Notes under the pieces: model-generated
The model's database searches: none
Told to the model about the DNA's origin: nothing
What the model saw: only the letters and a program-made list of their open reading frames with translations
Position numbers and translations under genes: made by a program
Assembly (NCBI RefSeq): GCF_000969985.1
Contig: NZ_CP009526.1
Span: 868,001-932,000 of the forward strand
Length of the DNA: 64,000 nucleotides
Direction of reading: 5' to 3'
DNA from: Methanosarcina barkeri str. Wiesmoor
GTDB lineage: Archaea > Halobacteriota > Methanosarcinia > Methanosarcinales > Methanosarcinaceae
In this document: positions 1-64,000 of the stretch, piece after piece
Position numbering within the stretch: position 1 is the stretch's first letter
Layout: each line of letters opens with the position of its first letter

Positions 1-2
1 TA

Positions 3-68
3 ATAATGATGGCACTCTTTGCCCTGAGTAAGTACGGTTTTGAGCTAAACTACAAAGAAGAAAAATAA
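3..68 (+). CDS. C-terminal tail of an unidentified protein (partial)
   Basis: An open frame runs in from the left edge and ends at TAA 66-68, giving about 21 residues that finish with a charged tail (YKEEK). The product cannot be identified from this fragment. It converges on the acyltransferase gene that ends at 88, leaving about 20 bases between the two stops, which is the spacing expected of two real convergent genes. It could still be a chance open frame. Confidence 0.35.
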   Translation: MMMALFALSKYGFELNYKEEK

Positions 69-87
69 AACAGTGAAGATATTAAAA

Positions 88-636
88 TCAGGTTTTAAGT
101 TCTCCTACATCTTCAAGTTTTTTGATAACCCTTGCAGGATAACCCAGGGCAAGACTATTTGGAGAGATATTACGGCTAACTACGGATCCAATACCTATTA
201 TTGAGTTATCCCCGATTTCAACACCCTGCGTGATTATACATCCTGGATTTACAGAGACTCCACGTCCTATTTTTATGGGAGCCATAGTTCTCGGATATGC
301 CTGTCTTGTAGTCAAACTTCCTCTCGTATGTGCAGATAATATGCATTTATCGCCAATTTCCGAGTAATCCCCTATCGTAATTAATTCAGGGTGTATCCTG
401 TCAAAAACCACATCATAGCCGACATATACATTCTCCCCGATATTTACACCCCGCATTCTGTGCAATTTAGCTCTCCAGGAAGGAACTGGAGCGCTTGAAG
501 CAAGCCGTTCTAGAATCCAATTTTTAAAATATTTAATGCCAAAAAGAAGTTTATTACTGTGATAATGGTCCGCAATTTCGCAAAAGGTTACCTGATCTCT
601 ATTAGACACTACAGCAGTCGTACGAATACCCCCCAT
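88..636 (-). CDS. Hexapeptide-repeat (LbH) acyltransferase
   Basis: This is a 182-residue protein of the maltose/galactoside O-acetyltransferase type. From about residue 66 to 170 it has the left-handed beta-helix hexapeptide pattern (IGENVYVG, IGDYSEIGDKC, IKIGRGVSVNPG, VEIGDNSIIGIGSVV), and it ends with the usual NSLALGYPARVIKK cap. A histidine in SAHTRG is in the position of the family's catalytic base. It probably transfers an acetyl or other acyl group from CoA, or possibly from the nearby acyl carrier protein, to a hydroxyl or amino group. It is the last gene of the minus-strand carrier-protein cluster, 344 bases beyond the DUF362 gene, so membership in the same transcript is uncertain. 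The N-terminal 60 residues are not typical hexapeptide repeat. Confidence 0.8.
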   Translation of the reverse strand: MGGIRTTAVVSNRDQVTFCEIADHYHSNKLLFGIKYFKNWILERLASSAPVPSWRAKLHRMRGVNIGENVYVGYDVVFDRIHPELITIGDYSEIGDKCILSAHTRGSLTTRQAYPRTMAPIKIGRGVSVNPGCIITQGVEIGDNSIIGIGSVVSRNISPNSLALGYPARVIKKLEDVGELKT

Positions 637-980
637 TTCCCTATATATTTTTTATACTATTTTCTTGTCTATACTATTTCCTTATCAAATTATTTTATAT
701 CGTTTCTCTCTCACATTGTTTGTAATGTTTTTATCAGATTTTTTATATTTATATTTTCATTGGCATTTTGATGGATGACTAAATTTCTATAGTCATATTT
801 AATTAATTTTGACACTACTACTCTGCTGAATACTGGTGTCGAGTAAACCTCAAAATGTCGTATAGAATCGATTGCAATTATTCGGAATCATTGAATTCCT
901 GATGATTGGCTCAACCTAGTTTCCGGGATACTTGATAAACAAATTTCCAGACGACTTTCTTGTTAACCGCAACTCTCTCT
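637..980. other. Non-coding, AT-rich spacer
   Basis: There is no convincing gene in these 344 bases. The part nearest the acyltransferase (about 640-770) is a T-rich run on the plus strand, that is A-rich on the transcribed minus strand, with TATA-like stretches that could hold a promoter for the acyltransferase. I see no clear terminator hairpin. Confidence 0.4.
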
Positions 981-2120
981 TTAACTTTTGCCTCTGCTTA
1001 CAAGCTTCATAAGCAGTGATTTTTTTAATTCTACCGCATCATTAGGGCAAAGTTCGCGGCAGCAATAACAGTGAATGCACTTTTCCTCGTTAATTTTGAG
1101 TGTTCGGTTTATTTCCTCTATGGCATGTGCCGAACAGTTCGAAACGCAGGCTTTACAAAGTGCACAGTTTGAAGTGTTAATAATTGGTCTTACAGCTAAC
1201 TGCTTTCTAAGGATTCTCATAAGGAAAGCTGGCATGTAAGCAGTTATTCCACCTTCAGGGCTTTTGAATCTGACCTTTATCTTTTCCAGAGGTACTCCTA
1301 TAATTTCGGGATGTTCGGTTCCGAAACCTCTTTCGAGTGCAGCTTTATTTGTAGGGACCTTTAAAGGATCGATTCCTATAAGCTCAGAGGCTACAATATC
1401 CAGGGCTACACAGTTATAACTTGCCATAATTACACCTGCAAGGACAGGTGTACCATTGGATGGGCCATTTCCTTCCATTCCGATTACCCCATCCATAACT
1501 GCAAGCTGGGGCTTGACAACAGAATATATATCCACAACCGCTTCCCCAAAACGGCGGCGGTCTTCCAGGAAATGAGCTTGTTTTCTGGTTTTCTGAGGTA
1601 TGGCGCCGAAGAAATTTTTGATTGCCCCCGTATACAATGTAAGTTCATGGGTCTTAAGCTTTGGAAGCGAGATTACTATATCTGCCTCAAGTACAGCTTT
1701 TGAGATGTACAGATGAGAAAACTGCCTTGCGCCCGGAACATCAACTTCAATAAAACCTGAGGTCTCAAAATTGATAAGTTCAACCCCATGATCGGAAGCA
1801 ACATCCTCAATGCCGGACGCTTTAAGCGCTTGCGAAGTTGTAGTAGTTCCGGGTTTTACAATGCCGGACCCATCTCCTATGACTGGAATGCCTCCAGCTT
1901 CCAAGACCAGTTCGCACATAGCGGACACTATCGCCGGATGGGTGGTGACGGCATCCTCTGGTGGTCGGATAGAAAGCACATTGGGTTTGAGGAGCACGCG
2001 GCTGCCAGGAACTATAACCTTCTCAAGTCCACCTATCAGGTTCAGTGCTTCTTTTACTGCTTTTTTAGCATCCGAGTAGTCCTGGCATTCAACAATTGAG
2101 ACCTTTGTATTCATATTCAC
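981..2120 (-). CDS. DUF362 protein with C-terminal 2[4Fe-4S] ferredoxin domain
   Basis: The 379-residue product has an N-terminal DUF362 domain (about residues 8-260; LKPNVL, GDGSG, SLPKLKTHELTLYTGAIKNF, MDGVIGMEGNGPSNG). A short C-terminal ferredoxin module follows with two CX2CX2CX3C clusters (CALCKACVSNC and CIHCYCCRELC). DUF362 proteins are widespread in anaerobes, often next to redox or cofactor genes, and most have no proven reaction. Here the gene follows the NadE-like gene in a carrier-protein cluster, so an electron-transfer or reductive step on the cluster's product is a reasonable inference. The start is an ATG with a second ATG-like codon close by; length agrees with other DUF362-ferredoxin fusions. 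Confidence 0.85.
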   Translation of the reverse strand: MNMNTKVSIVECQDYSDAKKAVKEALNLIGGLEKVIVPGSRVLLKPNVLSIRPPEDAVTTHPAIVSAMCELVLEAGGIPVIGDGSGIVKPGTTTTSQALKASGIEDVASDHGVELINFETSGFIEVDVPGARQFSHLYISKAVLEADIVISLPKLKTHELTLYTGAIKNFFGAIPQKTRKQAHFLEDRRRFGEAVVDIYSVVKPQLAVMDGVIGMEGNGPSNGTPVLAGVIMASYNCVALDIVASELIGIDPLKVPTNKAALERGFGTEHPEIIGVPLEKIKVRFKSPEGGITAYMPAFLMRILRKQLAVRPIINTSNCALCKACVSNCSAHAIEEINRTLKINEEKCIHCYCCRELCPNDAVELKKSLLMKLVSRGKS

Positions 2121-2314
2121 ACTTTTGGATTCGTGATTAAGTTTATTCTCACAATGATATTATGTGAAAGTACTCTGCCAGAAAGGCTTCTGGCAGTTTA
2201 TAGGCAGGTAGTTGCTCCGGAGAAAGTTCTGTCTCGATTTTAAGCAAAGATCTGAAATTCTGATTTTAGCTGTATTTTAGCCGGTATAACTTTTTCTACA
2301 GGCGTTTTTGCAAT

Positions 2315-3307
2315 TTACCTGTTAATGTAGCAAACAGGCGGCGCGGCTCGTATATATTCTGTAGTATCTTTTATTCTACTGATGTGCCTCTGGACTTTTT
2401 CTATTGTCTCTCTGGGCAGACCGGTGTTCTTTTCAATTACTTGCAGGGGCAACTGGTGCTCCTGGGCATACAGTAGCTGATCCATTATCTGAATCGGCAT
2501 ACGCCAGTAGAATTCCTCATCAGTTGTGTAATGGTTCCAGGTATCAGCACTTGGAGGGCGTTTTATTATCTCTTCGTTAACATTGAGCAGCTTCCCCAGA
2601 GCATAAACCTGGACTTTGTAGCAGTCTGACAGAGGTTCTAGATCTACGCCCCCATCTCCATATTTCACAAACTGGCCAAGGACCATTTCGGTCTTGTTGG
2701 TCGTACCGCAAACTGCGTAATTCATCGTTTCAGCACACATATATTGAACGAGCATTCTGGATCTCTGTTTAACACCCTGCAATCCTATCAATTCCAGATA
2801 GTCGTTTGCTTTTAACCTGTGTCTTGCGACGATTTCACCATTTTTTACCAGGTGTATATAAGGAACATTTAGCAGGCCAGTGTTAAGGAAATCAGGCAGT
2901 GCCAGCGACGTTTTATGTATTCTGGCATCATACTCAGGGCAGGTTCTCTTTATAATCTGTTCTTTCTTATCATAGATATTAAGCGATCTCAAGATTGGAG
3001 AGATAGGCACTTCTTCATACGACACACCAAGGCTTTCACAGATCTCCGCTCCCAAGGCCTTGCTGGAAGGGGCAGATTCCTCTTCAGGAAGGAGAAGTCC
3101 ATATACTTTTTCTTTTCCGAGTTCCTGTACACATAGTGTAAGTATTACGGCTGAGTCAATTCCTCCCGAAACCCCTATAACAACTCCTTTTTTCTTAAAA
3201 CTCGCTACCTGGTCTCTAATAAAACCCCTGAGCTTTAAAGCTATATTCCCAATATTTCCATTGAGTTCTTCTATTATATTTATGCTCACTTCTTCTGCGA
3301 TTTGCAT
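2315..3307 (-). CDS. nadE: NAD synthetase-like PP-loop ATP pyrophosphatase
   Basis: This 330-residue protein has the NadE PP-loop (SGGIDSA near residue 46) and the later NAD synthetase signature region CGTTNKTEMVLGQFVKYGDGGVDLEPL. The family makes NAD from deamido-NAD by adenylating a carboxylate and attacking it with ammonia. It has no glutaminase domain, so it would use free ammonia or a partner. It carries an insertion around residues 95-165 and a C-terminal extension, making it longer than the typical 250-280-residue archaeal NadE. It sits inside an ACP/adenylation cluster beside a second PP-loop enzyme. It may therefore be a dedicated amide-forming enzyme rather than the housekeeping NAD synthetase; this is inference, and which is true depends on whether another nadE exists in the genome. 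Confidence 0.8.
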   Translation of the reverse strand: MQIAEEVSINIIEELNGNIGNIALKLRGFIRDQVASFKKKGVVIGVSGGIDSAVILTLCVQELGKEKVYGLLLPEEESAPSSKALGAEICESLGVSYEEVPISPILRSLNIYDKKEQIIKRTCPEYDARIHKTSLALPDFLNTGLLNVPYIHLVKNGEIVARHRLKANDYLELIGLQGVKQRSRMLVQYMCAETMNYAVCGTTNKTEMVLGQFVKYGDGGVDLEPLSDCYKVQVYALGKLLNVNEEIIKRPPSADTWNHYTTDEEFYWRMPIQIMDQLLYAQEHQLPLQVIEKNTGLPRETIEKVQRHISRIKDTTEYIRAAPPVCYINR

Positions 3308-3364
3308 AATATTGCCCCCTTAAATAATCAGATTTTAGAATTAGGCTGTCCAATGTCCAAATTT

Positions 3365-3406
3365 TACTGTTCCAATTATACTGTTCCAATTATACTGTTC
3401 AAATTA
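3365..3406. repeat. 14-bp tandem repeat, 3 copies
   Basis: The unit TACTGTTCCAATTA begins at 3365, 3379 and 3393, the third copy with a substitution (TTCAAATTA). It lies in the 129-base gap between the NadE-like gene and the upstream PP-loop gene. Confidence 0.8.
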
Positions 3407-3436
3407 ACTACTGTAATTAAACTCTTTATCTTAAAA

Positions 3437-4474
3437 TCAAATTTTAGCTAGTATTTTTTGTGATTTCTTTACTTTCAGTTTAAACTTTCTTGCAGCCTCT
3501 TCTATCAATGGCTGTGACAATTCCTGATTAATTTTTTTAAGTCCTTCTTCTCTTGACATTTCTCCGCTTCGGACAAGCCCTGCTACGTCAAAGGCATATG
3601 GATGAAACCCGTATTTCTCCAGGTGGTTGTAACAGGCAAAGGAATTCAATGTACAGTTGGTTGAATTGCTGTCATTGATTCCCGGAAGTTCCCACCCGAT
3701 TTCCAGCAGTGTCTCAAGCACTTTGTCTTCACTGTAATCCCAGAGACATAGAGGATGTAGAATGCTCGGAACGTTCTCATCTATGTTCTCAAGAACTTCT
3801 TTTTTCAGGAGGAAAATTTCGTCCTTATCCTCGATGTCTATTTTCTGAAGCTGTTTCTCAAATAAGCTTCTGGACCACTGGATAAAATTGACTGACAGGT
3901 TGATTATGGGATTAGGAGACTGTCCAGCTGTAAAGGCAAATACGATGAAAGGTGCTTTTTGAAGAATGGCCTGCTCTATCAGCTTCTGTTTAATGATAGT
4001 GATGCAAATGTTGCATATGTCACTGGCTCGATATTTGGCGAATCTTGGAAATGCATCATATGACTCTGCAGCTTTTCGGAATGTATCATATAAAATTTCC
4101 TTTTCCATTGTCAACTGGAAATAATCGCATCCTGTGATCTCGCACATTTTTTTTGCATTCATTATTGCGTTTTCTGAAATGAACCCGTTATCGAACTGAA
4201 CAGCCAGTACCTTAAGGAAAGGATAGTCTTTTTTGAGCTTGTAGAGCGTGTACGACGAATCTTTCCCACCTGAAAGTGCATAAATTATATCGTAGTTACC
4301 CTTTCCCCTGTACTGCTCAAAAAGTTTTTCAATTCTGGTCAGGTATTCATTTTTTTCCTGTGGACTAAGTGGGGTATATGTCTCACAAAAGTGACAGAGG
4401 CCAGTTTTTTCATTAATTTGTATACCTGGAATCTCGGAATCCAGAATACACTTTTTACACACTAGCTTTGACAT
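3437..4474 (-). CDS. PP-loop ATPase of the N-acetyl sugar amidotransferase / AANH type
   Basis: The 345-residue protein opens with a cysteine zinc-binding pattern (CKKC near residue 6, CHFC near residue 28), then the PP-loop SGGKDSS near residue 69, and a further CNIC motif. This layout matches WbpG/PseA-like amidotransferases and related adenine-nucleotide alpha-hydrolases, which adenylate a carbonyl or carboxyl and add nitrogen or sulfur. The start overlaps the end of the adenylating-enzyme gene by 20 bases, so the two are translationally coupled. With an ACP in the same operon, the acceptor could be a carrier-bound acyl group; PP-loop enzymes of this superfamily are known to install thioamides in closthioamide biosynthesis. 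A sugar amidotransferase role is the main alternative. Confidence 0.8.
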   Translation of the reverse strand: MSKLVCKKCILDSEIPGIQINEKTGLCHFCETYTPLSPQEKNEYLTRIEKLFEQYRGKGNYDIIYALSGGKDSSYTLYKLKKDYPFLKVLAVQFDNGFISENAIMNAKKMCEITGCDYFQLTMEKEILYDTFRKAAESYDAFPRFAKYRASDICNICITIIKQKLIEQAILQKAPFIVFAFTAGQSPNPIINLSVNFIQWSRSLFEKQLQKIDIEDKDEIFLLKKEVLENIDENVPSILHPLCLWDYSEDKVLETLLEIGWELPGINDSNSTNCTLNSFACYNHLEKYGFHPYAFDVAGLVRSGEMSREEGLKKINQELSQPLIEEAARKFKLKVKKSQKILAKI

Positions 4475-5933
4475 GTTGGTACTCCTCTATAATGGATCGG
4501 TTGGATATTTTTCCATTCTCGCTTATGGGAAGGTGATCAATGAATAGTATTTCTCTTGGACGCAGGTATCCTGGCAGGCTTTTTCGACAGAATGCATACA
4601 ACTTTTCAATTTCTGTTCCTTTTGCAGGTATGACCATGAGGCTAATTGCGGTTCCCATAAGTTCATGGTGCACAGGTACGACAAAAACCCTGGATACTTC
4701 GTTATTTTCCTCTATGCTTTTCTCAATTTCTCTTGGGTTAACACGATGATCACCGATTTTTATAAGGTCATCCTTGCGTCCCAGCAGTTTGATATATCCG
4801 TTGGGTAATTTCTGTGCAAGATCACCGGTATGCAGCCATCCATCTATAATTTTCATCCCAGTGGCAATTTCATCATCGAGGTAACCCAGCATAATGTTGT
4901 CTCCGGTAGCAACCAGTTCACCCGTAATATTAGGTTTTGCTGGTCTGTACTCGGAATCAAAGACATCCAGTATAACCCCTGGAATTGCTTTTCCTATAGT
5001 GTCAACGAGCTCATTCACATCTTCTGCTGGCAGATAAGCAAGTCTTGCCGTAGCTTCAGTTTGCCCGTACATCGGTAGAATCTCCAGATCTGGAGCTAAT
5101 TCCCTTATGTCGTTTACAATATCCCGATCCATTTCTCCACCTGCTGATGCAGCGGTTCTGACTCTTGAGAAATCCTTTTTGAATCTATCCGGATATCGAA
5201 GGAGTATACGATAGGTACTGGGTACCCCATAGAATATGGATATGTCTGATCCTATAAGGTTGAAAATAGAGTCTATGAAATTCATATTTCCAATCCTGAC
5301 TGAGCTGCCAGCTACCAGATGGGAGTTAATTATGGAATTCCCAAAAGCGTGATGTGGGGATATCACCAGTGCTCCTTTATCTCTGGAAGTTATCCTGAGT
5401 ACCTTTATTATTGACTCTGCGTTTGCTACCAGATTTCTGTTACTTAACATTACACCTTTTGGGGTGCCTGTCGTGCCTGAAGTGTAAAGGACGAGCTGTA
5501 GTTGTGGATTATTCACTTCTGTTTCAATCTTCTTACGCAAAAACTCTCCAGAAGTATTGCTGGAAATAATTACTACAGTTCCAAAACGCTCAAAAAAGTC
5601 CTCTCCAAATCTTGAGTATTGTGTATCGGTTACGATGATATTGTTGACATGGGCGGCATCAAGGATTTTCTCAATACTGAATTTAGGAAATTCTATTGGT
5701 AGAGGAATTGCGATATTCGCAGATCGATATACTGCCATGAGCACTTTCACATACAGCATGCCTGATTCTGCCAGTATTGAAAATCGGCAGTGGTTAAAAT
5801 CCATTAAAAGTGAAGCAATTGTGTTTATATCATTGTCAAGGCAGCTATAGGAAATTGAACTCTTTCCCTCTTCCAGGGCAATGCTTTGAGGAGTTTTTCT
5901 GGCGTACTCAGTGATATACGCATCAATTCGCAT
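4455..5933 (-). CDS. Stand-alone acyl/aminoacyl adenylating enzyme (AMP-binding, ANL family)
   Basis: All ANL core motifs are present in this 492-residue protein: the phosphate loop YTSGTTGTPKG near residue 150, YGQTEA near 290, the GWLHTGD aspartate near 370, GRKDDLIKIGDHRVNPREIE in the hinge region, and the C-terminal catalytic lysine in ENGKIS near 475. It activates a carboxylic acid as an adenylate and loads it on a thiol. Only 6 bases separate it from the acyl carrier protein gene, so the carrier protein is the likely acceptor rather than CoA. It lacks condensation or thioesterase domains, so this is a discrete A-type enzyme and not a modular NRPS. The substrate cannot be read with confidence from the sequence. 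Confidence 0.9.
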   Translation of the reverse strand: MRIDAYITEYARKTPQSIALEEGKSSISYSCLDNDINTIASLLMDFNHCRFSILAESGMLYVKVLMAVYRSANIAIPLPIEFPKFSIEKILDAAHVNNIIVTDTQYSRFGEDFFERFGTVVIISSNTSGEFLRKKIETEVNNPQLQLVLYTSGTTGTPKGVMLSNRNLVANAESIIKVLRITSRDKGALVISPHHAFGNSIINSHLVAGSSVRIGNMNFIDSIFNLIGSDISIFYGVPSTYRILLRYPDRFKKDFSRVRTAASAGGEMDRDIVNDIRELAPDLEILPMYGQTEATARLAYLPAEDVNELVDTIGKAIPGVILDVFDSEYRPAKPNITGELVATGDNIMLGYLDDEIATGMKIIDGWLHTGDLAQKLPNGYIKLLGRKDDLIKIGDHRVNPREIEKSIEENNEVSRVFVVPVHHELMGTAISLMVIPAKGTEIEKLYAFCRKSLPGYLRPREILFIDHLPISENGKISNRSIIEEYQHVKASV

Positions 5934-5939
5934 GCCTTT

Positions 5940-6185
5940 TCACTTCGCCAGCGTGGTAATCATATTCGTGATTCCCTGCAACGAATCAAAGTTTTCCGGT
6001 GTTAGCATATCTTCAGGAATCTCTATATAATATTTCTCGCAAATGTAGTCCATAAGTTCAAGCAGACCAATGGAATCTATAATGCCGTTTTGAGTGAGAG
6101 AATCATCATCTTTCAAGCTGCTGGTACTATCCATAAAAGAATTAGCTTTTAAGTAATCGACTATATCATTCTTTATTTGTTCCAT
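5940..6185 (-). CDS. Acyl/peptidyl carrier protein
   Basis: The 81-residue acidic helical protein carries the phosphopantetheine attachment motif DSIG, with Ser38 as the modified residue (context NGIIDSIGLLELM), followed by the usual helix III region. The ATG is preceded by a G-rich Shine-Dalgarno stretch about 10 bases upstream. It is the first gene of the operon that continues through the adenylating enzyme (6-base gap). A phosphopantetheinyl transferase gene lies just upstream on the same strand, which explains how it would become holo-protein. Archaea generally do not use ACP for fatty acid synthesis, so this one probably serves a special pathway. Confidence 0.92.
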   Translation of the reverse strand: MEQIKNDIVDYLKANSFMDSTSSLKDDDSLTQNGIIDSIGLLELMDYICEKYYIEIPEDMLTPENFDSLQGITNMITTLAK

Positions 6186-6274
6186 GTGTTATTACCCCCA
6201 ACGTTTTTCATTCAGCGGACCAGTGATCATAAATAACGCATTTCTGCCCATAATGACATGAGTCCCCAGTGATA

Positions 6275-6298
6275 ATTACGTAATACTACTATATAAAT
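6275..6298 (-). promoter_or_regulatory. Probable promoter of the ACP operon with palindrome at the start site
   Basis: Read on the minus strand, ATTTATATA (6298 to 6290) is a good archaeal TATA box about 105 bases before the ACP start codon. Six bases after it lies the perfect 10-bp palindrome ATTACGTAAT (6275-6284), where RNA polymerase would begin or a repressor could bind. The half-site TATTACG overlaps this palindrome and recurs in the twin palindromes near 20770 and 20882. The rest of 6186-6521 holds no gene. Confidence 0.45.
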
Positions 6299-6521
6299 AA
6301 TTTGAGTCACTTCTTGGCTGATAAAAACACTGGTGAAGACAAAAATTGAGTAAAATCAATTGCTTGCATCCTGATTCACTGGATGATATAATTCACTAAC
6401 TCTATAACTATATGTACTCAGTATCTCTCCCGGATAATTGGGTATTTATATGCACACAGAAAAATCCGAAAAATATAGAAAAGTGTTTAGAACTTTAAAC
6501 TTTAGATTTCATCGAAAATCT

Positions 6522-7217
6522 TCAGTCCCAGTTGCAGTCGATTTTTTGAAGACGATTTATACCAATGATATGCGATTCCGAACGGGTTACAATGGAAAAT
6601 AAATATTTGTTATCTAGAATATAAGTTGAATGATTGACACTGTTAAGATCCAGTTCTCTATTAAAAATAAGACACATTTTTTTGTTTGAAAACTTGGAAT
6701 AGGCTTCTTTTAAAGTCCATGTTTTTAAAATATCGGTTTCATCTACAGTTTCGTCCATTAGTGAAGTTTTCTTATACAGGTTTTTAAAATTACTTTTAAG
6801 ATCCAGCTTTCTCGTAAGTTCAATATCAATACCAACATCAACCTTTGAGATTGCAAGGGCTGCAAGGCGTTCAGTATAGGATATACAAATGCATAGTTCA
6901 TTGTGATTAAGGATGCAGACCTTTCCATATTCGTCTTTGTATGTGGATATTTCGGAAGCGGATTGCTCATTAGCAACTTTGCATGTGATGTGTTTTAAAA
7001 CCGTTCTGGAGACAATATATCTTTTCTTAAAGTGACTTGTCTTCAACCTCTTGAGATATTCCAGTTCTATTCTGCTGAGGTAACTTGTATTAAATGTATC
7101 ATAATTATCCAGGTCAACAAGAAAAACGAGAACATCGCTCTGTTGCCACAGGTATGGGATGTGTCCAAGAGAAACGGGAAAGGGCAACTTTATATATTTG
7201 TTGTACATGTAGTCCAC
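6522..7217 (-). CDS. 4'-phosphopantetheinyl transferase, Sfp type
   Basis: The 231-residue protein has the two Sfp-family signatures: VGIDIELTRK near residue 126, with the Mg-binding Asp and Glu, and KTWTLKEAYSKF near residue 165 (the W-x-x-KEA motif). It would transfer phosphopantetheine from CoA to Ser38 of the neighbouring carrier protein. The first start is GTG, with an in-frame ATG three codons later; either could be used. It lies 336 bases upstream of the ACP operon and may have its own promoter. The DNA is very AT-rich. Sfp-type enzymes occur only sporadically in archaea, which supports a horizontally acquired pathway. Confidence 0.88.
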   Translation of the reverse strand: MDYMYNKYIKLPFPVSLGHIPYLWQQSDVLVFLVDLDNYDTFNTSYLSRIELEYLKRLKTSHFKKRYIVSRTVLKHITCKVANEQSASEISTYKDEYGKVCILNHNELCICISYTERLAALAISKVDVGIDIELTRKLDLKSNFKNLYKKTSLMDETVDETDILKTWTLKEAYSKFSNKKMCLIFNRELDLNSVNHSTYILDNKYLFSIVTRSESHIIGINRLQKIDCNWD

Positions 7218-7748
7218 TTACATATGCTACATTTTAGTTTCCACACTCTTTATTTATTGGATATTTACTGAAGAAGGATACAAAGGTTGTATCGAGAAAA
7301 ACTCCTGCTTTACCTTGATTTTATCTGGAAAACGTTTCCAGAGTTACAATCCAGAGTTGCAAGTAACTGATCCAGCTGTGGTATTTCCACTTCTACGTGG
7401 TGTATCTTTGTTGTTTATGCTTAGATTTATAGCTAAGTTTCATATAAATTATTTCTAATTCTTTAACATACTTTACAGTTCTCACACTTTCTTAAACATT
7501 GAGATCAGAGAGTTTTAATTTGCAAAAAGGGTGGATTATTTACTGTCGTTGACAGTATGCTGAAACCCATATATTGGTATTAAATTTATACTTTATATAA
7601 ATAATTCTAAAAAGCAATCCTAAAATATATAAACGATAAGGATATAGGGTATTCGTTTCTTAGCGCCTCTACTCAGGGGTCGCATACTTTTTATAACTAA
7701 AAGAATAGTGAGCAATATAATGCTAAATCAATATAATTCAATCATTAA
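7218..7748. other. Divergent intergenic region
   Basis: This stretch separates the minus-strand carrier-protein cluster from the plus-strand genes. It is AT-rich, with TATA-like sequences on both strands (for example AAATATATAAACG near 7624 for the rightward gene). I see no credible gene here. Confidence 0.5.
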
Positions 7749-7796
7749 CTGAGGTGTCCGAAACTGCAAACTGCGGAAGAAAGGGTAAGAGCGAGA

Positions 7797-8066
7797 TTGG
7801 TTAAGTATCTCGGCAGGGATGAAAACGGGATACGCAAGGTTGTGCTCAATCTCTTCCTGACCGGAGACAAGTTCACCACCGGTGAAGTTTACGATTACCT
7901 GGATAAAGGAAATTTTGAGGTAAGCTACCGGGGAGTCTCGGCTATGGTCGGGCTTATGAATACAAGGCTCGGGATCTTGAGCATAAATGTCACCGGAGAT
8001 CACAACGTCTATTCCCTAAAAGAAAGTTATAAAAACATTGTTGGCTCTGTGCTTGAAAACTACTGA
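7797..8066 (+). CDS. Small DUF2551-like archaeal protein
   Basis: This small conserved-looking protein (89 residues from TTG 7797) has a winged-helix-like pattern: KVVLNLFLTGDKFTTGEVYDYL, then a second helix pair and a beta hairpin near the end (LGILSINVTGDHNVYSLK). It resembles the methanogen DUF2551 family. The frame is open back to 7749, and the upstream residues LQTAEERVRARLVKYL look like genuine protein. The true start is therefore probably the CTG at 7764, preceded by the Shine-Dalgarno-like GAGGTG at 7751. It may be a small DNA-binding regulator, but the function is not established. Confidence 0.75.
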   Translation: MVKYLGRDENGIRKVVLNLFLTGDKFTTGEVYDYLDKGNFEVSYRGVSAMVGLMNTRLGILSINVTGDHNVYSLKESYKNIVGSVLENY

Positions 8067-8600
8067 GCCACTCTTCTTACTATCTGTTTTTAGGTAACAA
8101 TTTTGAAATTGCTTACTGATTCTGTTAAAGCAGCGAAAAGAATGGAGTGACTACAGGCTTTGAATCTTGCTTCGAGATACTCTAATTTACTTAAAATTCT
8201 AATTTACTTAAAATATATATTTGGAAAAGTTGAAGGGCTGGAGGCTTCTAAAATTTAATTCAACAAAACGAGCTGTAGAGCATGCAATTTTTACGTCTGA
8301 CATAGATTCTCAGTTCGGCAACCGATCCCAAAACTCCAAATCGCTTCTCTTAATGCCAGGTCTCAAATAATCAAGCGATTTTCTAATCATACAAATATTT
8401 TTGAAGTTTTACTCATTTAATGGTAAAAGTGGTTTTGGGATGGTCTCAATAAATAGAATTTTTAAGCAAAAGAGATATTAATATCTTGGACAAGAGAAGG
8501 TATTAAGCTCTATTAAGTGAGATATTTACGCGGATAGTTTTCAGATCTGGATATTTTCAGGGGGAAAACGCATAAAAAAATTAAATGTTATACCTAAGAG
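8067..8600. other. Non-coding region with tandem duplication and inverted repeat
   Basis: No gene is supported here. The 17-bp unit TCTAATTTACTTAAAAT is exactly duplicated at 8181-8214. The sequence ATCCCAAAAC near 8325 and its inverse GTTTTGGGAT near 8430 form a 10-bp inverted repeat about 95 bases apart, which could be the ends of a small mobile-element remnant. Confidence 0.5.
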
Positions 8601-8631
8601 AAGGGGAATTTTTCGTGCAGGACTTCGTCTT

Positions 8632-9510
8632 TTGAAAAACCGTATTTTCAGTATATTTTATCATGAGTATGAGCGAAGACTCCAGAGAAAGATTCTGAAT
8701 TCAGAAATTCCGCATCATATAGCTGTGATTATGGATGGGAACCGCAGGTATGCAGGGCAGTTTGGAAAGGCTCGAAGTTTCGGGCATGCAATGGGGGCAG
8801 AAGTTACCGAAAAGGTAATTGAGTGGTGTTATGAGATCGGGGTAAAGCAGCTTACCCTCTATGCTTTTTCTACGGAAAACTTTCAGCGCTCCGAAGAAGA
8901 AGTCGACGGTCTCTTCAACCTCATTAATGATAAATTCCTGAAACTTTACTCTGATCCAAGAACACACGAAAAAGAGACACAGGTTCGCGTCATAGGAGAT
9001 AGGTCAAAATTACCCGCTTTTCTGAATGAGTCTATTGAAAAAATAGAAAAAGCAACGAAAAATTACGGGAAATTTTACCTGAATGTTGCCATTGCTTATG
9101 GAGGCAGGCAGGATATTATTCAGGCCGTTCGCGATATTGCAGGCTGTATTTCCAATGGGAAACTCTCTCTTGAGGAAGTGGACGAAAGTCTTATTTCAAA
9201 ACATCTTTATCCTGCCCCAGGGTTCTCAGTTCCTAATGTGGATCTTGTCATCCGTACTGGAGGCGATGAAAGGGTTTCAAATTTCCTTCCCTGGCAGGCT
9301 AACGGAAGTGAATGTGCAGCTTACTTCTGTGCTCCTTTCTGGCCAGAGTTCCGAAAAATCGACCTTCTTCGCTCGGTCAGGGTATATCAGGCTAGGGAAG
9401 CCGAAAAAAAGCAGGAACAATCATATAGAGTTTCAAAAGTTGTAAATTTCCTAGAAATGGGAACTCGTGAAGACAAAGGCGAAGAGATTGGACAACCCCA
9501 GTACATTTAA
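8632..9510 (+). CDS. uppS: cis-prenyltransferase (polyprenyl diphosphate synthase)
   Basis: The 292-residue product has every hallmark of undecaprenyl-type cis-prenyltransferases: [13 protein letters not shown] near residue 28 (catalytic Asp), the FSTENF segment near residue 80, and the C-terminal [18 protein letters not shown] region. It elongates an isoprenoid diphosphate with isopentenyl units in cis to make the polyprenyl lipid that, in archaea, becomes the dolichol carrier for N-glycans. It may supply the glycan locus downstream in this window. The assigned start is TTG; the frame remains open upstream and protein-like residues ([12 protein letters not shown]) precede it, so the real start may lie near 8590-8608. 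Confidence 0.92.
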
Positions 9511-9919
9511 ATGCAAGCAACCTCCTAAAATATAAAGTAGCTGCGGCTATATCGAAAAAGTAGCATAAAATAGTGCCATGTCAGTTAATTAACTTCTTTT
9601 CTAAACTAAAGTGCGGGAACTTTAAAATGAAACGAATCTCCAGGTTTTGGAAGTTTCCTGCCTACCTTGCTTTTAAAATAGCTGGTTTGACTTATTTATT
9701 TACTAGTTAATAAATTCTCTTAGAATACCGATATATTGATATTCAGGAGACGAGTATTTAAAGTGGGAAAATTTGGCTGTACCTAATTTTTCAGTTTAAA
9801 GGCTTATGAGAAGTTTGAGAAAAATTATCATTGTATTGGGGGCAGATTAATCCGCTCCAGAATTGGCTATTTATTTAGAATGAAATCTATAGAAATAGGT
9901 TTAGATCAGGGGAGTTAGA
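9511..9919. other. Non-coding region
   Basis: AT-rich DNA between the cis-prenyltransferase and a possible small gene. I see no RNA gene or repeat here. Confidence 0.4.
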
Positions 9920-10195
9920 ATGGATATTATTAAAGAGTTAAATCTGTATTACTGTAGGACTTCTTTTCAGAAAGCTGGAAAATCGGAATATACCAGATCT
10001 GTAAATTTGGGGCAAGGTCATCTTCAGTATCGTTTAAAACTACAGAAAACTGATAAAATCAGAGATAGAAAAACTAAGGCATCTCTTTCAGGTTTGCGGG
10101 CAATGACGGCTCTCAGACTCTTGGTCAGGGAAGACGTAGGTGTGTCCAAAGTCCTTACAGACAGAATGCTTGCTTGTCAAAAAATAAAAGCCTGA
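9920..10195 (+). CDS. Possible small basic protein, unrecognised
   Basis: This 91-residue frame begins with ATG preceded at the right distance by a strong Shine-Dalgarno sequence (AGGGGAG). It ends at TGA 10193, only 8 bases before the Shine-Dalgarno of the next gene, an operon-like arrangement. The protein is rich in Lys, Arg and Leu and shows no motif I recognise. Its composition is less protein-like than its neighbours, so it could be a chance frame. Confidence 0.35.
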
Positions 10196-12309
10196 AAATA
10201 AGCGGAGGGATTTTACTGGGAACAGAACACAAAAAACCTAACCGTCTGATAAATGAAAAGAGCCCATATCTCCTCCAGCACGCATATAATCCTGTGAAGT
10301 GGTATCCCTGGGGGGAAGAAGCTTTTGAGAAAGCCAGAAAAGAAAATAAACCTATTTTTCTATCAATTGGATATTCCACCTGCCACTGGTGTCACGTAAT
10401 GGCACATGAGTCATTTGAGGATGAAGAGATAGCAAGACTCATGAACAGGGCTTTTGTTTGCATAAAAGTAGACCGTGAAGAACGGCCGGATATTGACAAT
10501 GTTTATATGACGGTCTGCCAGATTATTCTGGGAAGAGGTGGCTGGCCTCTTAATATCATCATGACCCCAGACATGAAGCCTTTTTTTGCAGGAACCTATA
10601 TTCCTAAAAATTCTCGTTTTAGTCAGACAGGAATGCTCGAACTTGTGCCGCGAATAGAGGAGATCTGGAACAGGCAGCACACAGAGGTCCTTGAGTCGGC
10701 TGATAAAATCACGTCTACTATCCAAAATATGATCTCAGAGCCAGCAGGAGAGGGCATAGGGGAGTCAATAATGGAGGAAGCTTACGAAGAGCTACTGACT
10801 TCTTTTGATAATGAATATGGCGGTTTTGGAAGAGCTCCCAAATTCCCTACTTCACATAAAATTTTCTTTTTGCTCCGTTACTGGAGACGCAGCGGGAACC
10901 CTGAAGCTCTTCATATGGTTGAATATACTCTGGAAAATATGTATAGGGGAGGAATTCATGACCATCTAGGTTCGGGTTTTCACCGTTACTCTACAGATAA
11001 TGTGTGGATTGTCCCCCATTTTGAAAAGATGCTATACGACCAGGCTCTTATTGCAACTGCATACACAGAAATTTATCAGGTTACCGGAAAGAGACTGTAT
11101 AAGGAAGCAGCAGAAGGAATTCTTGACTATGTGTTAAGAGATCTGACATCTCAGGAAGGTGGATTTTATTGTGGGGAAGATGCTGATGTAGAAGGAGAGG
11201 AAGGAAAGTACTATCTCTGGACTTTAGAAGAGGTCAGAACGGTTCTTAGTCCCGAGGAGTCCGAACTGATTACAAAAGTGTTTAATCTCAGCGAAACAGG
11301 TAACTTTGAAGAAGAAATAAGAGGTCGAAAAACCGGAACTAATATTTTTTATATGCCTCGTTCTCTCGAATCGCTTGCTGCCGAACTGAATATTCCTGCT
11401 GACGACGTTGATAGTCGGGTAAAAACGGCTAAAGCAAAACTCCTGTTAGCTCGGGATAAACGCAAAAGACCTGCAAAAGACGACAAGATTCTAACTGATT
11501 GGAATGGACTTATGATTGCAGCTCTTGCAAAAGGTTTCCAGGCCTTTGGCGAGGAGAAGTATTTGAAAGCTGCCGAAAAAGCTGCAGATTTTATTCTCAA
11601 GGTACTTTACAATCCCGATAGACGATTGCTTCATCGATATAGAGATGGGAAAACTGGTATTTCCGGAACTGCCGATGATTATGCATTTCTGATCCACGGA
11701 CTCCTGGAGCTTTACGAGGCAGGATTTAAACTTGACTATCTTAAAGCAGCCCTTTGCCTCAACAGAGAATTTCTCGAACACTTCTGGGATCCCATTCAGG
11801 GAGGACTCTTCTTTACTGCTGACGACAGCGAGGCACTTATTTTCAGGAAAAAAGAGTTTTCGGATGCAGCCATACCTTCAGGAAATTCTATTGAGATGCT
11901 AAATCTTCTTAGACTTTCCAGAATAACTGCAGATTCCGAGCTGGAAGATAGAGCTCAAGGGCTGGAGCGTGCTTTTTCAAAACTCATCCAAAAAATACCA
12001 TCAGGATATACGCAGTTCTTATCAGCTCTTGATTTTGGTCTGGGTCCAGCTTATCAAGTGGTAATTGTCGGAGAACATGAATCCCCGGATACTGGACAGA
12101 TGCTCGAAGAACTCTGGACGTACTTCATTCCTAATAAAGTGCTGATTTTCAGACCTGAAGGAAAGGACCCTGAAATTACAAAGCTGGCAAAATATACGGA
12201 AGGGCAGGTTCCTATCGATGGAAAAGCTACTGCGTACGTCTGCCAAAACTATCAATGTCAACTTCCTACTACTGAGGTCAATGAGATGTTAAGAATGTTA
12301 AATGTATGA
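10174..12309 (+). CDS. DUF255 / YyaL-type protein with N-terminal thioredoxin-like domain
   Basis: This about 700-residue protein begins with the family signature [21 protein letters not shown]. Next comes a thioredoxin-fold domain with the CX2C-type site [16 protein letters not shown] and the [13 protein letters not shown] segment. The remaining 500 residues are a six-hairpin (alpha/alpha)6 barrel related to N-acylglucosamine 2-epimerase, including [10 protein letters not shown] and [17 protein letters not shown]. The family is widespread but its reaction is not settled. The longest frame starts at TTG 10174, but a Shine-Dalgarno GGAGGG at 10204-10209 lies 6 bases before CTG 10216, which gives [11 protein letters not shown] and fits family N-termini better. 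Confidence 0.9.
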
Positions 12310-12372
12310 CTGCAATTGAAACTGAAGGCTTTAGTCAAATGAGCTATTAATATTAGAGCGGAGAGATAACAA

Positions 12373-12603
12373 TTGAAAGAATACACACTTGAAGAACTTG
12401 CAGAATATAACGGTAAAAATGGCAAGATATATGTTGCTTATCAGGGTCAGGTCTATGATGTTTCAGACAGCTATTTATGGGAGGATGGTACACACCAGGG
12501 ACTTCACGATGCAGGAAAAGACCTTACTGAAGAAATGGACGAGGCGCCTCATGGGCCTGAAATGTTTAAGGACTTTCCTGTTATCGGGACTTTGAAAGAA
12601 TAA
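12373..12603 (+). CDS. Cytochrome b5-like heme-binding domain protein
   Basis: A 76-residue single-domain protein begins EYTLEELAEYNGKNGKIYVAYQGQVYDVSDS, the N-terminal half of the cytochrome b5 fold. Possible heme-ligand histidines follow in DGTHQGLHDAGKDLTEEM and EAPHGPEMF. The canonical HPGG is absent, as in other short prokaryotic members, so heme binding is plausible but not assured. It starts at TTG with GGAGAG at 12360-12365 about 8 bases upstream. Its own terminator-like hairpin follows at 12714. Confidence 0.85.
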   Translation: MKEYTLEELAEYNGKNGKIYVAYQGQVYDVSDSYLWEDGTHQGLHDAGKDLTEEMDEAPHGPEMFKDFPVIGTLKE

Positions 12604-12713
12604 AGTGGTTCTTACGATAAATACATGAGGATAGGAAAATATGTTGTTGTGATCATTTGTCCACATGGTGTAGAACTTCTGTATTATGGAAAGGTCCTGC
12701 TGGCGTTTTATGG

Positions 12714-12755
12714 AAGCCTCGGTACGAGGCTTTTCTAGCCTGATTTTCTTATTTT
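12714..12755 (+). terminator. Hairpin terminator-like structure
   Basis: AAGCCTCG (12714-12721), loop GTA, then CGAGGCTT (12725-12732) form a perfect 8-bp stem. T-rich sequence follows through about 12758. It lies 110 bases after the cytochrome b5-like gene. Confidence 0.55.
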
Positions 12756-12759
12756 TTTT

Positions 12760-13240
12760 AATGAATACCCCGCAGTTTGACTAATAAAAATTGAAATCTA
12801 TTTATAAAATCTGTTTTCGGCATGTACTTGTATTTTCGGTATAATTCCATCCTATCCAGTTTTTTGCCACATAACTAAACTTTTGCCCAACATTACAATA
12901 CCATACATGGCTCCCACTTATATATGTCCTAAATTTTGGTTCATATATAATTTCTATTGAACATGTAGCATTGAGGTATGTGGTTTCAAAAACACCATCA
13001 ACAATAATTTGCACACTTTAGTATCGGCCTGTCGATACAGATTATATGCAATCCTAACTATAGTTTCTAAATATATATTCTCCAGTAATTATATACTTTT
13101 GTTACATATATAAAGTGTCGTATTTTATCAGATAAATAAAATACGACCAGTAAAAATAAGGCTCTTTATTACTTTGGGTGGGGGGTAGATAGTTGCTTCA
13201 TATATAGCCACTTCCCAGTTTGGATTCATGCCGATATCGA
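12760..13240. other. Intergenic region with a possible protein fragment
   Basis: A minus-strand frame at 12802-13014 could encode 70 residues with three cysteines and aromatic-rich beta-like sequence (WYCNVGQKFSYVAKNWIGWNY). It starts at GTG without a clear Shine-Dalgarno and may be the tail of a decayed surface protein. I do not call it a gene. The rest is AT-rich with nothing recognised. Confidence 0.3.
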
Positions 13241-13262
13241 AATACTAGAGGAGGGTAAAAAT

Positions 13263-14450
13263 ATGGATTCAAAATATGTTATCCTGCACAGCAGTGAGAT
13301 ATTACCACCTTCACGGGGAGATATAGGAAGAGCACGCCGAGCAGAAGTATTCCCCTTGGAAGCGGCCCAACCAATCGTCAAGTTAGAGTACGCCGAACTT
13401 ACCAAGCGGGAGAGCAATGATCTGCGCAGAGATCCCAGAACACTTGCCATTGCCAAACCTATGCCAATGAAACTGATTGCACCGGTTGGTAGCCTTGATG
13501 CACCAACAGCTACAAAATCCTGGGGAATCGACGCAGTACGTGCATCGGAATCGCCATTTGATGGAACCGGTGTCACTGTAGCTGTGCTAGATACTGGAAT
13601 CGATCCAAATCACCCAGCATTTAAAGGCATGAAGCTGGTTCAGAAGAACTTCACTACGGAAATCGATAATGATATTCATGGGCATGGCACGCATTGTGCA
13701 GGGACCATTTTTGGCCAGGATGTCAATGGTGTCCGCATCGGCATCGCTAGAAAAATTAAATGTGCCCTAATTGGCAAGGTGCTGGGCAAAGAAGGAGGTT
13801 CCTCAGACACGATCGCCAAGGCCATCCAGTGGGCAGTCCAGGAAGGCGCAAATGTCATTTCCATGTCCCTAGGTATTGATTTTCCGGGCTATGTAGATTG
13901 GCTGGTTCATGACCAAGGCATGAATATTAACCCAGCAACATCCCAGGCGCTGGAAGAGTATCGTGCAAACGTCAACCTGTTCACCGAGTTAGTGCGCGTC
14001 GTGGCAGCACATGGGGCATTTGGGCAATCTGCAATCATCGTTGCGGCCAGCGGTAACGAAAGCAATCGGCCTAAATACGAAATTGCAGTCTCCCCTCCCG
14101 CTGCCGCCACAGGCATCGTTGCCGTTGGCGCACTGAATAAATCAGGCAAGGGCTTTAACGTTGCCGAATTTTCAAATAATCAGGTGAACATTGCCGCCCC
14201 TGGCGTTAACATCATCTCTGCTAAAGCAGGCACGAGTGGCCTTATCAGTATGAGTGGGACCAGCATGGCGACACCTCACGCTGCGGGTATTGCTGCCCTA
14301 TGGGCACAGCGTCAACTGAAATTGACCGGGAGGATAAATAACGTGAGCTTGATGGCGCAACTTATTGCTAGTGGCACCTTTGACTCTCTAGTCCCAGGCA
14401 GCGAAGAGGATGATGTGGGTACAGGCATCATTCAGGCACCATTGAAGTGA
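13263..14450 (+). CDS. Subtilisin-like serine protease (S8)
   Basis: The 395-residue protein has the complete catalytic triad of family S8: Asp in VAVLDTGIDPNHP near residue 110, His in HGHGTHCAGTIFG near residue 141, and Ser in SGTSMATPHAAGIAAL near residue 340. The oxyanion-hole Asn is in AASGNESN. There is no signal peptide, and the first 85 residues do not look like a standard propeptide, so it is probably intracellular or exported by an unusual route. A strong Shine-Dalgarno (AGGAGGG) precedes the ATG. The gene is visibly more GC-rich than its flanks and is followed at once by a transposase remnant, which suggests transfer from bacteria. Confidence 0.93.
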   Translation: MDSKYVILHSSEILPPSRGDIGRARRAEVFPLEAAQPIVKLEYAELTKRESNDLRRDPRTLAIAKPMPMKLIAPVGSLDAPTATKSWGIDAVRASESPFDGTGVTVAVLDTGIDPNHPAFKGMKLVQKNFTTEIDNDIHGHGTHCAGTIFGQDVNGVRIGIARKIKCALIGKVLGKEGGSSDTIAKAIQWAVQEGANVISMSLGIDFPGYVDWLVHDQGMNINPATSQALEEYRANVNLFTELVRVVAAHGAFGQSAIIVAASGNESNRPKYEIAVSPPAAATGIVAVGALNKSGKGFNVAEFSNNQVNIAAPGVNIISAKAGTSGLISMSGTSMATPHAAGIAALWAQRQLKLTGRINNVSLMAQLIASGTFDSLVPGSEEDDVGTGIIQAPLK

Positions 14451-14589
14451 TTGGTCTTTCCAATTGGAAATGAACAAAAAACCTCCAAATCCGGAAAACA
14501 GATAATTTTAACAGCAAGCCATCGGTTTTACCGGTGGCCTTGTAATCTATTAAGGACTCCTATTTACCCACGCGTGATTGGTTTTACAA

Positions 14590-14870
14590 ACTCAGCTTTC
14601 TCTTTCAACAGATGGGGATTAAGTCCATATTTTGTTGGAGCTGCGCCGAGATATTCGCCTTCAAAAGAGATGCAAATAGTAAAAAGCATAACGACAAGAG
14701 AGTTTTTCAAGAAATTCCCCAAAGTAAGGAAACAGCTTTAGGGGAGCGAATTTTGGAATGAAGGAGAATACATCGGAACAGTGGTTGATGATGTGATGGC
14801 GGACGCGATACACAATTGTGTTGAGACACAGGGAACTCCCGAAGAGAAGAAAGACTATAAAGCAGACTAA
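14590..14870 (+). pseudogene. Decayed IS200/IS605-type TnpA transposase
   Basis: The C-terminal half of an HUH transposase can be read with three lesions. The motif normally DHVHILLE appears as D-stop-VHILLE, with TAA at 14620-14622 replacing the first His of the HUH motif. A one-base deletion near 14640 then shifts into AAPRYSPSKEMQIVKSIT. An in-frame TAG at 14739-14741 replaces the conserved Trp in the family's KKQLWGGEFW. The frame continues as GSEFWNEGEYIGTV and ends at TAA 14868. The N-terminal half is missing or unrecognisable. It lies directly after the subtilase. Confidence 0.75.
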
Positions 14871-15100
14871 TTTGTTGGATTTTGGCTGATTATAACGGCG
14901 CGAGCATGCCCAGCAGAGAGCTACAAGGTGCGTTTATTGTTTTACCAAACTTTAGAAAAGCCATTAAAAATATCATGTTAGACTATAGGGCTTGAAAAAG
15001 TAACAGAAAACAGGGCTGAGTATAATTAGTAATAGTTTTATCAGATTGTTCTTTTAGGACTACATTAAGTATAATTGATATAAAATTCATTCTTCCCTCC

Positions 15101-15649
15101 ATGTTAATAGGACTCACCGGTACGCCAGGGACTGGAAAAACCTCGGTAAGTAAGTTTCTTGAAAGAAAAAGGCACTGGAAAGTAATTCACCTTAATGAAA
15201 TGATCAAAGAAGAACATCTTTACACCGAGGTCGATGAGGTGAGAGATGCGGTTATTGCAGATATGGAACTTGTCAGGCAGCGTCTTGAAGAGATTATTGG
15301 TGGAAAGGAAAATGAGGTAATAATTCTTGAGAGTCATCTTGCTCATTACATCGCAGATATCGTGATTATACTCAGGGTATACCCTCCTGAATTGAAAATG
15401 AGGCTGAAAGCACGCGGCTATTCGGAAGAGAAAATAAGAGAAAATATTGAGGCCGAAGCTCTCGATGTGATCCTGGTTGAAGCCTTTGAATGGTGTAAGA
15501 AAGTTTTTGAGATAAACACAACAGGAAAGAGCATTGAAGAGACAGAACAGCACATAGAAAAAATAATAGATCATATTTTAAGTGGCAACGAAGAAGAATT
15601 GCCGGAGTATAAACCAGGATCAATTGATTGGATTGATCTTGTTCCTTAA
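15101..15649 (+). CDS. Fap7/AK6-type adenylate kinase
   Basis: This 182-residue P-loop kinase has the Walker A motif GTPGTGKTS at residues 7-15 and the archaeal Fap7 pattern: HLNEMIKEE, then DIVIILRVYPPELKMRLKARGYSEEKIREN and the ALDVILVEAFEW lid and core region. AK6/Fap7 proteins have adenylate kinase or ATPase activity and help late small-subunit ribosome maturation with ribosomal protein uS11. The gene stands alone with a short AT-rich leader. Confidence 0.92.
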   Translation: MLIGLTGTPGTGKTSVSKFLERKRHWKVIHLNEMIKEEHLYTEVDEVRDAVIADMELVRQRLEEIIGGKENEVIILESHLAHYIADIVIILRVYPPELKMRLKARGYSEEKIRENIEAEALDVILVEAFEWCKKVFEINTTGKSIEETEQHIEKIIDHILSGNEEELPEYKPGSIDWIDLVP

Positions 15650-15776
15650 CTATTGTGAATTTAAAAGGTAAGGAAATTGGTAAGGGATATGGGGATTGGA
15701 TCCCCGGAAGATTAAAACTTCCTTTTCCCTTAAATTGCGGCGTTACACCAATCAGGACAACTGCCTGAAGGCATTT

Positions 15777-16187
15777 TTAGCAGGTAGCACATTTGAGTTT
15801 CAGTGTAACGGTTGCACAATCGGTTCTTCCATCCTTACCTTTTACACAGTAGTTGAAAGTGTCCGTGCAAGAACATTTTTTATAACAACACGTTGATGGT
15901 GCTTTGTAGCAGAATTTACCGTTACTATACATTGTCACTTTACCACCCAGTTTGGTAGTAATAGTCTTTGTAGTTATAACTTTAAGGTTACATCCTTTGT
16001 CATTTTTCAATACAGTGTTAAAACAATACGTGACTTTGGGGCATTTTTTAAGTTTAACATTATAAGAGTCATTTCTCGCATCTGTTTTTGATTTACAACT
16101 GTTACTACACGCTGCTGCTCCTGTCATTGACATGACAAAAAAGACTAATGTGAAAATACATATTGTTTTAAATACAATCTTTCGCAT
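15777..16187 (-). CDS. Secreted cysteine-rich protein with one cadherin-like (tandem-95/Big_9 type) domain
   Basis: I place the start at the ATG at 16187, which follows a clear GGAGGG Shine-Dalgarno, giving 136 residues. Residues 1-26 are a signal peptide (MRKIVFKTICIFTLVFFVMS, then an AAAC cleavage or lipobox-like region). The mature part is dominated by Cys, Lys and Thr. From about residue 55 it follows the pattern of tandem-95/RapA2 repeats: VLKNDKGCNLKVI, TTKLGGKVTMYSNGKFCYKAP, then DTFNYCVKGKDGRTDCATVTL, with cysteines added in many loop positions. It is probably an extracellular disulfide-stabilised adhesion domain. Confidence 0.75.
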   Translation of the reverse strand: MRKIVFKTICIFTLVFFVMSMTGAAACSNSCKSKTDARNDSYNVKLKKCPKVTYCFNTVLKNDKGCNLKVITTKTITTKLGGKVTMYSNGKFCYKAPSTCCYKKCSCTDTFNYCVKGKDGRTDCATVTLKLKCATC

Positions 16188-16724
16188 TTTATACCCTCCA
16201 TAGTATACACTCAATCATAAAAATTTCCAAAATTATTGGTTTTTAAATCCGATTTTCACTGGCAATGAAAATATACTCTTCCGGATTGAACCCCCGATTT
16301 ATCAGGGAGATATATTTTCATATGATTGAGTGATCTTTCTACACTATTTTTTAACAAACAGTTAAAAAATAAACTGTCTGTTTTATGTTTTTATTCATCT
16401 CTTACTTCTTCGAAAAGACAGGTACTCTTCAATGTGTTCAATAATAGCATCGATTGTATCAATTAACCTTATATCCAAATTAAAGTTAAAAGTTGAGATG
16501 CAGTATCACAAAACACATAGAAAACGATCTGAGATCAATACGAAAAAGTATTAAGAGTTCACAATTAGAAATAACCATTTCTTTTATTAAAAATTATCTC
16601 TTTAGTTTACTTATGATTGTTGACTGCGTGAACTTATTAAAAAAATTATTAAAGTTTGGGGGATGTATTAATTAATACATAGATAGAGACAAACAATCGT
16701 GTGTAATCATACGAGTAACCATTC
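16188..16724. other. Non-coding region with nested inverted repeats
   Basis: The sequence CACTCAATCAT near 16208 is inverted at 16321-16331, and ATGAAAATATACTC near 16265 pairs with GAGATATATTTTCAT at 16306-16320. Together they could form a large stem upstream of the cysteine-rich protein gene. A smaller AACAGTT/AACTGTC pair lies near 16357-16377. No coding sequence is supported. Confidence 0.5.
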
Positions 16725-17273
<549 letters not shown>

Positions 17274-17302
17274 TTATTATTTATTCTCGATATATTCTGA
17301 TT

Positions 17303-18343
17303 TCATACAGTTTCGTCACGGATTCCTGTCTCAAAGCTGAACTCTTTGCAGACCTCTTTGAAATGTTCAGCATTATTTTTGCGCTTCATATCAATAAGCT
17401 TTTTTACAAGTTCAAGGCCAGGCTTGGGATCTTCCATAATCTCCATTTCTTCGCGGACCATCTCGAAGTATTCCTCTCCGGCATCTGTCCTTATAAAGAC
17501 CGAGTTCCATCCATCCGGAGCACCAACCGAGCCTACAGAAATATCGGCAAAGACTGAAGTGTAGTCACAGCAGTGATGGCAGGGGTTTCGGGCATATTTG
17601 GCTACGTCCTTGATAGGCACGGAGTGAACCTCACCGTCACTGGTGTAGACCCAGAATTTACCTTTAGTGAACTCCATCTTCCTGACATCTTCGATCTTGA
17701 CTTTCATAATCTCCGGGATTATTTTATCAAGCATTACATCATGATGAAAACTTTCCATACATAGTAGTCCAATGATAAGCACAATTTTCTCGCTTACATT
17801 TTCCCTGATCAGCCGCGCAGAATGAGCCTGGCAGGGTACCCCAACAACTGCAATTCTATCATATTTTTCGAAGGCTTCCCTGAGGGCTGCAACAACCGGA
17901 TCAGAAGTATACTTGGTTCCTCTTACCTTCTCAACATCTTCAGCACTTGTCAATAAAACGACTTTTGATTCCCATTTTTCGTCTCTAGTAATTCCTACTG
18001 CGCAGTCGATTTTGCCCTGCTTGAAAAGGGATTTAAGGATACCACTGGTAACTCCTCCATCCTGACTGCCGGCATTTTCCTTGGACCTTGCGGCAAAAAA
18101 CTTGCGTACATTTGCAAGTTCATTCTCGATGAAGCCGTCTACTACTGGACAAATTCTGCTGCAGGTTAAGCAACCTTCACAGACCAGATATCCTGCTCCT
18201 TTTTGATACAGGTTCGGATCGTTCGGATCACGAATTTCTGCCGCCTTCCTTACAGTTACAGCTCCTATAGGACACACGGCCTCGCATGCTCCACAGGCTG
18301 CGCATACGTCATGTTCTATGACTTCTGCAATCTTTGGTGGCAA
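17303..18343 (-). CDS. fpoF: F420H2 dehydrogenase subunit FpoF (F420-oxidising)
   Basis: The 346-residue protein has two N-terminal [4Fe-4S] clusters (CAACGACEAVC and CEGCLTCSRIC) followed by the FrhB/FdhB-type FAD/F420 domain (VVGVPCQAHSARL, LLCMESFHHDVML). Its position beside mer is the known arrangement of fpoF in Methanosarcina, away from the main fpo operon. FpoF takes electrons from F420H2 and passes them into the membrane Fpo complex, which reduces methanophenazine. The gene follows mer on the same strand after about 115 AT-rich bases. It is distinguished from FrhB mainly by this context. Confidence 0.92.
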   Translation of the reverse strand: MPPKIAEVIEHDVCAACGACEAVCPIGAVTVRKAAEIRDPNDPNLYQKGAGYLVCEGCLTCSRICPVVDGFIENELANVRKFFAARSKENAGSQDGGVTSGILKSLFKQGKIDCAVGITRDEKWESKVVLLTSAEDVEKVRGTKYTSDPVVAALREAFEKYDRIAVVGVPCQAHSARLIRENVSEKIVLIIGLLCMESFHHDVMLDKIIPEIMKVKIEDVRKMEFTKGKFWVYTSDGEVHSVPIKDVAKYARNPCHHCCDYTSVFADISVGSVGAPDGWNSVFIRTDAGEEYFEMVREEMEIMEDPKPGLELVKKLIDMKRKNNAEHFKEVCKEFSFETGIRDETV

Positions 18344-18458
18344 TTAGTTACCTCCAACACCTTGATATGCTTGCCTTACTGGCAAGACGTTTTTTAAAAA
18401 TAAAATAAAAAATTAAAAAATCAATGAAATTAAAAAATTTATGCAGGATGTAATAAAC

Positions 18459-19703
<1,245 letters not shown>

Positions 19704-19708
19704 ATACC

Positions 19709-19826
19709 TAGGACTTACGCACTTGTACGGCAAAATCAAGTACAGTAAACTTCATAGTTAAAATTTTACTTTTGGGATGCTATGGGTTTACTGCTATTGT
19801 TTTGTACTCCAAGTGCGTAAGTTCTA
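19709..19826. mobile_element. 118-bp MITE-like element with terminal inverted repeats
   Basis: The element begins TAGGACTTACGCACTTG (19709-19725) and ends CAAGTGCGTAAGTTCTA (19810-19826), an inverted match at 16 of 17 positions. A second inverted pair inside (CAGTAAAC near 19743 and GTTTACTG near 19785) makes it a long hairpin. It is flanked on both sides by the direct repeat ATACC (19704-19708 and 19827-19831), which looks like a 5-bp target duplication. It encodes nothing, so it must have been moved by a transposase elsewhere in the genome. Confidence 0.8.
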
Positions 19827-20220
19827 ATACCTTAAAAACCTTTTCCAGAAACTAGTACTTGAAACCGCAGTTTCAAACTGTACCACTTGGACTATGAAAA
19901 CGAAACTGAGAGAAACTGGGCTTTTTCGAAGAAAACTTTTTTTCCAAATTGGCAAAAAGTTTATATTGGAAAATGGCATTCGATGACGAATGTATTTTAG
20001 AGTTAATCTTATTTCTGGGATCCAGTTTCCAGCGATTCGATTTGCGGCTGATGCTTGTTATGTAATTATCCTGTCAATAGTTTAACATCTAAATACTGCC
20101 GGAATTAGACCACACTATAAAGTTGCCGGATATAGTCGGGGTTTGTGCAGTATTGCCATATGTCAACTGTTTGCTCTTTCCGATATCGATAGTTGAAAGG
20201 AGAATCTATCTCGACAATAT

Positions 20221-20241
20221 CTGAGATCCTCTGGATCTCAG
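20221..20241. repeat. Perfect hairpin palindrome
   Basis: CTGAGATCC, loop TCT, GGATCTCAG form a perfect 9-bp stem. It stands in a non-coding stretch without an adjacent T-run, so it may be an RNA structure or a remnant of an element rather than a terminator. Confidence 0.6.
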
Positions 20242-20267
20242 CTCGTTGAGTCCAGTAGATTTATTAA

Positions 20268-20426
20268 GAGCACGTTGACACTGGGCAGTTTCTTCAAGTT
20301 GGCAATAATAATCTTGGAAGACCAGGTAAACAGTTATCATTTGATGAGAAAAAGTTATTTGACCAAGCTTATTCCGATTATAAGTTTGGAGCTTGTTACC
20401 TTAAGATTCTCATTGAAATATCCTGA
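20268..20426 (+). pseudogene. Possible N-terminal remnant of an integrase-type transposase
   Basis: A 52-codon open stretch ends at TGA 20424 and contains NNNLGRPGKQLSFDEKKLF followed by DQAYSDYKFGACYLK. This resembles the GRP(x)-linker and following helix seen between the helix-turn-helix and DDE domains of IS481/IS3-like transposases. There is no start codon and no catalytic domain. The assignment rests on one short pattern and is tentative. Confidence 0.3.
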
Positions 20427-20769
20427 AATAATATATACTATATAAATTTATTTGAGTTAATACCAAAAATATTTTATAACAAAATCACATAACCAGGTGT
20501 GTCAACTCAGAAATTCAATAGTGATGAATCAAACCTTTTTAAAAAGGAGAGTTGATCTGGCTAAAGGCCGTATTAGGTAAATAGATGATATTGACCAGAA
20601 GGCTACTATCCTGTGGTCAGTAGCATTTTTGATTTGTAGAAGCCAAAACTTCTAGTTTCCGGCTACCTCCAGTGACTAATCCCTATACGTTATTGGAGAG
20701 TGGATACTCTGTGTGCAACGTGTCCGCCCTACTAAATCACAGAGAACCGAATTGGATAGGTTCAAACAA

Positions 20770-20787
20770 TATTACGCAGACGTAATA
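20770..20787. promoter_or_regulatory. Operator-like palindrome, copy 1
   Basis: TATTACG, spacer CAGA, CGTAATA: a perfect 7-bp inverted repeat with a 4-bp spacer, about 207 bases before the beta-helix protein start. The same half-sites and spacer length recur at 20882. Confidence 0.6.
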
Positions 20788-20881
20788 GGAATCTGAATAC
20801 CCATATAGAGCCGACCTGATCTGAGAATTCCATTCAAAAATTCAAAATCCCTACCTGATTAGATTAGTTCGGAAAAGTAAG

Positions 20882-20899
20882 TATTACGAGTACGTAATA
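20882..20899. promoter_or_regulatory. Operator-like palindrome, copy 2
   Basis: TATTACG, spacer AGTA, CGTAATA: identical half-sites to copy 1, with the centres 112 bp apart. It ends 94 bases before the start codon at 20994, close to where the promoter must be. It is probably a regulator binding site. Confidence 0.6.
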
Positions 20900-20993
20900 T
20901 GAAATTTTGAGAATATTTGGGAACGAAGTACCTTACTGTATGTTTTTTGATTTCACTTAAATCCCTATAAAAATCCAACCCAAAGGTGATACG

Positions 20994-21890
20994 ATGCAAA
21001 AAAGACAACTAGGAACCCTATTCCTGGTAACATGCCTTATTTTAACAACTGTACCGGCTGCGTTAGGTGCTCAGAGTACAAAGGTAGTAACTGTTGCAGG
21101 AGACGGAAGTGGAGACTACAATTGTGATGGAAGAGCCGATGATGTCCAGATTAACCAGGCTCTTGAATTTGCTGCACAGAATCCGGGCACAACTGTCCAC
21201 CTTAAAGGTCCATTCACATACGATATAAGTGATTCCCTTCGGATCGGCAGCAACACAGTCCTTGAAGGAGATTCCGGTACAAAGATTAAGCTTGCCAAAG
21301 GACTACCGGTCTGGGGTGGGCGTGATAGCAGTATTTCAGAGAAGAAAGCCATGCTTATGGTTAGAGGCAGTTCTGCAAGCGGAGTTACAATAAAAGGCAT
21401 AACTGTTGATGGCAGCCAGTCCGACTATTATTCTGGTGTCAGGCTCGGAACCTCCTGTTATAACATGGCAACTATGGTAAACTGCAACGGATTAACAATT
21501 CAGGATGTTACGTTCCAGAATGGATGTAATGATGCAATGCTCATTTCACAATCCAGCAACGTAGTTATAGATTCGGTAACTGTAAACAAATGTGGACACG
21601 ATGGTGTATATGCCTATCACGTAAACGGCATTACAGTTAAGAATTGTAACTTTATTAACCGGACTAATTCGTCCGTTCGGTTTGATTCCGTTACTAACGG
21701 GGTCATGAAAAACAATGAATGTACTACATCTGGCGGTGGATACGCAGGTCTGGAATTGCAGGGAACTCTTAAAAACATAGAAGCTTCTGGCAACTATTTC
21801 CATGACTTATCTGCTCCTGCAGTAGTACATTTAAATACAAAAGAAACCAGTGTAAATATCCACGATAACAGAATTGAAAACTGTGGATAA
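20994..21890 (+). CDS. Secreted right-handed parallel beta-helix protein
   Basis: The 298-residue product has a signal peptide (residues 1-26: MQKRQLGTLFLVTCLILTTV ending ALGAQ). The mature part begins with the pectate-lyase-3 style opening GDGSGDYNCDGRADDVQINQAL. Rungs follow throughout residues 60-295 (GVTIKGITVDGS, GLTIQDVTFQNGCND, NVVIDSVTVNKCGHDG, GITVKNCNFINRTNS, NIEASGNYFHDLS, SVNIHDNRIENCG). Such folds bind or cleave polysaccharides; in Methanosarcina they are common among surface-matrix proteins. No catalytic residues can be assigned. GGTGAT before the ATG is a good Shine-Dalgarno, and twin palindromes lie upstream. Confidence 0.85.
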   Translation: MQKRQLGTLFLVTCLILTTVPAALGAQSTKVVTVAGDGSGDYNCDGRADDVQINQALEFAAQNPGTTVHLKGPFTYDISDSLRIGSNTVLEGDSGTKIKLAKGLPVWGGRDSSISEKKAMLMVRGSSASGVTIKGITVDGSQSDYYSGVRLGTSCYNMATMVNCNGLTIQDVTFQNGCNDAMLISQSSNVVIDSVTVNKCGHDGVYAYHVNGITVKNCNFINRTNSSVRFDSVTNGVMKNNECTTSGGGYAGLELQGTLKNIEASGNYFHDLSAPAVVHLNTKETSVNIHDNRIENCG

Positions 21891-21913
21891 GATATTTTCT
21901 TAATTGGAAAATT

Positions 21914-21931
21914 CTCAGTTCATCAACTGAG
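21914..21931 (+). terminator. Stem-loop after the beta-helix gene
   Basis: CTCAGTT, loop CATC, AACTGAG form a perfect 7-bp stem 24 bases after the stop codon. T-rich sequence follows after about 15 bases rather than immediately, so termination here is possible but not certain. Confidence 0.4.
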
Positions 21932-22029
21932 ACTCAATCCAATTTATTTTCTTAGTATCAGGTCAGAATTTATAAGATCAGGAGTTCAAAATTGGATGTT
22001 TTCCTGTGAACTTCTGGGCTTCTATAACT

Positions 22030-22190
22030 TTGTACTAAAGATATTTGTACCAAAGATATCTGGCTTTTTTTACATCTCGATTAACAGCTTTTTCTTGTAA
22101 TACTTTTTTTTGAAACCATTCATTTTTTTGAAACCGTCTCTCTTATTTGAAACTATCCTTTTTTGAAATCTCTATTTTTTTCAAGCCACT
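22030..22190. repeat. Short tandem and dispersed repeats
   Basis: The 15-bp unit TTGTACTAAAGATAT at 22030 is repeated with one change at 22045. The next 130 bases contain four copies of a T-run followed by TTGAAAC or TTGAAAT, spaced about 18-22 bases (near 22110 to 22170). A plus-strand open frame at 22147-22545 grows out of these repeats and I do not accept it as a gene. Otherwise 21932-22569 shows nothing. Confidence 0.6.
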
Positions 22191-22569
22191 TATATCTGTT
22201 TTTATTATTTTGAGTGCATTACTTCTCCAAACGAGTACTTTAGGACATCTTATGCCTTATCCGTTTTTGGAACTTAATAGGTCGTCCTCTCAAGAACATC
22301 TAGATAAACTTTTCGGTGAAGGGCTTTTCAACGTACCCTTGATTGGCATGGAAACTTATCCTGAAAAAGGAAATAATATCCTCAGAGCTGGAACAATTTG
22401 CTTATTCCTTTCTCCGATAACGTTTACAGAAGACTTAAAGTGTAAGGAAAAAAGCTATGAAAATTCAAGCATAAAACTACTCAGGCATAAAATTATTTGT
22501 CAGAAAGACATACCAGCATATACATATATTTGTTTATATACATAATTTCACTTGTAATTCGGAGGGGAC

Positions 22570-23253
22570 ATGCAAGAAACCGAAGCCAAACCGATAAAGA
22601 TACTCGGAATATCAGGGAGTCCCAGGAATATGGCAACTGATTTTCTGGTCCGGGAAGCACTGAAAATTGCGGAAGAAAAATATGGCGCAGAAACCGATTA
22701 CTTTTCCGCAAAAGGTAAAAAGCTGAACTTTTGCATCCACTGCGACTTTTGTCTAAAAACAAAGAAAGGCTGCATTCACAAGGATGATATTTCAGCCGAG
22801 CTTTACGACAAAATGATCTGGGCAGACGCCTGGATTATCGGAACTCCTGTTTATCAGGGAACACTTAGTGCTCAGACCAAAACAATCATGGATAGATGCA
22901 GGGCCGTAGTTGCCAGAAATCCAAAGGTTTTTTTGAATAAAGTAGGAATGGGAATTGCAGATGGAGGAGACAGGATCGGGGGACAGGAACCGGCAATCCA
23001 GACAATCCTGAACTTTTATGTGATCAACGAAATGATACCTGTGGGAGGAGGTTCTTTCGGAGCTAACCTGGGGGGGACATTCTGGTCGAAGGATAAAGGG
23101 GAAGAAGGAGTCTCAGAAGATTCCGAAGGTATGAGAAGCCTTAGAAGAACCCTCAAAAAACTTGTCCAGACAACTCAGCTTGTAAAAAATGCTTCTTCAG
23201 GAACGGAATCCAAACCTCAGCCGTCTGAAACTTTAAAAGAAGAAGGCAAATAA
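22570..23253 (+). CDS. Iron-sulfur flavoprotein (Isf family)
   Basis: This 227-residue flavodoxin-like protein starts with the FMN phosphate-binding loop GISGSPRNMATDFLV. It carries the compact cluster motif CX2CX2CX6C (CIHCDFC, then KGC near residue 58) that defines Isf. GTPVYQGTLSAQTKTIMDR and GMGIADGGDRIGGQEPAIQTI are the further flavin-binding segments. Isf dimers accept electrons from ferredoxin and are thought to reduce O2 or peroxide in methanogens. The gene heads a run with AfpA and an erythrin, which supports an oxidative-stress role. A GGAGGGG Shine-Dalgarno precedes the ATG. Confidence 0.88.
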   Translation: MQETEAKPIKILGISGSPRNMATDFLVREALKIAEEKYGAETDYFSAKGKKLNFCIHCDFCLKTKKGCIHKDDISAELYDKMIWADAWIIGTPVYQGTLSAQTKTIMDRCRAVVARNPKVFLNKVGMGIADGGDRIGGQEPAIQTILNFYVINEMIPVGGGSFGANLGGTFWSKDKGEEGVSEDSEGMRSLRRTLKKLVQTTQLVKNASSGTESKPQPSETLKEEGK

Positions 23254-23347
23254 AGTAAACTTTGGAAGATGGATTTTTCAGGATTCAGGTTAATCAGGAA
23301 GAGAAATAATTTCATGATTTGTCAGAACCAGTTAAGGAGGAGTTATT

Positions 23348-23974
23348 TTGGTAGAACCATTAAATAAGAAAATCAAGCGAATCGCATGGGGAATAACAGG
23401 TTCGGGAGACCAGATGATTGAAACTTACAGCATTCTGGTGGACATTAAGAACCGAACAAATGTTGAGGCAATGGTTTTTCTCTCTAAAGAGGGCGAGACT
23501 GTAATGAAATGGTATCATCTCTGGGATAAAATTCAAAAAGATTTCCCTAATTTCAAGGTGGATGCAGGTCCTAACTCCCCGTTTATTGCAGGCCCACTGC
23601 AGATGGGATATTACGACTTTTTATTGATAGCCCCGGCAACCGCCAATACCGTGGCAAAAATTGTGTATGGGATTGCAGATACCCTTGTTACAAACGCAGT
23701 TTCTCAGACTGCAAAAGGAGAAACACCTATTTTCATTTTGCCTGTAGACCAGAAAAGAGGGAGTGTAAAAACCTCTGCACCTAGTGGTAGAGCCTTTGAA
23801 CTTAATATGCGCGAAGTAGATGTTACAAACTCGGAAAAACTTGCACAGATGGAAAATATCATCGTGCTTACAAGTCCCTACGAGATTTATGACATATTCG
23901 GGATTGAGCGACCTTCTGAAGATATAATTCTGAAAGTTAAAGAACGAAAAAAGAAGAAAGCTAAGGAAGAATAA
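23348..23974 (+). CDS. afpA: Archaeoflavoprotein AfpA (FMN flavoprotein)
   Basis: The 208-residue protein belongs to the HFCD/flavoprotein fold: RIAWGITGSGDQMIETYSIL at the N-terminus, AGPLQMGYYDFLLIAPATANTVAKIVYGIADTLVTNAVSQ in the middle, and PIFILPVDQKRG. This is the AfpA/DmrX group, known to bind FMN and accept electrons from ferredoxin. In Archaeoglobus, afpA is adjacent to an isf gene, and the same pairing is seen here 94 bases after isf. The start is TTG with an ideal AAGGAGGAG upstream. A dihydromethanopterin reductase role (DmrX) is the main alternative. Confidence 0.85.
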   Translation: MVEPLNKKIKRIAWGITGSGDQMIETYSILVDIKNRTNVEAMVFLSKEGETVMKWYHLWDKIQKDFPNFKVDAGPNSPFIAGPLQMGYYDFLLIAPATANTVAKIVYGIADTLVTNAVSQTAKGETPIFILPVDQKRGSVKTSAPSGRAFELNMREVDVTNSEKLAQMENIIVLTSPYEIYDIFGIERPSEDIILKVKERKKKKAKEE

Positions 23975-24037
23975 GAGAAATAAGAACTTTAAAAATGGGG
24001 AAATCTGAAGAGATACGAATCAGAGGGAGCAAGAAGT

Positions 24038-24544
24038 ATGAGAAACACATATCAAGATGTAGTAGAGGAAGTAAAAAATCTTAAAGGAATTGAAGAAGCT
24101 GTAGCTTTGGCAATTGAAAGAGAAAAAGAAGCAAAAGAATTCTACCTGAGTAAAGCTGCTTTAATGGACAGACCGAAATTTAAGGCACTCTACGAGTATC
24201 TGGCAAATGAAGAGGCAAAACATCTTGGCTACCTTGAAAAATATCGGGATCAGAACGAGCTGCCCGTAGCAAGTACGGAAATTCCGAGTGGCCAGTCTTT
24301 CACCCCTGAGTTTGATACGGGTCGCGTAAAAGGTGGGGAGATCACACTTGGGGATGCAGGCATTCTTGTTGCAGCCATGAGGCATGAGAGAAAAAGTGAG
24401 GATTTCTATCTGGAAGTCGCAAAAAGGGTCGACGACGAAAACCTGAAAAATTTCTTCGAAATGTTGGCAGGCTACGAAAGAGGTCATTATGAGTTAATTG
24501 ATCAATTCCTGGAAGAGATTACCAGTTTCCGAATGCAAACCTGA
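24038..24544 (+). CDS. Erythrin-like ferritin-family diiron protein
   Basis: The 168-residue four-helix protein shows the rubrerythrin diiron ligands in two halves: EREKEAKEFY then NEEAKHLGYLEKY, and MRHERKSEDFY then AGYERGHYELID. It has no C-terminal rubredoxin domain, so it would need an external electron donor such as the upstream AfpA or Isf. The family reduces hydrogen peroxide or handles iron. It is 63 bases after afpA on the same strand, probably in the same operon. Confidence 0.87.
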   Translation: MRNTYQDVVEEVKNLKGIEEAVALAIEREKEAKEFYLSKAALMDRPKFKALYEYLANEEAKHLGYLEKYRDQNELPVASTEIPSGQSFTPEFDTGRVKGGEITLGDAGILVAAMRHERKSEDFYLEVAKRVDDENLKNFFEMLAGYERGHYELIDQFLEEITSFRMQT

Positions 24545-24560
24545 AAAGTAGGAGAGCCAG

Positions 24561-24730
24561 GTATGGATTGAAGAAAAAGGTAAAATCATTGAACTCTCCA
24601 GCGGTGTATACCGGGCACAGGCAATCGATTGGGATGAGGGGACTCTCATGGTTTTATCATTCCTTTAGATGTAGATGAAAAAGCATGGATGAGACGAGAT
24701 AAGCCTGGAAAGAAACTTGCAACTCATTAA
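24561..24730 (+). pseudogene. Frameshifted small gene
   Basis: Right after the erythrin gene, a Shine-Dalgarno-like GGAGAG (24551) precedes a frame without a normal start. It reads WIEEKGKIIELSSGVYRAQA followed by IDWDEGTLMVLSF and stops at TAG 24666. A second frame takes over with IPLDVDEKAWMRRDKPGKKLATH and stops at TAA 24728. Joining the two needs a one-base correction near 24660. The combined sequence looks like a real 55-residue protein that has lost its start and frame. The family is not recognised. Confidence 0.45.
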
Positions 24731-24755
24731 AAAAGTATTAATAGTAGTTTCATCT

Positions 24756-24896
24756 TGTCTCTCCGTTTAACATTTATCTTTTTCTATCTCTCCGTTTAAC
24801 ATTTATTTTTTTCCGTCTCTCTGTTTAACATTTATCTTTTTCCATCTCTCCATTTAGTACTTATTTTGCTTCAGCTCTCCGTTAACATTTTTTTCC
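24756..24896. repeat. 29-bp tandem repeat, 5 copies
   Basis: Units begin at 24756, 24785, 24814, 24843 and 24872, an exact 29-bp period around the core TCTCTCCGTTTAACATTTAT. The first three copies are nearly identical and the last two diverge. There is no spacer variation of the CRISPR kind, so it is a simple tandem repeat. Confidence 0.85.
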
Positions 24897-25058
24897 TATT
24901 AGCATTCTTTGTTTTTTGAAAGTCTTCTGGAAAAGTTTTCAGCTTCAGTGGCCATAGAGCCTGAAATTTTTGTCGGATGGCTTGCAAGAAATACTTTCAC
25001 TCTGCTAGGCTGAGATTAATAAGTACTGAAGTAGTTTTTAGGAATAGAGGTGAATAAA

Positions 25059-25196
25059 ATGGAGGAAATATTCAAAGGATTAATTGAGCGTGCTCAGTAT
25101 TATGAGCAGTTTGAAAGTTACAGGAACAGAAACCTTTCAGTACACTTTGAAGAAATGCCTGCACTTAAAATAAAGGCTTCAGCAATGAGTATGTGA
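25059..25196 (+). CDS. Very small protein, IERAQYYEQFE family, member 1
   Basis: The 45-residue product starts at ATG with AGAGGTG upstream at 25046 and begins MEEIFKGLIERAQYYEQFES. A paralogous sequence with the same IERAQYYEQFE core occurs 590 bases downstream. Conservation between the two copies, each with its own Shine-Dalgarno, indicates that it is a real gene. The conserved segment is an amphipathic helix; function unknown. It is preceded by an AT-rich region and followed by A-rich repeats. Confidence 0.65.
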   Translation: MEEIFKGLIERAQYYEQFESYRNRNLSVHFEEMPALKIKASAMSM

Positions 25197-25224
25197 TATA
25201 AGATTTACTTACGTCAGCCTGAAA

Positions 25225-25460
25225 GTGACTTAATTTGCATAATAAGCTGCAAATTAACAAGCTGTAAATTAAAAAACTGCGAGTTAAAATCTGTAAATTA
25301 AAAAACTGCGAATCAAAATGATGTAAAACCTCTATAGAACTGGAACGTTGAGAAGTAAGTTTCAAAATAAGTCCATTAAAGTAAATCTCAAGAACAGACC
25401 AAATAAGACGCAGACTTCAAGAACAGACCAGAGGAGTAAATCACAAGAACAGACCAACGA
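25225..25460. repeat. Two families of short direct repeats
   Basis: Between about 25230 and 25320, near-copies of CTGTAAATTAAAAAA recur with a spacing of about 17 bases. CAAGAACAGACCA occurs exactly at 25389, 25418 and 25444. The stretch separates the two small paralogous genes and is otherwise featureless. Confidence 0.65.
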
Positions 25461-25647
25461 AAATTAAAGGCGGAGCGAAACTTACTTTTCAATCAGTTCC
25501 ATTCAAACCTGTTATTTCCATCCCAGTTCCACATGATAAATTTTGAAGTCAATATTTTATAACTATTTTTGAAAACATCTGCCGCTCAAATGGTAAATAT
25601 TTTATAAATGTGAGTGCTAAATATTATATGGATTATGGGGGATCCAC

Positions 25648-25794
25648 ATGAATGAGTTTTTTGAATAGATAATCGAAAGAGCTCAATACTATGAGCAGTT
25701 CGAACTTTTTAGAGAATATAAGCAAACGTTCCAGAGAACTCAAATGATGAAAAGCAAGTTTGGAAGAAAGGAATCATTTGTGGGGAAATCCTAA
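25648..25794 (+). CDS. Very small protein, IERAQYYEQFE family, member 2, with in-frame TAG
   Basis: From ATG 25648 the frame reads MNEFFE, then TAG (25666-25668), then IIERAQYYEQFELFREYKQ and on to TAA 25792, 48 codons before the stop. It aligns with the first copy (MEEIFKGLIERAQYYEQFE) without gaps, and TAG stands in place of Gly7. A G-rich Shine-Dalgarno (GGGGGAT) lies upstream of the ATG, and no other start lies between the TAG and the conserved core. Methanosarcina can read UAG as pyrrolysine, so readthrough is possible. A plain nonsense mutation is the alternative. Confidence 0.5.
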
Positions 25795-25893
25795 AAAACA
25801 ATTCAAGAATCAAACACAAAAATAGCTAAAATATAAAACAGTCAAAATATAAAATGGTCAAAAATATAAAACAGGATTTTATTATGAAACGTG

Positions 25894-26529
25894 TTATTCT
25901 TTAACAAGTATCACTCTTGCCGGAGCTCCGTCCGTATCTATACGTAGAGGCAGGCCTATGAATGTATATTCTCCTTCATGAATGCCGGCAAGGTTGAGCC
26001 CTAAGAACAAAGTTGTGTTATTTATCAGCAGCTCACGGACTTCATCGTCCCCTTCAGGCTTTTTAATGCTGAGATAATCAAATCCCAGAGTTTTGATTCC
26101 GGCATTGACGAGGTATTCGGCTGCGTCCATTTTAAGGTGTACATAATTCTCAAGGAATTTCACGTACCCAAGGGCCGAGTTTCTGGTCTTGAGAAGCACT
26201 ATTTCTTCAGGTCCGATTTCAAATTCTTCAAGGTCTTGCCTGTGAATTTCGCTTTCTACCAGTGCAAGGTCAAAAACTCTACACTTTCCATAAAAATGGT
26301 CAAGAGGCAGATCAGCAGCTCCTTCTCTACCGTCCCGAAGATGCAGTTTGGACTCTACGTGAGTACCTGTATGGCTTCCCAGGGTCAGGATAGACTCATT
26401 TACTTTATCCCTCGGGACAGAGGCATATCTCTTTATAGAAGGTCCCGGCTTTCCCGGATATACAACCATTTCTTCCGTAATAGGCAGCGAGATGTCGAAA
26501 AATTGACGCAGAATGAACCCCCCATTCAT
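25894..26529 (-). CDS. Cyclase-family (kynurenine formamidase-like) metal hydrolase
   Basis: The 211-residue protein shows the family pattern: DISLPITEEMVVYPGKP near the N-terminus, the metal-binding HTGTHVESKLHL near residue 55, and DYLSIKKPEGDDEV, NNTTLFLGLNLAGIHEGEYTFIGLPL near the end. Members hydrolyse amides or lactones with a metal ion; the substrate here is unknown. Several starts are possible: a GGGGGG run inside the first codons suggests initiation a few codons later, near QFFDISL. It follows the LeuB/AksF-type gene on the same strand after a repeat-rich gap. Confidence 0.85.
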   Translation of the reverse strand: MNGGFILRQFFDISLPITEEMVVYPGKPGPSIKRYASVPRDKVNESILTLGSHTGTHVESKLHLRDGREGAADLPLDHFYGKCRVFDLALVESEIHRQDLEEFEIGPEEIVLLKTRNSALGYVKFLENYVHLKMDAAEYLVNAGIKTLGFDYLSIKKPEGDDEVRELLINNTTLFLGLNLAGIHEGEYTFIGLPLRIDTDGAPARVILVKE

Positions 26530-26653
26530 TCGTTAGCGATAAGTCAGAATTTAAGTGCGCAGTCATTTTTGATAAAAATGTAACTGCGCCTTATTATAAA
26601 AAAGGGTTTAAAGCATTAAAAACTCTCCTCTGGCAGGAGGCTATCCAGCCCTC

Positions 26654-26707
26654 CAAGTTGAACTGTGTTATCAAGTTGAACTATGTTATCAAGTTGAACT
26701 ATGTTAC
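26654..26707. repeat. 18-bp tandem repeat, 3 copies
   Basis: CAAGTTGAACTATGTTAT begins at 26654, 26672 and 26690. The first copy has one change and the last runs into the stop codon of the dehydrogenase gene at 26704. Confidence 0.8.
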
Positions 26708-27720
26708 CAGGGTGGGCTGCGCCGATCCTGTATATTACTCAACACATATTCCGCAACTGCGTTTCCTACTTCCATTGTGCTGGCCGTTCCTCCGAGGTCA
26801 GGAGTGATGATTTTCTTTTGAAGCACATAGGCTATTGCCTCATCGATAATTTGAGATCGAGGTTCTCCCATCCATTCGAGTAGCATCTTTACACAGAGGA
26901 TCGCAGCAAGCGGATTTGCAATGCCCTTTCCGGCAATGTCAGGTGCGCTCCCGTGCACAGGTTCGAAGAAGGCATATTTCTCCCCTATATTGGCGCTTGG
27001 GACAAGGCCGAGACTTCCTACAAGGGCTGCGCACATATCACTTAAAATGTCTCCGAAGAGGTTCGTTGTAACCACAATGTCATACCTTTCAGGGCGCATA
27101 ATAAGGTTGTAAGCCATCGAGTCAACCAGCATATCCTCATATTCCACGCCGTTAGCACTGGCAGTTTGCCTGCAAACATCGAGGAACAGCTTGTCGGATT
27201 TCAGGACATTGGATTTATGGACAATGGTCAGCTTGTTCTTTCTTTTCTTTGCAAGCTTACAGGCATATTCTGCAATCCGCTCGGAACCTTTCCGGGTGAC
27301 GACTCTTTTCGTCCAGGAGAGTTCAGGCCCTATTTCTTCAATTCCCGAATACAGCCCTTCAGTGTTTTCCCTGACAATAATAAAATCGAAATCGTTTCTC
27401 CCGGTAACTCCTGTTATGCCGGGCAGAGGTTTTACAGGCCTGACATTAGCATACAGATCCAGTTCTTTTCGTATGGTCAGGAGCACGCTTTTGTAATTCG
27501 GATCCGGTACAGTAGTAATTGCTCCAAAAAGGACAGCATCGCACCCCTTTATAGTTTCCAGATCATTATTTGATATTGCAGTTCCTGTTCTTTCCCACCG
27601 GGTATAGCCAAGTTCTAGGGGAACTTTTTCAAACTCAAGCCCGAAAGCATCAAGGACTTTAACAGCTGCAGGGATTATTTCCCTACCTATTCCATCACCT
27701 TCGATTACAGCCAGTCTCAT
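26704..27720 (-). CDS. 3-isopropylmalate / homoisocitrate dehydrogenase family
   Basis: The 338-residue protein is a full-length decarboxylating dehydrogenase of the LeuB/ICDH family: [16 protein letters not shown] at the N-terminus, [20 protein letters not shown] near residue 85 (substrate arginines), [13 protein letters not shown] near residue 125, and the NAD-binding [19 protein letters not shown] near residue 250. It could act in leucine synthesis (LeuB) or in 2-oxosuberate synthesis for coenzyme B (AksF). The dehydratase small subunit 3 kb upstream on the same strand has the homoaconitase-type YLRT motif, which favours AksF. I leave the symbol open. Confidence 0.88.
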
Positions 27721-27784
27721 ATTAACTGCATCTTAGTTAGGGGTATATGAATCTGGCGTAACTTTTTGAGATCTTGAGGATTTG

Positions 27785-28345
27785 TCAGATCCAGAGAAGA
27801 TGTTCGGCAAGGATTTTTCCACCAATCCCTATGAGAATAAGCCCTCCAATAATCTCAACTTCGTGCTCAAAAAAATGACCTATTCTGTGTCCCAGGACTG
27901 CTCCGCAGAAAGACATGACAAAGGTCACACAACCTATTATAATCACAGGTTCAAGAATAGGAGTATTGAGAAAAGCAAAGCTAATTCCCACGGCAAGGGC
28001 ATCTATACTTGTAGCGATTGCGAGCATCAGAAGCACAGAATAATTGAGGGAATTTATCTTCCCATCCGGGTCTCCGTAAAGAGCCTCATAAATCATTTTG
28101 CCTCCTATAAAGGTCAGAAGCCCAAAAGCAATCCAGGAAGCATAGTTTGATACAAAGCCGCTTACTGCACTCCCTCCAAGCCAGCCCAGTACGGGCATGA
28201 AAGCCTGAAATCCTCCAAAAAAGACAGCAAGCTTCAGTGCATCCTTTTGATGAAAAGGCCTTATCGTAGTACTGCTGGACATGGAAACTGCAAATGCATC
28301 CATTGAAAGCCCAAGTCCTAAAAGGAAATTAGTAAGGAAAGACAT
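27785..28345 (-). CDS. mntP: MntP-type manganese efflux pump
   Basis: The 186-residue membrane protein has six predicted helices and the two repeated MntP motifs, GLGLSMDAFAVSMSSS near residue 10 and IATSIDALAVGISF near residue 110, each with the conserved Asp. It exports Mn(II) from the cytoplasm. The start codon overlaps the stop of an upstream 78-codon frame (TAATG at 28343-28347), and a GGAG lies 8 bases before the ATG. It is 64 bases upstream of the dehydrogenase gene. Confidence 0.9.
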   Translation of the reverse strand: MSFLTNFLLGLGLSMDAFAVSMSSSTTIRPFHQKDALKLAVFFGGFQAFMPVLGWLGGSAVSGFVSNYASWIAFGLLTFIGGKMIYEALYGDPDGKINSLNYSVLLMLAIATSIDALAVGISFAFLNTPILEPVIIIGCVTFVMSFCGAVLGHRIGHFFEHEVEIIGGLILIGIGGKILAEHLLWI

Positions 28346-28581
28346 TAAGTGAACTCCAGTTTCGTTTTATAGATAGGGTTTTTCGGGATAGTTAAACCTT
28401 CAGTATATGATTTAGAGATAATTAGAGCTTTAACACATGATTTAGGCATCATTAGAGCTTTAGTACATGAGGATATTTGAGACTTGAAATCCTCAAAATA
28501 CCTCTGTGTCTGATTATTGCCCTTTTGATGATTCAATAAATCTACAATCAGATTTAAAACTATGTTTTCTGTGCAGGTCAC
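28345..28581 (-). CDS. Possible leader ORF of mntP with 10-residue repeats
   Basis: This 78-codon frame ends with TAA overlapping the mntP ATG. Its centre is a 30-bp tandem duplication (28407-28436 and 28437-28466), giving in-frame ten-residue repeats (KALMMPKSCV / KALIISKSYT). The coupling and the in-frame repeat length suggest it might be translated, but the sequence matches no family I know and may simply be repeat DNA upstream of mntP. Confidence 0.25.
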   Translation of the reverse strand: MTCTENIVLNLIVDLLNHQKGNNQTQRYFEDFKSQISSCTKALMMPKSCVKALIISKSYTEGLTIPKNPIYKTKLEFT

Positions 28582-28807
28582 TAATGAAAAATACTGTTTG
28601 AGAGGATACTGGATAATAAGATCTCGTCAAACTCCAGACAGACTAAGCCTGAAAGGTCTGCGTAACATGATTAGAACGGACAGTGTTTAAATTAAATTGC
28701 TGTGCGGATATTTTCACACTCTGCTCGCACCTTAGTTCTGTTCATACATATTGGCATAGTCTTGGCCGCATTTCGGTTAAATAACTCTGCTTGTACCTTA
28801 GTTCTGC

Positions 28808-29266
28808 TCATACCTTAATTTCAGATTTTTCTTCAACCATTGTTTTTGTTTTATTGCCCGATATGCCTGCCCTCACTTTTCTATAGACGGTATACTTACC
28901 GTTGCCTTCATAAGAAACAGCATATTTATACTGATTTCTATTAAAAAACTTAAAGCCTTTTCTATAAAACGCCGGATATTTTACAACACGCAGTGGATCA
29001 AGCGAATATCGCTGGTATATATTGTTGTCCGCGAGAGTTTTAACCCAATCAGGTATCATATTCACCTGTTGATACTTCTCCTGAATATTATGCCCAATGA
29101 TTGCGTTATAAGCAAGTGAAGCCTGCACCGCAACTGTTACAAACACGAACTTCAGCAAGAAAACCCCCACAATGAATCCAATAACCCCCACAGTCATGAG
29201 CAAAAGAATAGCATTACCCCCAGATTTAATTTTGTTATGTAATCGGCTACCCACTTCCGATTGCAT
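28808..29266 (-). CDS. Small membrane protein, unrecognised
   Basis: The 152-residue protein has one long or two adjacent hydrophobic helices at residues 18-55 (AILLLMTVGVIGFIVGVFLL then KFVFVTVAVQASLAY). A soluble basic, tyrosine-rich C-terminal part follows, ending with a beta-like segment (YAVSYEGNGKYTVYRKVRAG). I do not recognise the family. Codon use is normal for the window. A TATA box (near 29390) and a strong palindrome lie upstream. Confidence 0.6.
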   Translation of the reverse strand: MQSEVGSRLHNKIKSGGNAILLLMTVGVIGFIVGVFLLKFVFVTVAVQASLAYNAIIGHNIQEKYQQVNMIPDWVKTLADNNIYQRYSLDPLRVVKYPAFYRKGFKFFNRNQYKYAVSYEGNGKYTVYRKVRAGISGNKTKTMVEEKSEIKV

Positions 29267-29721
29267 GAGTCGCTTAAATCTTTGACGTTCCCCTCAAATT
29301 CCCTCAATTACGAGCGTCGCTGGTAAATGATCCCTTAAAAGGATGTTCTTCATAGATTATAACTTTTTCCAAATTTTGTCAGAGATTCCTATATATACTA
29401 AACTAATGTATGTATAATGAAAAAAATCATGATTTAATCACAAACATGTGATTAATTAACGTTGGTCAGACTCTTATACCCAAGATTGTTACTGACAAAA
29501 AAGTAATACGAGTCCTGCTCTTCTAAGTGAATCCAACCTACGTGTTTATCGTCAAGCGTTGATGAAAATTGGAGAGCAGGAGCAGGCAGTATTAATGCTC
29601 AAAAAAGGTACAAAATAAGTAAATAGAATTTCGCACATGGCAATTTATTTAATCATCAGTTTCCAGTGGTACGTTTCCACAAGTAAATTTAGCAGTCTTG
29701 CAGTTTACTTTGTGAACACTC
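29267..29721. other. Intergenic region with palindrome and a TPR-like fragment
   Basis: The perfect inverted repeat TTAATCACA-AACA-TGTGATTAA lies at 29434-29455. On the plus strand an open stretch ending at TAA 29616 encodes LLSESNLRVYRQALMKIGEQ followed by EQAVLMLKKGTK, which looks like one tetratricopeptide repeat without a start. It is probably the tail of a lost gene. Confidence 0.4.
29434..29455. promoter_or_regulatory. Operator-like palindrome upstream of the small membrane protein
   Basis: TTAATCACA, spacer AACA, TGTGATTAA: a perfect 9-bp inverted repeat. Read on the minus strand it lies about 40 bases upstream of a TATA box (near 29390), the position of an activator or repressor site. 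Confidence 0.5.
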
Positions 29722-30603
29722 TTACACGTTCTGGCTATTTAGATTCTCTGAACTCTGTCTAAGACGGTTTACAAGTTTTCGGATAGCTTCAGCAACCTGG
29801 TACTCCGATGCTCCCCAGTGAACTACAGCTCCGTCAAACCCCGAAATCTTTACAAACCCTGAATTCTCAGACCTGCAGCAGCGGGTAATAAAGGATTTTG
29901 AGGGCACAACTATTTCAGACTTGAAAGGACAGATGTTTATAAAGGAGTATTCAAGTTCAGGAAAACGCATCTCAAAAAGAGTCTTCGAAATCTCGCATCC
30001 TACAAGTAAATGTCCATTTTCTGTGAGCACATCCGAATCCAGGCACTTGCCTTCCAGTCCAGACGCGCTACATGGAAAAACTGTATTTTTCCCTTCAAAG
30101 CGCCTGAGGTCAATTATCTTTTCAGTAAACCTGATTTGGAGATCCCCGAAAATGCCACTGGCTTCAAGCCTTTTCACAACAAGAGAAAGCCAGGATGGAT
30201 AAGGAGGAGCAACGTCAAGGATTTCTAGCTCAAGAATGCTTGAAAGGTCAGGGGCATGAATAAAAGTGACATGCTTATCCATACCTGTAAAAATTACGGT
30301 GTTCACTTCGCCGGTACAGAGCTTTTCTGCAGTTTCGATCAGGAGTGTGCGGTCTTTTATGTTTAATTCCCTGTCATACTTTACCACCTCTTCTCCTGAG
30401 GCTATTGTTTCGAGAGTTTCAACTTTCCTGAGCAATCCCTCTCCGCTTTTTTTTACGTGATAAACTGCATATTCGTACTCGCCTGTCTGAGGATTTTCTT
30501 TTTCTGCAATCAGGTAGTCAGTCAGAAAATAGATCGGCTCCTCAGTGCCCGGGCAGAAGGATTTTGTTATGCCCACATACTTATACTCATCAGGAAAAAT
30601 CAT
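29722..30603 (-). CDS. Conserved-looking archaeal protein, unrecognised
   Basis: The 293-residue soluble protein has no motif I can name with confidence. It begins MIFPDEYKYVGITKSFCPGT, has a beta-rich N-terminal half and an alpha/beta C-terminal half ending with a helix (YQVAEAIRKLVNRLRQ). Cysteines near GCEISK, NICPF and RCCRSENSG are scattered rather than in a cluster pattern. It lies between the aconitase-type small subunit and the unknown membrane protein on the same strand. Codon use and composition match neighbouring true genes. Confidence 0.8.
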   Translation of the reverse strand: MIFPDEYKYVGITKSFCPGTEEPIYFLTDYLIAEKENPQTGEYEYAVYHVKKSGEGLLRKVETLETIASGEEVVKYDRELNIKDRTLLIETAEKLCTGEVNTVIFTGMDKHVTFIHAPDLSSILELEILDVAPPYPSWLSLVVKRLEASGIFGDLQIRFTEKIIDLRRFEGKNTVFPCSASGLEGKCLDSDVLTENGHLLVGCEISKTLFEMRFPELEYSFINICPFKSEIVVPSKSFITRCCRSENSGFVKISGFDGAVVHWGASEYQVAEAIRKLVNRLRQSSENLNSQNV

Positions 30604-30609
30604 AGATAT

Positions 30610-30710
30610 CGTTTTCTTTGGGTTATCTTTTTCTTTGGGTTATTGTTTCTGGGTTATCGGTTCTAGGTTACCGATTCTAGGTTATCGATTCTAGGTTACT
30701 ATTATTTTAG
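30610..30710. repeat. 15-16-bp degenerate tandem repeat
   Basis: About six near-copies of GGTTATCGATTCTA run through 30620-30700, for example GGTTATCGGTTCTA, GGTTACCGATTCTA and GGTTATCGATTCTA. They lie in the 195-base gap upstream of the unknown 293-residue protein. Confidence 0.7.
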
Positions 30711-30798
30711 TAATTGCCAAATTGAATTAATTTCCGGCATGTTTTCGGCGTATTTTTCAGTGTATTTTTTCGGTATATTTTGATATTTACCGGACAAA

Positions 30799-31296
30799 TT
30801 ATTCTTTTTGCTTGCTCTTGAGTTTTTTTCTATGAGTTACAAGCCCGCCGTCAGCAAGTATCTGGAGAAGGAAATCCGGCAATTTATTTCCCCTGAATGT
30901 GCCTTTACCTGAAACTGTAACCTCGCCTTTTAGCAGATCAACCCTGACCTCATCGCCCTCCTGGCACTCTATATCGGCTTCAATAAGAGGTAACCCTACA
31001 TTGATTGCATTTCGGAAAAATATCCTTGCGAAAGATTTTGCAACAATGCAAGCTATACCTGCATGTTTTAAAGCAAGGGGAGCTTGTTCTCTTGAGGAGC
31101 CGCAGCCGAAATTGCTGCCTGCTACAATAACATCCCCTGGCTTTACTTTTTTTGCAAACTCGGGGTCAATACCTTCCATTGCATGAGCTGCAAAAACCTG
31201 CATATCTTTGGTCCGCAGGTATTTACCAGGAATGATTACATCTGTATCGATATCGTCTCCGAATTTCCAGATTCGGCCTATGATAGGGTTTTTCAT
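30799..31296 (-). CDS. Homoaconitase / isopropylmalate isomerase small subunit
   Basis: Starting from ATG 31296 (AGGTGA lies 6 bases upstream; a GTG directly before it is less likely), the protein has 165 residues. It is a swivel-domain small subunit: [16 protein letters not shown] near residue 15, [19 protein letters not shown] near residue 60, [17 protein letters not shown] near residue 85. The loop YLRT after GK is the motif found in methanogen homoaconitase small subunits (AksE), whereas isopropylmalate isomerases have YLVY. It therefore probably acts in 2-oxosuberate synthesis for coenzyme B. The large subunit is not in this window. Confidence 0.9.
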
Positions 31297-31474
31297 CACA
31301 CTTCACCTGCGAAGTAGGTTTTTTTAATGGTATATCTAGATAGCGGGAAAATGAAGTAAAACTGCAGACCTGACTTAAAAATAAGGTTGAAAAGATAGAA
31401 TCCAAGAATAAAAGCAAAGGGATAAGAAGGAAAAATAAAGGTGAAGAGAGTACGCAATAGTACACTCCGTAGCT

Positions 31475-33997
31475 TTATACCTTTATTTGTTCTCCCTTTA
31501 ATACAGCTTCCTCACTTACTTTCACTTCTTTTGTCGTATCGCCATAGCTCAATACATAGGGTCCTGAAGGTGCAGTATCAAACTGGGTTTCTCCTGTAAT
31601 TGGGCCGTCGGTTGAATAAGGCACTGTGAACTCGTACCTTCCCTGAGAGTCTGTAGTTGTTGACTGCGAGTATTCAAAGGTCCTTCCCTGATCCGTAAGA
31701 ATTGTCGTATTTATATTAACGGTCTCATTGGGGGAAGCCGTGCCTGTTATGTTTGCACCTTTGACGTACTCGAAAATTTTTACATAACCGGTATTTACTT
31801 CTGAGAGTTTGCCTCCGTAGAAGTAATTGTATATCTGTTTATACCCTACCTCGTCAGTTTGGTAGGCCTCAGTCTCGTGAACCATACGGTACTGTTTCAA
31901 GCCGTTTCCGTCAAAAATATGCAGTTTTGCTTCCATGGAATTATAATATCGGGTAGATGGTATGCTCTGATATTGGCTGCCTGTCCAGTAAGCCTGATAG
32001 TAACCATCAGTATCAAGAGTCCAGGCAGGCATTGCCCCGAATATCTCTGTAGCCATTCTGGCATCAGACATTATATATCGTGAGCCTGATTTGTCGGACC
32101 TTGGGTCTATGGCTTCAAGTATTGCACTTGCTTCTTCTTCCGATGGGGCTGTGAAGAAGGTTGCAGCTCCTGGCTGATTTGTCTCGTTAATGCTTACCCT
32201 GCGACCTCCTATTCCTGCCTGGAATGGGTTCGCATTTGGCATCCTGTGCCCTATTGTCTCTATATAGTGTCCGTAATCCCACCAGGACATAACACCATAG
32301 GCAGTATCAGGATAATTGAAAAGTTCTCCGTTTTTCGGGGCTTCGTAAACGGCATTGTAGTTCATACCAGGATCCGGGGTGTTTGAGCGAAGCCAGTTAC
32401 AGGCTTCCGTCCACGGCTCATTTGGCTCGTCTGAGCCAACTGCATATAGCATTGCATATGCATATACCGGATAGATCAGAAATACCACTATAAGCAGGAC
32501 TGCTAAAACCTGCTGTACTTTGACGAATTTCAATGCTTTCGGGACATCTGCAAGCGATTTTACATTACTTTTGAACTTCTGGTCAAGTTCACTCCATTTC
32601 ACTTTTTCAAGTAACAGGCCTCCCAGATATGCACTCAGGATTGAAACGTTTATTGAATAGTAGTATGCAAAACGGTTCTGTCCGTAAATTGCGAGGAGAA
32701 TAAAGAAACTCCAGACAAGAACCAGAAATTCCTGAGGCTTTGGTCTTCTAAACAGGTTTGCAGCCAGAATAAGCATTCCTAGAATAGAAGCGAGAAATCC
32801 CGCAGTAGTGAAATTTGAAAAAGCTTTAGACAGGGTAAAGACGCCACTATTATAAAATATAGAAGTAGCTTCACCAATTGTTGAAGGTCCTCCCTGTTGA
32901 ATCCCAAAAACAGTACTTGGAGCGTTTATAATCAGGGAATAAAGTGATGGAGATAAAACCTTGATAAATATAAGCCCGAGAATTCCAACTCCTATGATTA
33001 GTAGAGGGTAGTAATAAGCCTTCATCTGCTTTCTTTTGAATTCCCTTTCAATGAGACTCAAAGCCACAAAGCCTGCCATTGTTCCAATGGATGTGATAAC
33101 ATGGAACCATGAGTAATAGTACATAGAAAACCCCATATCTGGATGGACAAATGGAAGGATAAGTATTGTACTTACCAGACAGGTGACTATGCCTGTAAAT
33201 CCAAGGTAGTCACTGGACTCATTCCTGAAGTTGTCCAAGATATACTGGAATATAGCGTAAACCAGAACTATTAATAAGAACAGCGAACCTCCTGGCCAGC
33301 AAAGTTGGTAGGCTGAGTACATGACTCCCGCCAGAACTGAGTATATAAACGGTTCTTTCAGGACAGTGAATTTCTTATTGAACACGTCTTCAAAACGCAG
33401 CTTTTTTTTCTTTGCTGAAATCAAAGCCAGCATGAAAAACATCATGAAGAAAGTACTGAATAGCGACTCGGCAACATGATGGTCTGTGAAGCCGATCATT
33501 GAACGGGACAGAAACTGCCCTGGAGCAAATGCAATCAGGATCGCAGCCAGAATCCCTGTTTTATGGCCTCCAAGATATTTGCCTATGTAGTAAACCGGAA
33601 TGACAGTCAGAGCTCCGAGAACTGCAGGAAAATAAGCTCCTATAGTGTCAACAAGATGAGAGCTGGGATGGCCCAGACCTAGAATCAGTGAAGTAACAGC
33701 CATCATTTGATCGAACAATGGACCAAAATGTATGTAACTTCCAGTAGGATAGTTGGTCATAGGATTGAAAAACATCCGGTGGGGGTAGTTTTCAAGCAGA
33801 ACCCTTAAGGTACGCATATGGTACCATGCATCGTTGGTCGCAAACTTTACTGATCCATCGGATAAGAACACTGAATCTGAAGGAAGTGTTCTGACCCATA
33901 GAGATATAAAACCGATTATCGCAACTGCCAGTGTATAAGGCCAGCTGGACTTGATTTTGTTTTGAATTGATGATACAGGATGATCCTGAGAACTCAT
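31475..33997 (-). CDS. aglB: Oligosaccharyltransferase AglB, copy 1
   Basis: The 840-residue protein is an STT3/AglB: about 12-13 membrane helices over residues 20-500, an N-terminal acidic site NDAWYHMRTL, the TIxE motif in GPSTIGEATSIF, and the signature WWDYGH in GVMSWWDYGHYIETI near residue 570. A beta-sandwich C-terminal region follows (NETVNINTTILTDQGRTFEY). It transfers a lipid-linked glycan to Asn in N-X-S/T sequons at the outer face of the membrane. It is preceded by the leader AAAGGGGAT shared with copy 2, and lies downstream of copy 2 on the same strand. Confidence 0.97.
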   Translation of the reverse strand: MSSQDHPVSSIQNKIKSSWPYTLAVAIIGFISLWVRTLPSDSVFLSDGSVKFATNDAWYHMRTLRVLLENYPHRMFFNPMTNYPTGSYIHFGPLFDQMMAVTSLILGLGHPSSHLVDTIGAYFPAVLGALTVIPVYYIGKYLGGHKTGILAAILIAFAPGQFLSRSMIGFTDHHVAESLFSTFFMMFFMLALISAKKKKLRFEDVFNKKFTVLKEPFIYSVLAGVMYSAYQLCWPGGSLFLLIVLVYAIFQYILDNFRNESSDYLGFTGIVTCLVSTILILPFVHPDMGFSMYYYSWFHVITSIGTMAGFVALSLIEREFKRKQMKAYYYPLLIIGVGILGLIFIKVLSPSLYSLIINAPSTVFGIQQGGPSTIGEATSIFYNSGVFTLSKAFSNFTTAGFLASILGMLILAANLFRRPKPQEFLVLVWSFFILLAIYGQNRFAYYYSINVSILSAYLGGLLLEKVKWSELDQKFKSNVKSLADVPKALKFVKVQQVLAVLLIVVFLIYPVYAYAMLYAVGSDEPNEPWTEACNWLRSNTPDPGMNYNAVYEAPKNGELFNYPDTAYGVMSWWDYGHYIETIGHRMPNANPFQAGIGGRRVSINETNQPGAATFFTAPSEEEASAILEAIDPRSDKSGSRYIMSDARMATEIFGAMPAWTLDTDGYYQAYWTGSQYQSIPSTRYYNSMEAKLHIFDGNGLKQYRMVHETEAYQTDEVGYKQIYNYFYGGKLSEVNTGYVKIFEYVKGANITGTASPNETVNINTTILTDQGRTFEYSQSTTTDSQGRYEFTVPYSTDGPITGETQFDTAPSGPYVLSYGDTTKEVKVSEEAVLKGEQIKV

Positions 33998-34553
33998 AAT
34001 AATCCCCTTTAAGAGGTAAGTTTTTCAATTAAATATATAATTTGTGGAAGAAGAAAATCAAATAGATAATATTACCCTACGCAGGTAAATCAGTCTGATT
34101 ATTTATAATCCTGCTTATTCATTTTTAGAAACTCCTGCAGCTTTCATAATGAGTCGGGGAGGACAGTCTGCAAAAGATTCAGTATTCCTGGAGGAGGTTT
34201 ACTTTTCTTTCTCGACTACAGCCTCTCTAAAGCTGCCTATTTGGAAATAGTAATAAGTCTTTTTAAACGTTTCATAAAGACGATGCAATCTTTTGGTTCC
34301 ACTTTAAGAAGCTCTTTGACATATAAAATAATTTTATTGCTAGTATATAAAAGTATATGTAATCGGTGAATATATAAAAATACTCATTCTGGAAACATGG
34401 GGGCTACTTCAAAAATATTAAAAAATAAGCCTCATCAAAAAATAAAAACAAAAATATAAAAGTAGGGAAAAGGAATAAAAGTGTGAGATTAACACTCTGT
34501 ACATTTATTAACACTCTGTACATTTATTAACACATTGTACATTTCGAGATTTT
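33998..34553. other. Spacer between the two aglB genes, with 19-bp repeats
   Basis: There is no gene here. A TTAACACTCTGTACATTTA unit occurs three times with an exact 19-bp period (34489, 34508, 34527) near the end of copy 2. The leader of copy 1 (GGGGATTATTATG) resembles that of copy 2 (GGGGATACTATG), but further upstream the two differ, so the duplication did not include the whole promoter region or has since diverged. Confidence 0.6.
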
Positions 34554-37067
34554 TCAGACTTTTATCTGTTCTCCCTTTAATACGGCTTCTTCATTTACTC
34601 TTACTTCTTTTGTCGTATCGCCATAACTCAATACATAGGGTCCTGAAGGTGCAGTATCAAACTGCGTTTCTCCTGTAATTGGGCCGTCGGTTGAATAAGG
34701 CACTGTGAACTCGTACCTTCCTTGAGAGTCTGCAGTTGTTGACTGCGAGTATTCAAAGGTCCTTCCCTGATCCGTAAGAATTGTCGTATTTATATTAACG
34801 GTCTCATTGGGGGAAGCCGTGCCTGTTATATTTGCACCTTTGACGTACTCGAAAATTTTTACATAACCGGTATCTACTTCAGGAAGTTTGCCTCCGTATA
34901 AGTTATTGTAGACATATTTATACCCTACCTCACCAGTTTGGTAGGCCTCAGTCTCGTGAACCATACGGTACTGTTTCAAGCCGTTTCCGTCAAAAATATG
35001 CAGTTTTGCTTCCATGGAATTAAAATATCGGGTAGATGGTATGCTGCCTGTCCCGTAAGCCTGGTAGTACCCTTCAGTATCAAGGGTCCAGGTAGCAATT
35101 GAGCTGAATATCCCTGTAGCCATTTTAGCATCAGACACTATATATCTGGCACCTGCTTTGTCAGGCCTTGGGTCTATGGCTTCAAGCACCGCACTTGCTT
35201 CTTCTTCCGATGGAGCTGTAAGAAAGGTTGCTGCACCTGGCTGGTTTGTCTCGTTAATGCTTACCCTGCGTCCTCCCACTCCAGCCTGGAATGGGTTCGC
35301 ATTTGGCATCCTGTGCCCTATTGTCTCTATGTAGTGTCCGTAATCCCACCAGGACATAACACCATAGGCAGTATCAGGATAATTGAAAAGTTCTCCATTT
35401 TTCGGGGCTTCATAAACAGTATTGTAGTTCATACCAGGGTCCGGAGTGTTTGAGCTAAGCCAGGTACAAGCTTCTTCCCAGGGCTGAAGGGGCTGAGCGT
35501 ATACCATTTTTGTATATGACGTTGCAGATCCATATACTGGATAAATCAGAAATACCACTATAAGCAGGACTGCAAAAACCTGCTCTATTTTGACGAATTT
35601 CAATGCTTTCGGTATATCTGCAGGCGATTTTACATTACTTTTGAACTTCTGGTCAAGTTCACTCCATTTCACTTTTTCAAGTAACAGGCCTCCCAGATAT
35701 GCACTCAAGATTGAAACGTTTATTGAATAGTAGTATGCAAAACGGTTCTGTCCGTAAATTGCGAGGAGAATAAAGAAACTCCAGACAAGAACCAGAAATT
35801 CCTGAGGCTTTGGTTTTCTGAACAGGTTCGCAGCCAGAATAAGCATTCCTAGAATAGAAGCGAGAAATCCCGTAGTAGTGAAATTTGAATAAACTTTAGA
35901 TAGAGTAAAAACGCCATAATCGTAAAATATTGACGAAGCTTCCAGAATTGTTGAAGGTCCTCCCTGTTGAATCCCAAAAACAGTGCTTGGTGCATGCATA
36001 ATCAGGGAATAAAGTGATGGAGATAAAACCTTGATAAATATAAGCCCGAGAATTCCAACTCCTATGATTAGTAGAGGGTAGTAATAAGCCTTCATCTGCT
36101 TTCTTTTGAATTCCCTTTCAATGAAACTCAAAGCTACAAAACCTGCCATTGTCCCAAGAGATGTGATAACATGGAACCATGAGTAATAGTACATAGAAAA
36201 ACCCATATCTGGATGGACAAATGGAAGGATAAGTATTGTACTTACCAGACAGGTGACTATGCCTGTAAACCCAAGGTAGTCACTGGACTCATTCCTGAAG
36301 TTGTCCAAGATATACTGGAATATAGCGTAAACCAGAACTATTAATAAGAACAGCGAACCTCCTGGCCAGCAAAGCTGGTAGGCTGAGTACATGACTCCCG
36401 CCAGAACTGAGTATATAAACGGTTCTTTCAGGACAGTGAATTTCTTATTGAACACGTCTTCAAAACGCAGCTTTTTTTTCTTTGCTGAAATCAAAGCCAG
36501 CATGAAAAACATCATGAAGAAAGTACTGAATAGCGACTCGGCAACATGATGGTCTGCAAAGCCAATCATTGAACGGGACAGAAACTGCCCTGGAGCAAAT
36601 GCAATCAGGATCGCAGCCAGAATCCCTGTTTTATGGCCTCCAAGATATTTTCCTATGTAGTAAACCGGAATAACAGTTAGGGCACCGAGCACGGCAGGGA
36701 AATAAGCTCCTATAGTGTCAACAAGATGAGAGCTGGGATGGCCCAGACCTAGAATCAGTGAAGTAACAGCCATCATTTGATCGAACAATGGACCAAAATG
36801 TATGTAACTCCCAGTAGGATAGTTGGTCATGGGATTGAAAAACATCCTGTGGGGGTAGTTTTCAAGCAGAACCCTTAAGGTACGCATATGGTACCATGCA
36901 TCATTGGTCGTGAACTTCACAATTCCGCCAGGTAAAAGCACTCTATCTGAAGGAAGTATTCTGATCCATAGAGACACAAAACCGATTATTCCAACTGCCA
37001 GAATATAAGGCCAACTGGATTTTATTTTATTTTTGAATGATGATACAGGATGATCCTGAGAACTCAT
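34554..37067 (-). CDS. aglB: Oligosaccharyltransferase AglB, copy 2
   Basis: The 837-residue protein is nearly the same as copy 1 over most of its length, including NDAWYHMRTL, WWDYGH and the C-terminal beta domain. The TIxE motif here is GPSTILEASSIF. Differences cluster at the first 50 residues, at the loop around residues 385-400, at the start of the soluble domain (SATSYTKMVYAQPLQPWEEA versus AMLYAVGSDEPNEPWTEA in copy 1) and near residues 640-680. Clustered changes around the active-site loop suggest a different glycan donor or acceptor preference. The gene follows a GT4 gene on the same strand. Confidence 0.97.
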   Translation of the reverse strand: MSSQDHPVSSFKNKIKSSWPYILAVGIIGFVSLWIRILPSDRVLLPGGIVKFTTNDAWYHMRTLRVLLENYPHRMFFNPMTNYPTGSYIHFGPLFDQMMAVTSLILGLGHPSSHLVDTIGAYFPAVLGALTVIPVYYIGKYLGGHKTGILAAILIAFAPGQFLSRSMIGFADHHVAESLFSTFFMMFFMLALISAKKKKLRFEDVFNKKFTVLKEPFIYSVLAGVMYSAYQLCWPGGSLFLLIVLVYAIFQYILDNFRNESSDYLGFTGIVTCLVSTILILPFVHPDMGFSMYYYSWFHVITSLGTMAGFVALSFIEREFKRKQMKAYYYPLLIIGVGILGLIFIKVLSPSLYSLIMHAPSTVFGIQQGGPSTILEASSIFYDYGVFTLSKVYSNFTTTGFLASILGMLILAANLFRKPKPQEFLVLVWSFFILLAIYGQNRFAYYYSINVSILSAYLGGLLLEKVKWSELDQKFKSNVKSPADIPKALKFVKIEQVFAVLLIVVFLIYPVYGSATSYTKMVYAQPLQPWEEACTWLSSNTPDPGMNYNTVYEAPKNGELFNYPDTAYGVMSWWDYGHYIETIGHRMPNANPFQAGVGGRRVSINETNQPGAATFLTAPSEEEASAVLEAIDPRPDKAGARYIVSDAKMATGIFSSIATWTLDTEGYYQAYGTGSIPSTRYFNSMEAKLHIFDGNGLKQYRMVHETEAYQTGEVGYKYVYNNLYGGKLPEVDTGYVKIFEYVKGANITGTASPNETVNINTTILTDQGRTFEYSQSTTADSQGRYEFTVPYSTDGPITGETQFDTAPSGPYVLSYGDTTKEVRVNEEAVLKGEQIKV

Positions 37068-37124
37068 AGTATCCCCTTTATAAATTGAACATTATAAATT
37101 TAGGTAAAATTATGAAAAAGAAAA

Positions 37125-38279
37125 TTAAATAGATTGTATTAATTCTATGTAACAGTTTATAATTCTATCCCATTTCTGATCAGGAGCTTCGTAATGCTTT
37201 CTCTCTCCAAACTGGCTGAGAATAGCTTCTCTAATAGAATCAATATCAGCAGGGGGTACAAAAAAAGTTCCTTCATAGTTAGCCATTGATTCTTTTAAGC
37301 CACCTACTTCTGAAACAACAACAGGCTTTCCAAAAGACATGGCAATATGCGCAATTCCACTCTGAGAAGCTCTCAGGTAAGGCAGGACTACCACATCTGC
37401 AGCACTGAAATACAGGTTTACTTTTTCGTCAGGAACATATTCGTCTACCAGTGTAATCTTATCATGAAAAGGAGAAGCTTTAATCTGGTCAAGTAATTCC
37501 TTGCGGTCTTCCCAGATTTCCCCGACAATCAATAACCGGCTTTTTTCGAGAATTTTGGGGGGAAGCTGTTCAAAGGCCCTGATAAGGTAGGGAGTTCCCT
37601 TATACTTTCGAATTAAGCCAAAGGAGAGTATAACGAAATCGTCCTTTATTGAGAGATTTCTTCTTGCTTCTTTTATGTCAAGCAATTCTCCGTACTGGTC
37701 ATAAAGTCCATGCGGGATCACATGGATTTTTTCAGGAGAAATAGAATACCTTTTTGCAACAAGCTCTTTATCGGATTCGGAATGAGTAATATATGCATCA
37801 AGGTTTTTACGCAGCAATTTCCCTGTTATTTTTGAGTATAACCGAATTGGAAGTATTGATTCTTCAAAAGGATCTACAACTTCATGAAATTCGATAATTA
37901 TTTTAGGTTTATTCAGCAAACCTGCAAATATCTTTAGCAAAAGCTGCATATGCGCAACCGAGGACGTCCACCACTGCAAAACTATAATATCCGGTTTTTG
38001 TGCTTTAAGAAAGCGGTATGCTTGAATCCAGGTCAGTGGATTGTTATAGTCCATGCCGTTAAATACAGGTATTCGGGGCGAAAAATCCAGGTCAGAAATA
38101 TTCTTTCCAACATGGGATTTTCCGGGAAACAGAAAAGTTGGAAGCAACTGCCGAAAGCAAACTACTGAGACTTCTTTTTCCACAGACATGGCATTTGCTA
38201 GACGGATAGTATAATAACTGATGCCGCTCAAAAAACGTTTCGAAGGTCCGACTATGCAAACGCTTTTATTAGATGTCAT
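37125..38279 (-). CDS. Glycosyltransferase family 4
   Basis: The 384-residue GT-B protein has the GT4 C-terminal domain: VILSFGLIRKYKGTPYLIRAF near residue 220, then SAADVVVLPYLRASQSGIAHIAMSFGKPVVVSEVGGLKE near residue 305. That segment is the nucleotide-sugar site, although the usual E-x7-E is altered to S-x-S-G-I-A. It probably adds one sugar to the lipid-linked glycan in the cytoplasm. It is divergent from the next GT4 gene across an 80-base shared promoter region and lies 57 bases upstream of aglB copy 2. Confidence 0.9.
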   Translation of the reverse strand: MTSNKSVCIVGPSKRFLSGISYYTIRLANAMSVEKEVSVVCFRQLLPTFLFPGKSHVGKNISDLDFSPRIPVFNGMDYNNPLTWIQAYRFLKAQKPDIIVLQWWTSSVAHMQLLLKIFAGLLNKPKIIIEFHEVVDPFEESILPIRLYSKITGKLLRKNLDAYITHSESDKELVAKRYSISPEKIHVIPHGLYDQYGELLDIKEARRNLSIKDDFVILSFGLIRKYKGTPYLIRAFEQLPPKILEKSRLLIVGEIWEDRKELLDQIKASPFHDKITLVDEYVPDEKVNLYFSAADVVVLPYLRASQSGIAHIAMSFGKPVVVSEVGGLKESMANYEGTFFVPPADIDSIREAILSQFGERKHYEAPDQKWDRIINCYIELIQSI

Positions 38280-38358
38280 TTGCCTAAACTATCACATTAT
38301 CTTTATATTAAACTAATGCATTACTCCACATAGATTCCAGTATAAAAGAGGTTCAGCC

Positions 38359-39453
38359 TTGAAAATAGCCCAGATCTGTCCCCGTTATTCCCCTGACATA
38401 GGTGGAGTGGAAACTCATGTAAAAGAAATTAGTGAAAGGCTGGTTAAAGCAGGGCACGATGTGGAGGTTATAACAACCGATCCCACGGGGAAATTGAGAA
38501 AGCGAGAGATAATAAACGGAGTAAGAGTTCTAAGGTTCAGATCTTTTGCTCCGGGAAATGCATATTACTTCGCTCCTCAGATCTATACTTATCTCAAAAA
38601 GCACGACTATGATATAATTCATGCACACAGTTATCATGCTTTTCCTGCATTCTTCGCATCCTTAAGCAGACACAATGGAAAATTTGTGTTTACGCCGCAT
38701 TATCACCGGCACGGCCATACTGCATTCCGCGATTTACTGCATAAGCCGTACAGGCTTTTTGGGAAAATGATTTTCTCCAGGGCAGATTCCGTAATATGTG
38801 TCTCAGAGTATGAAAAGAAACTTGTAGAATCAGATTTTGAGGTTGCCGCAAAAACCGTAAAGATCCCTAATGGAATAAACCTTAAAGAGTTCGAAGATTT
38901 GAGGCAGCCGGGAAAAAGCTTAAATGGGAACTCCGAAAGAGAAAAGCTTCTTCTCTATGTGGGTCGCCTGGAAGAATATAAAGGGGTACAGTACATTATC
39001 CAGAGTTTGTCTGAACTTCAGGATTTCCGGTTGAGAATCATCGGAAAGGGGCCTTACGAAGCTGAGCTTCGCGATATGGCAGAAAGTTCAGGGGTGGAAA
39101 AAAGGATTGAATGGTTAAAAGATCTGTCAAGGAAAGAACTGCTTGAATGCTATACAGATGCGGATATATTTTTGATGCTTTCTTCTCATGAAGCATATGG
39201 AATAACGGTTGCTGAGGCACTGGCTGCGGGAATTCCGTGTATAGTGGCAAAAGGGAGCGCACTTGAGGAGTTTGTGGATGGAAGGAACTGTATTGGGATT
39301 GAAAGTCCGGTTTCAAAAGAGAAAGTGACAGGGGCACTGAAGAATATTGTGAGAAAGGAAAAAATAGAAAAATCCGGGATAGATAAAAACATAATGGATT
39401 GGAATGAAGTCTCGGCTGAAATTGAAAAACAATACCTAAAGGGCAAAAACTAA
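38359..39453 (+). CDS. Glycosyltransferase family 4
   Basis: The 364-residue protein shows a complete GT4 pattern: QICPRYSPDIGGVETHVKEISERL at the N-terminus, LLYVGRLEEYKGVQYIIQSL near residue 197, and the E-x7-E motif in SSHEAYGITVAEALAAGIPCIV near residue 275. It transfers a sugar from a nucleotide donor, probably retaining. The start is TTG preceded by AGAGGT. It heads a rightward pair with the next GT4. Confidence 0.93.
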   Translation: MKIAQICPRYSPDIGGVETHVKEISERLVKAGHDVEVITTDPTGKLRKREIINGVRVLRFRSFAPGNAYYFAPQIYTYLKKHDYDIIHAHSYHAFPAFFASLSRHNGKFVFTPHYHRHGHTAFRDLLHKPYRLFGKMIFSRADSVICVSEYEKKLVESDFEVAAKTVKIPNGINLKEFEDLRQPGKSLNGNSEREKLLLYVGRLEEYKGVQYIIQSLSELQDFRLRIIGKGPYEAELRDMAESSGVEKRIEWLKDLSRKELLECYTDADIFLMLSSHEAYGITVAEALAAGIPCIVAKGSALEEFVDGRNCIGIESPVSKEKVTGALKNIVRKEKIEKSGIDKNIMDWNEVSAEIEKQYLKGKN

Positions 39454-39552
39454 GTTAGTCAGGTTAAAGAGTAAACTATTCAGAATAAATAATAAGTCGC
39501 TCTTTTAAATTGCGGGATTTTATAAATCATTCCGGATTTCTGGAGAATAAAT

Positions 39553-40608
39553 ATGGAAATTGATTATATCAACGGTCTTAAAACAGATGAAAAATTCGGA
39601 ATGTCAAAGTATCAAAGTGAGATTCACAGCAGGTTAAGTGATATCAAATTAAATCGGATAGAATATCCCAATGTATCAAGAATACCCGGAATTAACAAGG
39701 TTGTTGAATGGTTTGCGTATCCGTTCATTGTTAAAAAGAAAGTAGATAAGAACAATGTTAAGAATATAACTCGCCAGGATCTAGCGTTTCTTTTAGAATT
39801 AACGGGTTTAGAAAAAACCATTGTTACTTGTCACGATATCATACCTATAGCATATTATAATACCCAAAATCCTCTCTGGAAACTTAATGCAAAGGGATTG
39901 AGAAAAGCAGAGAGAATAATTACGGTGTCTGAATTCTCTAAGCAGGATATAAGTAAATACATAAAATATCCGGAAGAAAATATAGAGATTATACCTCCTG
40001 CAGTGGATCATAATCTCTACTATCCAGATAGAAGTAAAGAATGTTTATTAAAATATAATATTGGTGACGGTGAAAAAGTAATTTTATATGTTGGAGCTGA
40101 AGAACCTAGAAAAAATATCCAATTTCTTATAAATTCATTCAGCAAATTAAAAAATAAAATATCAAATATAAAATTATTGAAAGTAGGGACCCCGAATTAC
40201 CTGTTTGTAAGAAAAAGACTACTTAAACAGATAGAGGTTCTAAACTTACAGAATGACGTCATCTTTACAGGGTATGTCTCAGAGTCCGAACTGGCAGAGA
40301 TATACAATGCTGTGGATCTGTTTGTATTTCCTTCTTTATATGAAGGGTTCGGGATGCCTCCTCTAGAAGCAATGGCTTGTGGAACACCTGTTATAACTTC
40401 AAATACTTCGTCTTTACCTGAAGTTGTAGGAGATGCAGCTATAGTTGTAGATCCATATGATGTAAACAAGTTTGCTGAAGAAATGTATGAGTTATTAATG
40501 AATGATGATCTCAAAGAAGAGATGATTAGAAAAGGACTGAAAAGGTCAAAAATGTTTAGCTGGGATACTTCGGCAAAAAAAACATTAAAAGTATATAAGG
40601 AATTGTGA
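39553..40608 (+). CDS. Glycosyltransferase family 4
   Basis: The 351-residue GT4 enzyme resembles bacterial mannosyl- and rhamnosyl-transferases: [20 protein letters not shown] near residue 95, the [11 protein letters not shown] segment, [21 protein letters not shown] near residue 177, and the donor site [36 protein letters not shown] near residue 260. It lacks part of the N-terminal glycine-rich loop. Convergent with the following GT2 gene, with 2 bases between stops. Confidence 0.92.
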
Positions 40609-40610
40609 CC

Positions 40611-41639
40611 TTAGGTCAGAATTCCATCCCGAATTCCTTTCAAGAAAGAAATCAAAGATGGCAAAATTTCCTTATTTTTTTGCCGGTAAAAGATGCCACC
40701 AATGATCATCCATGCACGAAATCCAAAAAAATAAATTAAATAAGAAATGTATTGTTTTTTTGATGAGTGCTTTTTCATAAACCAAAACTTGTTTCTGGTA
40801 TGGTGAAAGAGCGTAAAACCGGTTATTTTATTGCTTGTAGCTCCACCTTTGTGCCAGATTTTTCCTTTTGGCACGTAAACTATTTTGTACGATGCTTTAG
40901 AAACACGTACACACCACTCAGTCTCTTCAAGGTATGCGAAATAATCTTTATTCAAATACCCGATTTTATGAAATAATTCACTTTTTGCAAGTAATGCACA
41001 GCCTATTACACTGTCGACGTTTTCAGGCTCGTCTGAATACTTATTTTCATTAGGTGTCAGGTTAATTACTTCACCTTTGTTCCAATAAATCTTTGCACCT
41101 GCAGATTGAATTACTTGAGGACTTTTGTATTCGTATACAGTTGGCCCCAGTATTCCTATGAGTGAGTCACTCTCTGCCACCGTTATAAGTTCTTTTAGAA
41201 AATAAGGATCAACAACTGTATCGTTATTAAGTAAAAGAATATAATCTGGATTAAGGTTATTTAAAGCAAATCTAATGCCAATATTGTTTCCTTCAGCAAA
41301 GCCGTAATTATTATCGTTTTTAATAATAATCAAATTTTTATTTGGAGCCAGGCTATCAATAGATTTCTTAATAGAAACTGAGGAGTCCAGTTCATTTTTT
41401 GTAAATTCCTTTAAATAGAGAGGTTTATTGTCGGGAGAATAATCAAAAAATTGAGATTCAACTTTAATTTTTCCTTCAGCATAGTCTTTTATTTTTTGTA
41501 TAGAATTATCTTTTGAGCCATTGTCGACTAAGATGATATCATAAAGAGGATATGCTATTTGATAAATAGACTCTAAACATTCTATAGTGTCTTCCCAACC
41601 GTTCCAGTTGAGAATAATAATGGCGACCTTGGAAATCAT
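40611..41639 (-). CDS. Glycosyltransferase family 2
   Basis: The 342-residue GT-A enzyme opens with VAIIILNWNGWEDTIECLESI and has the DNGSKDNS site and the DXD-like metal motif LLLNNDTVVDPYFL near residue 135. The rhamnosyltransferase-like segment DYFAYLEETEWCVRVSKASYKIVYVPKGKIWHKGGAT follows near residue 230. An insertion of about 35 residues after DNGSKDNS distinguishes it from relatives. The hydrophobic C-terminus may attach it to the membrane. It forms a pair with the next GT2 (23-base gap). Confidence 0.92.
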   Translation of the reverse strand: MISKVAIIILNWNGWEDTIECLESIYQIAYPLYDIILVDNGSKDNSIQKIKDYAEGKIKVESQFFDYSPDNKPLYLKEFTKNELDSSVSIKKSIDSLAPNKNLIIIKNDNNYGFAEGNNIGIRFALNNLNPDYILLLNNDTVVDPYFLKELITVAESDSLIGILGPTVYEYKSPQVIQSAGAKIYWNKGEVINLTPNENKYSDEPENVDSVIGCALLAKSELFHKIGYLNKDYFAYLEETEWCVRVSKASYKIVYVPKGKIWHKGGATSNKITGFTLFHHTRNKFWFMKKHSSKKQYISYLIYFFGFRAWMIIGGIFYRQKNKEILPSLISFLKGIRDGILT

Positions 41640-41662
41640 TTTTGTTCCTGGATGTTTGATTA

Positions 41663-42667
41663 TTACTTAATTTCACTGTTATTACGAAGCAAATCCCCGC
41701 CAATACTGGATATCCCTTCAGAATAGTGGTGATAATTCATATTTAATAGTTCTTTTATAATAAGTGGAATTCTTTTTGTTCTATTAACAGGTAGATGAGA
41801 ACGTATACAGTAATGGGAAGCTCGAGCTTTAAGAAGTGGAATTTTATTTGTTTTTATAGAAGGAAAACGAGAGTTAACTAAATGTTTATAGGCCAATGTA
41901 TATCTTATACATTCTGGCTGAAAATTAGAGTAGTCAGACTCCAAATTTTTTAGCTGAGTGAGCTTTCTGTGAATTTTCTGATATATGGTTAAACCTTCAT
42001 CACCAGCTCCTACTTGCTGCAGATGATGTTGACGGTATTTTATAAGAGGCTCTGATATAAGATTTAAATCGGACGCAAAAGCAATTAATAGTGCTATCCA
42101 TCCATCATGAACCCAGGCATCTGGAATAGGAAAAATTAATTTTTTAAATTCCGAACGAAACGCCATTGTTGAACCAGTTACAACATTACGTTTAAGCAAT
42201 ACTTCAATAAATTTACCATGAATAAAGTAATCTTGCTCTTTTTGATTAAATCCATTAGATTGCCACTGACTATATCCCAAAGGCTTTAAATTTTCGTCTA
42301 CTAATTCTGCATCCGTGAAAATAAGTGCTGTCGAAGGAGAAGTAGAAAATTGGTTTTCAATTTTCTCCACTTTTTCAGGATTCCAGACATCATCTTGGTC
42401 AGATAAAAAAATAATATCCCCTGTGCATAACCCAATAGCTTTTTCAAAATTTTTAGTAGAACCTAAATTTTTTTCATTAATATATATAGTTACAGGAAAA
42501 GAAACTTTTGAGGCAAAATCCTTTAAAATTTCTAATGTATTGTCTTTTGATAGATCATCGCAAACAATCATTTCATCTGGAACTCGTGTCTGAAAAGCTA
42601 TACTTTCAAGTTGTTCCTGTAAAAATTGAGCACCATTATAGGTGCAAAGAGCAATAGAGATTTTCAA
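41663..42667 (-). CDS. Glycosyltransferase family 2
   Basis: The 334-residue protein begins ISIALCTYNGAQFLQEQLES, followed by the donor-site DDLSKDNT and the DXD motif FLSDQDDVWNPEKV near residue 92. HDGWIALLIAFASDLNLISEPLIKYRQH near residue 185 is typical of alpha-rhamnosyl/galactosyl transferases of the WcaA/RfbF kind. The DNA is very AT-rich. It is the first gene of a two-gene minus-strand unit. Confidence 0.92.
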   Translation of the reverse strand: MKISIALCTYNGAQFLQEQLESIAFQTRVPDEMIVCDDLSKDNTLEILKDFASKVSFPVTIYINEKNLGSTKNFEKAIGLCTGDIIFLSDQDDVWNPEKVEKIENQFSTSPSTALIFTDAELVDENLKPLGYSQWQSNGFNQKEQDYFIHGKFIEVLLKRNVVTGSTMAFRSEFKKLIFPIPDAWVHDGWIALLIAFASDLNLISEPLIKYRQHHLQQVGAGDEGLTIYQKIHRKLTQLKNLESDYSNFQPECIRYTLAYKHLVNSRFPSIKTNKIPLLKARASHYCIRSHLPVNRTKRIPLIIKELLNMNYHHYSEGISSIGGDLLRNNSEIK

Positions 42668-43281
42668 AAAATTTGAGTCTCCGTTAAATTTGTATTCTTT
42701 TAATTAAATAGCAACCGAATAACCTAAATTCATTTTACCAATAAATTCTAAAAATTTTAATTTATTGAACTTGAACAGAGCATTCTTTTTGAAAGATAGA
42801 GCAAACATGATGCCAACTTTTTATGAGAATAACAAATCTCTAATTAATAAATATCTAATGAAAACATTCTGGCAAAGGACAATGGATATAGATCCATATT
42901 TTTTCATAATTTGAAGGTAAAGGAAAAATCTCTATGAATCCATATCAACTTATTGGTCATTTTGATTGAAAGGAAAATGTCAGACTATGATCTAAAACAA
43001 TTTTCGAGATTCATAAAAGCCTTTATGAATTATTTATGATTGTTTTCAAGTACGTATACCAGAGTATATTTAAGTAATTAATCGTATAAAACTGCCTTAT
43101 TAGTAATAACTGAAAAATATAACACTGTTTACTCAAGCAACTGTAAAATATAACACTGTTTACTTGAGCAACTGAAAAATATAACATTGTTTACTCAAGC
43201 AAGTTTCCCTTGTTTTTGAAATGAACTCCATACAAAAAACGCATAATAGCTTTCTCAATAATATATTTCAGATGCAACTAT
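42668..43281. other. Divergent intergenic region with 31-bp tandem repeat
   Basis: This is a 614-base region between divergent glycosyltransferase genes. AACTGAAAAATATAACACTG... is repeated three times with an exact 31-bp period (43108, 43139, 43170; to 43200), about 80-100 bases upstream of the large GT2 gene. TATA-like sequence near 43065 could serve that gene. No gene is seen. Confidence 0.7.
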
Positions 43282-43296
43282 TTGAGTTGTGATTTA

Positions 43297-45648
43297 ATGG
43301 ACAATAAAAAAAATAGAAGTTCAGAGTTTGCTTACCTCTGGATGATAAAAAATAAAATTAAAGAAACTTACATATCTTTTTTACTGCAAGCTTTAACTAA
43401 ATTTCAAGGGTTGATAAGTAAACAACTACCTCTAAATACGAAAAGAAGAGAAATATATGATTTTGCTATTTTAAATCTCCAGATACTCAAACGCAGAGGG
43501 TTTGAATTATTTATTCACCAAGTTAAAAATCAAAATTTTAAGAATTATATCAAATCTTCAGAAATCCCAATTTTTGAATCAAAAATCAGTAAATCTGATG
43601 GCGGTATCTCTCTTGTTAAAACTTTGCAGGGAAAGTTCAATTTTCCAGCAAACAACCTGAATAAAATAAATATATTTACAATTAATTCTCAAAAAGAAAA
43701 TTTTAAGCTTAAACTGCAAATAATTAATGAACAAAAAATGGTAATAAGAGAATCTATAGTAAAAAGTGTTGAAATTAAAAATAATGAGTATACTTCATTC
43801 AAATTTAAACCAATAAAAGAAAGCAAAGATAGAATATTTAATTTTAGATTGCAATCCATAGGTGAATCTTCGGCCTCAGTCTCATACGAAAAAACAGATG
43901 AAACAAAGGAGTTAACGTTATTTTATGACGGTAACAACTTTAATGACAAAATTGGTTTTCAGGCGTTTTCAGACCTTGGAGTACAATATGAATATGACGT
44001 ATGGATGTTAAGAAATACTCTAACCGCCACAAAAAAAGAAAGATGTAGAAAAGAAGCACAAAACTTTGCTTATAAACCCAAAATAAGCATAATAATGCCG
44101 GTTTATAATGTGGACGAAATCTGGCTTGAGAAAGCTATTGATTCTGTTATAAATCAAATATATACCAACTGGGAACTATGTATCGCCGACGATGCCTCTA
44201 CAAAACCTCATATAAAATCCACTTTATCTAAATATTCAGAATTAGATTCCCGCATTAAAGTAAAGTACCTGAGTAACAATCGTGGTATTTCGGGAGCTTC
44301 AAACGAAGCCCTACTTTTAGCTACTGGTGAATTTATAGGATTACTTGATAACGATGATGAATTAAGTGTCGATGCTCTTTATGAAGTTGTAAAAGTACTA
44401 AACAAAAAATCTGATATTGATCTTATATACAGTGATGAAGACAAAATTGATATGAAAGGAAATAGATGCAACCCTTTTTTCAAACCTGGTTGGTCCCCTG
44501 ATGTATTATTCTCAGTAAATTATGTTTGTCATTTTGCCGTAATAAGGAAAACAATTGTAGACGAAGTAGGACGATTCAGAATAGGTTTTGAAGGAAGCCA
44601 GGATTACGATCTATTTTTAAGAGTTGCAGAAAAAACAAATCAAGTTGAACATATCCCAAAAATACTATATCATTGGCGAATGATTCCGGGCTCAACTGCA
44701 TTAAATATTTTCTCTAAAGATAAAGCACAGATTAACGGTATCAGGTCATTACAGGATTACTTATATAGGAAAAAAATAGATGGAAAAGCAGCTGCCACTA
44801 TAAATAGAACAAATTACCAGGTAGATTACGAGATAAAAGGGTCTCCACTGGTTTCAATTATTATCCATTTTGATGATAATGTGCATGTTAAAAAGTGTAT
44901 TAACAGCATTATCAAAAACACAGAAGAGACTAGATACGAAATATTACTCATGGTGTCTAAAAAGAATGAAAAACAATTGTCAATTAATTTTGATCCTTCA
45001 AACAAACAACCTGCCATAAAAGTCTTAACATATGATGAATCCTGGAATGTGTCTGCTATTAATAATTTTGCTGCAGAGAAGTCCAGTGGAGATTATTTAT
45101 TATTTATGAATAGTAGAATAGAAACCACTAATAGAAACTGGCTAATTTCTCTATTGAAAAACGCAGGAAGAGAAGGTATTGGTTGTGTTTGCCCGAAAAT
45201 TCTCAATGTTGATGGTACAATTAAACAGGCAGGAATCATATTAGGTCTGAACGGTGAAAAATACGATGTTTTTTCAGGTAATCCTGAAAACAACTGGACT
45301 AACTTTGGTTTGGATACATGGTCCAGGGATTACCTTGCAGTCAGCGGAGAATGCTTGATGATAAACAAAAAAACGTTTTTCCAAGCAGGCGGCTTTGATG
45401 AAAACAAATACTATGGAAATGATATTGATTTATGCTTGAGGGTACATAAAAAAGGCTTTCGGAATCTTTGCATAGGAACAGTATCTGTATACCAGCTTGG
45501 AATAGGTCTAAGAAAGGATGAGATTTCACCCACTGATGTACAGAGAATTTTAGAACCTTATAGGATTTTTCTAGAAACAGGAGACCCTTACTATAATCCA
45601 AATTTGAGCTTGAAAGAAAAACTATGCAAGTTAGAACTCATGCAGTAG
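43297..45648 (+). CDS. Large two-domain glycosyltransferase (GT2-GT2)
   Basis: From ATG 43297 the protein has 783 residues (an in-frame TTG lies 5 codons earlier). Residues 1-250 are a lysine- and asparagine-rich N-terminal region without a known motif. The first GT2 domain starts at KISIIMPVYNVDEIWLEKAI, with LDNDDELS, YSDEDKID and GSQDYDLFLRVAE. The second starts at PLVSIIIHFDDNVHVKKC and contains GGFDENKYYGNDIDLCLRVHKKG. The second domain's first DXD-like site is weak (FMNSRIE). Such tandem enzymes can add two sugars. Codons are far more AT-rich than neighbours, suggesting recent acquisition. Confidence 0.88.
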   Translation: MDNKKNRSSEFAYLWMIKNKIKETYISFLLQALTKFQGLISKQLPLNTKRREIYDFAILNLQILKRRGFELFIHQVKNQNFKNYIKSSEIPIFESKISKSDGGISLVKTLQGKFNFPANNLNKINIFTINSQKENFKLKLQIINEQKMVIRESIVKSVEIKNNEYTSFKFKPIKESKDRIFNFRLQSIGESSASVSYEKTDETKELTLFYDGNNFNDKIGFQAFSDLGVQYEYDVWMLRNTLTATKKERCRKEAQNFAYKPKISIIMPVYNVDEIWLEKAIDSVINQIYTNWELCIADDASTKPHIKSTLSKYSELDSRIKVKYLSNNRGISGASNEALLLATGEFIGLLDNDDELSVDALYEVVKVLNKKSDIDLIYSDEDKIDMKGNRCNPFFKPGWSPDVLFSVNYVCHFAVIRKTIVDEVGRFRIGFEGSQDYDLFLRVAEKTNQVEHIPKILYHWRMIPGSTALNIFSKDKAQINGIRSLQDYLYRKKIDGKAAATINRTNYQVDYEIKGSPLVSIIIHFDDNVHVKKCINSIIKNTEETRYEILLMVSKKNEKQLSINFDPSNKQPAIKVLTYDESWNVSAINNFAAEKSSGDYLLFMNSRIETTNRNWLISLLKNAGREGIGCVCPKILNVDGTIKQAGIILGLNGEKYDVFSGNPENNWTNFGLDTWSRDYLAVSGECLMINKKTFFQAGGFDENKYYGNDIDLCLRVHKKGFRNLCIGTVSVYQLGIGLRKDEISPTDVQRILEPYRIFLETGDPYYNPNLSLKEKLCKLELMQ

Positions 45649-45873
45649 CAGTATTTGCCCAATATTCAATAACATGAGTCTTTTAACCGATTAAAATATA
45701 AATTTGAGCTGAAATTGGATATATATTTAATCTTGTACTTCACTTTTAGCCCTAAAACTTAACAGTTAATATTAAATATTTTTTACACAGAATCTAGCCA
45801 TTAAATTAAACTATCTGGGCATAAGTAACTTATGGGGTATTTTTAATATGTGCTGATGCAAAATACTTAATTC

Positions 45874-46836
45874 TTACCTCAACAACATCATAAAATCTTC
45901 TTCAGAAACTATTTTTTTATTTTGAAGTTCGGATCTTTTAGAGATAATAACAGGAAGATTTCCAAGAGCAGCTAGATCTCCTTTAATCATAGATTTTATT
46001 ATATTGAATTTTTTGTTTCTAGTTAAATCATATAATGTGAAAAAAATGAAACGAGCTTTCCAGATCAAAAATGATAGAATAACTTTTCGAGGCAAACTCT
46101 TAAAAACATAATAGTATGAATTTCTTTCAAGAAGATACGTCTTAAAGGGGGAATCGTCACCAAGGGTAGCAGAATGTATGTGATAAATCACAGCTTGAGG
46201 AACACAAACGCTTTTCCATCCAAATAGCCTTGCGCGGATAGCAAGGTCAACATCTTCATAATAAGCAAAAAAATCTTTATCAAAGATACCTATCTGATTT
46301 AACATTTTTACTCTATATAGAGCAGCACCCGCACATACTCCGAATACTTCTGTAGTCTTGTCATATTGGCCGAGGTCTTTTTCGTTGTGACCTTTCTGAT
46401 ACGCTCCTCCATTCTTGCTAATATAAATCCCAACTGCGTCGATTGTATCCGGATTACTTAATGACAATATCTTTGGCTGGCAGGAGCCTATGTTTTCATC
46501 GTACTCCAGAGCATTTACGAGTTTTTCCAGCCAATCAGGTTTTACTATTGTATCATTATTCAGCAAAGCAATGTACTTAATTTCTGGTCTTGCCAAGACT
46601 TCTCTTATAGCTACATTATTCCCTTCAGCAAATCCGAGATTTTTCTTGTTTTCAATGAGTTTAACTTCAGGATAATGATCTTTGAAATGTTTTACAGATC
46701 CATCTGTAGATCCATTATCGACTACTATGATCTTATAATTAGGATATGTTGTTAGCTTGAGAGCTTCAAGGCAATTTATCGTATTTTCCTTACCATTCCA
46801 GTTGAGAATGATAATAATAATTTTAGGGCAGTCCAT
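45874..46836 (-). CDS. Glycosyltransferase family 2
   Basis: The 320-residue GT2 protein begins IIIIILNWNGKENTINCLEAL and has VDNGSTDGS, the metal site ALLNNDTIVKPDWLEKL near residue 92, and KDFFAYYEDVDLAIRARLFGWKSVCVPQAVIYHIHSATLG near residue 190. This is the rhamnosyltransferase-like type, which suits the dTDP-rhamnose genes just upstream. It is the last gene of the manC-rml-flippase operon, 2 bases after the flippase stop. Confidence 0.92.
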   Translation of the reverse strand: MDCPKIIIIILNWNGKENTINCLEALKLTTYPNYKIIVVDNGSTDGSVKHFKDHYPEVKLIENKKNLGFAEGNNVAIREVLARPEIKYIALLNNDTIVKPDWLEKLVNALEYDENIGSCQPKILSLSNPDTIDAVGIYISKNGGAYQKGHNEKDLGQYDKTTEVFGVCAGAALYRVKMLNQIGIFDKDFFAYYEDVDLAIRARLFGWKSVCVPQAVIYHIHSATLGDDSPFKTYLLERNSYYYVFKSLPRKVILSFLIWKARFIFFTLYDLTRNKKFNIIKSMIKGDLAALGNLPVIISKRSELQNKKIVSEEDFMMLLR

Positions 46837-46838
46837 TT

Positions 46839-48269
46839 TTATCTTCCAAACACCTGATTAAATAAATTGATCTCTTCCTTTTCGAAACCATTTACAATAT
46901 ACAGGACAACAAAGTATATAATTGCTGCAAATAATATTAGCAATATCAATGTGAAATTATGGAAAATTAACAGAAATAATCCCATAAAAGCTCCTGCTAC
47001 TAACGATTTAAGTATAACACCAGTTAATAAAGCAGATAAGTTTTGTACTTCGTGTATATTAGAAATCATCAGTATTCCCACAGCTAATTCGGAACAGACA
47101 GTTGCAATAGCTGCTCCGTTATAACTGAATCGAGGAATTAATATGAAGTTTAAACATATGTTAAGAACCGCTCCTATGAAGGTGAATATCATGAGAGCTC
47201 GCTGTCTATTTGTAGACGAAAAATAAGTTGAAGGGGCATAGTTGATAAAACTCAGAACACTTGCCCATATTAAAATTTGTAAAGCAACAGCTGAAGGAGA
47301 ATATTGTACATCACGATATATTAACAAAATAATTCTTTCTGCTAAAATCGTAGTTCCAATACCAATTGGAATTGCAATAATTGTTAAAAACTTAAATGAT
47401 TTTTTAAAAGCAAATTCCAGAGATTCTTTTGAACTAACATAGAATTTTGAAAATACCGGGTACATAGTACTCATAAGAACTACAGGTATGAAGCTAAGTG
47501 CATCTATTAACCTATAAGGGGCTGAGTACAATCCAACTGCGATGTCCCCATTTATTATCGAAAGCATTACCATGTCTATTTTAAAATATATCAGAACAAA
47601 AACACTATTTAACCAGAATGGCAATGATTCTGATATTATTTGTTTCAAGAAAGCCCAATCAATGTTAAAATCAAGAAATGTTAATTTTCTCAGACAAATA
47701 AAAAAACTATACAATAAAATAATTGAGTTTACAATAAAGTAAACAAGGGCAAAGTAAATTAAATCAAGTTTCTGGTATACTGAAAATATAATACCTACTG
47801 TCATCAGTATACTATTTAGAATTACACCAAAAGATTGGAACTCAAATCTTTCAAATGCTTGAAAAATTGAAGTAAAAACCTGAGTGAAGTTTGTTGCAAT
47901 AGTAGATAACATAATTATATAAATTACCTTTATTGACTGCTCAGAATAACCAAGAGTATTTGCTACAACTACAACAACTGCAAAAGTAACTACTGCTAAT
48001 AAAACTTTAACTAAGAGAATATTTCCAAGATACTTGGGGGCCAGAGACTGATTACGTGAAACTTCTCTTGTCATTAACGAGCTTAATCCAAGATCTCCTA
48101 AAAGTCCGATAATTAAAGTAAGAGAGATTGCTGTATTCAGTATTCCAAAATTTTTAGCCCCTAAATATCCGGCCATATAAGCAAAATAAAATAAGCCAAG
48201 AGCTAGACTTATTACTTGACCAGAAAATAAGAATAAATTGTTCCTGGCTATTTTTTTAACTGTAGTCAA
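46839..48269 (-). CDS. Wzx/AglR-type lipid-linked oligosaccharide flippase
   Basis: The 476-residue protein has about 14 hydrophobic helices in the polysaccharide-biosynthesis (MATE/MOP) pattern: ARNNLFLFSGQVISLALGLF at the N-terminus, then GLLGDLGLSSLMTREVSRN near residue 58 and INGDIAVGLYSAPYRLIDALSFIPVVLMSTMYPVFS near residue 240. It is expected to move lipid-linked glycan from the cytoplasmic to the outer face, upstream of AglB. It is tightly spaced between rmlA (6 bases) and a GT2 gene (2 bases), so it belongs to the same transcript. Confidence 0.92.
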   Translation of the reverse strand: MTTVKKIARNNLFLFSGQVISLALGLFYFAYMAGYLGAKNFGILNTAISLTLIIGLLGDLGLSSLMTREVSRNQSLAPKYLGNILLVKVLLAVVTFAVVVVVANTLGYSEQSIKVIYIIMLSTIATNFTQVFTSIFQAFERFEFQSFGVILNSILMTVGIIFSVYQKLDLIYFALVYFIVNSIILLYSFFICLRKLTFLDFNIDWAFLKQIISESLPFWLNSVFVLIYFKIDMVMLSIINGDIAVGLYSAPYRLIDALSFIPVVLMSTMYPVFSKFYVSSKESLEFAFKKSFKFLTIIAIPIGIGTTILAERIILLIYRDVQYSPSAVALQILIWASVLSFINYAPSTYFSSTNRQRALMIFTFIGAVLNICLNFILIPRFSYNGAAIATVCSELAVGILMISNIHEVQNLSALLTGVILKSLVAGAFMGLFLLIFHNFTLILLILFAAIIYFVVLYIVNGFEKEEINLFNQVFGR

Positions 48270-48275
48270 TGGATT

Positions 48276-48998
48276 TTACTCCGCGTTTTTGTTTTTACAA
48301 TGGTTCTGGATCAGTACCCCTGCTCTCAATAAACTCTCAAAAGTACCTGCATCACTCCAGAAACCGTCCAGAATTCGATATTCCATAGTCCCATTATTTA
48401 CAAAATAATTATTGACATCAGTTATCTCAAGTTCTCCTCGCGCAGAAGGCTTAAGGGTTTTGACTACTTCGAATACACTATTACTGTATATATAAAGACC
48501 GGTAACTGCAAAATTGCTTTTGGGTTCACGAGGTTTCTCCTGTATTCCTATTACCCTGTCACCTTTAAGCTCAGCTACTCCAAACCTGTGGGCATCCTGG
48601 ACTTCTTTTAAGAATATCTTGGCACCATCTGTAAAGTTTGAGACGTCATCTTTAATGTTATCCTGAAAAATATTGTCCCCAAGGATTACTGCCACATCTT
48701 CTTCATCAGCAAAACGCTCTGCGAGACCTAAAGCCTGTGCGATCCCTCCAGCTTCTTCCTGAATTTCATAAGTAAACTTAACCCCTATATCTGCACCTGA
48801 ACCCAGAAGCTCAAGAAAATGTCCGGCATGACCTCGACCGGATACGATCATTATTTCTTTGATGCCTGCGTTAACGAGAGTCTGGATGGGATAAAATATC
48901 ATTGGTTTATCATAGACAGGCAACAGGTGCTTATTTGTAACTTTAGTCAGGGGATAAAGCCTGCTGCCAGTACCGCCTGCGAGTATTATGCCTTTCAT
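48276..48998 (-). CDS. rmlA: Glucose-1-phosphate thymidylyltransferase
   Basis: The 240-residue sugar nucleotidyltransferase has GIILAGGTGSRLYPLTKVTNKHLLPVYDKPMIFYPIQTL at the N-terminus and the VILGDNIFQDNI site near residue 105. It also has YEIQEEAGGIAQALGLAE, EKPREPKSNFAVTGLYIY and FWSDAGTFESLL near the C-terminus. It makes dTDP-glucose, the first step to dTDP-rhamnose. It is shorter than the 290-residue bacterial RmlA, as in several archaeal forms, lacking the C-terminal allosteric extension. Start and rmlD stop overlap by 4 bases. Confidence 0.93.
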   Translation of the reverse strand: MKGIILAGGTGSRLYPLTKVTNKHLLPVYDKPMIFYPIQTLVNAGIKEIMIVSGRGHAGHFLELLGSGADIGVKFTYEIQEEAGGIAQALGLAERFADEEDVAVILGDNIFQDNIKDDVSNFTDGAKIFLKEVQDAHRFGVAELKGDRVIGIQEKPREPKSNFAVTGLYIYSNSVFEVVKTLKPSARGELEITDVNNYFVNNGTMEYRILDGFWSDAGTFESLLRAGVLIQNHCKNKNAE

Positions 48999-49807
48999 TT
49001 ATTCCTCTCCTTTAGATAATCTTTGAGTGCTTCTTTCCAATGCCTCATAGGTTTGGTTTTAGTGTTTACAAGAACCGAATACTTTGGGCGCCTGGCTTTC
49101 ATTGGAAATTCCTCACTTGTACAGGGAATAGTATTACTTATGACCGCCGATGCAAATTCGTACCAGGAACATATACCCTCGTTTGTCACATGGTATATCC
49201 CGGCTCCAAGTTCAGCGATTTCCATAATTTTATTTGCGAGATCTACTGTATAAGTGGGTTTTCCAAACTGATCATTAACAACTTTGACCTGATCCATCTC
49301 ACCGGATAGTCTCAGCATTGTTTCTACAAAGTTTTTTCCATGCGTACCAAAAAGCCAGGAAATCCGGATAATTCTATAATCATTCAGGTTTTCTGTAATT
49401 TTTTGTTCACCAAGAAGTTTTGAACGACCGTATACGTTAATAGGGTCAACAGGGGTATCGGATTCTATATATTCTTTTTTTGATCCGTCAAATACGTAGT
49501 CTGTACTGAAGTGTATAAGTGCTGCACCTACTTCACTGCAGGCTTCAGCGATATATCCAGGTCCATACCCATTAACTTTAAGTGCCAGTTCTTGATGATC
49601 TTCACAGCCTTCAACATCCGTATAGGCTGCTGCATTTATCACCAGATTCGGGTTTATTTTTCTTATGGATTCGAGTACTTGCTCTCTGTCTGTGATGTCA
49701 ACGTCTTTATGTGTCAGTTTCACAGCATTCGGATACACTTTGCAAATATCGTATCCGAGCATCCCGTCGGCACCAATGATCAGCGTTTTAATGGTTCCCA
49801 CCACCAT
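48995..49807 (-). CDS. rmlD: dTDP-4-dehydrorhamnose reductase
   Basis: The 270-residue SDR-like reductase has the nucleotide-binding loop IIGADGMLGYDI near residue 11, INAAAYTDVEGCEDHQELALKVN near residue 55, FSTDYVFDG with YGRSKLLGEQ (the YxxxK catalytic pair), and GIYHVTNEGICSWYEFA. It catalyses the last step to dTDP-rhamnose. It overlaps rmlB by 28 bases; the start could be GTG 49807 or a codon a few positions downstream (near IKTLIIG). Confidence 0.94.
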   Translation of the reverse strand: MVVGTIKTLIIGADGMLGYDICKVYPNAVKLTHKDVDITDREQVLESIRKINPNLVINAAAYTDVEGCEDHQELALKVNGYGPGYIAEACSEVGAALIHFSTDYVFDGSKKEYIESDTPVDPINVYGRSKLLGEQKITENLNDYRIIRISWLFGTHGKNFVETMLRLSGEMDQVKVVNDQFGKPTYTVDLANKIMEIAELGAGIYHVTNEGICSWYEFASAVISNTIPCTSEEFPMKARRPKYSVLVNTKTKPMRHWKEALKDYLKERNK

Positions 49808-50736
49808 CGATTTTCAACATACCACTTGACCGTTTGCTCAAGGGCACTATCAAAATCATATTTTGGTTTCCAGCCCATTTTCTCCAGTTTACTGCCGTCA
49901 AGAGAGTAACGAAAATCGTGTCCTTTTCGGTCTTCAACGTATTCGATTGAAGATTCATCTTTGCCAATCATTTTAAGAAGACGATGAGTGATTTCAAGGT
50001 TTGTAAGCTCGTTTCCACCATCTATATTGTAGATTTCTCCATTGCTTCCATTGTGAAGGACAAAATCGACTGCAGAACAATGGTCTTCAACATAAATCCA
50101 GTCCCGGATATTCAGGCCGGTGCCATAAACAGGAACCTTTTTCCCTTCCATCAATCGGCTGATGAAGAATGGAATTAGTTTTTCAGGGTATTGATAAGGT
50201 CCGAAGTTATTTGTGCATCGAGTTATGCAAACGGGCAGGCCGTAGGTTGTGTAATAGGACTTTGCAAGAAGATCGGAACCTGCTTTGCTTGAAGAATAAG
50301 GGCTTGAAGGGTTCAGGTTGTCTTTTTCAGTAAAAGAACCTTCCATGGTACTTCCGTATACTTCGTCAGTCGACACATGAATAAATTTCTTAATATTATG
50401 TGCAAGTGCGCTTTGCAAAAGAGTATTTGTTCCGAGCACATTTGTTCTGACAAAAACCGAACCGTCCTCAATTGAGCGGTCGACATGGCTTTCAGCTGCA
50501 AAATGTACAACACAATCGACTTTTTTCATTACTTCATTGACAACTTGAGAATCACAGATATCCCCTTGCACAAAAGAGTAATTGGGGTTACTTTCAATCT
50601 CTTTGAGATTGGCTGGATTTCCAGCATAGGTTAGTTTGTCAAGGTTTACAATTTGGTAGTTGGGATACTTTTTGAGCATGTAATGAATGAAGTTGCTGCC
50701 TATGAATCCGCAGCCCCCTGTAACCAGAAGTCTCAT
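49780..50736 (-). CDS. rmlB: dTDP-glucose 4,6-dehydratase
   Basis: The 318-residue extended SDR begins RLLVTGGCGFIGSNFIHYML. It has the family signatures HFAAESHVDRSIEDG near residue 76, HVSTDEVYGS with the following YSSSKAGSDLL (Tyr-Lys pair), and TRCTNNFGPYQYPEKLIPFF near residue 165. It makes the 4-keto-6-deoxy intermediate of dTDP-rhamnose. Gene order rmlC-B-D-A in one transcript gives a complete pathway. Confidence 0.96.
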   Translation of the reverse strand: MRLLVTGGCGFIGSNFIHYMLKKYPNYQIVNLDKLTYAGNPANLKEIESNPNYSFVQGDICDSQVVNEVMKKVDCVVHFAAESHVDRSIEDGSVFVRTNVLGTNTLLQSALAHNIKKFIHVSTDEVYGSTMEGSFTEKDNLNPSSPYSSSKAGSDLLAKSYYTTYGLPVCITRCTNNFGPYQYPEKLIPFFISRLMEGKKVPVYGTGLNIRDWIYVEDHCSAVDFVLHNGSNGEIYNIDGGNELTNLEITHRLLKMIGKDESSIEYVEDRKGHDFRYSLDGSKLEKMGWKPKYDFDSALEQTVKWYVENRWWWEPLKR

Positions 50737-50844
50737 TTAGGTCACCTCTTGGTGTGTCAATAAATATTTGGTACGTTAATAGAATACATACCAATAAATT
50801 ACTTTGATGGAGAAAAATTTATTCAAGTTTTATTTATTCAAGTT

Positions 50845-51396
50845 TTAAAAATTCATTTTAGCTTCTTCTAATTTTTGGAGTAACAGATCCTTCGGAGAGG
50901 TCTTTATATCCTCAGCTTTTATCTTCCAGTCAATATTCAATGATGAGTCATTATAGATAATCCCTGCTTCAGCTTCAGGATGGTAGTATTCATCACATTT
51001 ATATTGAAAGATGGCAGTTTCGCTCAGTACGGAAAATCCATGAGCAAAGCCTTTAGGAATTAAAAACTGCCTTTTGTTTTCAGCGGAGAGTTCAACCCCA
51101 ACCCAATCCAGAAAAGTAGGGGAATTTTTCCTTAGATCTACTGCAACATCGTAGACTTTACCTTGTACAACTCGTATAAGTTTCGCTTGACTAAAGGGAC
51201 CCAGCTGGTAGTGTAGGCCACGAATTACTCCATAAGATGATTTTGACTCATTATCCTGGACAAAAGTGTATTCTTTTTCTAAAAGGCTGTCCAGTGTTTT
51301 CTTATTATAACTTTCAAGAAAATAGCCCCGGTCATCTTCAAATACTTTTGGCTCAAGCATATAGAGATCTTTTATTTTTGTTTCTATTATCTTCAC
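50845..51396 (-). CDS. rmlC: dTDP-4-dehydrorhamnose 3,5-epimerase
   Basis: The 183-residue cupin-fold enzyme has FEDDRGYFLESYN near residue 20, QDNESKSSYGVIRGLHYQ near residue 47 (catalytic His), GKVYDVAVDLRKNSPTF, and IPKGFAHGFSVLSETAIFQYKCDEYYHPEAE, where the second catalytic residues lie. Length matches RmlC. It follows manC by 5 bases and precedes rmlB by 108 bases. Confidence 0.96.
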   Translation of the reverse strand: MKIIETKIKDLYMLEPKVFEDDRGYFLESYNKKTLDSLLEKEYTFVQDNESKSSYGVIRGLHYQLGPFSQAKLIRVVQGKVYDVAVDLRKNSPTFLDWVGVELSAENKRQFLIPKGFAHGFSVLSETAIFQYKCDEYYHPEAEAGIIYNDSSLNIDWKIKAEDIKTSPKDLLLQKLEEAKMNF

Positions 51397-51401
51397 TCTT
51401 C

Positions 51402-52778
51402 TCAGCTCCTCCCATAAACATCATCAAACCTGACAATGTCCGCTTCGTCTACAAGTTCCCCTAACTGCACTTCAATAATCTCAAGCGGAATTTTTCCCGG
51501 ATTGGACAATCTGTGTTTTTCTCCTGCGCTGATAAAAGTACTCTCGCCAGGTCTCAGGAAAAACTGCTGTCCGCGCACTTCCACACAGGCCATACCTTTA
51601 ACAACCACCCAGTGCTCACTGCGATGGTAATGCAGCTGGAGGCTTAACTTATGGTCAGGAAGTACTGTGATATTCTTAATCTTATGCTCCGGAGAAGCTT
51701 CAAGTAAGGTATACGAGCCCCAGGGCCTGTAAACGGTTTGCCCTATGTATGCCCTTTCATCATTCCTTTCTTTAAGGGCTGAGACAATATCTTTTACCTT
51801 CTGGCTACTGGATTTAGGGCAGACTAACAGAGCATCACTGGTATCAACAATAACCATGTCTTTAATATCAATGAGCGAAACAAGCTTACCGCAACTTGAA
51901 TATACGAGATTTCCATCGGAGTTCAGCATTATAGGATCGCATTCATGGACTACATTTCCTACAGGGTCCTTTTCAAACTCGTCATAAATTGCTGCAAAAT
52001 TTCCCAGATCGCTCCATTTTTGCTCAAGTTTTACAACTGCGACCCTCTCGGATTTTTCCATTATTCCATAGTCAATGGAAATCTTGTCCACGCATGCATA
52101 AATCTCATTAATATCCTTTCCGTTTTCAAAACATGTGAAAACAGAAGGTGCATATTTTTTAACTTCGTCAAAGAAAAGCTCTGTATCGAAAAGGAACATC
52201 CCACTGTTCCAGAGGCAGCCTTCCTTAATATATTTCTCTGCAGTTTCACGGTCCGGTTTTTCTCGGAATTCCGAAACCCTGTAACCTGGCACACAGGCTT
52301 CTGAGGGTTTAATATAACCATATCCTGTGTGAGGAAAAACAGGAACAACGCCGAAAGTAACCAGATAATCTGAAGCAAGATCCTCAGCCGAAGCAATTGT
52401 CTGCATTGCAACTCTATCAAGGACATGATCCGAAGAAAATATTCCTACTACAGAGCGCCCATATTTTTTTTCAATTTCTTTCATTCCGAAGAAGATCGCA
52501 GGGAGAGTATTCTTGCCTTCTGGCTCGATTAAGACATTCTCTGTGGGGAGTGAATACCCTATTTCCTCAATCTGGCCGATTACGAAAAATTTTTGAGCTT
52601 CGTTCGTTACAACAAAAATTTCGGAAATATCTGAAATTTCAAGGCATCTGAGGACGGTTTCCTGAAAAAGAGACGTATTTCCAAACTTCAAAAACTGCTT
52701 GGGATACATTTCTCGGCTGAGAGGCCAGAGTCGTGTTCCTGAACCGCCTGCAAGAATTATTGATTTTATACCTGTCAT
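51402..52778 (-). CDS. manC: Mannose-1-phosphate guanylyltransferase / mannose-6-phosphate isomerase
   Basis: The 458-residue protein has the GDP-mannose pyrophosphorylase N-terminus SIILAGGSGTRLWPLSREMYPKQFLKF and the EKPDRETAEKYIKEGCLWNSGMFLF region near residue 172. A cupin isomerase domain follows at residues 345-450 (GSYTLLEASPEHKIKNITVLP, then SLQLHYHRSEHWVVVKGMA and SAGEKHRLSNPG). It supplies GDP-mannose for glycan assembly. It is the first gene of the operon running manC-rmlC-rmlB-rmlD-rmlA-flippase-GT2. The intergenic DNA upstream is rich in short repeats. Confidence 0.95.
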   Translation of the reverse strand: MTGIKSIILAGGSGTRLWPLSREMYPKQFLKFGNTSLFQETVLRCLEISDISEIFVVTNEAQKFFVIGQIEEIGYSLPTENVLIEPEGKNTLPAIFFGMKEIEKKYGRSVVGIFSSDHVLDRVAMQTIASAEDLASDYLVTFGVVPVFPHTGYGYIKPSEACVPGYRVSEFREKPDRETAEKYIKEGCLWNSGMFLFDTELFFDEVKKYAPSVFTCFENGKDINEIYACVDKISIDYGIMEKSERVAVVKLEQKWSDLGNFAAIYDEFEKDPVGNVVHECDPIMLNSDGNLVYSSCGKLVSLIDIKDMVIVDTSDALLVCPKSSSQKVKDIVSALKERNDERAYIGQTVYRPWGSYTLLEASPEHKIKNITVLPDHKLSLQLHYHRSEHWVVVKGMACVEVRGQQFFLRPGESTFISAGEKHRLSNPGKIPLEIIEVQLGELVDEADIVRFDDVYGRS

Positions 52779-52835
52779 CTCCTTTAGATATCGGTTAAAA
52801 CGGATGCTATCTTAATAATCGAACTGAAGGTATAT

Positions 52836-52940
52836 AGCTTAGATTTTATAATAGCTTAGATTCTTAATAGCTTAGATTCTATAATGGCTTAGATTCTTAA
52901 TGCTTAGGTTCTATAATGACTTAGATCCTATAATAGCTAG
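52836..52940. repeat. 16-18-bp degenerate tandem repeat, about 6 copies
   Basis: Near-copies of AGCTTAGATTCTATAAT run upstream of manC with small length changes (16-18 bp). The repeat covers the region where the manC operon promoter would lie. Confidence 0.75.
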
Positions 52941-53096
52941 TCTAATATTAGACTCCAGATAAAAAGGTATAGGCACACTGAAAATACGAGATCAAAGCAA
53001 TATATAATGAAAGTCATTAAATAATCTTTGCACAGAAAAACGTTTAATATATTCATTTCTTGCATGGCAGCATGGTATTTTTTCAAAAAGAAAATA

Positions 53097-53259
53097 ATTG
53101 ATTAAAGAGAATTATTGATTAAAGAGAATAACTGATTATTAATATTATTTTTCAAGAGATACCAGTTACTTTCGTACTTTCATTTATATAATATTTTCAG
53201 TTTCATCCATATCATATTTTCAGTTTCATTCATATCATATTTTCAGTTTCATCCGTGTT
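53097..53259. repeat. 17-bp and 23-bp tandem repeats
   Basis: ATTGATTAAAGAGAATT is duplicated at 53097 and 53114. ATATTTTCAGTTTCATCCAT with three further bases forms a 23-bp unit at 53191, 53214 and 53237, the last copy incomplete. Confidence 0.75.
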
Positions 53260-53594
53260 TTCAGTTCGCACTCTCAGGTACTTTGAAAACCCATTGTCTA
53301 TTATCTGAAGGAAAGTCACAATCGTAGGCACAATAATATTTTTCCAGCAAATAATAATGAATAGAATCAATGAAAATGGAAAATAAAGTAAGATAAAAGA
53401 ACCCAGAAAATAAAGCATGATAACAAATCAAGGAAATAAAAAGGCGAGCAAAAATGCTTAAAATGAAAAGGAAAGAAAAGAACAAAAAAGGTCAAATAAA
53501 AACCTTTATTTATAAATTTTTCCTCTGTTCTTTCTTTCCTTACCTCAAAAATATTCAGGATTCTTTTTTCCCATTAAGGGTCTTTCATTCTTCC

Positions 53595-53654
53595 TCATCG
53601 TATTTGTCACAGCTTCATCGTATTTGTCACAGCTTCATCGTATTTGTCACAGCT
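53595..53654. repeat. 20-bp tandem repeat, 3 exact copies
   Basis: TCATCGTATTTGTCACAGCT occurs three times without a single difference at 53595, 53615 and 53635. Exact identity implies a very recent expansion. The surrounding 52779-53802 is otherwise non-coding. Confidence 0.85.
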
Positions 53655-53802
53655 TACGATAGGGTTTTTCCTTGACTTTACCTCTTTTTCTATCGGGCCC
53701 GGAGATTCAGTATTACTCTTCTGGACTAAGAGTTTCCTCTTATATTCCTTCAATCTCCCAGTGTTTTAATCGTCCCGGCAAAAAGGTAAAAAATAAGTGA
53801 GA

Positions 53803-53943
53803 TTATTTGCAGGTATCAAGGAGCGATCTCTTCTTGCCACCTCTGGCTTCGGTAGGATGGATCGGATCGACGTCAGCTACTTCTTCCCCATCCTTTTTCT
53901 CTAACTTCTCTCCCTTTGTACCTTCTCTTTTTTCTTCAGGCAT
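53803..53943 (-). CDS. Small highly charged protein, unrecognised
   Basis: A 46-residue protein begins MPEEKREGTKGEKLEKKDGE and ends DPIHPTEARGGKKRSLLDTC with a final Lys. The ATG is preceded by GGGGG 7-8 bases upstream; an ATG five codons earlier is possible but has no Shine-Dalgarno. The composition (a third Lys plus Glu, with no hydrophobic core) suggests a disordered or ribosome- or nucleic-acid-associated protein. The mix of conserved-looking residues HPTEARGGKK supports a real gene, but I know no family. Confidence 0.4.
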   Translation of the reverse strand: MPEEKREGTKGEKLEKKDGEEVADVDPIHPTEARGGKKRSLLDTCK

Positions 53944-53959
53944 TTGTTTAACCCCCATA

Positions 53960-54553
53960 TCTATGAATTCGTCTCAGTTGTCGTTTCTTCTTAATCCGCC
54001 TGTCAGAACGAAATCACTCAGCTTTTTATAGCCATTTAGCTTTTTATAGCAATAGAGTGGATGAACTTTCTTCAGCGAATAAGTTTCCCTTTCAGGCAAA
54101 GGCTTTAAACTTTCAAGCTCAAATACGGCCATAAAATTCGGTTATCTCTCCGGATATGGTTTGTACTGAGTTTTTGTACTGAGTTTGCTTTATTCCCCCT
54201 CTCTAACAATTGACTACCTGATATAATCTGTTCAGGGATTACCCCTTAATTTATTATACTCACTAGATTTATTAAATTATTGCAACAATGGTCAAAAAGG
54301 TAAAGAATGTCCAGACTCTTTTAAAAGGAAGTATTGACAAAAAGGGCGCTTATAATTCAACAAAAAATAATCCAGACGGACAAAATAATTAAAATTATTT
54401 GGGAGAATATATATCCCATTAATCAGTATAAGGAGAACGTCCAGGCGGAAAAGCTCGGGAATCTAAAAAATCCGTGAGGAGATCCGCGATATCAAAATTT
54501 ATCTATTTCATTTGCTCTAAAAAAATTTCTTTTACTCAGGAAAATGTGATCTC
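53960..54553. other. Non-coding region upstream of the NfnAB-like pair
   Basis: No gene is evident. AT-rich sequence with TATA-like stretches near 54400 (GAATATATATCCC) probably provides the promoter of the oxidoreductase pair, implying a leader of more than 100 bases. Confidence 0.4.
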
Positions 54554-55399
54554 ATGGCATATAAAGTATTGAATAAGGAAGAAATCGCTCCGTCGGTGCA
54601 CAGGATGGTAATAGATGCCCCTGACGTAGCAAAGGCTGCAAAAGCCGGACAGTTCATAATCCTCCGAATTGACGAAAAGGGGGAAAGAATTCCACTTACG
54701 ATTGCTGATTTTGACAAAGAAAAGGGCACAGTAACCGTAATATTTCAGGAAATGGGCAAGACTACAAAACAGCTTGCAAAGTTTTCTGCAGGCGAGTTTC
54801 TCGAAGACGTCGTCGGACCTCTTGGCACTCCTTCCGATGTAAGGAAACTTGGCACTGTTATTCTTGTAGGTGGAGGAGTAGGAGTTGCCCCGGCTTATCC
54901 CCAGGCAAAGGCTTATAGCAAAGCGGGCAACAAGGTAATTTCCATTATAGGAGCTCGAAACAAGGACCTTCTTATTCTTGAAGACGAGATGAAAGATGCC
55001 AGTTCTGAACTGTATATTGCAACCGATGACGGATCAAAAGGGCACCACGGATTTGTTACCGATATAATGAAACAGATTCTGGATAGCGGGGAAGAGGTTG
55101 CAAGAGTTGTAATTATTGGACCCCCTATAATGATGAAAGTAGGGGCAGGAGTAGCTGCTCCCTATGACGTTGAAATTCTGGTCAGCCTTAACTCTATTAT
55201 GGTAGACGGGACAGGTATGTGCGGCGGTTGCAGGGTTACAGTTGACGGAAAAACCAGATTTACCTGCGTTGACGGGCCTGAATTTGATGCACGGAAAGTT
55301 GATTTTGTTCAACTCATGAACAGGCTTGCAATGTACCGCGGCGAAGAAACAAAAGCTGTGGAAAAATACGATGAAGAATGCAGGTGTGGACTGCACTAA
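54554..55399 (+). CDS. Ferredoxin-NADP oxidoreductase, NfnA/SudB-type subunit
   Basis: The 281-residue protein has the FAD-binding pattern of the ferredoxin-NADP reductase family (GQFIILRIDEKGERIPLTIAD, residues 35-55) and a NAD(P)-binding glycine-rich loop VILVGGGVGVAPAYPQ near residue 105. A C-terminal [2Fe-2S] site with MCGGCRVTVDGKTRFTCVDGPEFD follows near residue 225. This is the small subunit of NfnAB/SudBA complexes, which couple NADPH, NADH and ferredoxin or reduce polysulfide. The partner gene follows after 16 bases. Start ATG after CTCAGGAAA. Confidence 0.92.
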   Translation: MAYKVLNKEEIAPSVHRMVIDAPDVAKAAKAGQFIILRIDEKGERIPLTIADFDKEKGTVTVIFQEMGKTTKQLAKFSAGEFLEDVVGPLGTPSDVRKLGTVILVGGGVGVAPAYPQAKAYSKAGNKVISIIGARNKDLLILEDEMKDASSELYIATDDGSKGHHGFVTDIMKQILDSGEEVARVVIIGPPIMMKVGAGVAAPYDVEILVSLNSIMVDGTGMCGGCRVTVDGKTRFTCVDGPEFDARKVDFVQLMNRLAMYRGEETKAVEKYDEECRCGLH

Positions 55400-55415
55400 A
55401 TGGAGGGGATGAAAA

Positions 55416-56825
55416 ATGCAAGAATTAAATGGAGAAAAAACCGTAAAAGCAAAGAAAGAAAGGACCCCTATGCCAGAACAGCCTGCGGAAGAGCGCAGAA
55501 AGAACTTTAATGAGGTAGCTCTCGGCTACACGAAAGAAGACGCTCTTGCCGAAGCCTCTCGCTGTCTCTCCTGCAAGGAACCAAAATGTGTTGAAGGCTG
55601 CCCTGTGAATGTGGATATTCCGGGCTTTATCAAGCTTGTCTGCGAGGAAGACTTTGCAGGGGCAATCGAGAAGATTAAAGGCACAAATGCCCTTCCTGCC
55701 ATCTGCGGTCGTGTCTGCCCCCAGGAAACTCAGTGCGAAGCTCTCTGTGTCCTAGGAAAGAAGGGACAGCCAGTTGCTATCGGAAGGCTCGAACGTTTCT
55801 GCGCTGATTATGAGCGCCAGCAAGGGGTAAAGGTTCCGGAAGTTCCAGAGCCTACAGGAAAGAAAGTAGCTGTTGTAGGTTCAGGGCCTGCAGGCCTCAC
55901 TGCCGCAGCAGACCTTGCAAAGCTGGGTCACAAAGTCACTGTTTTTGAATCACTTCACAAAGCCGGCGGAGTTCTGAGTTACGGCATTCCAGAGTTCAGG
56001 CTGCCAAAGGAAATTGTTCGGCAGGAAGTTGAGTACATTGAGAAACTCGGAGTCGAGTTCAAGCCCAATTATATAATCGGCAGGATCAAGACCTTAGACG
56101 AGCTCTGTGACGAATTCGATGCGGTCTTCATGGGCACTGGTGCAGGTCTGCCGAATTTTATGGGAATTCCAGGCGAAAACTTCAACGGCGTTTACTCTGC
56201 AAACGAGTTCCTGACCCGTGTAAACCTCATGAAAGCCTATGACCCTGAATATGATACCAGAGTCAGGCTTGGAAGGCACGTTGTGGTGGTTGGTGGCGGA
56301 AATGTGGCAATGGATTCCGCCCGCTCAGCCCTCCGCCTGGGCGCTGAAGAAGTCAGCATAGTCTATCGCCGTGGGGAAGAAGAGATGCCAGCCCGCAGGG
56401 AAGAAATCGAGCATGCTAAAGAAGAAGGCATAACCTTCAGGCTCCTTACAAACCCTGTCCGCATCCTTGGCGACGATAAATTCAATGTTACTGCAGTCGA
56501 ATGTATTAAAATGAAACTCGGCGAGCCTGACAAATCTGGCAGAAGAAGCCCTGTCCCTGTAGAAGGTTCGGAATTCACTATTCCTGCCGAAGTTGTTGTT
56601 ATCGCCATAGGCACATCCCCGAACCCCATGATCTTCAAAGGCTCGGAAGGCCTTGATCAGAACAAAAAAGGAACTGTTGTCGCAGACGAAGAAACCGGTG
56701 CAACCTCCAAGTGCGGAGTCTTTGCAGGCGGAGATGTTGTCACAGGCGCAGCAACCGTTATCAGTGCAATGGGCGCTGGCAAGAAAGCCGCAAAGGCAAT
56801 TGACGAGTATTTGAAAGAGCAGTGA
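55416..56825 (+). CDS. NfnB/SudA-type flavoprotein subunit (glutamate synthase small-chain family)
   Basis: The 469-residue protein has the N-terminal iron-sulfur domain (CLSCKEPKCVEGCPVNVDIP, then CGRVCPQETQCEALC). Two Rossmann folds follow: FAD loop VAVVGSGPAGLTAAADLAKL near residue 150 and NADP loop HVVVVGGGNVAMDSARSALRLG near residue 288. GVFAGGDVVTGAATVISAMGAGKKAAKAI closes the sequence. It is annotated in many genomes as glutamate synthase small chain, but no large chain is adjacent. The pairing with the NfnA-type subunit indicates a ferredoxin:NADP transhydrogenase-like complex. Confidence 0.92.
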   Translation: MQELNGEKTVKAKKERTPMPEQPAEERRKNFNEVALGYTKEDALAEASRCLSCKEPKCVEGCPVNVDIPGFIKLVCEEDFAGAIEKIKGTNALPAICGRVCPQETQCEALCVLGKKGQPVAIGRLERFCADYERQQGVKVPEVPEPTGKKVAVVGSGPAGLTAAADLAKLGHKVTVFESLHKAGGVLSYGIPEFRLPKEIVRQEVEYIEKLGVEFKPNYIIGRIKTLDELCDEFDAVFMGTGAGLPNFMGIPGENFNGVYSANEFLTRVNLMKAYDPEYDTRVRLGRHVVVVGGGNVAMDSARSALRLGAEEVSIVYRRGEEEMPARREEIEHAKEEGITFRLLTNPVRILGDDKFNVTAVECIKMKLGEPDKSGRRSPVPVEGSEFTIPAEVVVIAIGTSPNPMIFKGSEGLDQNKKGTVVADEETGATSKCGVFAGGDVVTGAATVISAMGAGKKAAKAIDEYLKEQ

Positions 56826-56852
56826 AACCAGATTTTTCTGGTTTTCTTTTTT
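56825..56852 (+). terminator. Intrinsic-type terminator after the NfnAB-like pair
   Basis: AAACCAGA (56825-56832), loop TTTT, TCTGGTTT (56837-56844) form a perfect 8-bp stem followed at once by TCTTTTTT. It starts directly at the stop codon of the flavoprotein gene. Confidence 0.75.
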
Positions 56853-57112
56853 AATTAAAAAGCTATTAAATTTTGCAATTTTCTATTTTTTTGAGCGAGT
56901 GAAAACACTAACATAACAGATGTAAAAAGTGCCCTGTGCGTATCTCATACTTTTTTTACTTTTGATTTTAGCTTATCGGTCATAACTTGCGTATTCCTGG
57001 ATAATATGGAATAATTGAGTTCATAAAAGTAGAGTATGGAAGAATGCAAAAAAATAAGAGGGTTTAAATTCACTCAACGGTGTGAATTTTAACAATATGC
57101 AAAAAGAAATTA

Positions 57113-57913
57113 TTACATGCCAAAATTATCTAATATTTGATCATATGACTGTTCAAGCATACAGATCCTGCCGTCTTTCCCTAATCCGAAGTCGAGAGCG
57201 ATTGCAAATGGTCGATTAAAATCTTTCGCAGTGTCGCAAAGAGCTATCAAATGTTGTCGACTAACTCCAAAAACAGCACAATCCTTTGCCCCATCGGCTT
57301 CTAATGCTCTCTCAGCAGACTTTTTCGATATGAATAATGCTATCGCCCCATTAAGTGCTGTCTCCCCATGAGGATTATATTTCGACATATATAGTGCTAT
57401 CTTTTCACTAGGTGAATAACATGAACCTTTATTTTTCCCATCTTCAGTTACTTCCATAATCGTCCAAAATGGATCTCCATATGTATTTTTGTCTGGCAAA
57501 AGCCATTTCATATGGTTAAGAGTTAGTGGATATATATTTGGCAAATCTTCAGTAGTTATTAGCTCTATCCCATAAAATTTTGCTTCTAGTTTAGCTCCTT
57601 TTTGATATCCATTCGCAGCGATCATAAAACCAGTCTTAATATTGCAGCCATCAAGTTTTTTGCTAAAAGCCTGAAGCTTTTCTTGTTCTACATTTTTATT
57701 GTAATTTTTACATTCAATTGCGACTTTATGAGTTACTCCTGCTATTTCAATTTCACAAAAAACATCGAACTCTTGTAGGGTTCCAGATTTTGCTTTTTCT
57801 TTGTGGTTCTTTATAATTTTGAAATTTTTTAAATGCTCGTTTTGCAATAGAATTGAGTAAACGTTTTCGACATTATTCTCTAACTTCTTGCCTTTTTCTT
57901 GCGGCTCGGCCAT
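57113..57913 (-). CDS. Mrr-like restriction endonuclease, copy A
   Basis: The 266-residue protein has an N-terminal Mrr/PD-(D/E)xK nuclease domain (residues about 25-125): the Asp in LQEFDVFCEIEIAG and the E-x-K in KVAIECKNYNK are the expected catalytic residues, and ITTEDLPN ends the fold. The C-terminal half is a separate alpha/beta domain with ALFISKKSAERALEADGAKD and CAVFGVSRQ, shared with the next gene. Mrr-type enzymes cut modified or foreign DNA. A perfect AAGGAGG precedes the start. It lies 58 bases downstream of its paralogue. Confidence 0.85.
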   Translation of the reverse strand: MAEPQEKGKKLENNVENVYSILLQNEHLKNFKIIKNHKEKAKSGTLQEFDVFCEIEIAGVTHKVAIECKNYNKNVEQEKLQAFSKKLDGCNIKTGFMIAANGYQKGAKLEAKFYGIELITTEDLPNIYPLTLNHMKWLLPDKNTYGDPFWTIMEVTEDGKNKGSCYSPSEKIALYMSKYNPHGETALNGAIALFISKKSAERALEADGAKDCAVFGVSRQHLIALCDTAKDFNRPFAIALDFGLGKDGRICMLEQSYDQILDNFGM

Positions 57914-57971
57914 ATTTCCTCCTTAGTAGATCTTGAAACTATATTCTTTCAGAAGAAAAATACAGAAAATA

Positions 57972-58775
57972 TTATTCCAAATCATATTCAGCTAATATTT
58001 CATCGTATGAATGTTTTAACGCAAAGAGACATCCATTTGAGTCAAGTGACAAAACGCTGCTGATTAGTATTTCACATTTGAAAAACTGTGACAGGAGACA
58101 AATCCATTTCAATTGTTGTCGACTAACTCCAAAAACAGCACAATCCTTTGCCCCATCGGCTTCTAATGCTCTCTCAGCAGTCTTTTTTGATATGAATAAG
58201 AATATTGGCCTGTATCTCTCGTGGACGATAATTTCTAACATATTGAACTCGTCACCATTGAGCGAGTAATATGAACCTGTATTTTTCCCATCTTTAGTTA
58301 CTCTCATAATAGTCCAAAATGGATCCCCATGTACATTTTCGTCTGGCACAGAACAGACCGTGGCTAAAAGCAACATTTCAGGTATATTTGGTAACTGATC
58401 ATCAGTTATCAGTTGTATACCATTAAAATCCGCAAACTTCTTAGCTCCTGCATTATAGCTTTTAGTGGCTAGAATAAAACCAGTAATATTATTGCATTCG
58501 TTAAGTTTTGACTTAAATTCTGTGACCATTTTTTCTGTTATTCTTTTATTGTAATATTTACATTCTATTGCAGCTTTAATAGATACTCCTGCTACGTCAA
58601 CTTCATAAAAAATATCAAATTTATGTTTGAATCCTCCCTGTCCAATTTCGATGTGATTCTTTTCAATTTTGAAATTTTTTAAATTATCATTTTTTAACAT
58701 ACGTTCAAAAACGCTTACAATATAATCCTCTAGCTCTTGCTCATTCTCTTCCCACTTAGACATTTGCTTAGACAT
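57972..58775 (-). CDS. Mrr-like restriction endonuclease, copy B
   Basis: From ATG 58775 (AGGAGG upstream) the protein has 267 residues. It shares its whole architecture with copy A: HKFDIFYEVDVAGVSIKAAIECKYYNKR holds the Asp and E-x-K catalytic residues, followed by ITDDQLPNIPE and the C-terminal domain with LFISKKTAERALEADGAKD. The two copies differ at many positions overall, yet share a block of 67 identical bases. Two adjacent similar subunits might form a heteromeric nuclease. An earlier in-frame ATG would add 15 residues but has no Shine-Dalgarno. Confidence 0.85.
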   Translation of the reverse strand: MSKQMSKWEENEQELEDYIVSVFERMLKNDNLKNFKIEKNHIEIGQGGFKHKFDIFYEVDVAGVSIKAAIECKYYNKRITEKMVTEFKSKLNECNNITGFILATKSYNAGAKKFADFNGIQLITDDQLPNIPEMLLLATVCSVPDENVHGDPFWTIMRVTKDGKNTGSYYSLNGDEFNMLEIIVHERYRPIFLFISKKTAERALEADGAKDCAVFGVSRQQLKWICLLSQFFKCEILISSVLSLDSNGCLFALKHSYDEILAEYDLE

Positions 58776-58820
58776 ATTTCCTCCTGAGTATAGCCTACAA
58801 TCAACTTTCAGCATAATCAC

Positions 58821-59185
58821 AACTAGTCGAAAAACGTTGAGAATGCAGGATTTATAATAAAGTCTTTTATTCCCAAATTCTTAGGAATTCTTTATACAGA
58901 AAGAATGAATAATAACTGTTTTGTTTTTATTCAAAATTATATAATATTAAAAAAATAATATATGTTTCGAAAGGCTGATTACAGTTTTTACATGTCCTCT
59001 TAATCAGGGTTCCCTTTTTTTCCCTGCCTGGGCCTTTCTGGGCTCCCTGACTGGATTCTCTTCATGCTCCTTGGTTTTACTTGCCTTATCTCTTCAGTAC
59101 TGGCCTCTAATCGCCTGTACTCAAAGCTCTTGAAGAATTGAGCATAGAAGTCAATGCAGGAGCAAGAGAGCTAATTATAAATATT
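58821..59185. other. Non-coding region upstream of the toxin-antitoxin pair
   Basis: There is no gene here. The stretch contains a C/T-rich plus-strand segment (58995-59110) unlike the AT-rich flanks, and the TATA-like TAATTATAAATATTATAAT just before the operator palindrome. Confidence 0.4.
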
Positions 59186-59205
59186 ATAATCATTATAATG
59201 ATTAT
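59186..59205. promoter_or_regulatory. Perfect 20-bp palindrome at the antitoxin start
   Basis: ATAATCATTATAATGATTAT is its own reverse complement over 20 bases and ends one base before the antitoxin ATG. A TATA box lies immediately upstream. This is the expected place for autoregulation by a toxin-antitoxin complex, and the transcript would be nearly leaderless. Confidence 0.7.
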
Positions 59206-59206
59206 C

Positions 59207-59422
59207 ATGCAAGACGGAACCACAATTCAAATTTCAAAGAAAAACCGCGACGAATTGAAAAAAATCGGCTCTATGGGTGATGACTACAATACCGTCATTG
59301 AGAAATTAATCAGAGAGTATAGGAATCATGAATATAGATTGAAGATAGACCGAATTGCGGAAGAAGCCAAAAAACACTTTAAAGAACACCGCGAAGAATA
59401 CGTGAGCGTGGATGACCTTTAA
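59207..59422 (+). CDS. Antitoxin of a RelBE-type pair
   Basis: I choose ATG 59207 (71 residues), because the upstream frame merely translates the palindrome into isoleucines. The protein begins with a short beta-strand and helix (GTTIQISKKNRDELKKIG) typical of archaeal VapB/RelB-like antitoxins with a ribbon-helix-helix start. It continues as a charged helix (KIDRIAEEAKKHFKEHREEY) that would wrap the toxin. It overlaps the toxin gene by 11 bases, which couples their translation. Confidence 0.8.
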   Translation: MQDGTTIQISKKNRDELKKIGSMGDDYNTVIEKLIREYRNHEYRLKIDRIAEEAKKHFKEHREEYVSVDDL

Positions 59423-59678
59423 AGTTTTCATAAAAGCAAAAGTTCTTGATGACCTGCCACAAAGTAGAAAAAAACAAGTTGCTGAAGCTTTAAAAGATCT
59501 AAAAAATGGGTTTCAGGGCGGTAATAAGTGCAGAATAGAAGGTTATAAAGAAGATGTGTACCGCCTTCGAATCGGGAATTACAGGGCGTTCTATACCGTT
59601 GATTTTGAAGAGAATGCAATTGTTGTTTTTGACATCTTGACACAAGAGCAAGCGCACAAAAAATACGGTCGTCTTTAA
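59412..59678 (+). CDS. relE: RelE/ParE-family toxin
   Basis: The 88-residue protein shows the RelE fold pattern: TFKVFIKAKVLDDLPQSRKKQ, helix ALKDLKNGF, then CRIEGYKEDVYRLRIGNYRAFYTVDFEENAIVVFDILTQEQAHKKY. The RLRIGNYRAFY segment with its basic residues is the conserved strand pair of the family. RelE toxins cleave mRNA in the ribosome; ParE members target gyrase. Start ATG lies inside the antitoxin end. Confidence 0.88.
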   Translation: MTFKVFIKAKVLDDLPQSRKKQVAEALKDLKNGFQGGNKCRIEGYKEDVYRLRIGNYRAFYTVDFEENAIVVFDILTQEQAHKKYGRL

Positions 59679-60078
59679 TTCTCACTCATTACCTGACGTT
59701 TTGATTTAGCATGAAAGTGCGGGATAAAACTGGCTCCCGAGGCTCCTTTTGATATTTTGCTCCTTATCATATCTAAGTCTTGTGTGGCAATTCACGGATT
59801 CGTTTAGCATAGTTTGAAAAACCAAAATTAGGACAACCTTACTACCCAAGTAATGACGAGATCAATAATCAAAAAAAGATAAGGTGAAAAGTACTTTCAT
59901 TTGTTTGTGCCTGTTATTCGAAGAATATCATGTGCGTTTTATATACAAATACTTCATTTTTGGGGTGTAAAAAACCTATCTAAATCAACTTCAAGAGGTT
60001 GAAAATAAATAAGTAAAATGATATCACAATTCAGTTTAAATTTATTAAGATTAGTTAGTTATGAAGATTTTTACAAAG
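59679..60078. other. Non-coding region
   Basis: These 400 bases between the toxin gene and the convergent HEPN-like gene hold no supported gene or repeat. Confidence 0.4.
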
Positions 60079-60881
60079 CTAAATTTTGTAATGTTCTATT
60101 TTTTCGAGTCCTGTTCCATATTTTAGATTGTGCTCTTGGTATTCACACTCTTTAAAGTAAAACTTGCATACTTCAATTAAAAAATCATGTACTTCATTGA
60201 ATAGCTTTATTGCTCTTTTTTGATCATAAGACTGCTTTGCAACAGATCGAATTGCAGGAATTTCAGAAACAGGCAGAAATTTTGGTTTTATCTTGCCGGA
60301 TCTTATGTTTTTCATAAGGTCTCCAATGGCTTCTGCAGATATTTCGCTTTCAAATTTAATTGGCCAAGTCGGCATGTAAATACCATTCATAATATCAGCT
60401 TCATCATCATGTTGATACGGATTTCTGATTATATCTTTGAATTTTCGAAGAAATAAAATATGTTCTTGGCTCATTAATTTGTGAGTTTCTATTTTTTGTA
60501 GGCAAGGACCAAATGGTTTGCTAAAATACTCTCCAAGTTTGAGTTCAATCCTTTCCTTCATAACTGCTTCGAGTAATACGCCCATCATCACTAAAGAAGC
60601 ATTATAACGGCCTATTAAGAGTGCTTGATAACAATCTTGATAAAGAAAAAGCAACCGAGGATTCGGCAAATCATCTGAAGTTAGTTCCGGACGGAGAAAA
60701 GGAAAAATTCCCTCTGCATTTTTATACCAAGCATTCTTATAACATTCTTATAATTTTCTAAATCAATAAAGATGCAATTTTTACACTTGGGGCAAATTAG
60801 TGAATCATTTATTTCTTCCATGAAAACTTCTTCACCATTTTGATTCAGACAAAAATCACAAATTTTCTTGCTGGTTGACAA
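60079..60881 (-). pseudogene. Zinc-ribbon / HEPN-like protein gene split by an 11-bp duplication
   Basis: Two frames form one gene. The first (60881 to 60681) begins with a zinc-ribbon pattern (ICDFCLNQNGEE, ICPKCKNC) and runs into FIDLENYKN. There the 11-bp unit TTATAAGAATG (minus strand) is exactly doubled at 60732-60753 and shifts the frame. Removing one copy gives an unbroken reading FIDLENYKNAWYKNAEGIF, then PFLRPELTSDDLPNPRLLFL, continuing to the stop at 60079. The second part (from NPRLLFLYQDC) is helical and has RNPYQH, an R-x4-H motif of HEPN nucleases. Full length would be about 263 residues. Confidence 0.7.
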
Positions 60882-60977
60882 TGCATCACCTACATCGTAA
60901 GAAAAGATGATTAAAAAATATTTAAAAGCATAGGTGAAGAGAGTTAAAAGTCGTAAAAAAAGGAGAGTGCAGTCAAT

Positions 60978-61157
60978 TTAAAGATTTTCTACCACTATTT
61001 TCAATAGTAAAATTACGACAAGAATCAATATGAGAGTCCAAATGAGCGGTAAAATAATTCTCAGTAAAAAGTACAGTACTATTGCTATGAGAATTAGCTG
61101 AACTAAAGATGACCTTCTTCCAGCACGCATGAAGCGACGATTAAATCCTCTAGCCAT
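60978..61157 (-). CDS. Small membrane protein, unrecognised
   Basis: From ATG 61157 (AGAAGGTG six bases upstream) the 59-residue protein has a basic start (MARGFNRRFMRAGRRSS) and two adjacent hydrophobic segments (LVQLILIAIVLYFLLRIILP and LIWTLILILVVILLLKIV). The positive N-terminus should stay in the cytoplasm, giving a hairpin in the membrane. No family is recognised. It stands between the HEPN-like gene and a tRNA gene. Confidence 0.6.
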   Translation of the reverse strand: MARGFNRRFMRAGRRSSLVQLILIAIVLYFLLRIILPLIWTLILILVVILLLKIVVENL

Positions 61158-61261
61158 TAAATACACCTTCTAACTTATATTCTGTTTTATTTCAGTTTTA
61201 TACTTTCTGCCCGGCAAACAATATAAAAAATAAAACCATGCCTTACCAGATTTTTAAGAAA

Positions 61262-61333
61262 CAGGTCTGCTGGGAATCGAACCCAGGTTCGGAGCTCCGG
61301 AGGCTCCAGTGATATCCTCTACACTACAGACCT
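61262..61333 (-). tRNA. tRNA-Arg (anticodon CCG)
   Basis: The 72-base cloverleaf folds fully. The acceptor stem AGGTCTG pairs with CAGACCT, the D-arm starts GTGT and closes with CAC, the anticodon stem GGAGC/GCTCC encloses loop CTCCGGA with anticodon CCG, and the T-arm is CTGGG-TTCGATT-CCCAG. The discriminator base is G, and CCA is not encoded. It reads CGG codons. No intron is seen. Confidence 0.95.
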
Positions 61334-61506
61334 TCACTATCAAAAAGTTAAGATCAGTTCGTTAACAGAAACCATAATCAGTTAACTGGCTGGTTATAGT
61401 GCTAAATAGCTTATAAACTTAATCCTTAATTATATTAAAATATCCTTTTATATTTAATATTTATAAACCATTAAAAGGAAATTTAGCCTGAGAATCTCAG
61501 GATAGT

Positions 61507-62049
61507 TTACTCTTCCCATTTCTGGCCGTACTTTTCATCAAACACTATTTCGGATAGGGCTCTACGTGTTGAAGTCCTTTCTTTTGGAGCCGGTTCTCCG
61601 ATTGCAAGAACTGCCATTAGCTCAAGATCGGAAGGGCAGTCCAGAATGGAATTGACTTTCTCTTTTTGGTTCAGGATTTCTCCAAGCCAGACTCCGCCAA
61701 GATCAAGATCACAGCAGCTGAGGAGCATATTCTGGATTGCAGCCCCTATTGCCTCGAGATCTTTTGTCCTGTTGTAAGAAGTTTCATTGTCCAGGAAAGT
61801 CGCAATAAGCAGAGGAGCTCCTGCCACGATACCTGTGTAATGAGTGCATTCCGAGAGTTTCTGGATAGTCTCACGGTTTCGAATAACAATGAAACGCCAG
61901 GGCTGGTTATTCAATCCGGAAGGTGCCCATTGGCCTGCATTAAGGATAGTGTTGATATCTTTCTTGCTAACAGGTTTGTCCGTAAACTCTCGGACGCTCC
62001 GTCTGTTAAGGATAGTGTTAATGACTTTGCTTTCTCCTTTTACTGGCAT
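61507..62049 (-). CDS. Nitroreductase-family FMN oxidoreductase
   Basis: The 180-residue protein has the family N-terminus NTILNRRSVREFTDKPVSKKDINTILNAGQWAPSGLNNQPWRFIVI (FMN phosphate and ring contacts), then EAIGAAIQNMLLSCCDLDLGGVWLGEI near residue 95 and LMAVLAIGEPAPKERTSTRRAL at the end. It would reduce a quinone, nitro compound or similar with F420H2 or NAD(P)H. The physiological substrate is unknown. It lies 76 bases downstream of ilvC on the same strand. Confidence 0.9.
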   Translation of the reverse strand: MPVKGESKVINTILNRRSVREFTDKPVSKKDINTILNAGQWAPSGLNNQPWRFIVIRNRETIQKLSECTHYTGIVAGAPLLIATFLDNETSYNRTKDLEAIGAAIQNMLLSCCDLDLGGVWLGEILNQKEKVNSILDCPSDLELMAVLAIGEPAPKERTSTRRALSEIVFDEKYGQKWEE

Positions 62050-62125
62050 TACTTCCCCTCCGGATTGAATTTTATACTTCCAGATTTATGAATTTTCTGT
62101 CTACGGGTTGTCAATTACTGTAGAA

Positions 62126-63133
62126 TCAGTCGTCGTCAATCTCTCTGTTGAGCCAGGGAATGTTTGCACGGATCTGCTTTCCGACGACCTCAAGCTGGTG
62201 TTCCTTTTCCTGGCGTTCCATGGCTTTGAGTACTGGGTGGTTAACCATGCCTTCAAGCACGAATTCCTTGGCAAATTCGCCATTCTGAATTCTTTTCAGG
62301 GCTTCACGCATGGCTTCGCGGGACTCATCATTAATAATCCTGGGGCCAACGGTCATGCCACCGTATTCTGCAGTGTTTGAAACGGAGTGCCACATTCTCT
62401 CAAGCCCGCCTTCATAGATAAGATCCACAATGAGCTTGACTTCATGGCAGGTTTCGAAATAGGCCATTTCAGGCTGGTATCCTGCCTCAACAAGTGTTTC
62501 AAAAGCGGTCTTGATAAGAGATGAAAGGCCTCCGCACAGGTCAACCTGTTCTCCGAAAAGGTCGGTTTCGGTTTCTTCACGGAAAGTGGTTTCATAGACA
62601 CCTGCTCTTGTTGCACCAATTCCTTTGACGTATGAAAGAGCAATTTCCCTTGCATTTCCGGTTGCGTCCTGGTAGACTGCAATCAGAGCCGGCACTCCGA
62701 TGCCTTCGGTGTAGGTTCTTCTTACAATGTGACCAGGTCCCTTGGGAGCAGCCATGAAAACATCAACGTCTTTCGGGGGGACAATCTGGTTGTAGTGAAT
62801 ATTAAAGCCGTGTGCAAAAGCAAGTGCGTTACCGGCTTCCAGATTTGGCGCAATTTCAGAGTAATAGACCGAGGCCTGGTTTTCATCCGGAAGGAGGATC
62901 ATGATAACATCTGCAGCTTTTGCAGCTTCTGCCACAGTCATGACCTTCAGGCCATCATTCTCGGCTTTTGCCCAGCTTGAGCTGCTTTTTCTGAGTCCAA
63001 CAATAACATTGAGTCCAGATTCATGGAGATTACGGGCGTGAGCGTGACCCTGGCTTCCATAGCCCATTATTGCGATAGTCTTGTCCTTAAGTGCATCAAA
63101 AGTAGTTTCGTTATCATAAATTATCTTTGCCAT
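62126..63133 (-). CDS. ilvC: Ketol-acid reductoisomerase
   Basis: The 335-residue class I enzyme has the dinucleotide loop [24 protein letters not shown] near residue 20, [26 protein letters not shown] near residue 130, and the metal-binding acidic residues in [23 protein letters not shown] and [20 protein letters not shown]. It catalyses the isomerisation and reduction step of valine and isoleucine synthesis. It follows ilvN by 295 bases, which hold no gene, on the same strand, the usual ilvB-ilvN-ilvC order. Confidence 0.97.
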
Positions 63134-63428
63134 ATTAGATTCTCCTGATGAATTTTTTAGTTTTTGAGCAAAGCTCCTAATCTTTTTTGGGGAAGTATCT
63201 TAGGAAGTATAAATTGTGAGATCCGTTCGCTTCCCTGAGAATTAAGTTGACTTAAGTCGATTCTCAAGAAGTTGCTTTCTTCAGAAAGGGACAGCTTTTG
63301 AAGTTTCAGGAGATGCCTGAAAACCCAGGCCTACTTTTAATGAAGCTTTGGGGGTTCTAAAACGCTTCTGGCTGCCCCAATCTGTAAAAATAATTAAGCA
63401 GCTACCTTTCTTTACCTGTCCTTATTAT

Positions 63429-63914
63429 TTAAACCTTCTTTGGGCCACGAACCAGAGCAATCTTACCTGTCCGGACCATCTCCTTAATCCCGAACTGCCT
63501 GAGGAGTTTTTCAATTGCCTGAATTTTGGCTTCATCCCCGGTTACTTCAATAGTTATGGATTTAGGAGCTACGTCCACTATCCTTGCCCTGAAAATATTT
63601 GCAATCTGGATAATTTCGGTCCTCGCACTCACGTCGGCTGAAACTTTAATGAGGGCGAGTTCCCTTTCTACAGAGTCATCTCCTCCGATGTCCGAAACTT
63701 TGATCACATCAACGAGTTTGTTAAGCTGTTTTGTAACCTGTTCGAGCACATGGTCATCTCCATCAACTACTATAGTCATTCTGGAGGTTTTGGGGTCCTC
63801 TGTGACTCCAACAGCCAGGCTTTCGATATTGTATCCGCGTCTTGAAAAGAGCGAAGCCACCCTGGAAAGGACTCCAGACCTATTTTCCACAAGGACTGCC
63901 AGTGTATGTTTCAT
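63429..63914 (-). CDS. ilvN: Acetolactate synthase regulatory subunit
   Basis: The 161-residue protein has the N-terminal ACT domain [34 protein letters not shown] and the C-terminal regulatory domain ([20 protein letters not shown], then [21 protein letters not shown]). It binds valine and controls the catalytic subunit. Its ATG overlaps the stop of the upstream gene (TAATG), showing translational coupling with the large subunit. Confidence 0.96.
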
Positions 63915-64000
63915 TACTGTTCCTCCAGGTCGAGAACTCTATCAGTTTTTGCCGTACGCAGATTGGGCATAGCGCAGGGAGTGTCTGCATGCTCTTCAAT
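63914..64000 (-). CDS. ilvB: C-terminal end of the upstream gene, probably acetolactate synthase large subunit (partial)
   Basis: An open frame enters from the right edge and ends with TAA at 63916-63914, overlapping the ilvN start by one base. The visible tail ([20 protein letters not shown]) is a non-conserved end, so the assignment to IlvB rests on operon position, not on sequence. Confidence 0.6.

Follow-up and report, generated by a model that had tools for sequence, protein, structure and literature searches.

A cluster of seven genes in Methanosarcina barkeri str. Wiesmoor appears to encode a dedicated pathway templated on a carrier protein. We propose that this pathway produces a sulfur-modified (thioamide) acyl group and then transfers it to an acceptor, a reading to which we give about an even chance. 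Carrier-protein chemistry is sporadic in archaea, and in this genome the acyl carrier protein (ACP) of the cluster was the single PF00550 match, while a whole-genome search with PF01648 returned only the phosphopantetheinyl transferase (PPTase) gene of the same cluster. The genes and the sites discussed below are located as follows in the window, which is the whole 64,000-nucleotide stretch of DNA that was analysed.

88-636, minus strand: hexapeptide acyltransferase (left-handed beta-helix; Hexapep E 2e-10), proposed off-loading enzyme
981-2120, minus strand: DUF362 domain with C-terminal two-[4Fe-4S] ferredoxin (DUF362 E 4e-61, plus Fer4), putatively accessory
2315-3307, minus strand: NadE2, NAD-synthetase paralogue, 330 aa (NF002048, NAD_synthase, 475 bits; cut-off 313), proposed ammonia-dependent amide-forming enzyme
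2813-2977, minus strand: NadE2 insertion of about 50 residues (residues about 111-165), from alignments
3437-4474, minus strand: PP-loop (AANH) enzyme, 345 aa (TIGR03573 120 bits), proposed ACP-dependent thioamide synthetase
3653-3655, minus strand: codon of Cys274 (motif NSTNC), predicted third [4Fe-4S] ligand, from homologue comparison
4004-4015, minus strand: codons of the CNIC motif (Cys154, Cys157), predicted [4Fe-4S] ligands, from homologues and the CtaC positions (PMC6772006)
4455-5933, minus strand: stand-alone adenylating enzyme (ANL), 492 aa (AMP-binding E 1e-49), proposed acid loader of the ACP
5940-6185, minus strand: ACP, 81 aa (PP-binding 21.7 bits; cut-off 20.8), predicted phosphopantetheine site Ser38 (codon 6074-6072)
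6522-7217, minus strand: Sfp-type 4'-phosphopantetheinyl transferase (ACPS superfamily 21.4 bits, just below the cut-off of 25; NF047349 AusB E 3e-11)

An ORF check returned all seven open reading frames at the positions that the initial annotation had given. The other particulars it had described, namely a single strand, a spacing of 6 bases between the ACP and ANL genes, a 20-base overlap of the ANL and PP-loop genes, and Ser38 of the ACP within a DSIG motif, were also confirmed at the sequence level. The family assignments were borne out by profile matches (Hexapep, DUF362 and Fer4, NAD_synthase, AMP-binding, PP-binding and the ACPS superfamily). Tight packing was limited to the ACP, ANL and PP-loop genes, and the remaining intergenic gaps measured 129-344 bases. 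Neither a glutaminase gene nor a sulfur-supply gene was present in the seven-gene set.

The ACP, ANL and PP-loop genes were contiguous in all 35 Methanosarcinaceae loci examined, and the NadE2 gene came next in 34 of them. The PPTase gene lay inside 27 of these loci, and the DUF362-ferredoxin gene was found in 21. Ten further loci, mostly from Methanomicrobiales, kept NadE2, the ACP and the PP-loop enzyme together at about 50% identity and in differing gene orders. Both PP-loop-type genes (NadE2 and the PP-loop enzyme) accompanied the ACP in 10 of 11 distant loci. A terminal acyltransferase was linked in most cluster copies; in the Methanomicrobiales loci, the hexapeptide acyltransferase gave way to a GNAT-type gene (about 350-375 aa). 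Linkage across relatives had been set beforehand as a check capable of refuting the proposal, and the genes stayed together in nearly all relatives. Since this association recurs in dozens of genomes and dN/dS was 0.06-0.24 in each cluster gene, it cannot be attributed to chance. In most of the Methanosarcina genomes sampled, purifying selection maintains one ACP/PPTase pair for a single, unexplained pathway. The viral and phage collections yielded no relative.

The loading components showed the expected motifs. GIDIE and KEAYSK were present in the PPTase, and the DSI motif of the ACP was kept in distant copies. With the model of the cispentacin ACP AmcB, the cluster ACP scored 46.5 bits, below the cut-off of 80. 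The ANL resembled long-chain acyl-CoA ligases in profile matches. In an alignment with LgrA anchored on the HLxAG motif, the position that recognises alpha-amino acids was occupied by Ala and not by Asp. An Arg shortly past the YGxTEA motif was invariant in both ANL lineages; it could pair with a second carboxylate, a hint too weak for naming the substrate.

The PP-loop enzyme carried an SGGKDS motif (residues 68-73) that was nearly invariant in the alignment of its homologues, and Cys154, Cys157 and Cys274 were invariant in the same alignment. The three cysteines follow the pattern of [4Fe-4S] sulfur-inserting enzymes and are predicted from this pattern to be cluster ligands. In the [4Fe-4S] tRNA thiolases TtcA, TtuA and NcsA, the PP-loop is likewise followed by a CxxC and later by a third Cys, and a profile alignment placed Cys154 and Cys157 on the CxxC of NcsA (CSYC). 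However, the PP-loop enzyme lacks the C-terminal zinc-finger cysteines found in the NcsA of the genome, and its genomic partner is the ACP. The Cys trio was present in each of the 14 carrier- or NRPS-associated PP-loop proteins that were compared, among them one lodged within the adenylation domain of a Roseovarius NRPS and a Streptomyces one fused to a condensation domain, whereas 14 of 15 sugar amidotransferases lacked it. The single exception, L146, appeared in a wider sample, and weakened the initial notion that the trio is exclusive to carrier-linked enzymes.

CtaC, the thioamide synthetase of closthioamide biosynthesis in Ruminiclostridium cellulolyticum, has Asp77/Ser78, Cys154, Cys157 and Cys284 and accepts only a carrier-bound substrate (PMC6772006). 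Compared by published positions, both proteins are AANH enzymes with an ATP motif, and the corresponding residues here are Asp72/Ser73, Cys154, Cys157 and Cys274 (PMC6772006). Three features of a CtaC-like enzyme were found: SGGKDS, a CxxC with a distal Cys, and an adjoining ACP (35 of 35 Methanosarcinaceae loci, 10 of 11 distant loci). The closthioamide system also resembles the archaeal set in its free-standing carrier protein, adenylating enzyme and anaerobic host (PMC6772006). It differs in its genes for beta-alanine, 4-hydroxybenzoate, ATP-grasp, peptidyl transferase and transglutaminase functions, all missing from the seven genes, while the latter, in an archaeal host, include the NadE2, DUF362-ferredoxin and acyltransferase genes. 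The initial annotation knew of no previously described pathway that has these genes. The exact set was indeed not found in the literature searched, but its proposed core chemistry has a counterpart in CtaC (PMC6772006). No archaeal thiotemplated thioamide pathway was found in the papers searched.

NadE2 retained SGGxDS, GTxNKTE and KYGDGG, motifs of the ATP/ammonia site of NAD synthetases, and its model matched the fold of NH3-dependent NAD synthetases with a Z of 26. Unlike these enzymes, it is a second copy in addition to a canonical NadE (G000:C2:3120567, E 3e-89), it contains the insertion of about 50 residues that is missing from the canonical protein, and it nearly always occurs with the ACP and PP-loop genes. 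Plain NAD synthesis was rejected as its function, since the canonical NadE lies elsewhere in the genome and NadE2 is not the sole NadE. If the PP-loop enzyme is of the CtaC type, NadE2 becomes a candidate for the amide-forming step. Amidation by NadE2 is a likely step before thiolation.

We infer the reactions, their order, the sulfur donor, the acceptor and the part taken by the DUF362-ferredoxin, as follows. The PPTase would convert the ACP to its holo form, and the ANL would adenylate a carboxylic acid other than an alpha-amino acid and load it on the ACP. NadE2, with ATP and ammonia, would amidate a carboxylate of the acid, in its bound (or free) state. The PP-loop enzyme, carrying a [4Fe-4S] cluster on Cys154, Cys157 and Cys274, would then adenylate the amide oxygen and replace it with sulfur on the ACP-held acyl chain, as CtaC does for closthioamide; the sulfur donor would be sulfide. 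Finally, the hexapeptide acyltransferase, or the GNAT protein in Methanomicrobiales, would pass the acyl group on, the acceptor probably being a surface-glycan sugar. The DUF362-ferredoxin may play an accessory part. The earlier frame, in which an acid is activated, loaded, converted and transferred, fits everything tested, and of the conversions it offered (amidation, thiolation or reduction), thiolation is best supported, by the Cys trio, a feature that the initial annotation did not mention.

The PP-loop enzyme might instead be an amidotransferase similar to WbuX and PseA, which would adenylate an amide and add ammonia to give an amidine, either on the chain held by the ACP or on the finished sugar; the Cys trio would then be structural or inherited. 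TIGR03573 is its top family. Its predicted structure (pLDDT 90) matched best the fold of 8wex, of the WbuX/PseA-type N-acetyl sugar amidotransferases (Z 22.6 over 319 residues, against about 13 for NcsA and TtuA), with which it also has in common the N-terminal zinc-ribbon cysteines (Cys6, Cys9, Cys27 and Cys30) and a C-terminal VRSG..REE segment. In addition, NadE2 suggests ammonia chemistry within the pathway, and L146 combines the trio with HisH and HisF. Because the nearest structure and family are those of sugar amidotransferases and because L146 has the trio, sulfur insertion cannot be concluded from the three cysteines by themselves. A tree dividing the carrier-linked group from the sugar amidotransferases had moderate support (81/77), a further limit on the thioamide reading. 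However, the TIGR03573 score of 120 bits is well below the cut-off of 203, and distant members reached only 74-80 bits. HisH/HisF-type partners were absent from 82 of 83 loci and in the remaining one lay next to a separate amidotransferase, the constant partner being the ACP. On the sub-threshold score, the missing HisH and HisF and the trio, a plain sugar amidotransferase identity was rejected, and we consider an amidine-forming enzyme unlikely, given also that the trio occurred in every carrier- or NRPS-linked homologue compared. Current family models merge the two groups, and the trio may help to tell members likely to insert sulfur apart from sugar amidotransferases.

The proposed division of labour and the fate of the product can also be read in other ways. 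NadE2 could be a sulfur donor or activator like LarE that feeds the PP-loop enzyme, with the amide coming from elsewhere. Its fold does match LarE (Z about 18) and it goes with the PP-loop enzyme almost without exception, but it is far closer to NAD synthetases, its ATP/ammonia motifs are intact, and free sulfide is available in methanogens, which makes this role improbable. An ordinary acylation of a sugar, similar to D-alanylation, would need only the ANL, the ACP and the acyltransferase, with the two PP-loop-type enzymes acting on unrelated substrates. The DltA/DltC and exosortase-A-associated ANL systems do pair a stand-alone ANL with a discrete ACP. Nevertheless, the cluster proteins fell far under the cut-offs of their models (DltA 139 of 560 bits, DltC 20 of 68, TIGR03098 213 of 592), and the retention of both PP-loop-type genes with the ACP in the distant loci renders this explanation very improbable. 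A third possibility accepts the thioamide chemistry and ends in a released small molecule, such as a metal chelator or signal, with no glycan decorated. Closthioamide is itself a small molecule, and most Methanosarcina carry the cluster by itself, flanked by uppS and a radical-SAM gene, and for the most part outside glycan clusters. On the other hand, several copies lie in polysaccharide gene clusters, glycosyltransferase, flippase and aminosugar genes neighbour several copies, no exporter was seen within the gene set, and the acyltransferase is linked in most copies. We regard a released product as somewhat unlikely, though a tangible possibility.

Thioamide formation followed by acyl transfer can be stated more fully, in a form that we hold tentatively and that is rather doubtful as a whole. 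Methanosarcinaceae and some Methanomicrobiales would attach to a surface glycan a thioamide acyl group made by NadE2 amidation and then Fe-S thiolation, in a pathway that would be the sole user of a phosphopantetheine carrier in the Wiesmoor genome. If true, this would add a new class to the glycan modifications and be the first example of a carrier-protein thioamide pathway from an archaeon. If the PP-loop enzyme is of the CtaC type, the chemistry would no longer be confined to bacterial antibiotics but would also be a conserved feature of methanogens. Methanosarcina is genetically manipulable, so the pathway question is directly testable.

One locus, L055, was considered as a diverged copy of the cluster and rejected. 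There the ANL forms a fusion with LuxE and is accompanied by LuxC, and ACP, NadE2 and PP-loop genes are absent. It belongs to a different pathway, and both have FabG- and acyltransferase-type genes in common.

The cluster appears to encode a thiotemplated pathway in archaea with a new enzyme set, probably one that inserts sulfur. All seven open reading frames claimed in the initial annotation were found at the following coordinates, and the family names it gave them agreed with the profile assignments.

88-636, minus strand: hexapeptide acyltransferase
981-2120, minus strand: DUF362-ferredoxin
2315-3307, minus strand: NadE2, a NAD-synthetase paralogue
3437-4474, minus strand: PP-loop enzyme (345 aa)
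4455-5933, minus strand: ANL, a stand-alone adenylating enzyme
5940-6185, minus strand: ACP
6522-7217, minus strand: PPTase, an Sfp-type phosphopantetheinyl transferase

The window (C2:868001-932000) lies in a genome of 4.9 Mb, 99.95% complete, whose closest relatives in the searches were Methanosarcina. The ACP, ANL and PP-loop genes lie close together, with a 6-base ACP-ANL gap and a 20-base ANL/PP-loop overlap, and the remaining genes are spaced 129-344 bases apart. Unrelated genes flank the cluster (uppS at one end; at the other, genes for a membrane protein and a radical-SAM-like protein), with synteny kept across much of Methanosarcina. The dN/dS values of all seven genes against two relatives were 0.06-0.24, similar to the uppS control. 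Permissive-threshold searches of the whole genome found exactly one PP-binding domain and exactly one ACPS-superfamily PPTase, both from the cluster; hence the organism's carrier machinery appears to be dedicated to this pathway.

The seven proteins were mapped onto 36 Methanosarcinaceae loci around ANL relatives. One locus, L055, represented a different pathway and was set aside. In all 35 others the ACP, ANL and PP-loop genes were contiguous, followed by NadE2 in 34; the PPTase lay within 27 and the DUF362 gene within 21. A FabG-like SDR gene, not found in the window's locus, immediately followed NadE2 in 15. Searching one genome per species turned up 38 PP-loop relatives, archaeal throughout; Methanoregula MAGs and a single MAG labelled Thermoplasmata (L091) were among the sources, at ~50% identity. 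The flanking genes of L091 resemble those of Methanoregula locus L089, and its contig may be misbinned. Among Methanomicrobiales, 8 of 199 sampled genomes had a copy. NadE2, ACP and PP-loop occurred together in ten distant loci despite differing gene order and strands, and this linkage, retained through rearrangement, is the strongest evidence that the three act together. No ACP was detected in an eleventh (L143). Where found, the ANL of distant loci came from a different lineage (30-35% to that of the window), and a GNAT-type gene replaced the hexapeptide acyltransferase in eight. The DUF362-ferredoxin is accessory; it was not seen among the genes of the distant loci, where it was among the queries. 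Decaying copies were observed at L117, L033 and L126, with ANL in two pieces and an internal stop (genome G066), the DUF362 gene in several pieces (G086) and a stop in the PP-loop gene (G495).

CtaC, the AANH enzyme of closthioamide biosynthesis, makes thioamides on carrier-bound peptides and depends on Asp77/Ser78 together with a [4Fe-4S] site formed by Cys154, Cys157 and Cys284; of 100 homologues of CtaC, about 75% have thiotemplated genes nearby, predominantly in anaerobes (Dunbar et al. 2019, PMC6772006). The window PP-loop protein has Asp72/Ser73 and Cys154, Cys157 and Cys274. On this comparison with the published residue positions, we read it as putatively CtaC-like in action. It also has N-terminal zinc-ribbon cysteines and SGGKDS, and the Cys154-x-x-Cys157 and Cys274 trio was invariant in a 22-sequence alignment reaching ~44-50% identity. 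By profile alignment, Cys154/157 coincide with the CSYC of the NcsA-type thiolase encoded in the same genome, whereas the third Cys is alike in topology only. An AlphaFold2 model (pLDDT 90) best matched 8wex (Z 22.6 over 319 residues), with NcsA and TtuA next (Z 12-13).

Relatives on bacterial plasmids all kept the trio, among them a PP-loop domain that interrupts the adenylation domain of a Roseovarius NRPS in its C-terminal part, a Streptomyces fusion to a condensation domain, and a Streptomyces gene with an ACP and a ketosynthase nearby. The Roseovarius NRPS (L118:9424-17472), with a gene set including an ACP, an acyl-CoA dehydrogenase and a methyltransferase, resembles an A domain that is interrupted by a tailoring PP-loop. 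The last gene is on a plasmid of another Streptomyces (L145:7704-10654).

The retained NadE2 motifs SGGIDSA, GTTNKTE and KYGDGGVDLEP align with the genome's separate canonical NadE, and ~50 extra residues separate the two halves of its site. Its model matched NH3-dependent NAD synthetases (Z 26) better than LarE (Z 18). NadE2 is most simply taken to be an amide synthetase that uses ATP and ammonia and whose acid substrate has changed. NadE2 passes NCBIfam NF002048 (PRK00876), a model named NAD(+) synthase, and paralogues of this type are probably mis-annotated as such across Methanosarcinaceae.

The initial annotation had an acid activated, loaded on the ACP, converted (amidated, thiolated or reduced) and transferred to an acceptor. 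The observation was confirmed, and the interpretation was supported in part and sharpened. Holo-ACP formation would come first, a step well supported by gene content, and loading of an acid by ANL, also well supported, would follow. Since ANL has no counterpart of the Asp used to bind alpha-amino groups, its substrate is more likely a plain carboxylic acid than an alpha-amino acid. NadE2 could plausibly then amidate, its amide product being next thiolated by the PP-loop enzyme. This Fe-S-dependent oxygen-to-sulfur exchange on the ACP is favoured, taken on its own, at somewhat better than even chances; that a thioamide acyl-ACP forms we put at even.

The main alternative, amidine formation instead of thiolation, appears unlikely. 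The best family of the PP-loop enzyme was the sugar amidotransferase TIGR03573, at 120 bits well below the cut-off of 203, and 83 loci searched with HisH and HisF, the ammonia partners of that family, yielded no such partner for it. The sole find, in L140, adjoins a separate amidotransferase. The trio was absent from 14 of 15 sugar amidotransferases examined; the one with the same cysteines, HisH/HisF-linked, keeps the amidine reading in play. This enzyme, on a Rhodobacteraceae plasmid (L146:2989-4194), has CWHC and a distal Cys, as in sulfur-inserting enzymes, and may be an Fe-S protein. Under the favoured thiolation, the acyl group could plausibly pass to a sugar or other acceptor, and the terminal acyltransferases of two unrelated folds found with the core genes suggest such transfer. 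A released small molecule, which would share this chemistry and differ only in product fate, is less likely than not.

Copies at L028-L030, L116, L138 and L140 lie among surface-polysaccharide glycosyltransferases, flippases, aminotransferases and dehydrogenases. In L140 (7005-9831; Methanomicrobiales) the ACP/PP-loop/NadE2/GNAT set adjoins a HisH/HisF-type acetamidino sugar amidotransferase, making both PP-loop types neighbours. The excluded L055 (7447-12600) comes from a different genus of Methanosarcinaceae and lies in a polysaccharide cluster; it encodes an ANL fused to LuxE, then LuxC and FabG, and an acyltransferase closely related (74%) to that of the window.

Follow-up and report, generated by a model that had tools for sequence, protein, structure and literature searches.

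The Gene Cluster

The window, which is the whole stretch of 64,000 nucleotides that was analysed, comes from contig C2 of a Methanosarcina barkeri genome of 4.9 Mb and 99.95% completeness. Seven genes on its minus strand form one cluster, as delineated from the list of open reading frames together with Pfam and NCBIfam scans. In window coordinates, these are:

6522..7217, minus strand: 4'-phosphopantetheinyl transferase (PPTase), Sfp-like; ACPS Pfam model, 21.4 bits (cut-off 25)
5940..6185, minus strand: acyl carrier protein (ACP), 81 aa; PF00550, 21.7 bits (cut-off 20.8)
4455..5933, minus strand: AMP-forming acyl ligase, 492 aa; PF00501, 169.9 bits, and PF13193, 45.1 bits
3437..4474, minus strand: AANH/WbuX-like PP-loop ATPase, 345 aa; SGGKDSS, N-terminal tetracysteine and C154/C157/C274 triad
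2315..3307, minus strand: putative NadE-like amide synthetase, 330 aa, PRK00876 subfamily; NF002048, 475 bits
981..2120, minus strand: accessory DUF362 protein with a 4Fe-4S ferredoxin domain; PF04015, 207 bits, and Fer4
88..636, minus strand: accessory hexapeptide-repeat acyl/acetyltransferase; PF00132, 40.1 bits

The ACP, ligase and AANH genes are tightly packed, with a gap of 6 bases between the first two and an overlap of 20 bases between the ligase and AANH genes. A sequence-only reading of this DNA had singled out the two adjacent PP-loop genes and proposed that their products form an amide or thioamide on a carrier. Both open reading frames are intact, and both carry the motifs on which that proposal was built, namely SGGIDSA in the NadE-like protein and SGGKDSS with CKKC and CHFC in the AANH protein. 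Elsewhere in the window, an open reading frame on the plus strand (13263-14450) was recognised from its motifs, by eye, as a subtilisin-like serine protease.

The carrier parts of the cluster were examined both by profile and by eye. The ACP has the attachment motif GIIDSIG, and the PPTase has the motifs VGIDIE and WTLKEAYSK. At E 0.1, the cluster ACP is the sole match to PF00550 in the genome, and the cluster PPTase, with a score below the curated cut-off, is the sole match to PF01648; as these scores lie close to the cut-offs, diverged carrier proteins or PPTases in the genome could be missed. Among four control archaea, PF00550 matched in M. acetivorans only, and among the 14 controls used for PF01648 no archaeon was matched, not even M. 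acetivorans, so that the latter model may detect such PPTases poorly and another PPTase gene may have escaped it. The position of the PPTase gene is conserved among relatives. By eye, the A4 region of the ligase (PHHAFG) looks like that of acyl-CoA ligases rather than that of amino-acid domains.

A NAD Synthetase Relative with a Retooled Part

The NadE-like protein scores 475 bits against a cut-off of 313 for NCBIfam NF002048/PRK00876, and its closest named relatives found are from Methanosarcina. The earlier remarks that it is longer than usual and has no glutaminase domain were both borne out: it has 330 aa versus an open frame of 270 aa for the canonical NadE of the same genome, and NAD_synthase is the only domain that Pfam finds in it at E 0.01. 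The predicted structure has the NAD synthetase fold (2e18, Z 25.3, rmsd 2.6, 242 aligned residues). The best of five models had a mean pLDDT of 78.5 for the NadE-like protein and 78.1 for the AANH protein, the weakest 48.9 and 52.1, and given this modest confidence the structures were used for fold only.

The search for a second, canonical nadE that the sequence-only reading had suggested was successful. It lies at C2:3120567-3121295 (299.5 bits), which rules out the alternative that the protein of the cluster is simply the housekeeping NAD synthetase of this genome. Differences from canonical NadE were then sought residue by residue, with 25 canonical NadEs (five at hand and 20 fetched) set against 48 PRK00876 rows, some genomes being represented by more than one locus; residue numbers are those of the genome's own canonical NadE. 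The SGGxDS motif is present in 47/47 PRK00876 rows with letters at that place, R125, R127, T145, E150, D161, D165, K174 and D217 are kept in every row with a letter there, and K158 is retained in 45/48. In contrast, seven residues found in all 25 canonical NadEs (T157, K193, L199, D205, E206, G210 and K256) occur in none of the 48 rows, and H255, likewise present in 25/25 canonical proteins, occurs in 2/48. The spacing differs as well: the distance from the PP loop to the RxR motif is 74–86 residues in 24 of the 25 canonical NadEs (one not measured) versus 128–130 in 46 of the 48 PRK00876 rows (one has 108, one was not measured), so that those 46 carry some 50 extra residues between the two motifs. 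The residues lost are ones that we take to serve deamido-NAD binding in canonical NadE. With the core residues kept and other fixed residues lost, the pattern points to an amidation core that was retained while another part of the protein was retooled.

A second NadE-like family was seen in other genomes of the phylum (L098:8187-9158 and L099:6992-7957), about 31–32% identical and likewise without the canonical HKR motif of NadE; matches to an ACP, ligase or AANH protein were not obtained within 15–17 kb around this paralogue.

Occurrence and Linkage in Archaea

Within the genus (30 genomes, the window's own included), the AANH protein has 27 near-full matches at E 1e-180 or better; it is in pieces in two further genomes (G020 and G024) and absent from one (G018). 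The NadE-like and AANH genes adjoin in the relatives examined, which argues that their pairing is not due to chance. Over 392 genomes drawn from the phylum, which we take to be Halobacteriota in GTDB terms, the two proteins occur in the same 33 genomes and neither is found in the other 359, when lists obtained at 313 bits (NadE-like) and E 1e-25 (AANH) are compared by eye. The distribution is patchy, as in one genus (g5) both proteins are present in only one of 19 genomes (G390), and in another (g3) one genome (G263) is without both.

Linkage extends to the carrier parts. The NadE-like gene was found at 38 archaeal loci, some of which are not independent; an AANH gene is present in 37 of them, a ligase gene in 35 and an ACP gene in 33. 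Where a gene is missing, a contig ends within or next to the cluster, except in L097, where no ligase was found within 11 kb. This count excludes L098 and L099, with their different NadE-like paralogue, and L111 (G002:C1:3965000-3982000), a duplicate of the cluster that has decayed and in which the ligase is matched at its two ends only and the NadE-like gene is missing. A DUF362 protein with at least 300 aligned residues accompanies the cluster in 17 of 21 loci (L029-L049), and the hexapeptide transferase gene lies downstream of the DUF362 gene in those of them that have both. Three loci without a DUF362 match (L044, L101 and L105) have a gene for a FabG-like reductase directly downstream of the NadE-like gene, with a domain scan for L044 only.

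In a second archaeal phylum, that of the Pacearchaeota, only 2/279 genomes pass the PRK00876 cut-off. One Pacearchaeote (L051) has the ligase and AANH as a single open reading frame of 826 aa next to an ACP gene, with PPTase, hexapeptide transferase and NadE-like genes nearby; neither the ACP nor the PPTase of this locus reaches the Pfam cut-off. The ligase–AANH fusion gave no match at 1e-10 in the second Pacearchaeote (G060, an assembly of about 700 kb). In neither genome was there another NadE-family protein beyond one match of 19.6 bits, and a role in NAD synthesis is therefore possible there.

AANH relatives occur with carrier machinery in bacteria also. In a Roseovarius non-ribosomal peptide synthetase (NRPS), the AANH stretch is followed directly by the C-terminal part, itself truncated, of an adenylation domain (positions 23–76 of the profile), and the adenylation core was recognised, by eye, upstream of the AANH stretch. 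L052:12424-20472 and L054 both encode NRPSs of this type, with AANH as if inserted in the adenylation domain. In Streptomyces NBC_00470, an AANH gene is located near ACP and ketosynthase genes. Gene order, the ligase–AANH fusion, the placement of AANH within the adenylation domain of an NRPS and the exact co-occurrence together support the carrier-linked role that the sequence-only reading had proposed. Judged by gene content and order, the PPTase, ACP, acyl ligase, AANH and NadE-like proteins make up a conserved module.

The AANH Protein: Motifs, Fold and Tree

The best-scoring named family for the AANH protein is WbuX, but at 120 bits it stays below the TIGR03573 cut-off of 203.2. Its N-terminal tetracysteine (C6, C9, C27 and C30) is the CXXC-Xn-CXXC zinc motif of NASAT, the sugar amidotransferase whose structure (8wex) is also the nearest to the model (Z 17.8, rmsd 4.0, 287 aligned). 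NcsA/TtuA are weaker structural matches (Z 11.6 and 11.0), as is ArtA (9lei, Z 10.3, 168 aligned). No relative of the protein was matched in a phage collection at E 1e-5.

In addition, the protein carries C154, C157, C274 and a PP-loop Asp at position 72. The thioamide synthetase of closthioamide biosynthesis, CtaC, has C154, C157, C284 and D77 (PMC6772006), and the spacing of the cysteine triad is similar (154/157/274 here and 154/157/284 in CtaC), a likeness of pattern only, set beside published positions. CtaC resembles the AANH protein as well in being a PP-loop enzyme encoded with a carrier protein; the present cluster differs in having a NadE-like enzyme and one ACP, and no peptide-forming genes were recognised in it.

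The specificity of these residues was assessed in an alignment of 26 rows, comprising 16 carrier-linked proteins, nine proteins classed as sugar-type (five from their annotation as N-acetyl sugar amidotransferase, four from similarity or context) and, from the window's genome, one protein recognised by eye as TtuA/NcsA-like. The (S/T)NC motif is found in 16/16 carrier-linked and 0/9 sugar-type rows. CxxC is present in 15 of the 16 carrier-linked rows, the exception being a Pacearchaeote with SxxC, and it occurs together with a Cys at the third place in three of the nine sugar-type rows, one of which (L148) adjoins hisH and hisF. The triad was consequently dropped as proof of sulfur chemistry; it allows for an Fe-S cluster or sulfur chemistry without proving either. 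In the TtuA/NcsA-like row, the CxxC is aligned with that of the AANH protein, and the third Cys column is not common to the two.

The best tree groups the AANH protein with the NRPS- and ACP-linked AANHs, with weak support (81/66) and several long end branches. An AU test did not reject a tree in which the archaeal clade was held with the sugar-type rows (p-AU 0.2), and joining that clade to the three triad-bearing sugar-type rows was rejected (p 0.0001). The protein does not fall firmly inside the sugar amidotransferases, but the split is weak. As the genome has a canonical NadE elsewhere and the AANH protein does not sit firmly among the sugar amidotransferases, the original idea survives.

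The Alphaproteobacterial Counterpart

The NadE-like protein matched 202 plasmid records, and in 108 of these the match covers 80% or more of the protein. In the nine alphaproteobacterial loci examined from among them, which are not independent (three are from Azospirillum and two from near-identical Mesorhizobium), ACP, ligase and AsnB genes are present in 9/9 and AANH in 0/9. These asnB-acp-ligase-nadE operons of rhizobia, Azospirillum and Shinella are like the archaeal cluster in bringing together an ACP, an acyl ligase and a PRK00876-type protein, and unlike it in having AsnB where the archaea have AANH. AsnB was seen in none of the 38 archaeal loci, and with this distribution AANH and AsnB look like alternative partners. 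The AsnB and ligase of one such locus (L055) resemble XrtA/PEP-CTERM-associated families, with scores below the cut-offs of those families.

With regard to possible TRANSFERASES and products, homologues of one protein, about 370 aa long, are encoded both at six alphaproteobacterial loci (L055, L056, L114, L115, L117 and L119; at a distance of some 11 kb in L114) and at three archaeal ones (L044, L096 and L097), with a best cross-domain E of 3e-8. Pfam found no domain in the two that were scanned (L044 and L117), and the L044 protein had no match in the window's genome at E 1, in a search without a positive control. In the Azospirillum loci, a GNAT protein (by Pfam in L057, the one scanned) takes the place of the 370-aa protein, and its similarity to the 370-aa proteins does not reach significance (E 0.015 at best). 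Genes for sugar dehydrogenases, glycosyltransferases and polysaccharide deacetylases, recognised from annotation, Pfam or by eye, are located near several relatives, hinting at a surface glycan.

A Proposed Carrier-Dependent Pathway and Its Alternatives

The explanation that we favour, and consider somewhat better than an even bet, is a pathway that depends on the carrier: the NadE-like enzyme would turn a carboxylate into an amide and the AANH enzyme would insert nitrogen or sulfur, with the product probably feeding an acyltransferase. The PPTase would arm the ACP, and the ligase would activate a carboxylic acid and load it onto the ACP. The NadE-like enzyme would then adenylate a free carboxylate of the acyl group, on which free ammonia would yield a primary amide. 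AANH would next adenylate the oxygen of that amide (or of a second carboxyl) and insert either sulfur, giving a thioamide, or nitrogen, giving an amidine or nitrile. Finally, an acyltransferase, of the hexapeptide type here and of the GNAT type in Azospirillum, would transfer the completed group to an acceptor, which may be a cell-surface lipid or amino sugar. The chain of steps is drawn from the protein families, and the atom added (nitrogen or sulfur) and the substrate are likewise deduced.

Of the alternatives, the strongest is a sub-case of this pathway, so that its likelihood overlaps with that just given: the carrier chemistry would be purely that of nitrogen, with AANH acting as an AsnB stand-in that makes an amidine, amide or nitrile free of sulfur. 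We put this at a little less than an even chance. It fits the occurrence of AsnB at the place of AANH in all nine alphaproteobacterial loci, the nitrogen insertion described for the NASAT family in the structure paper (PMC10607449, 8WEX), and the nitrile-making AsnB-like and PP-loop enzymes reported in PMC13060819. In the latter, ATP-dependent nitrile formation is attributed to the AsnB-like PesC and to ArtA/QueC, which widens the range of possible products for the cluster; these nitrile synthetases (ArtA/NitB, QueC and PesC) are PP-loop or AsnB-like enzymes that activate an amide, and their likeness to AANH is that of the shared nucleotide-binding fold only. Against it speak the alignment of the AANH CxxC with that of the genome's TtuA/NcsA-like protein and the CtaC-like spacing of the triad. 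At the level of the sequences, then, the AANH/AsnB swap favours nitrogen chemistry and the triad favours sulfur. The thioamide version of the favoured pathway is correspondingly more tentative, and we regard it as possible but distinctly the less probable outcome: in a pathway widespread in Methanosarcina, a NadE-fold carrier-acyl amide synthetase would make the amide, which would be thionated by an Fe-S AANH to give a primary thioamide metabolite or surface group.

In a rather unlikely alternative, the cluster would serve a surface-sugar pathway in which the ligase and ACP make an acyl donor only, the acyltransferase places the acyl group on an amino sugar, and AANH (acting as NASAT does) and the NadE-like enzyme then amidate a sugar-linked group or uronic acid. 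The AANH protein does share its overall fold, N-terminal zinc motif and PP loop with WbuX/WbpG/NASAT, WbuX is its nearest named family, the p-AU of 0.2 leaves room for a sugar-type placement, and the sugar and polysaccharide genes near several relatives fit as well. It differs from that group in its sub-cut-off WbuX score, its (S/T)NC motif and its linkage to ACP and ligase, with the fusion and the NRPS insertion pointing to a carrier. Moreover, hisH is found near sugar enzymes in L120, L121, L148 and L154, and a scan of eight proteins encoded in the cluster or next to it found no HisH, HisF or glycosyltransferase. It is very improbable that the NadE-like protein serves as an additional NAD synthetase, or as an NMN-type synthetase, and lies here by chance, for although it has the fold, PP loop, synthetase-domain core residues and family name of NH3-dependent NadE and is nearly the sole NadE-family match in two Pacearchaeota, its subfamily has lost seven canonical fixed residues in 48/48 rows, its linkage to ACP and ligase is conserved in archaea and bacteria, and the genome has a canonical NadE.

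The carrier pathway is put forward as a supported hypothesis, and because the association reaches across two archaeal phyla and into bacteria, it goes beyond a mere oddity of annotation. No paper on the four-gene combination was found in the open-access library searched; searches there on Methanosarcina with ACP and PPTase gave no such cluster, judged by title and the start of the abstract, and those on thioamides, NadE-like proteins and AANH gave nothing on the cluster among the matches listed. The NAD synthetase family paper PMC3376133 does not mention Methanosarcina or an acyl carrier in its main text. If the favoured pathway is correct, methanogenic archaea would have a dedicated acyl-carrier pathway, a NAD synthetase relative would be at work outside NAD metabolism, and the automatic name 'NAD(+) synthase' would have to be corrected in archaea and rhizobia. 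The exchange of AANH for AsnB between the two kinds of cluster provides a natural comparison of how PP-loop enzymes choose nitrogen or sulfur, and if sulfur is the atom added, carrier-bound thioamide synthesis would extend to archaea.

Further AANH Proteins

Some minor observations concern AANH proteins beyond the cluster. Three genomes (G014, G015 and G021) have AANH in two or three copies. The window's genome encodes a second WbuX-like protein (L122:4817-5968, G000:C2 about 977816-978967), which has CxxC and, at the third position of the triad, a Cys; by eye, neither hisH nor hisF was recognised among its neighbouring open reading frames. A Streptomyces plasmid gene annotated as hypothetical (L149:7704-10654) encodes an AANH protein with CWPC and STNC and lies near ACP and ketosynthase genes; this locus is possibly a new carrier-linked AANH cluster.
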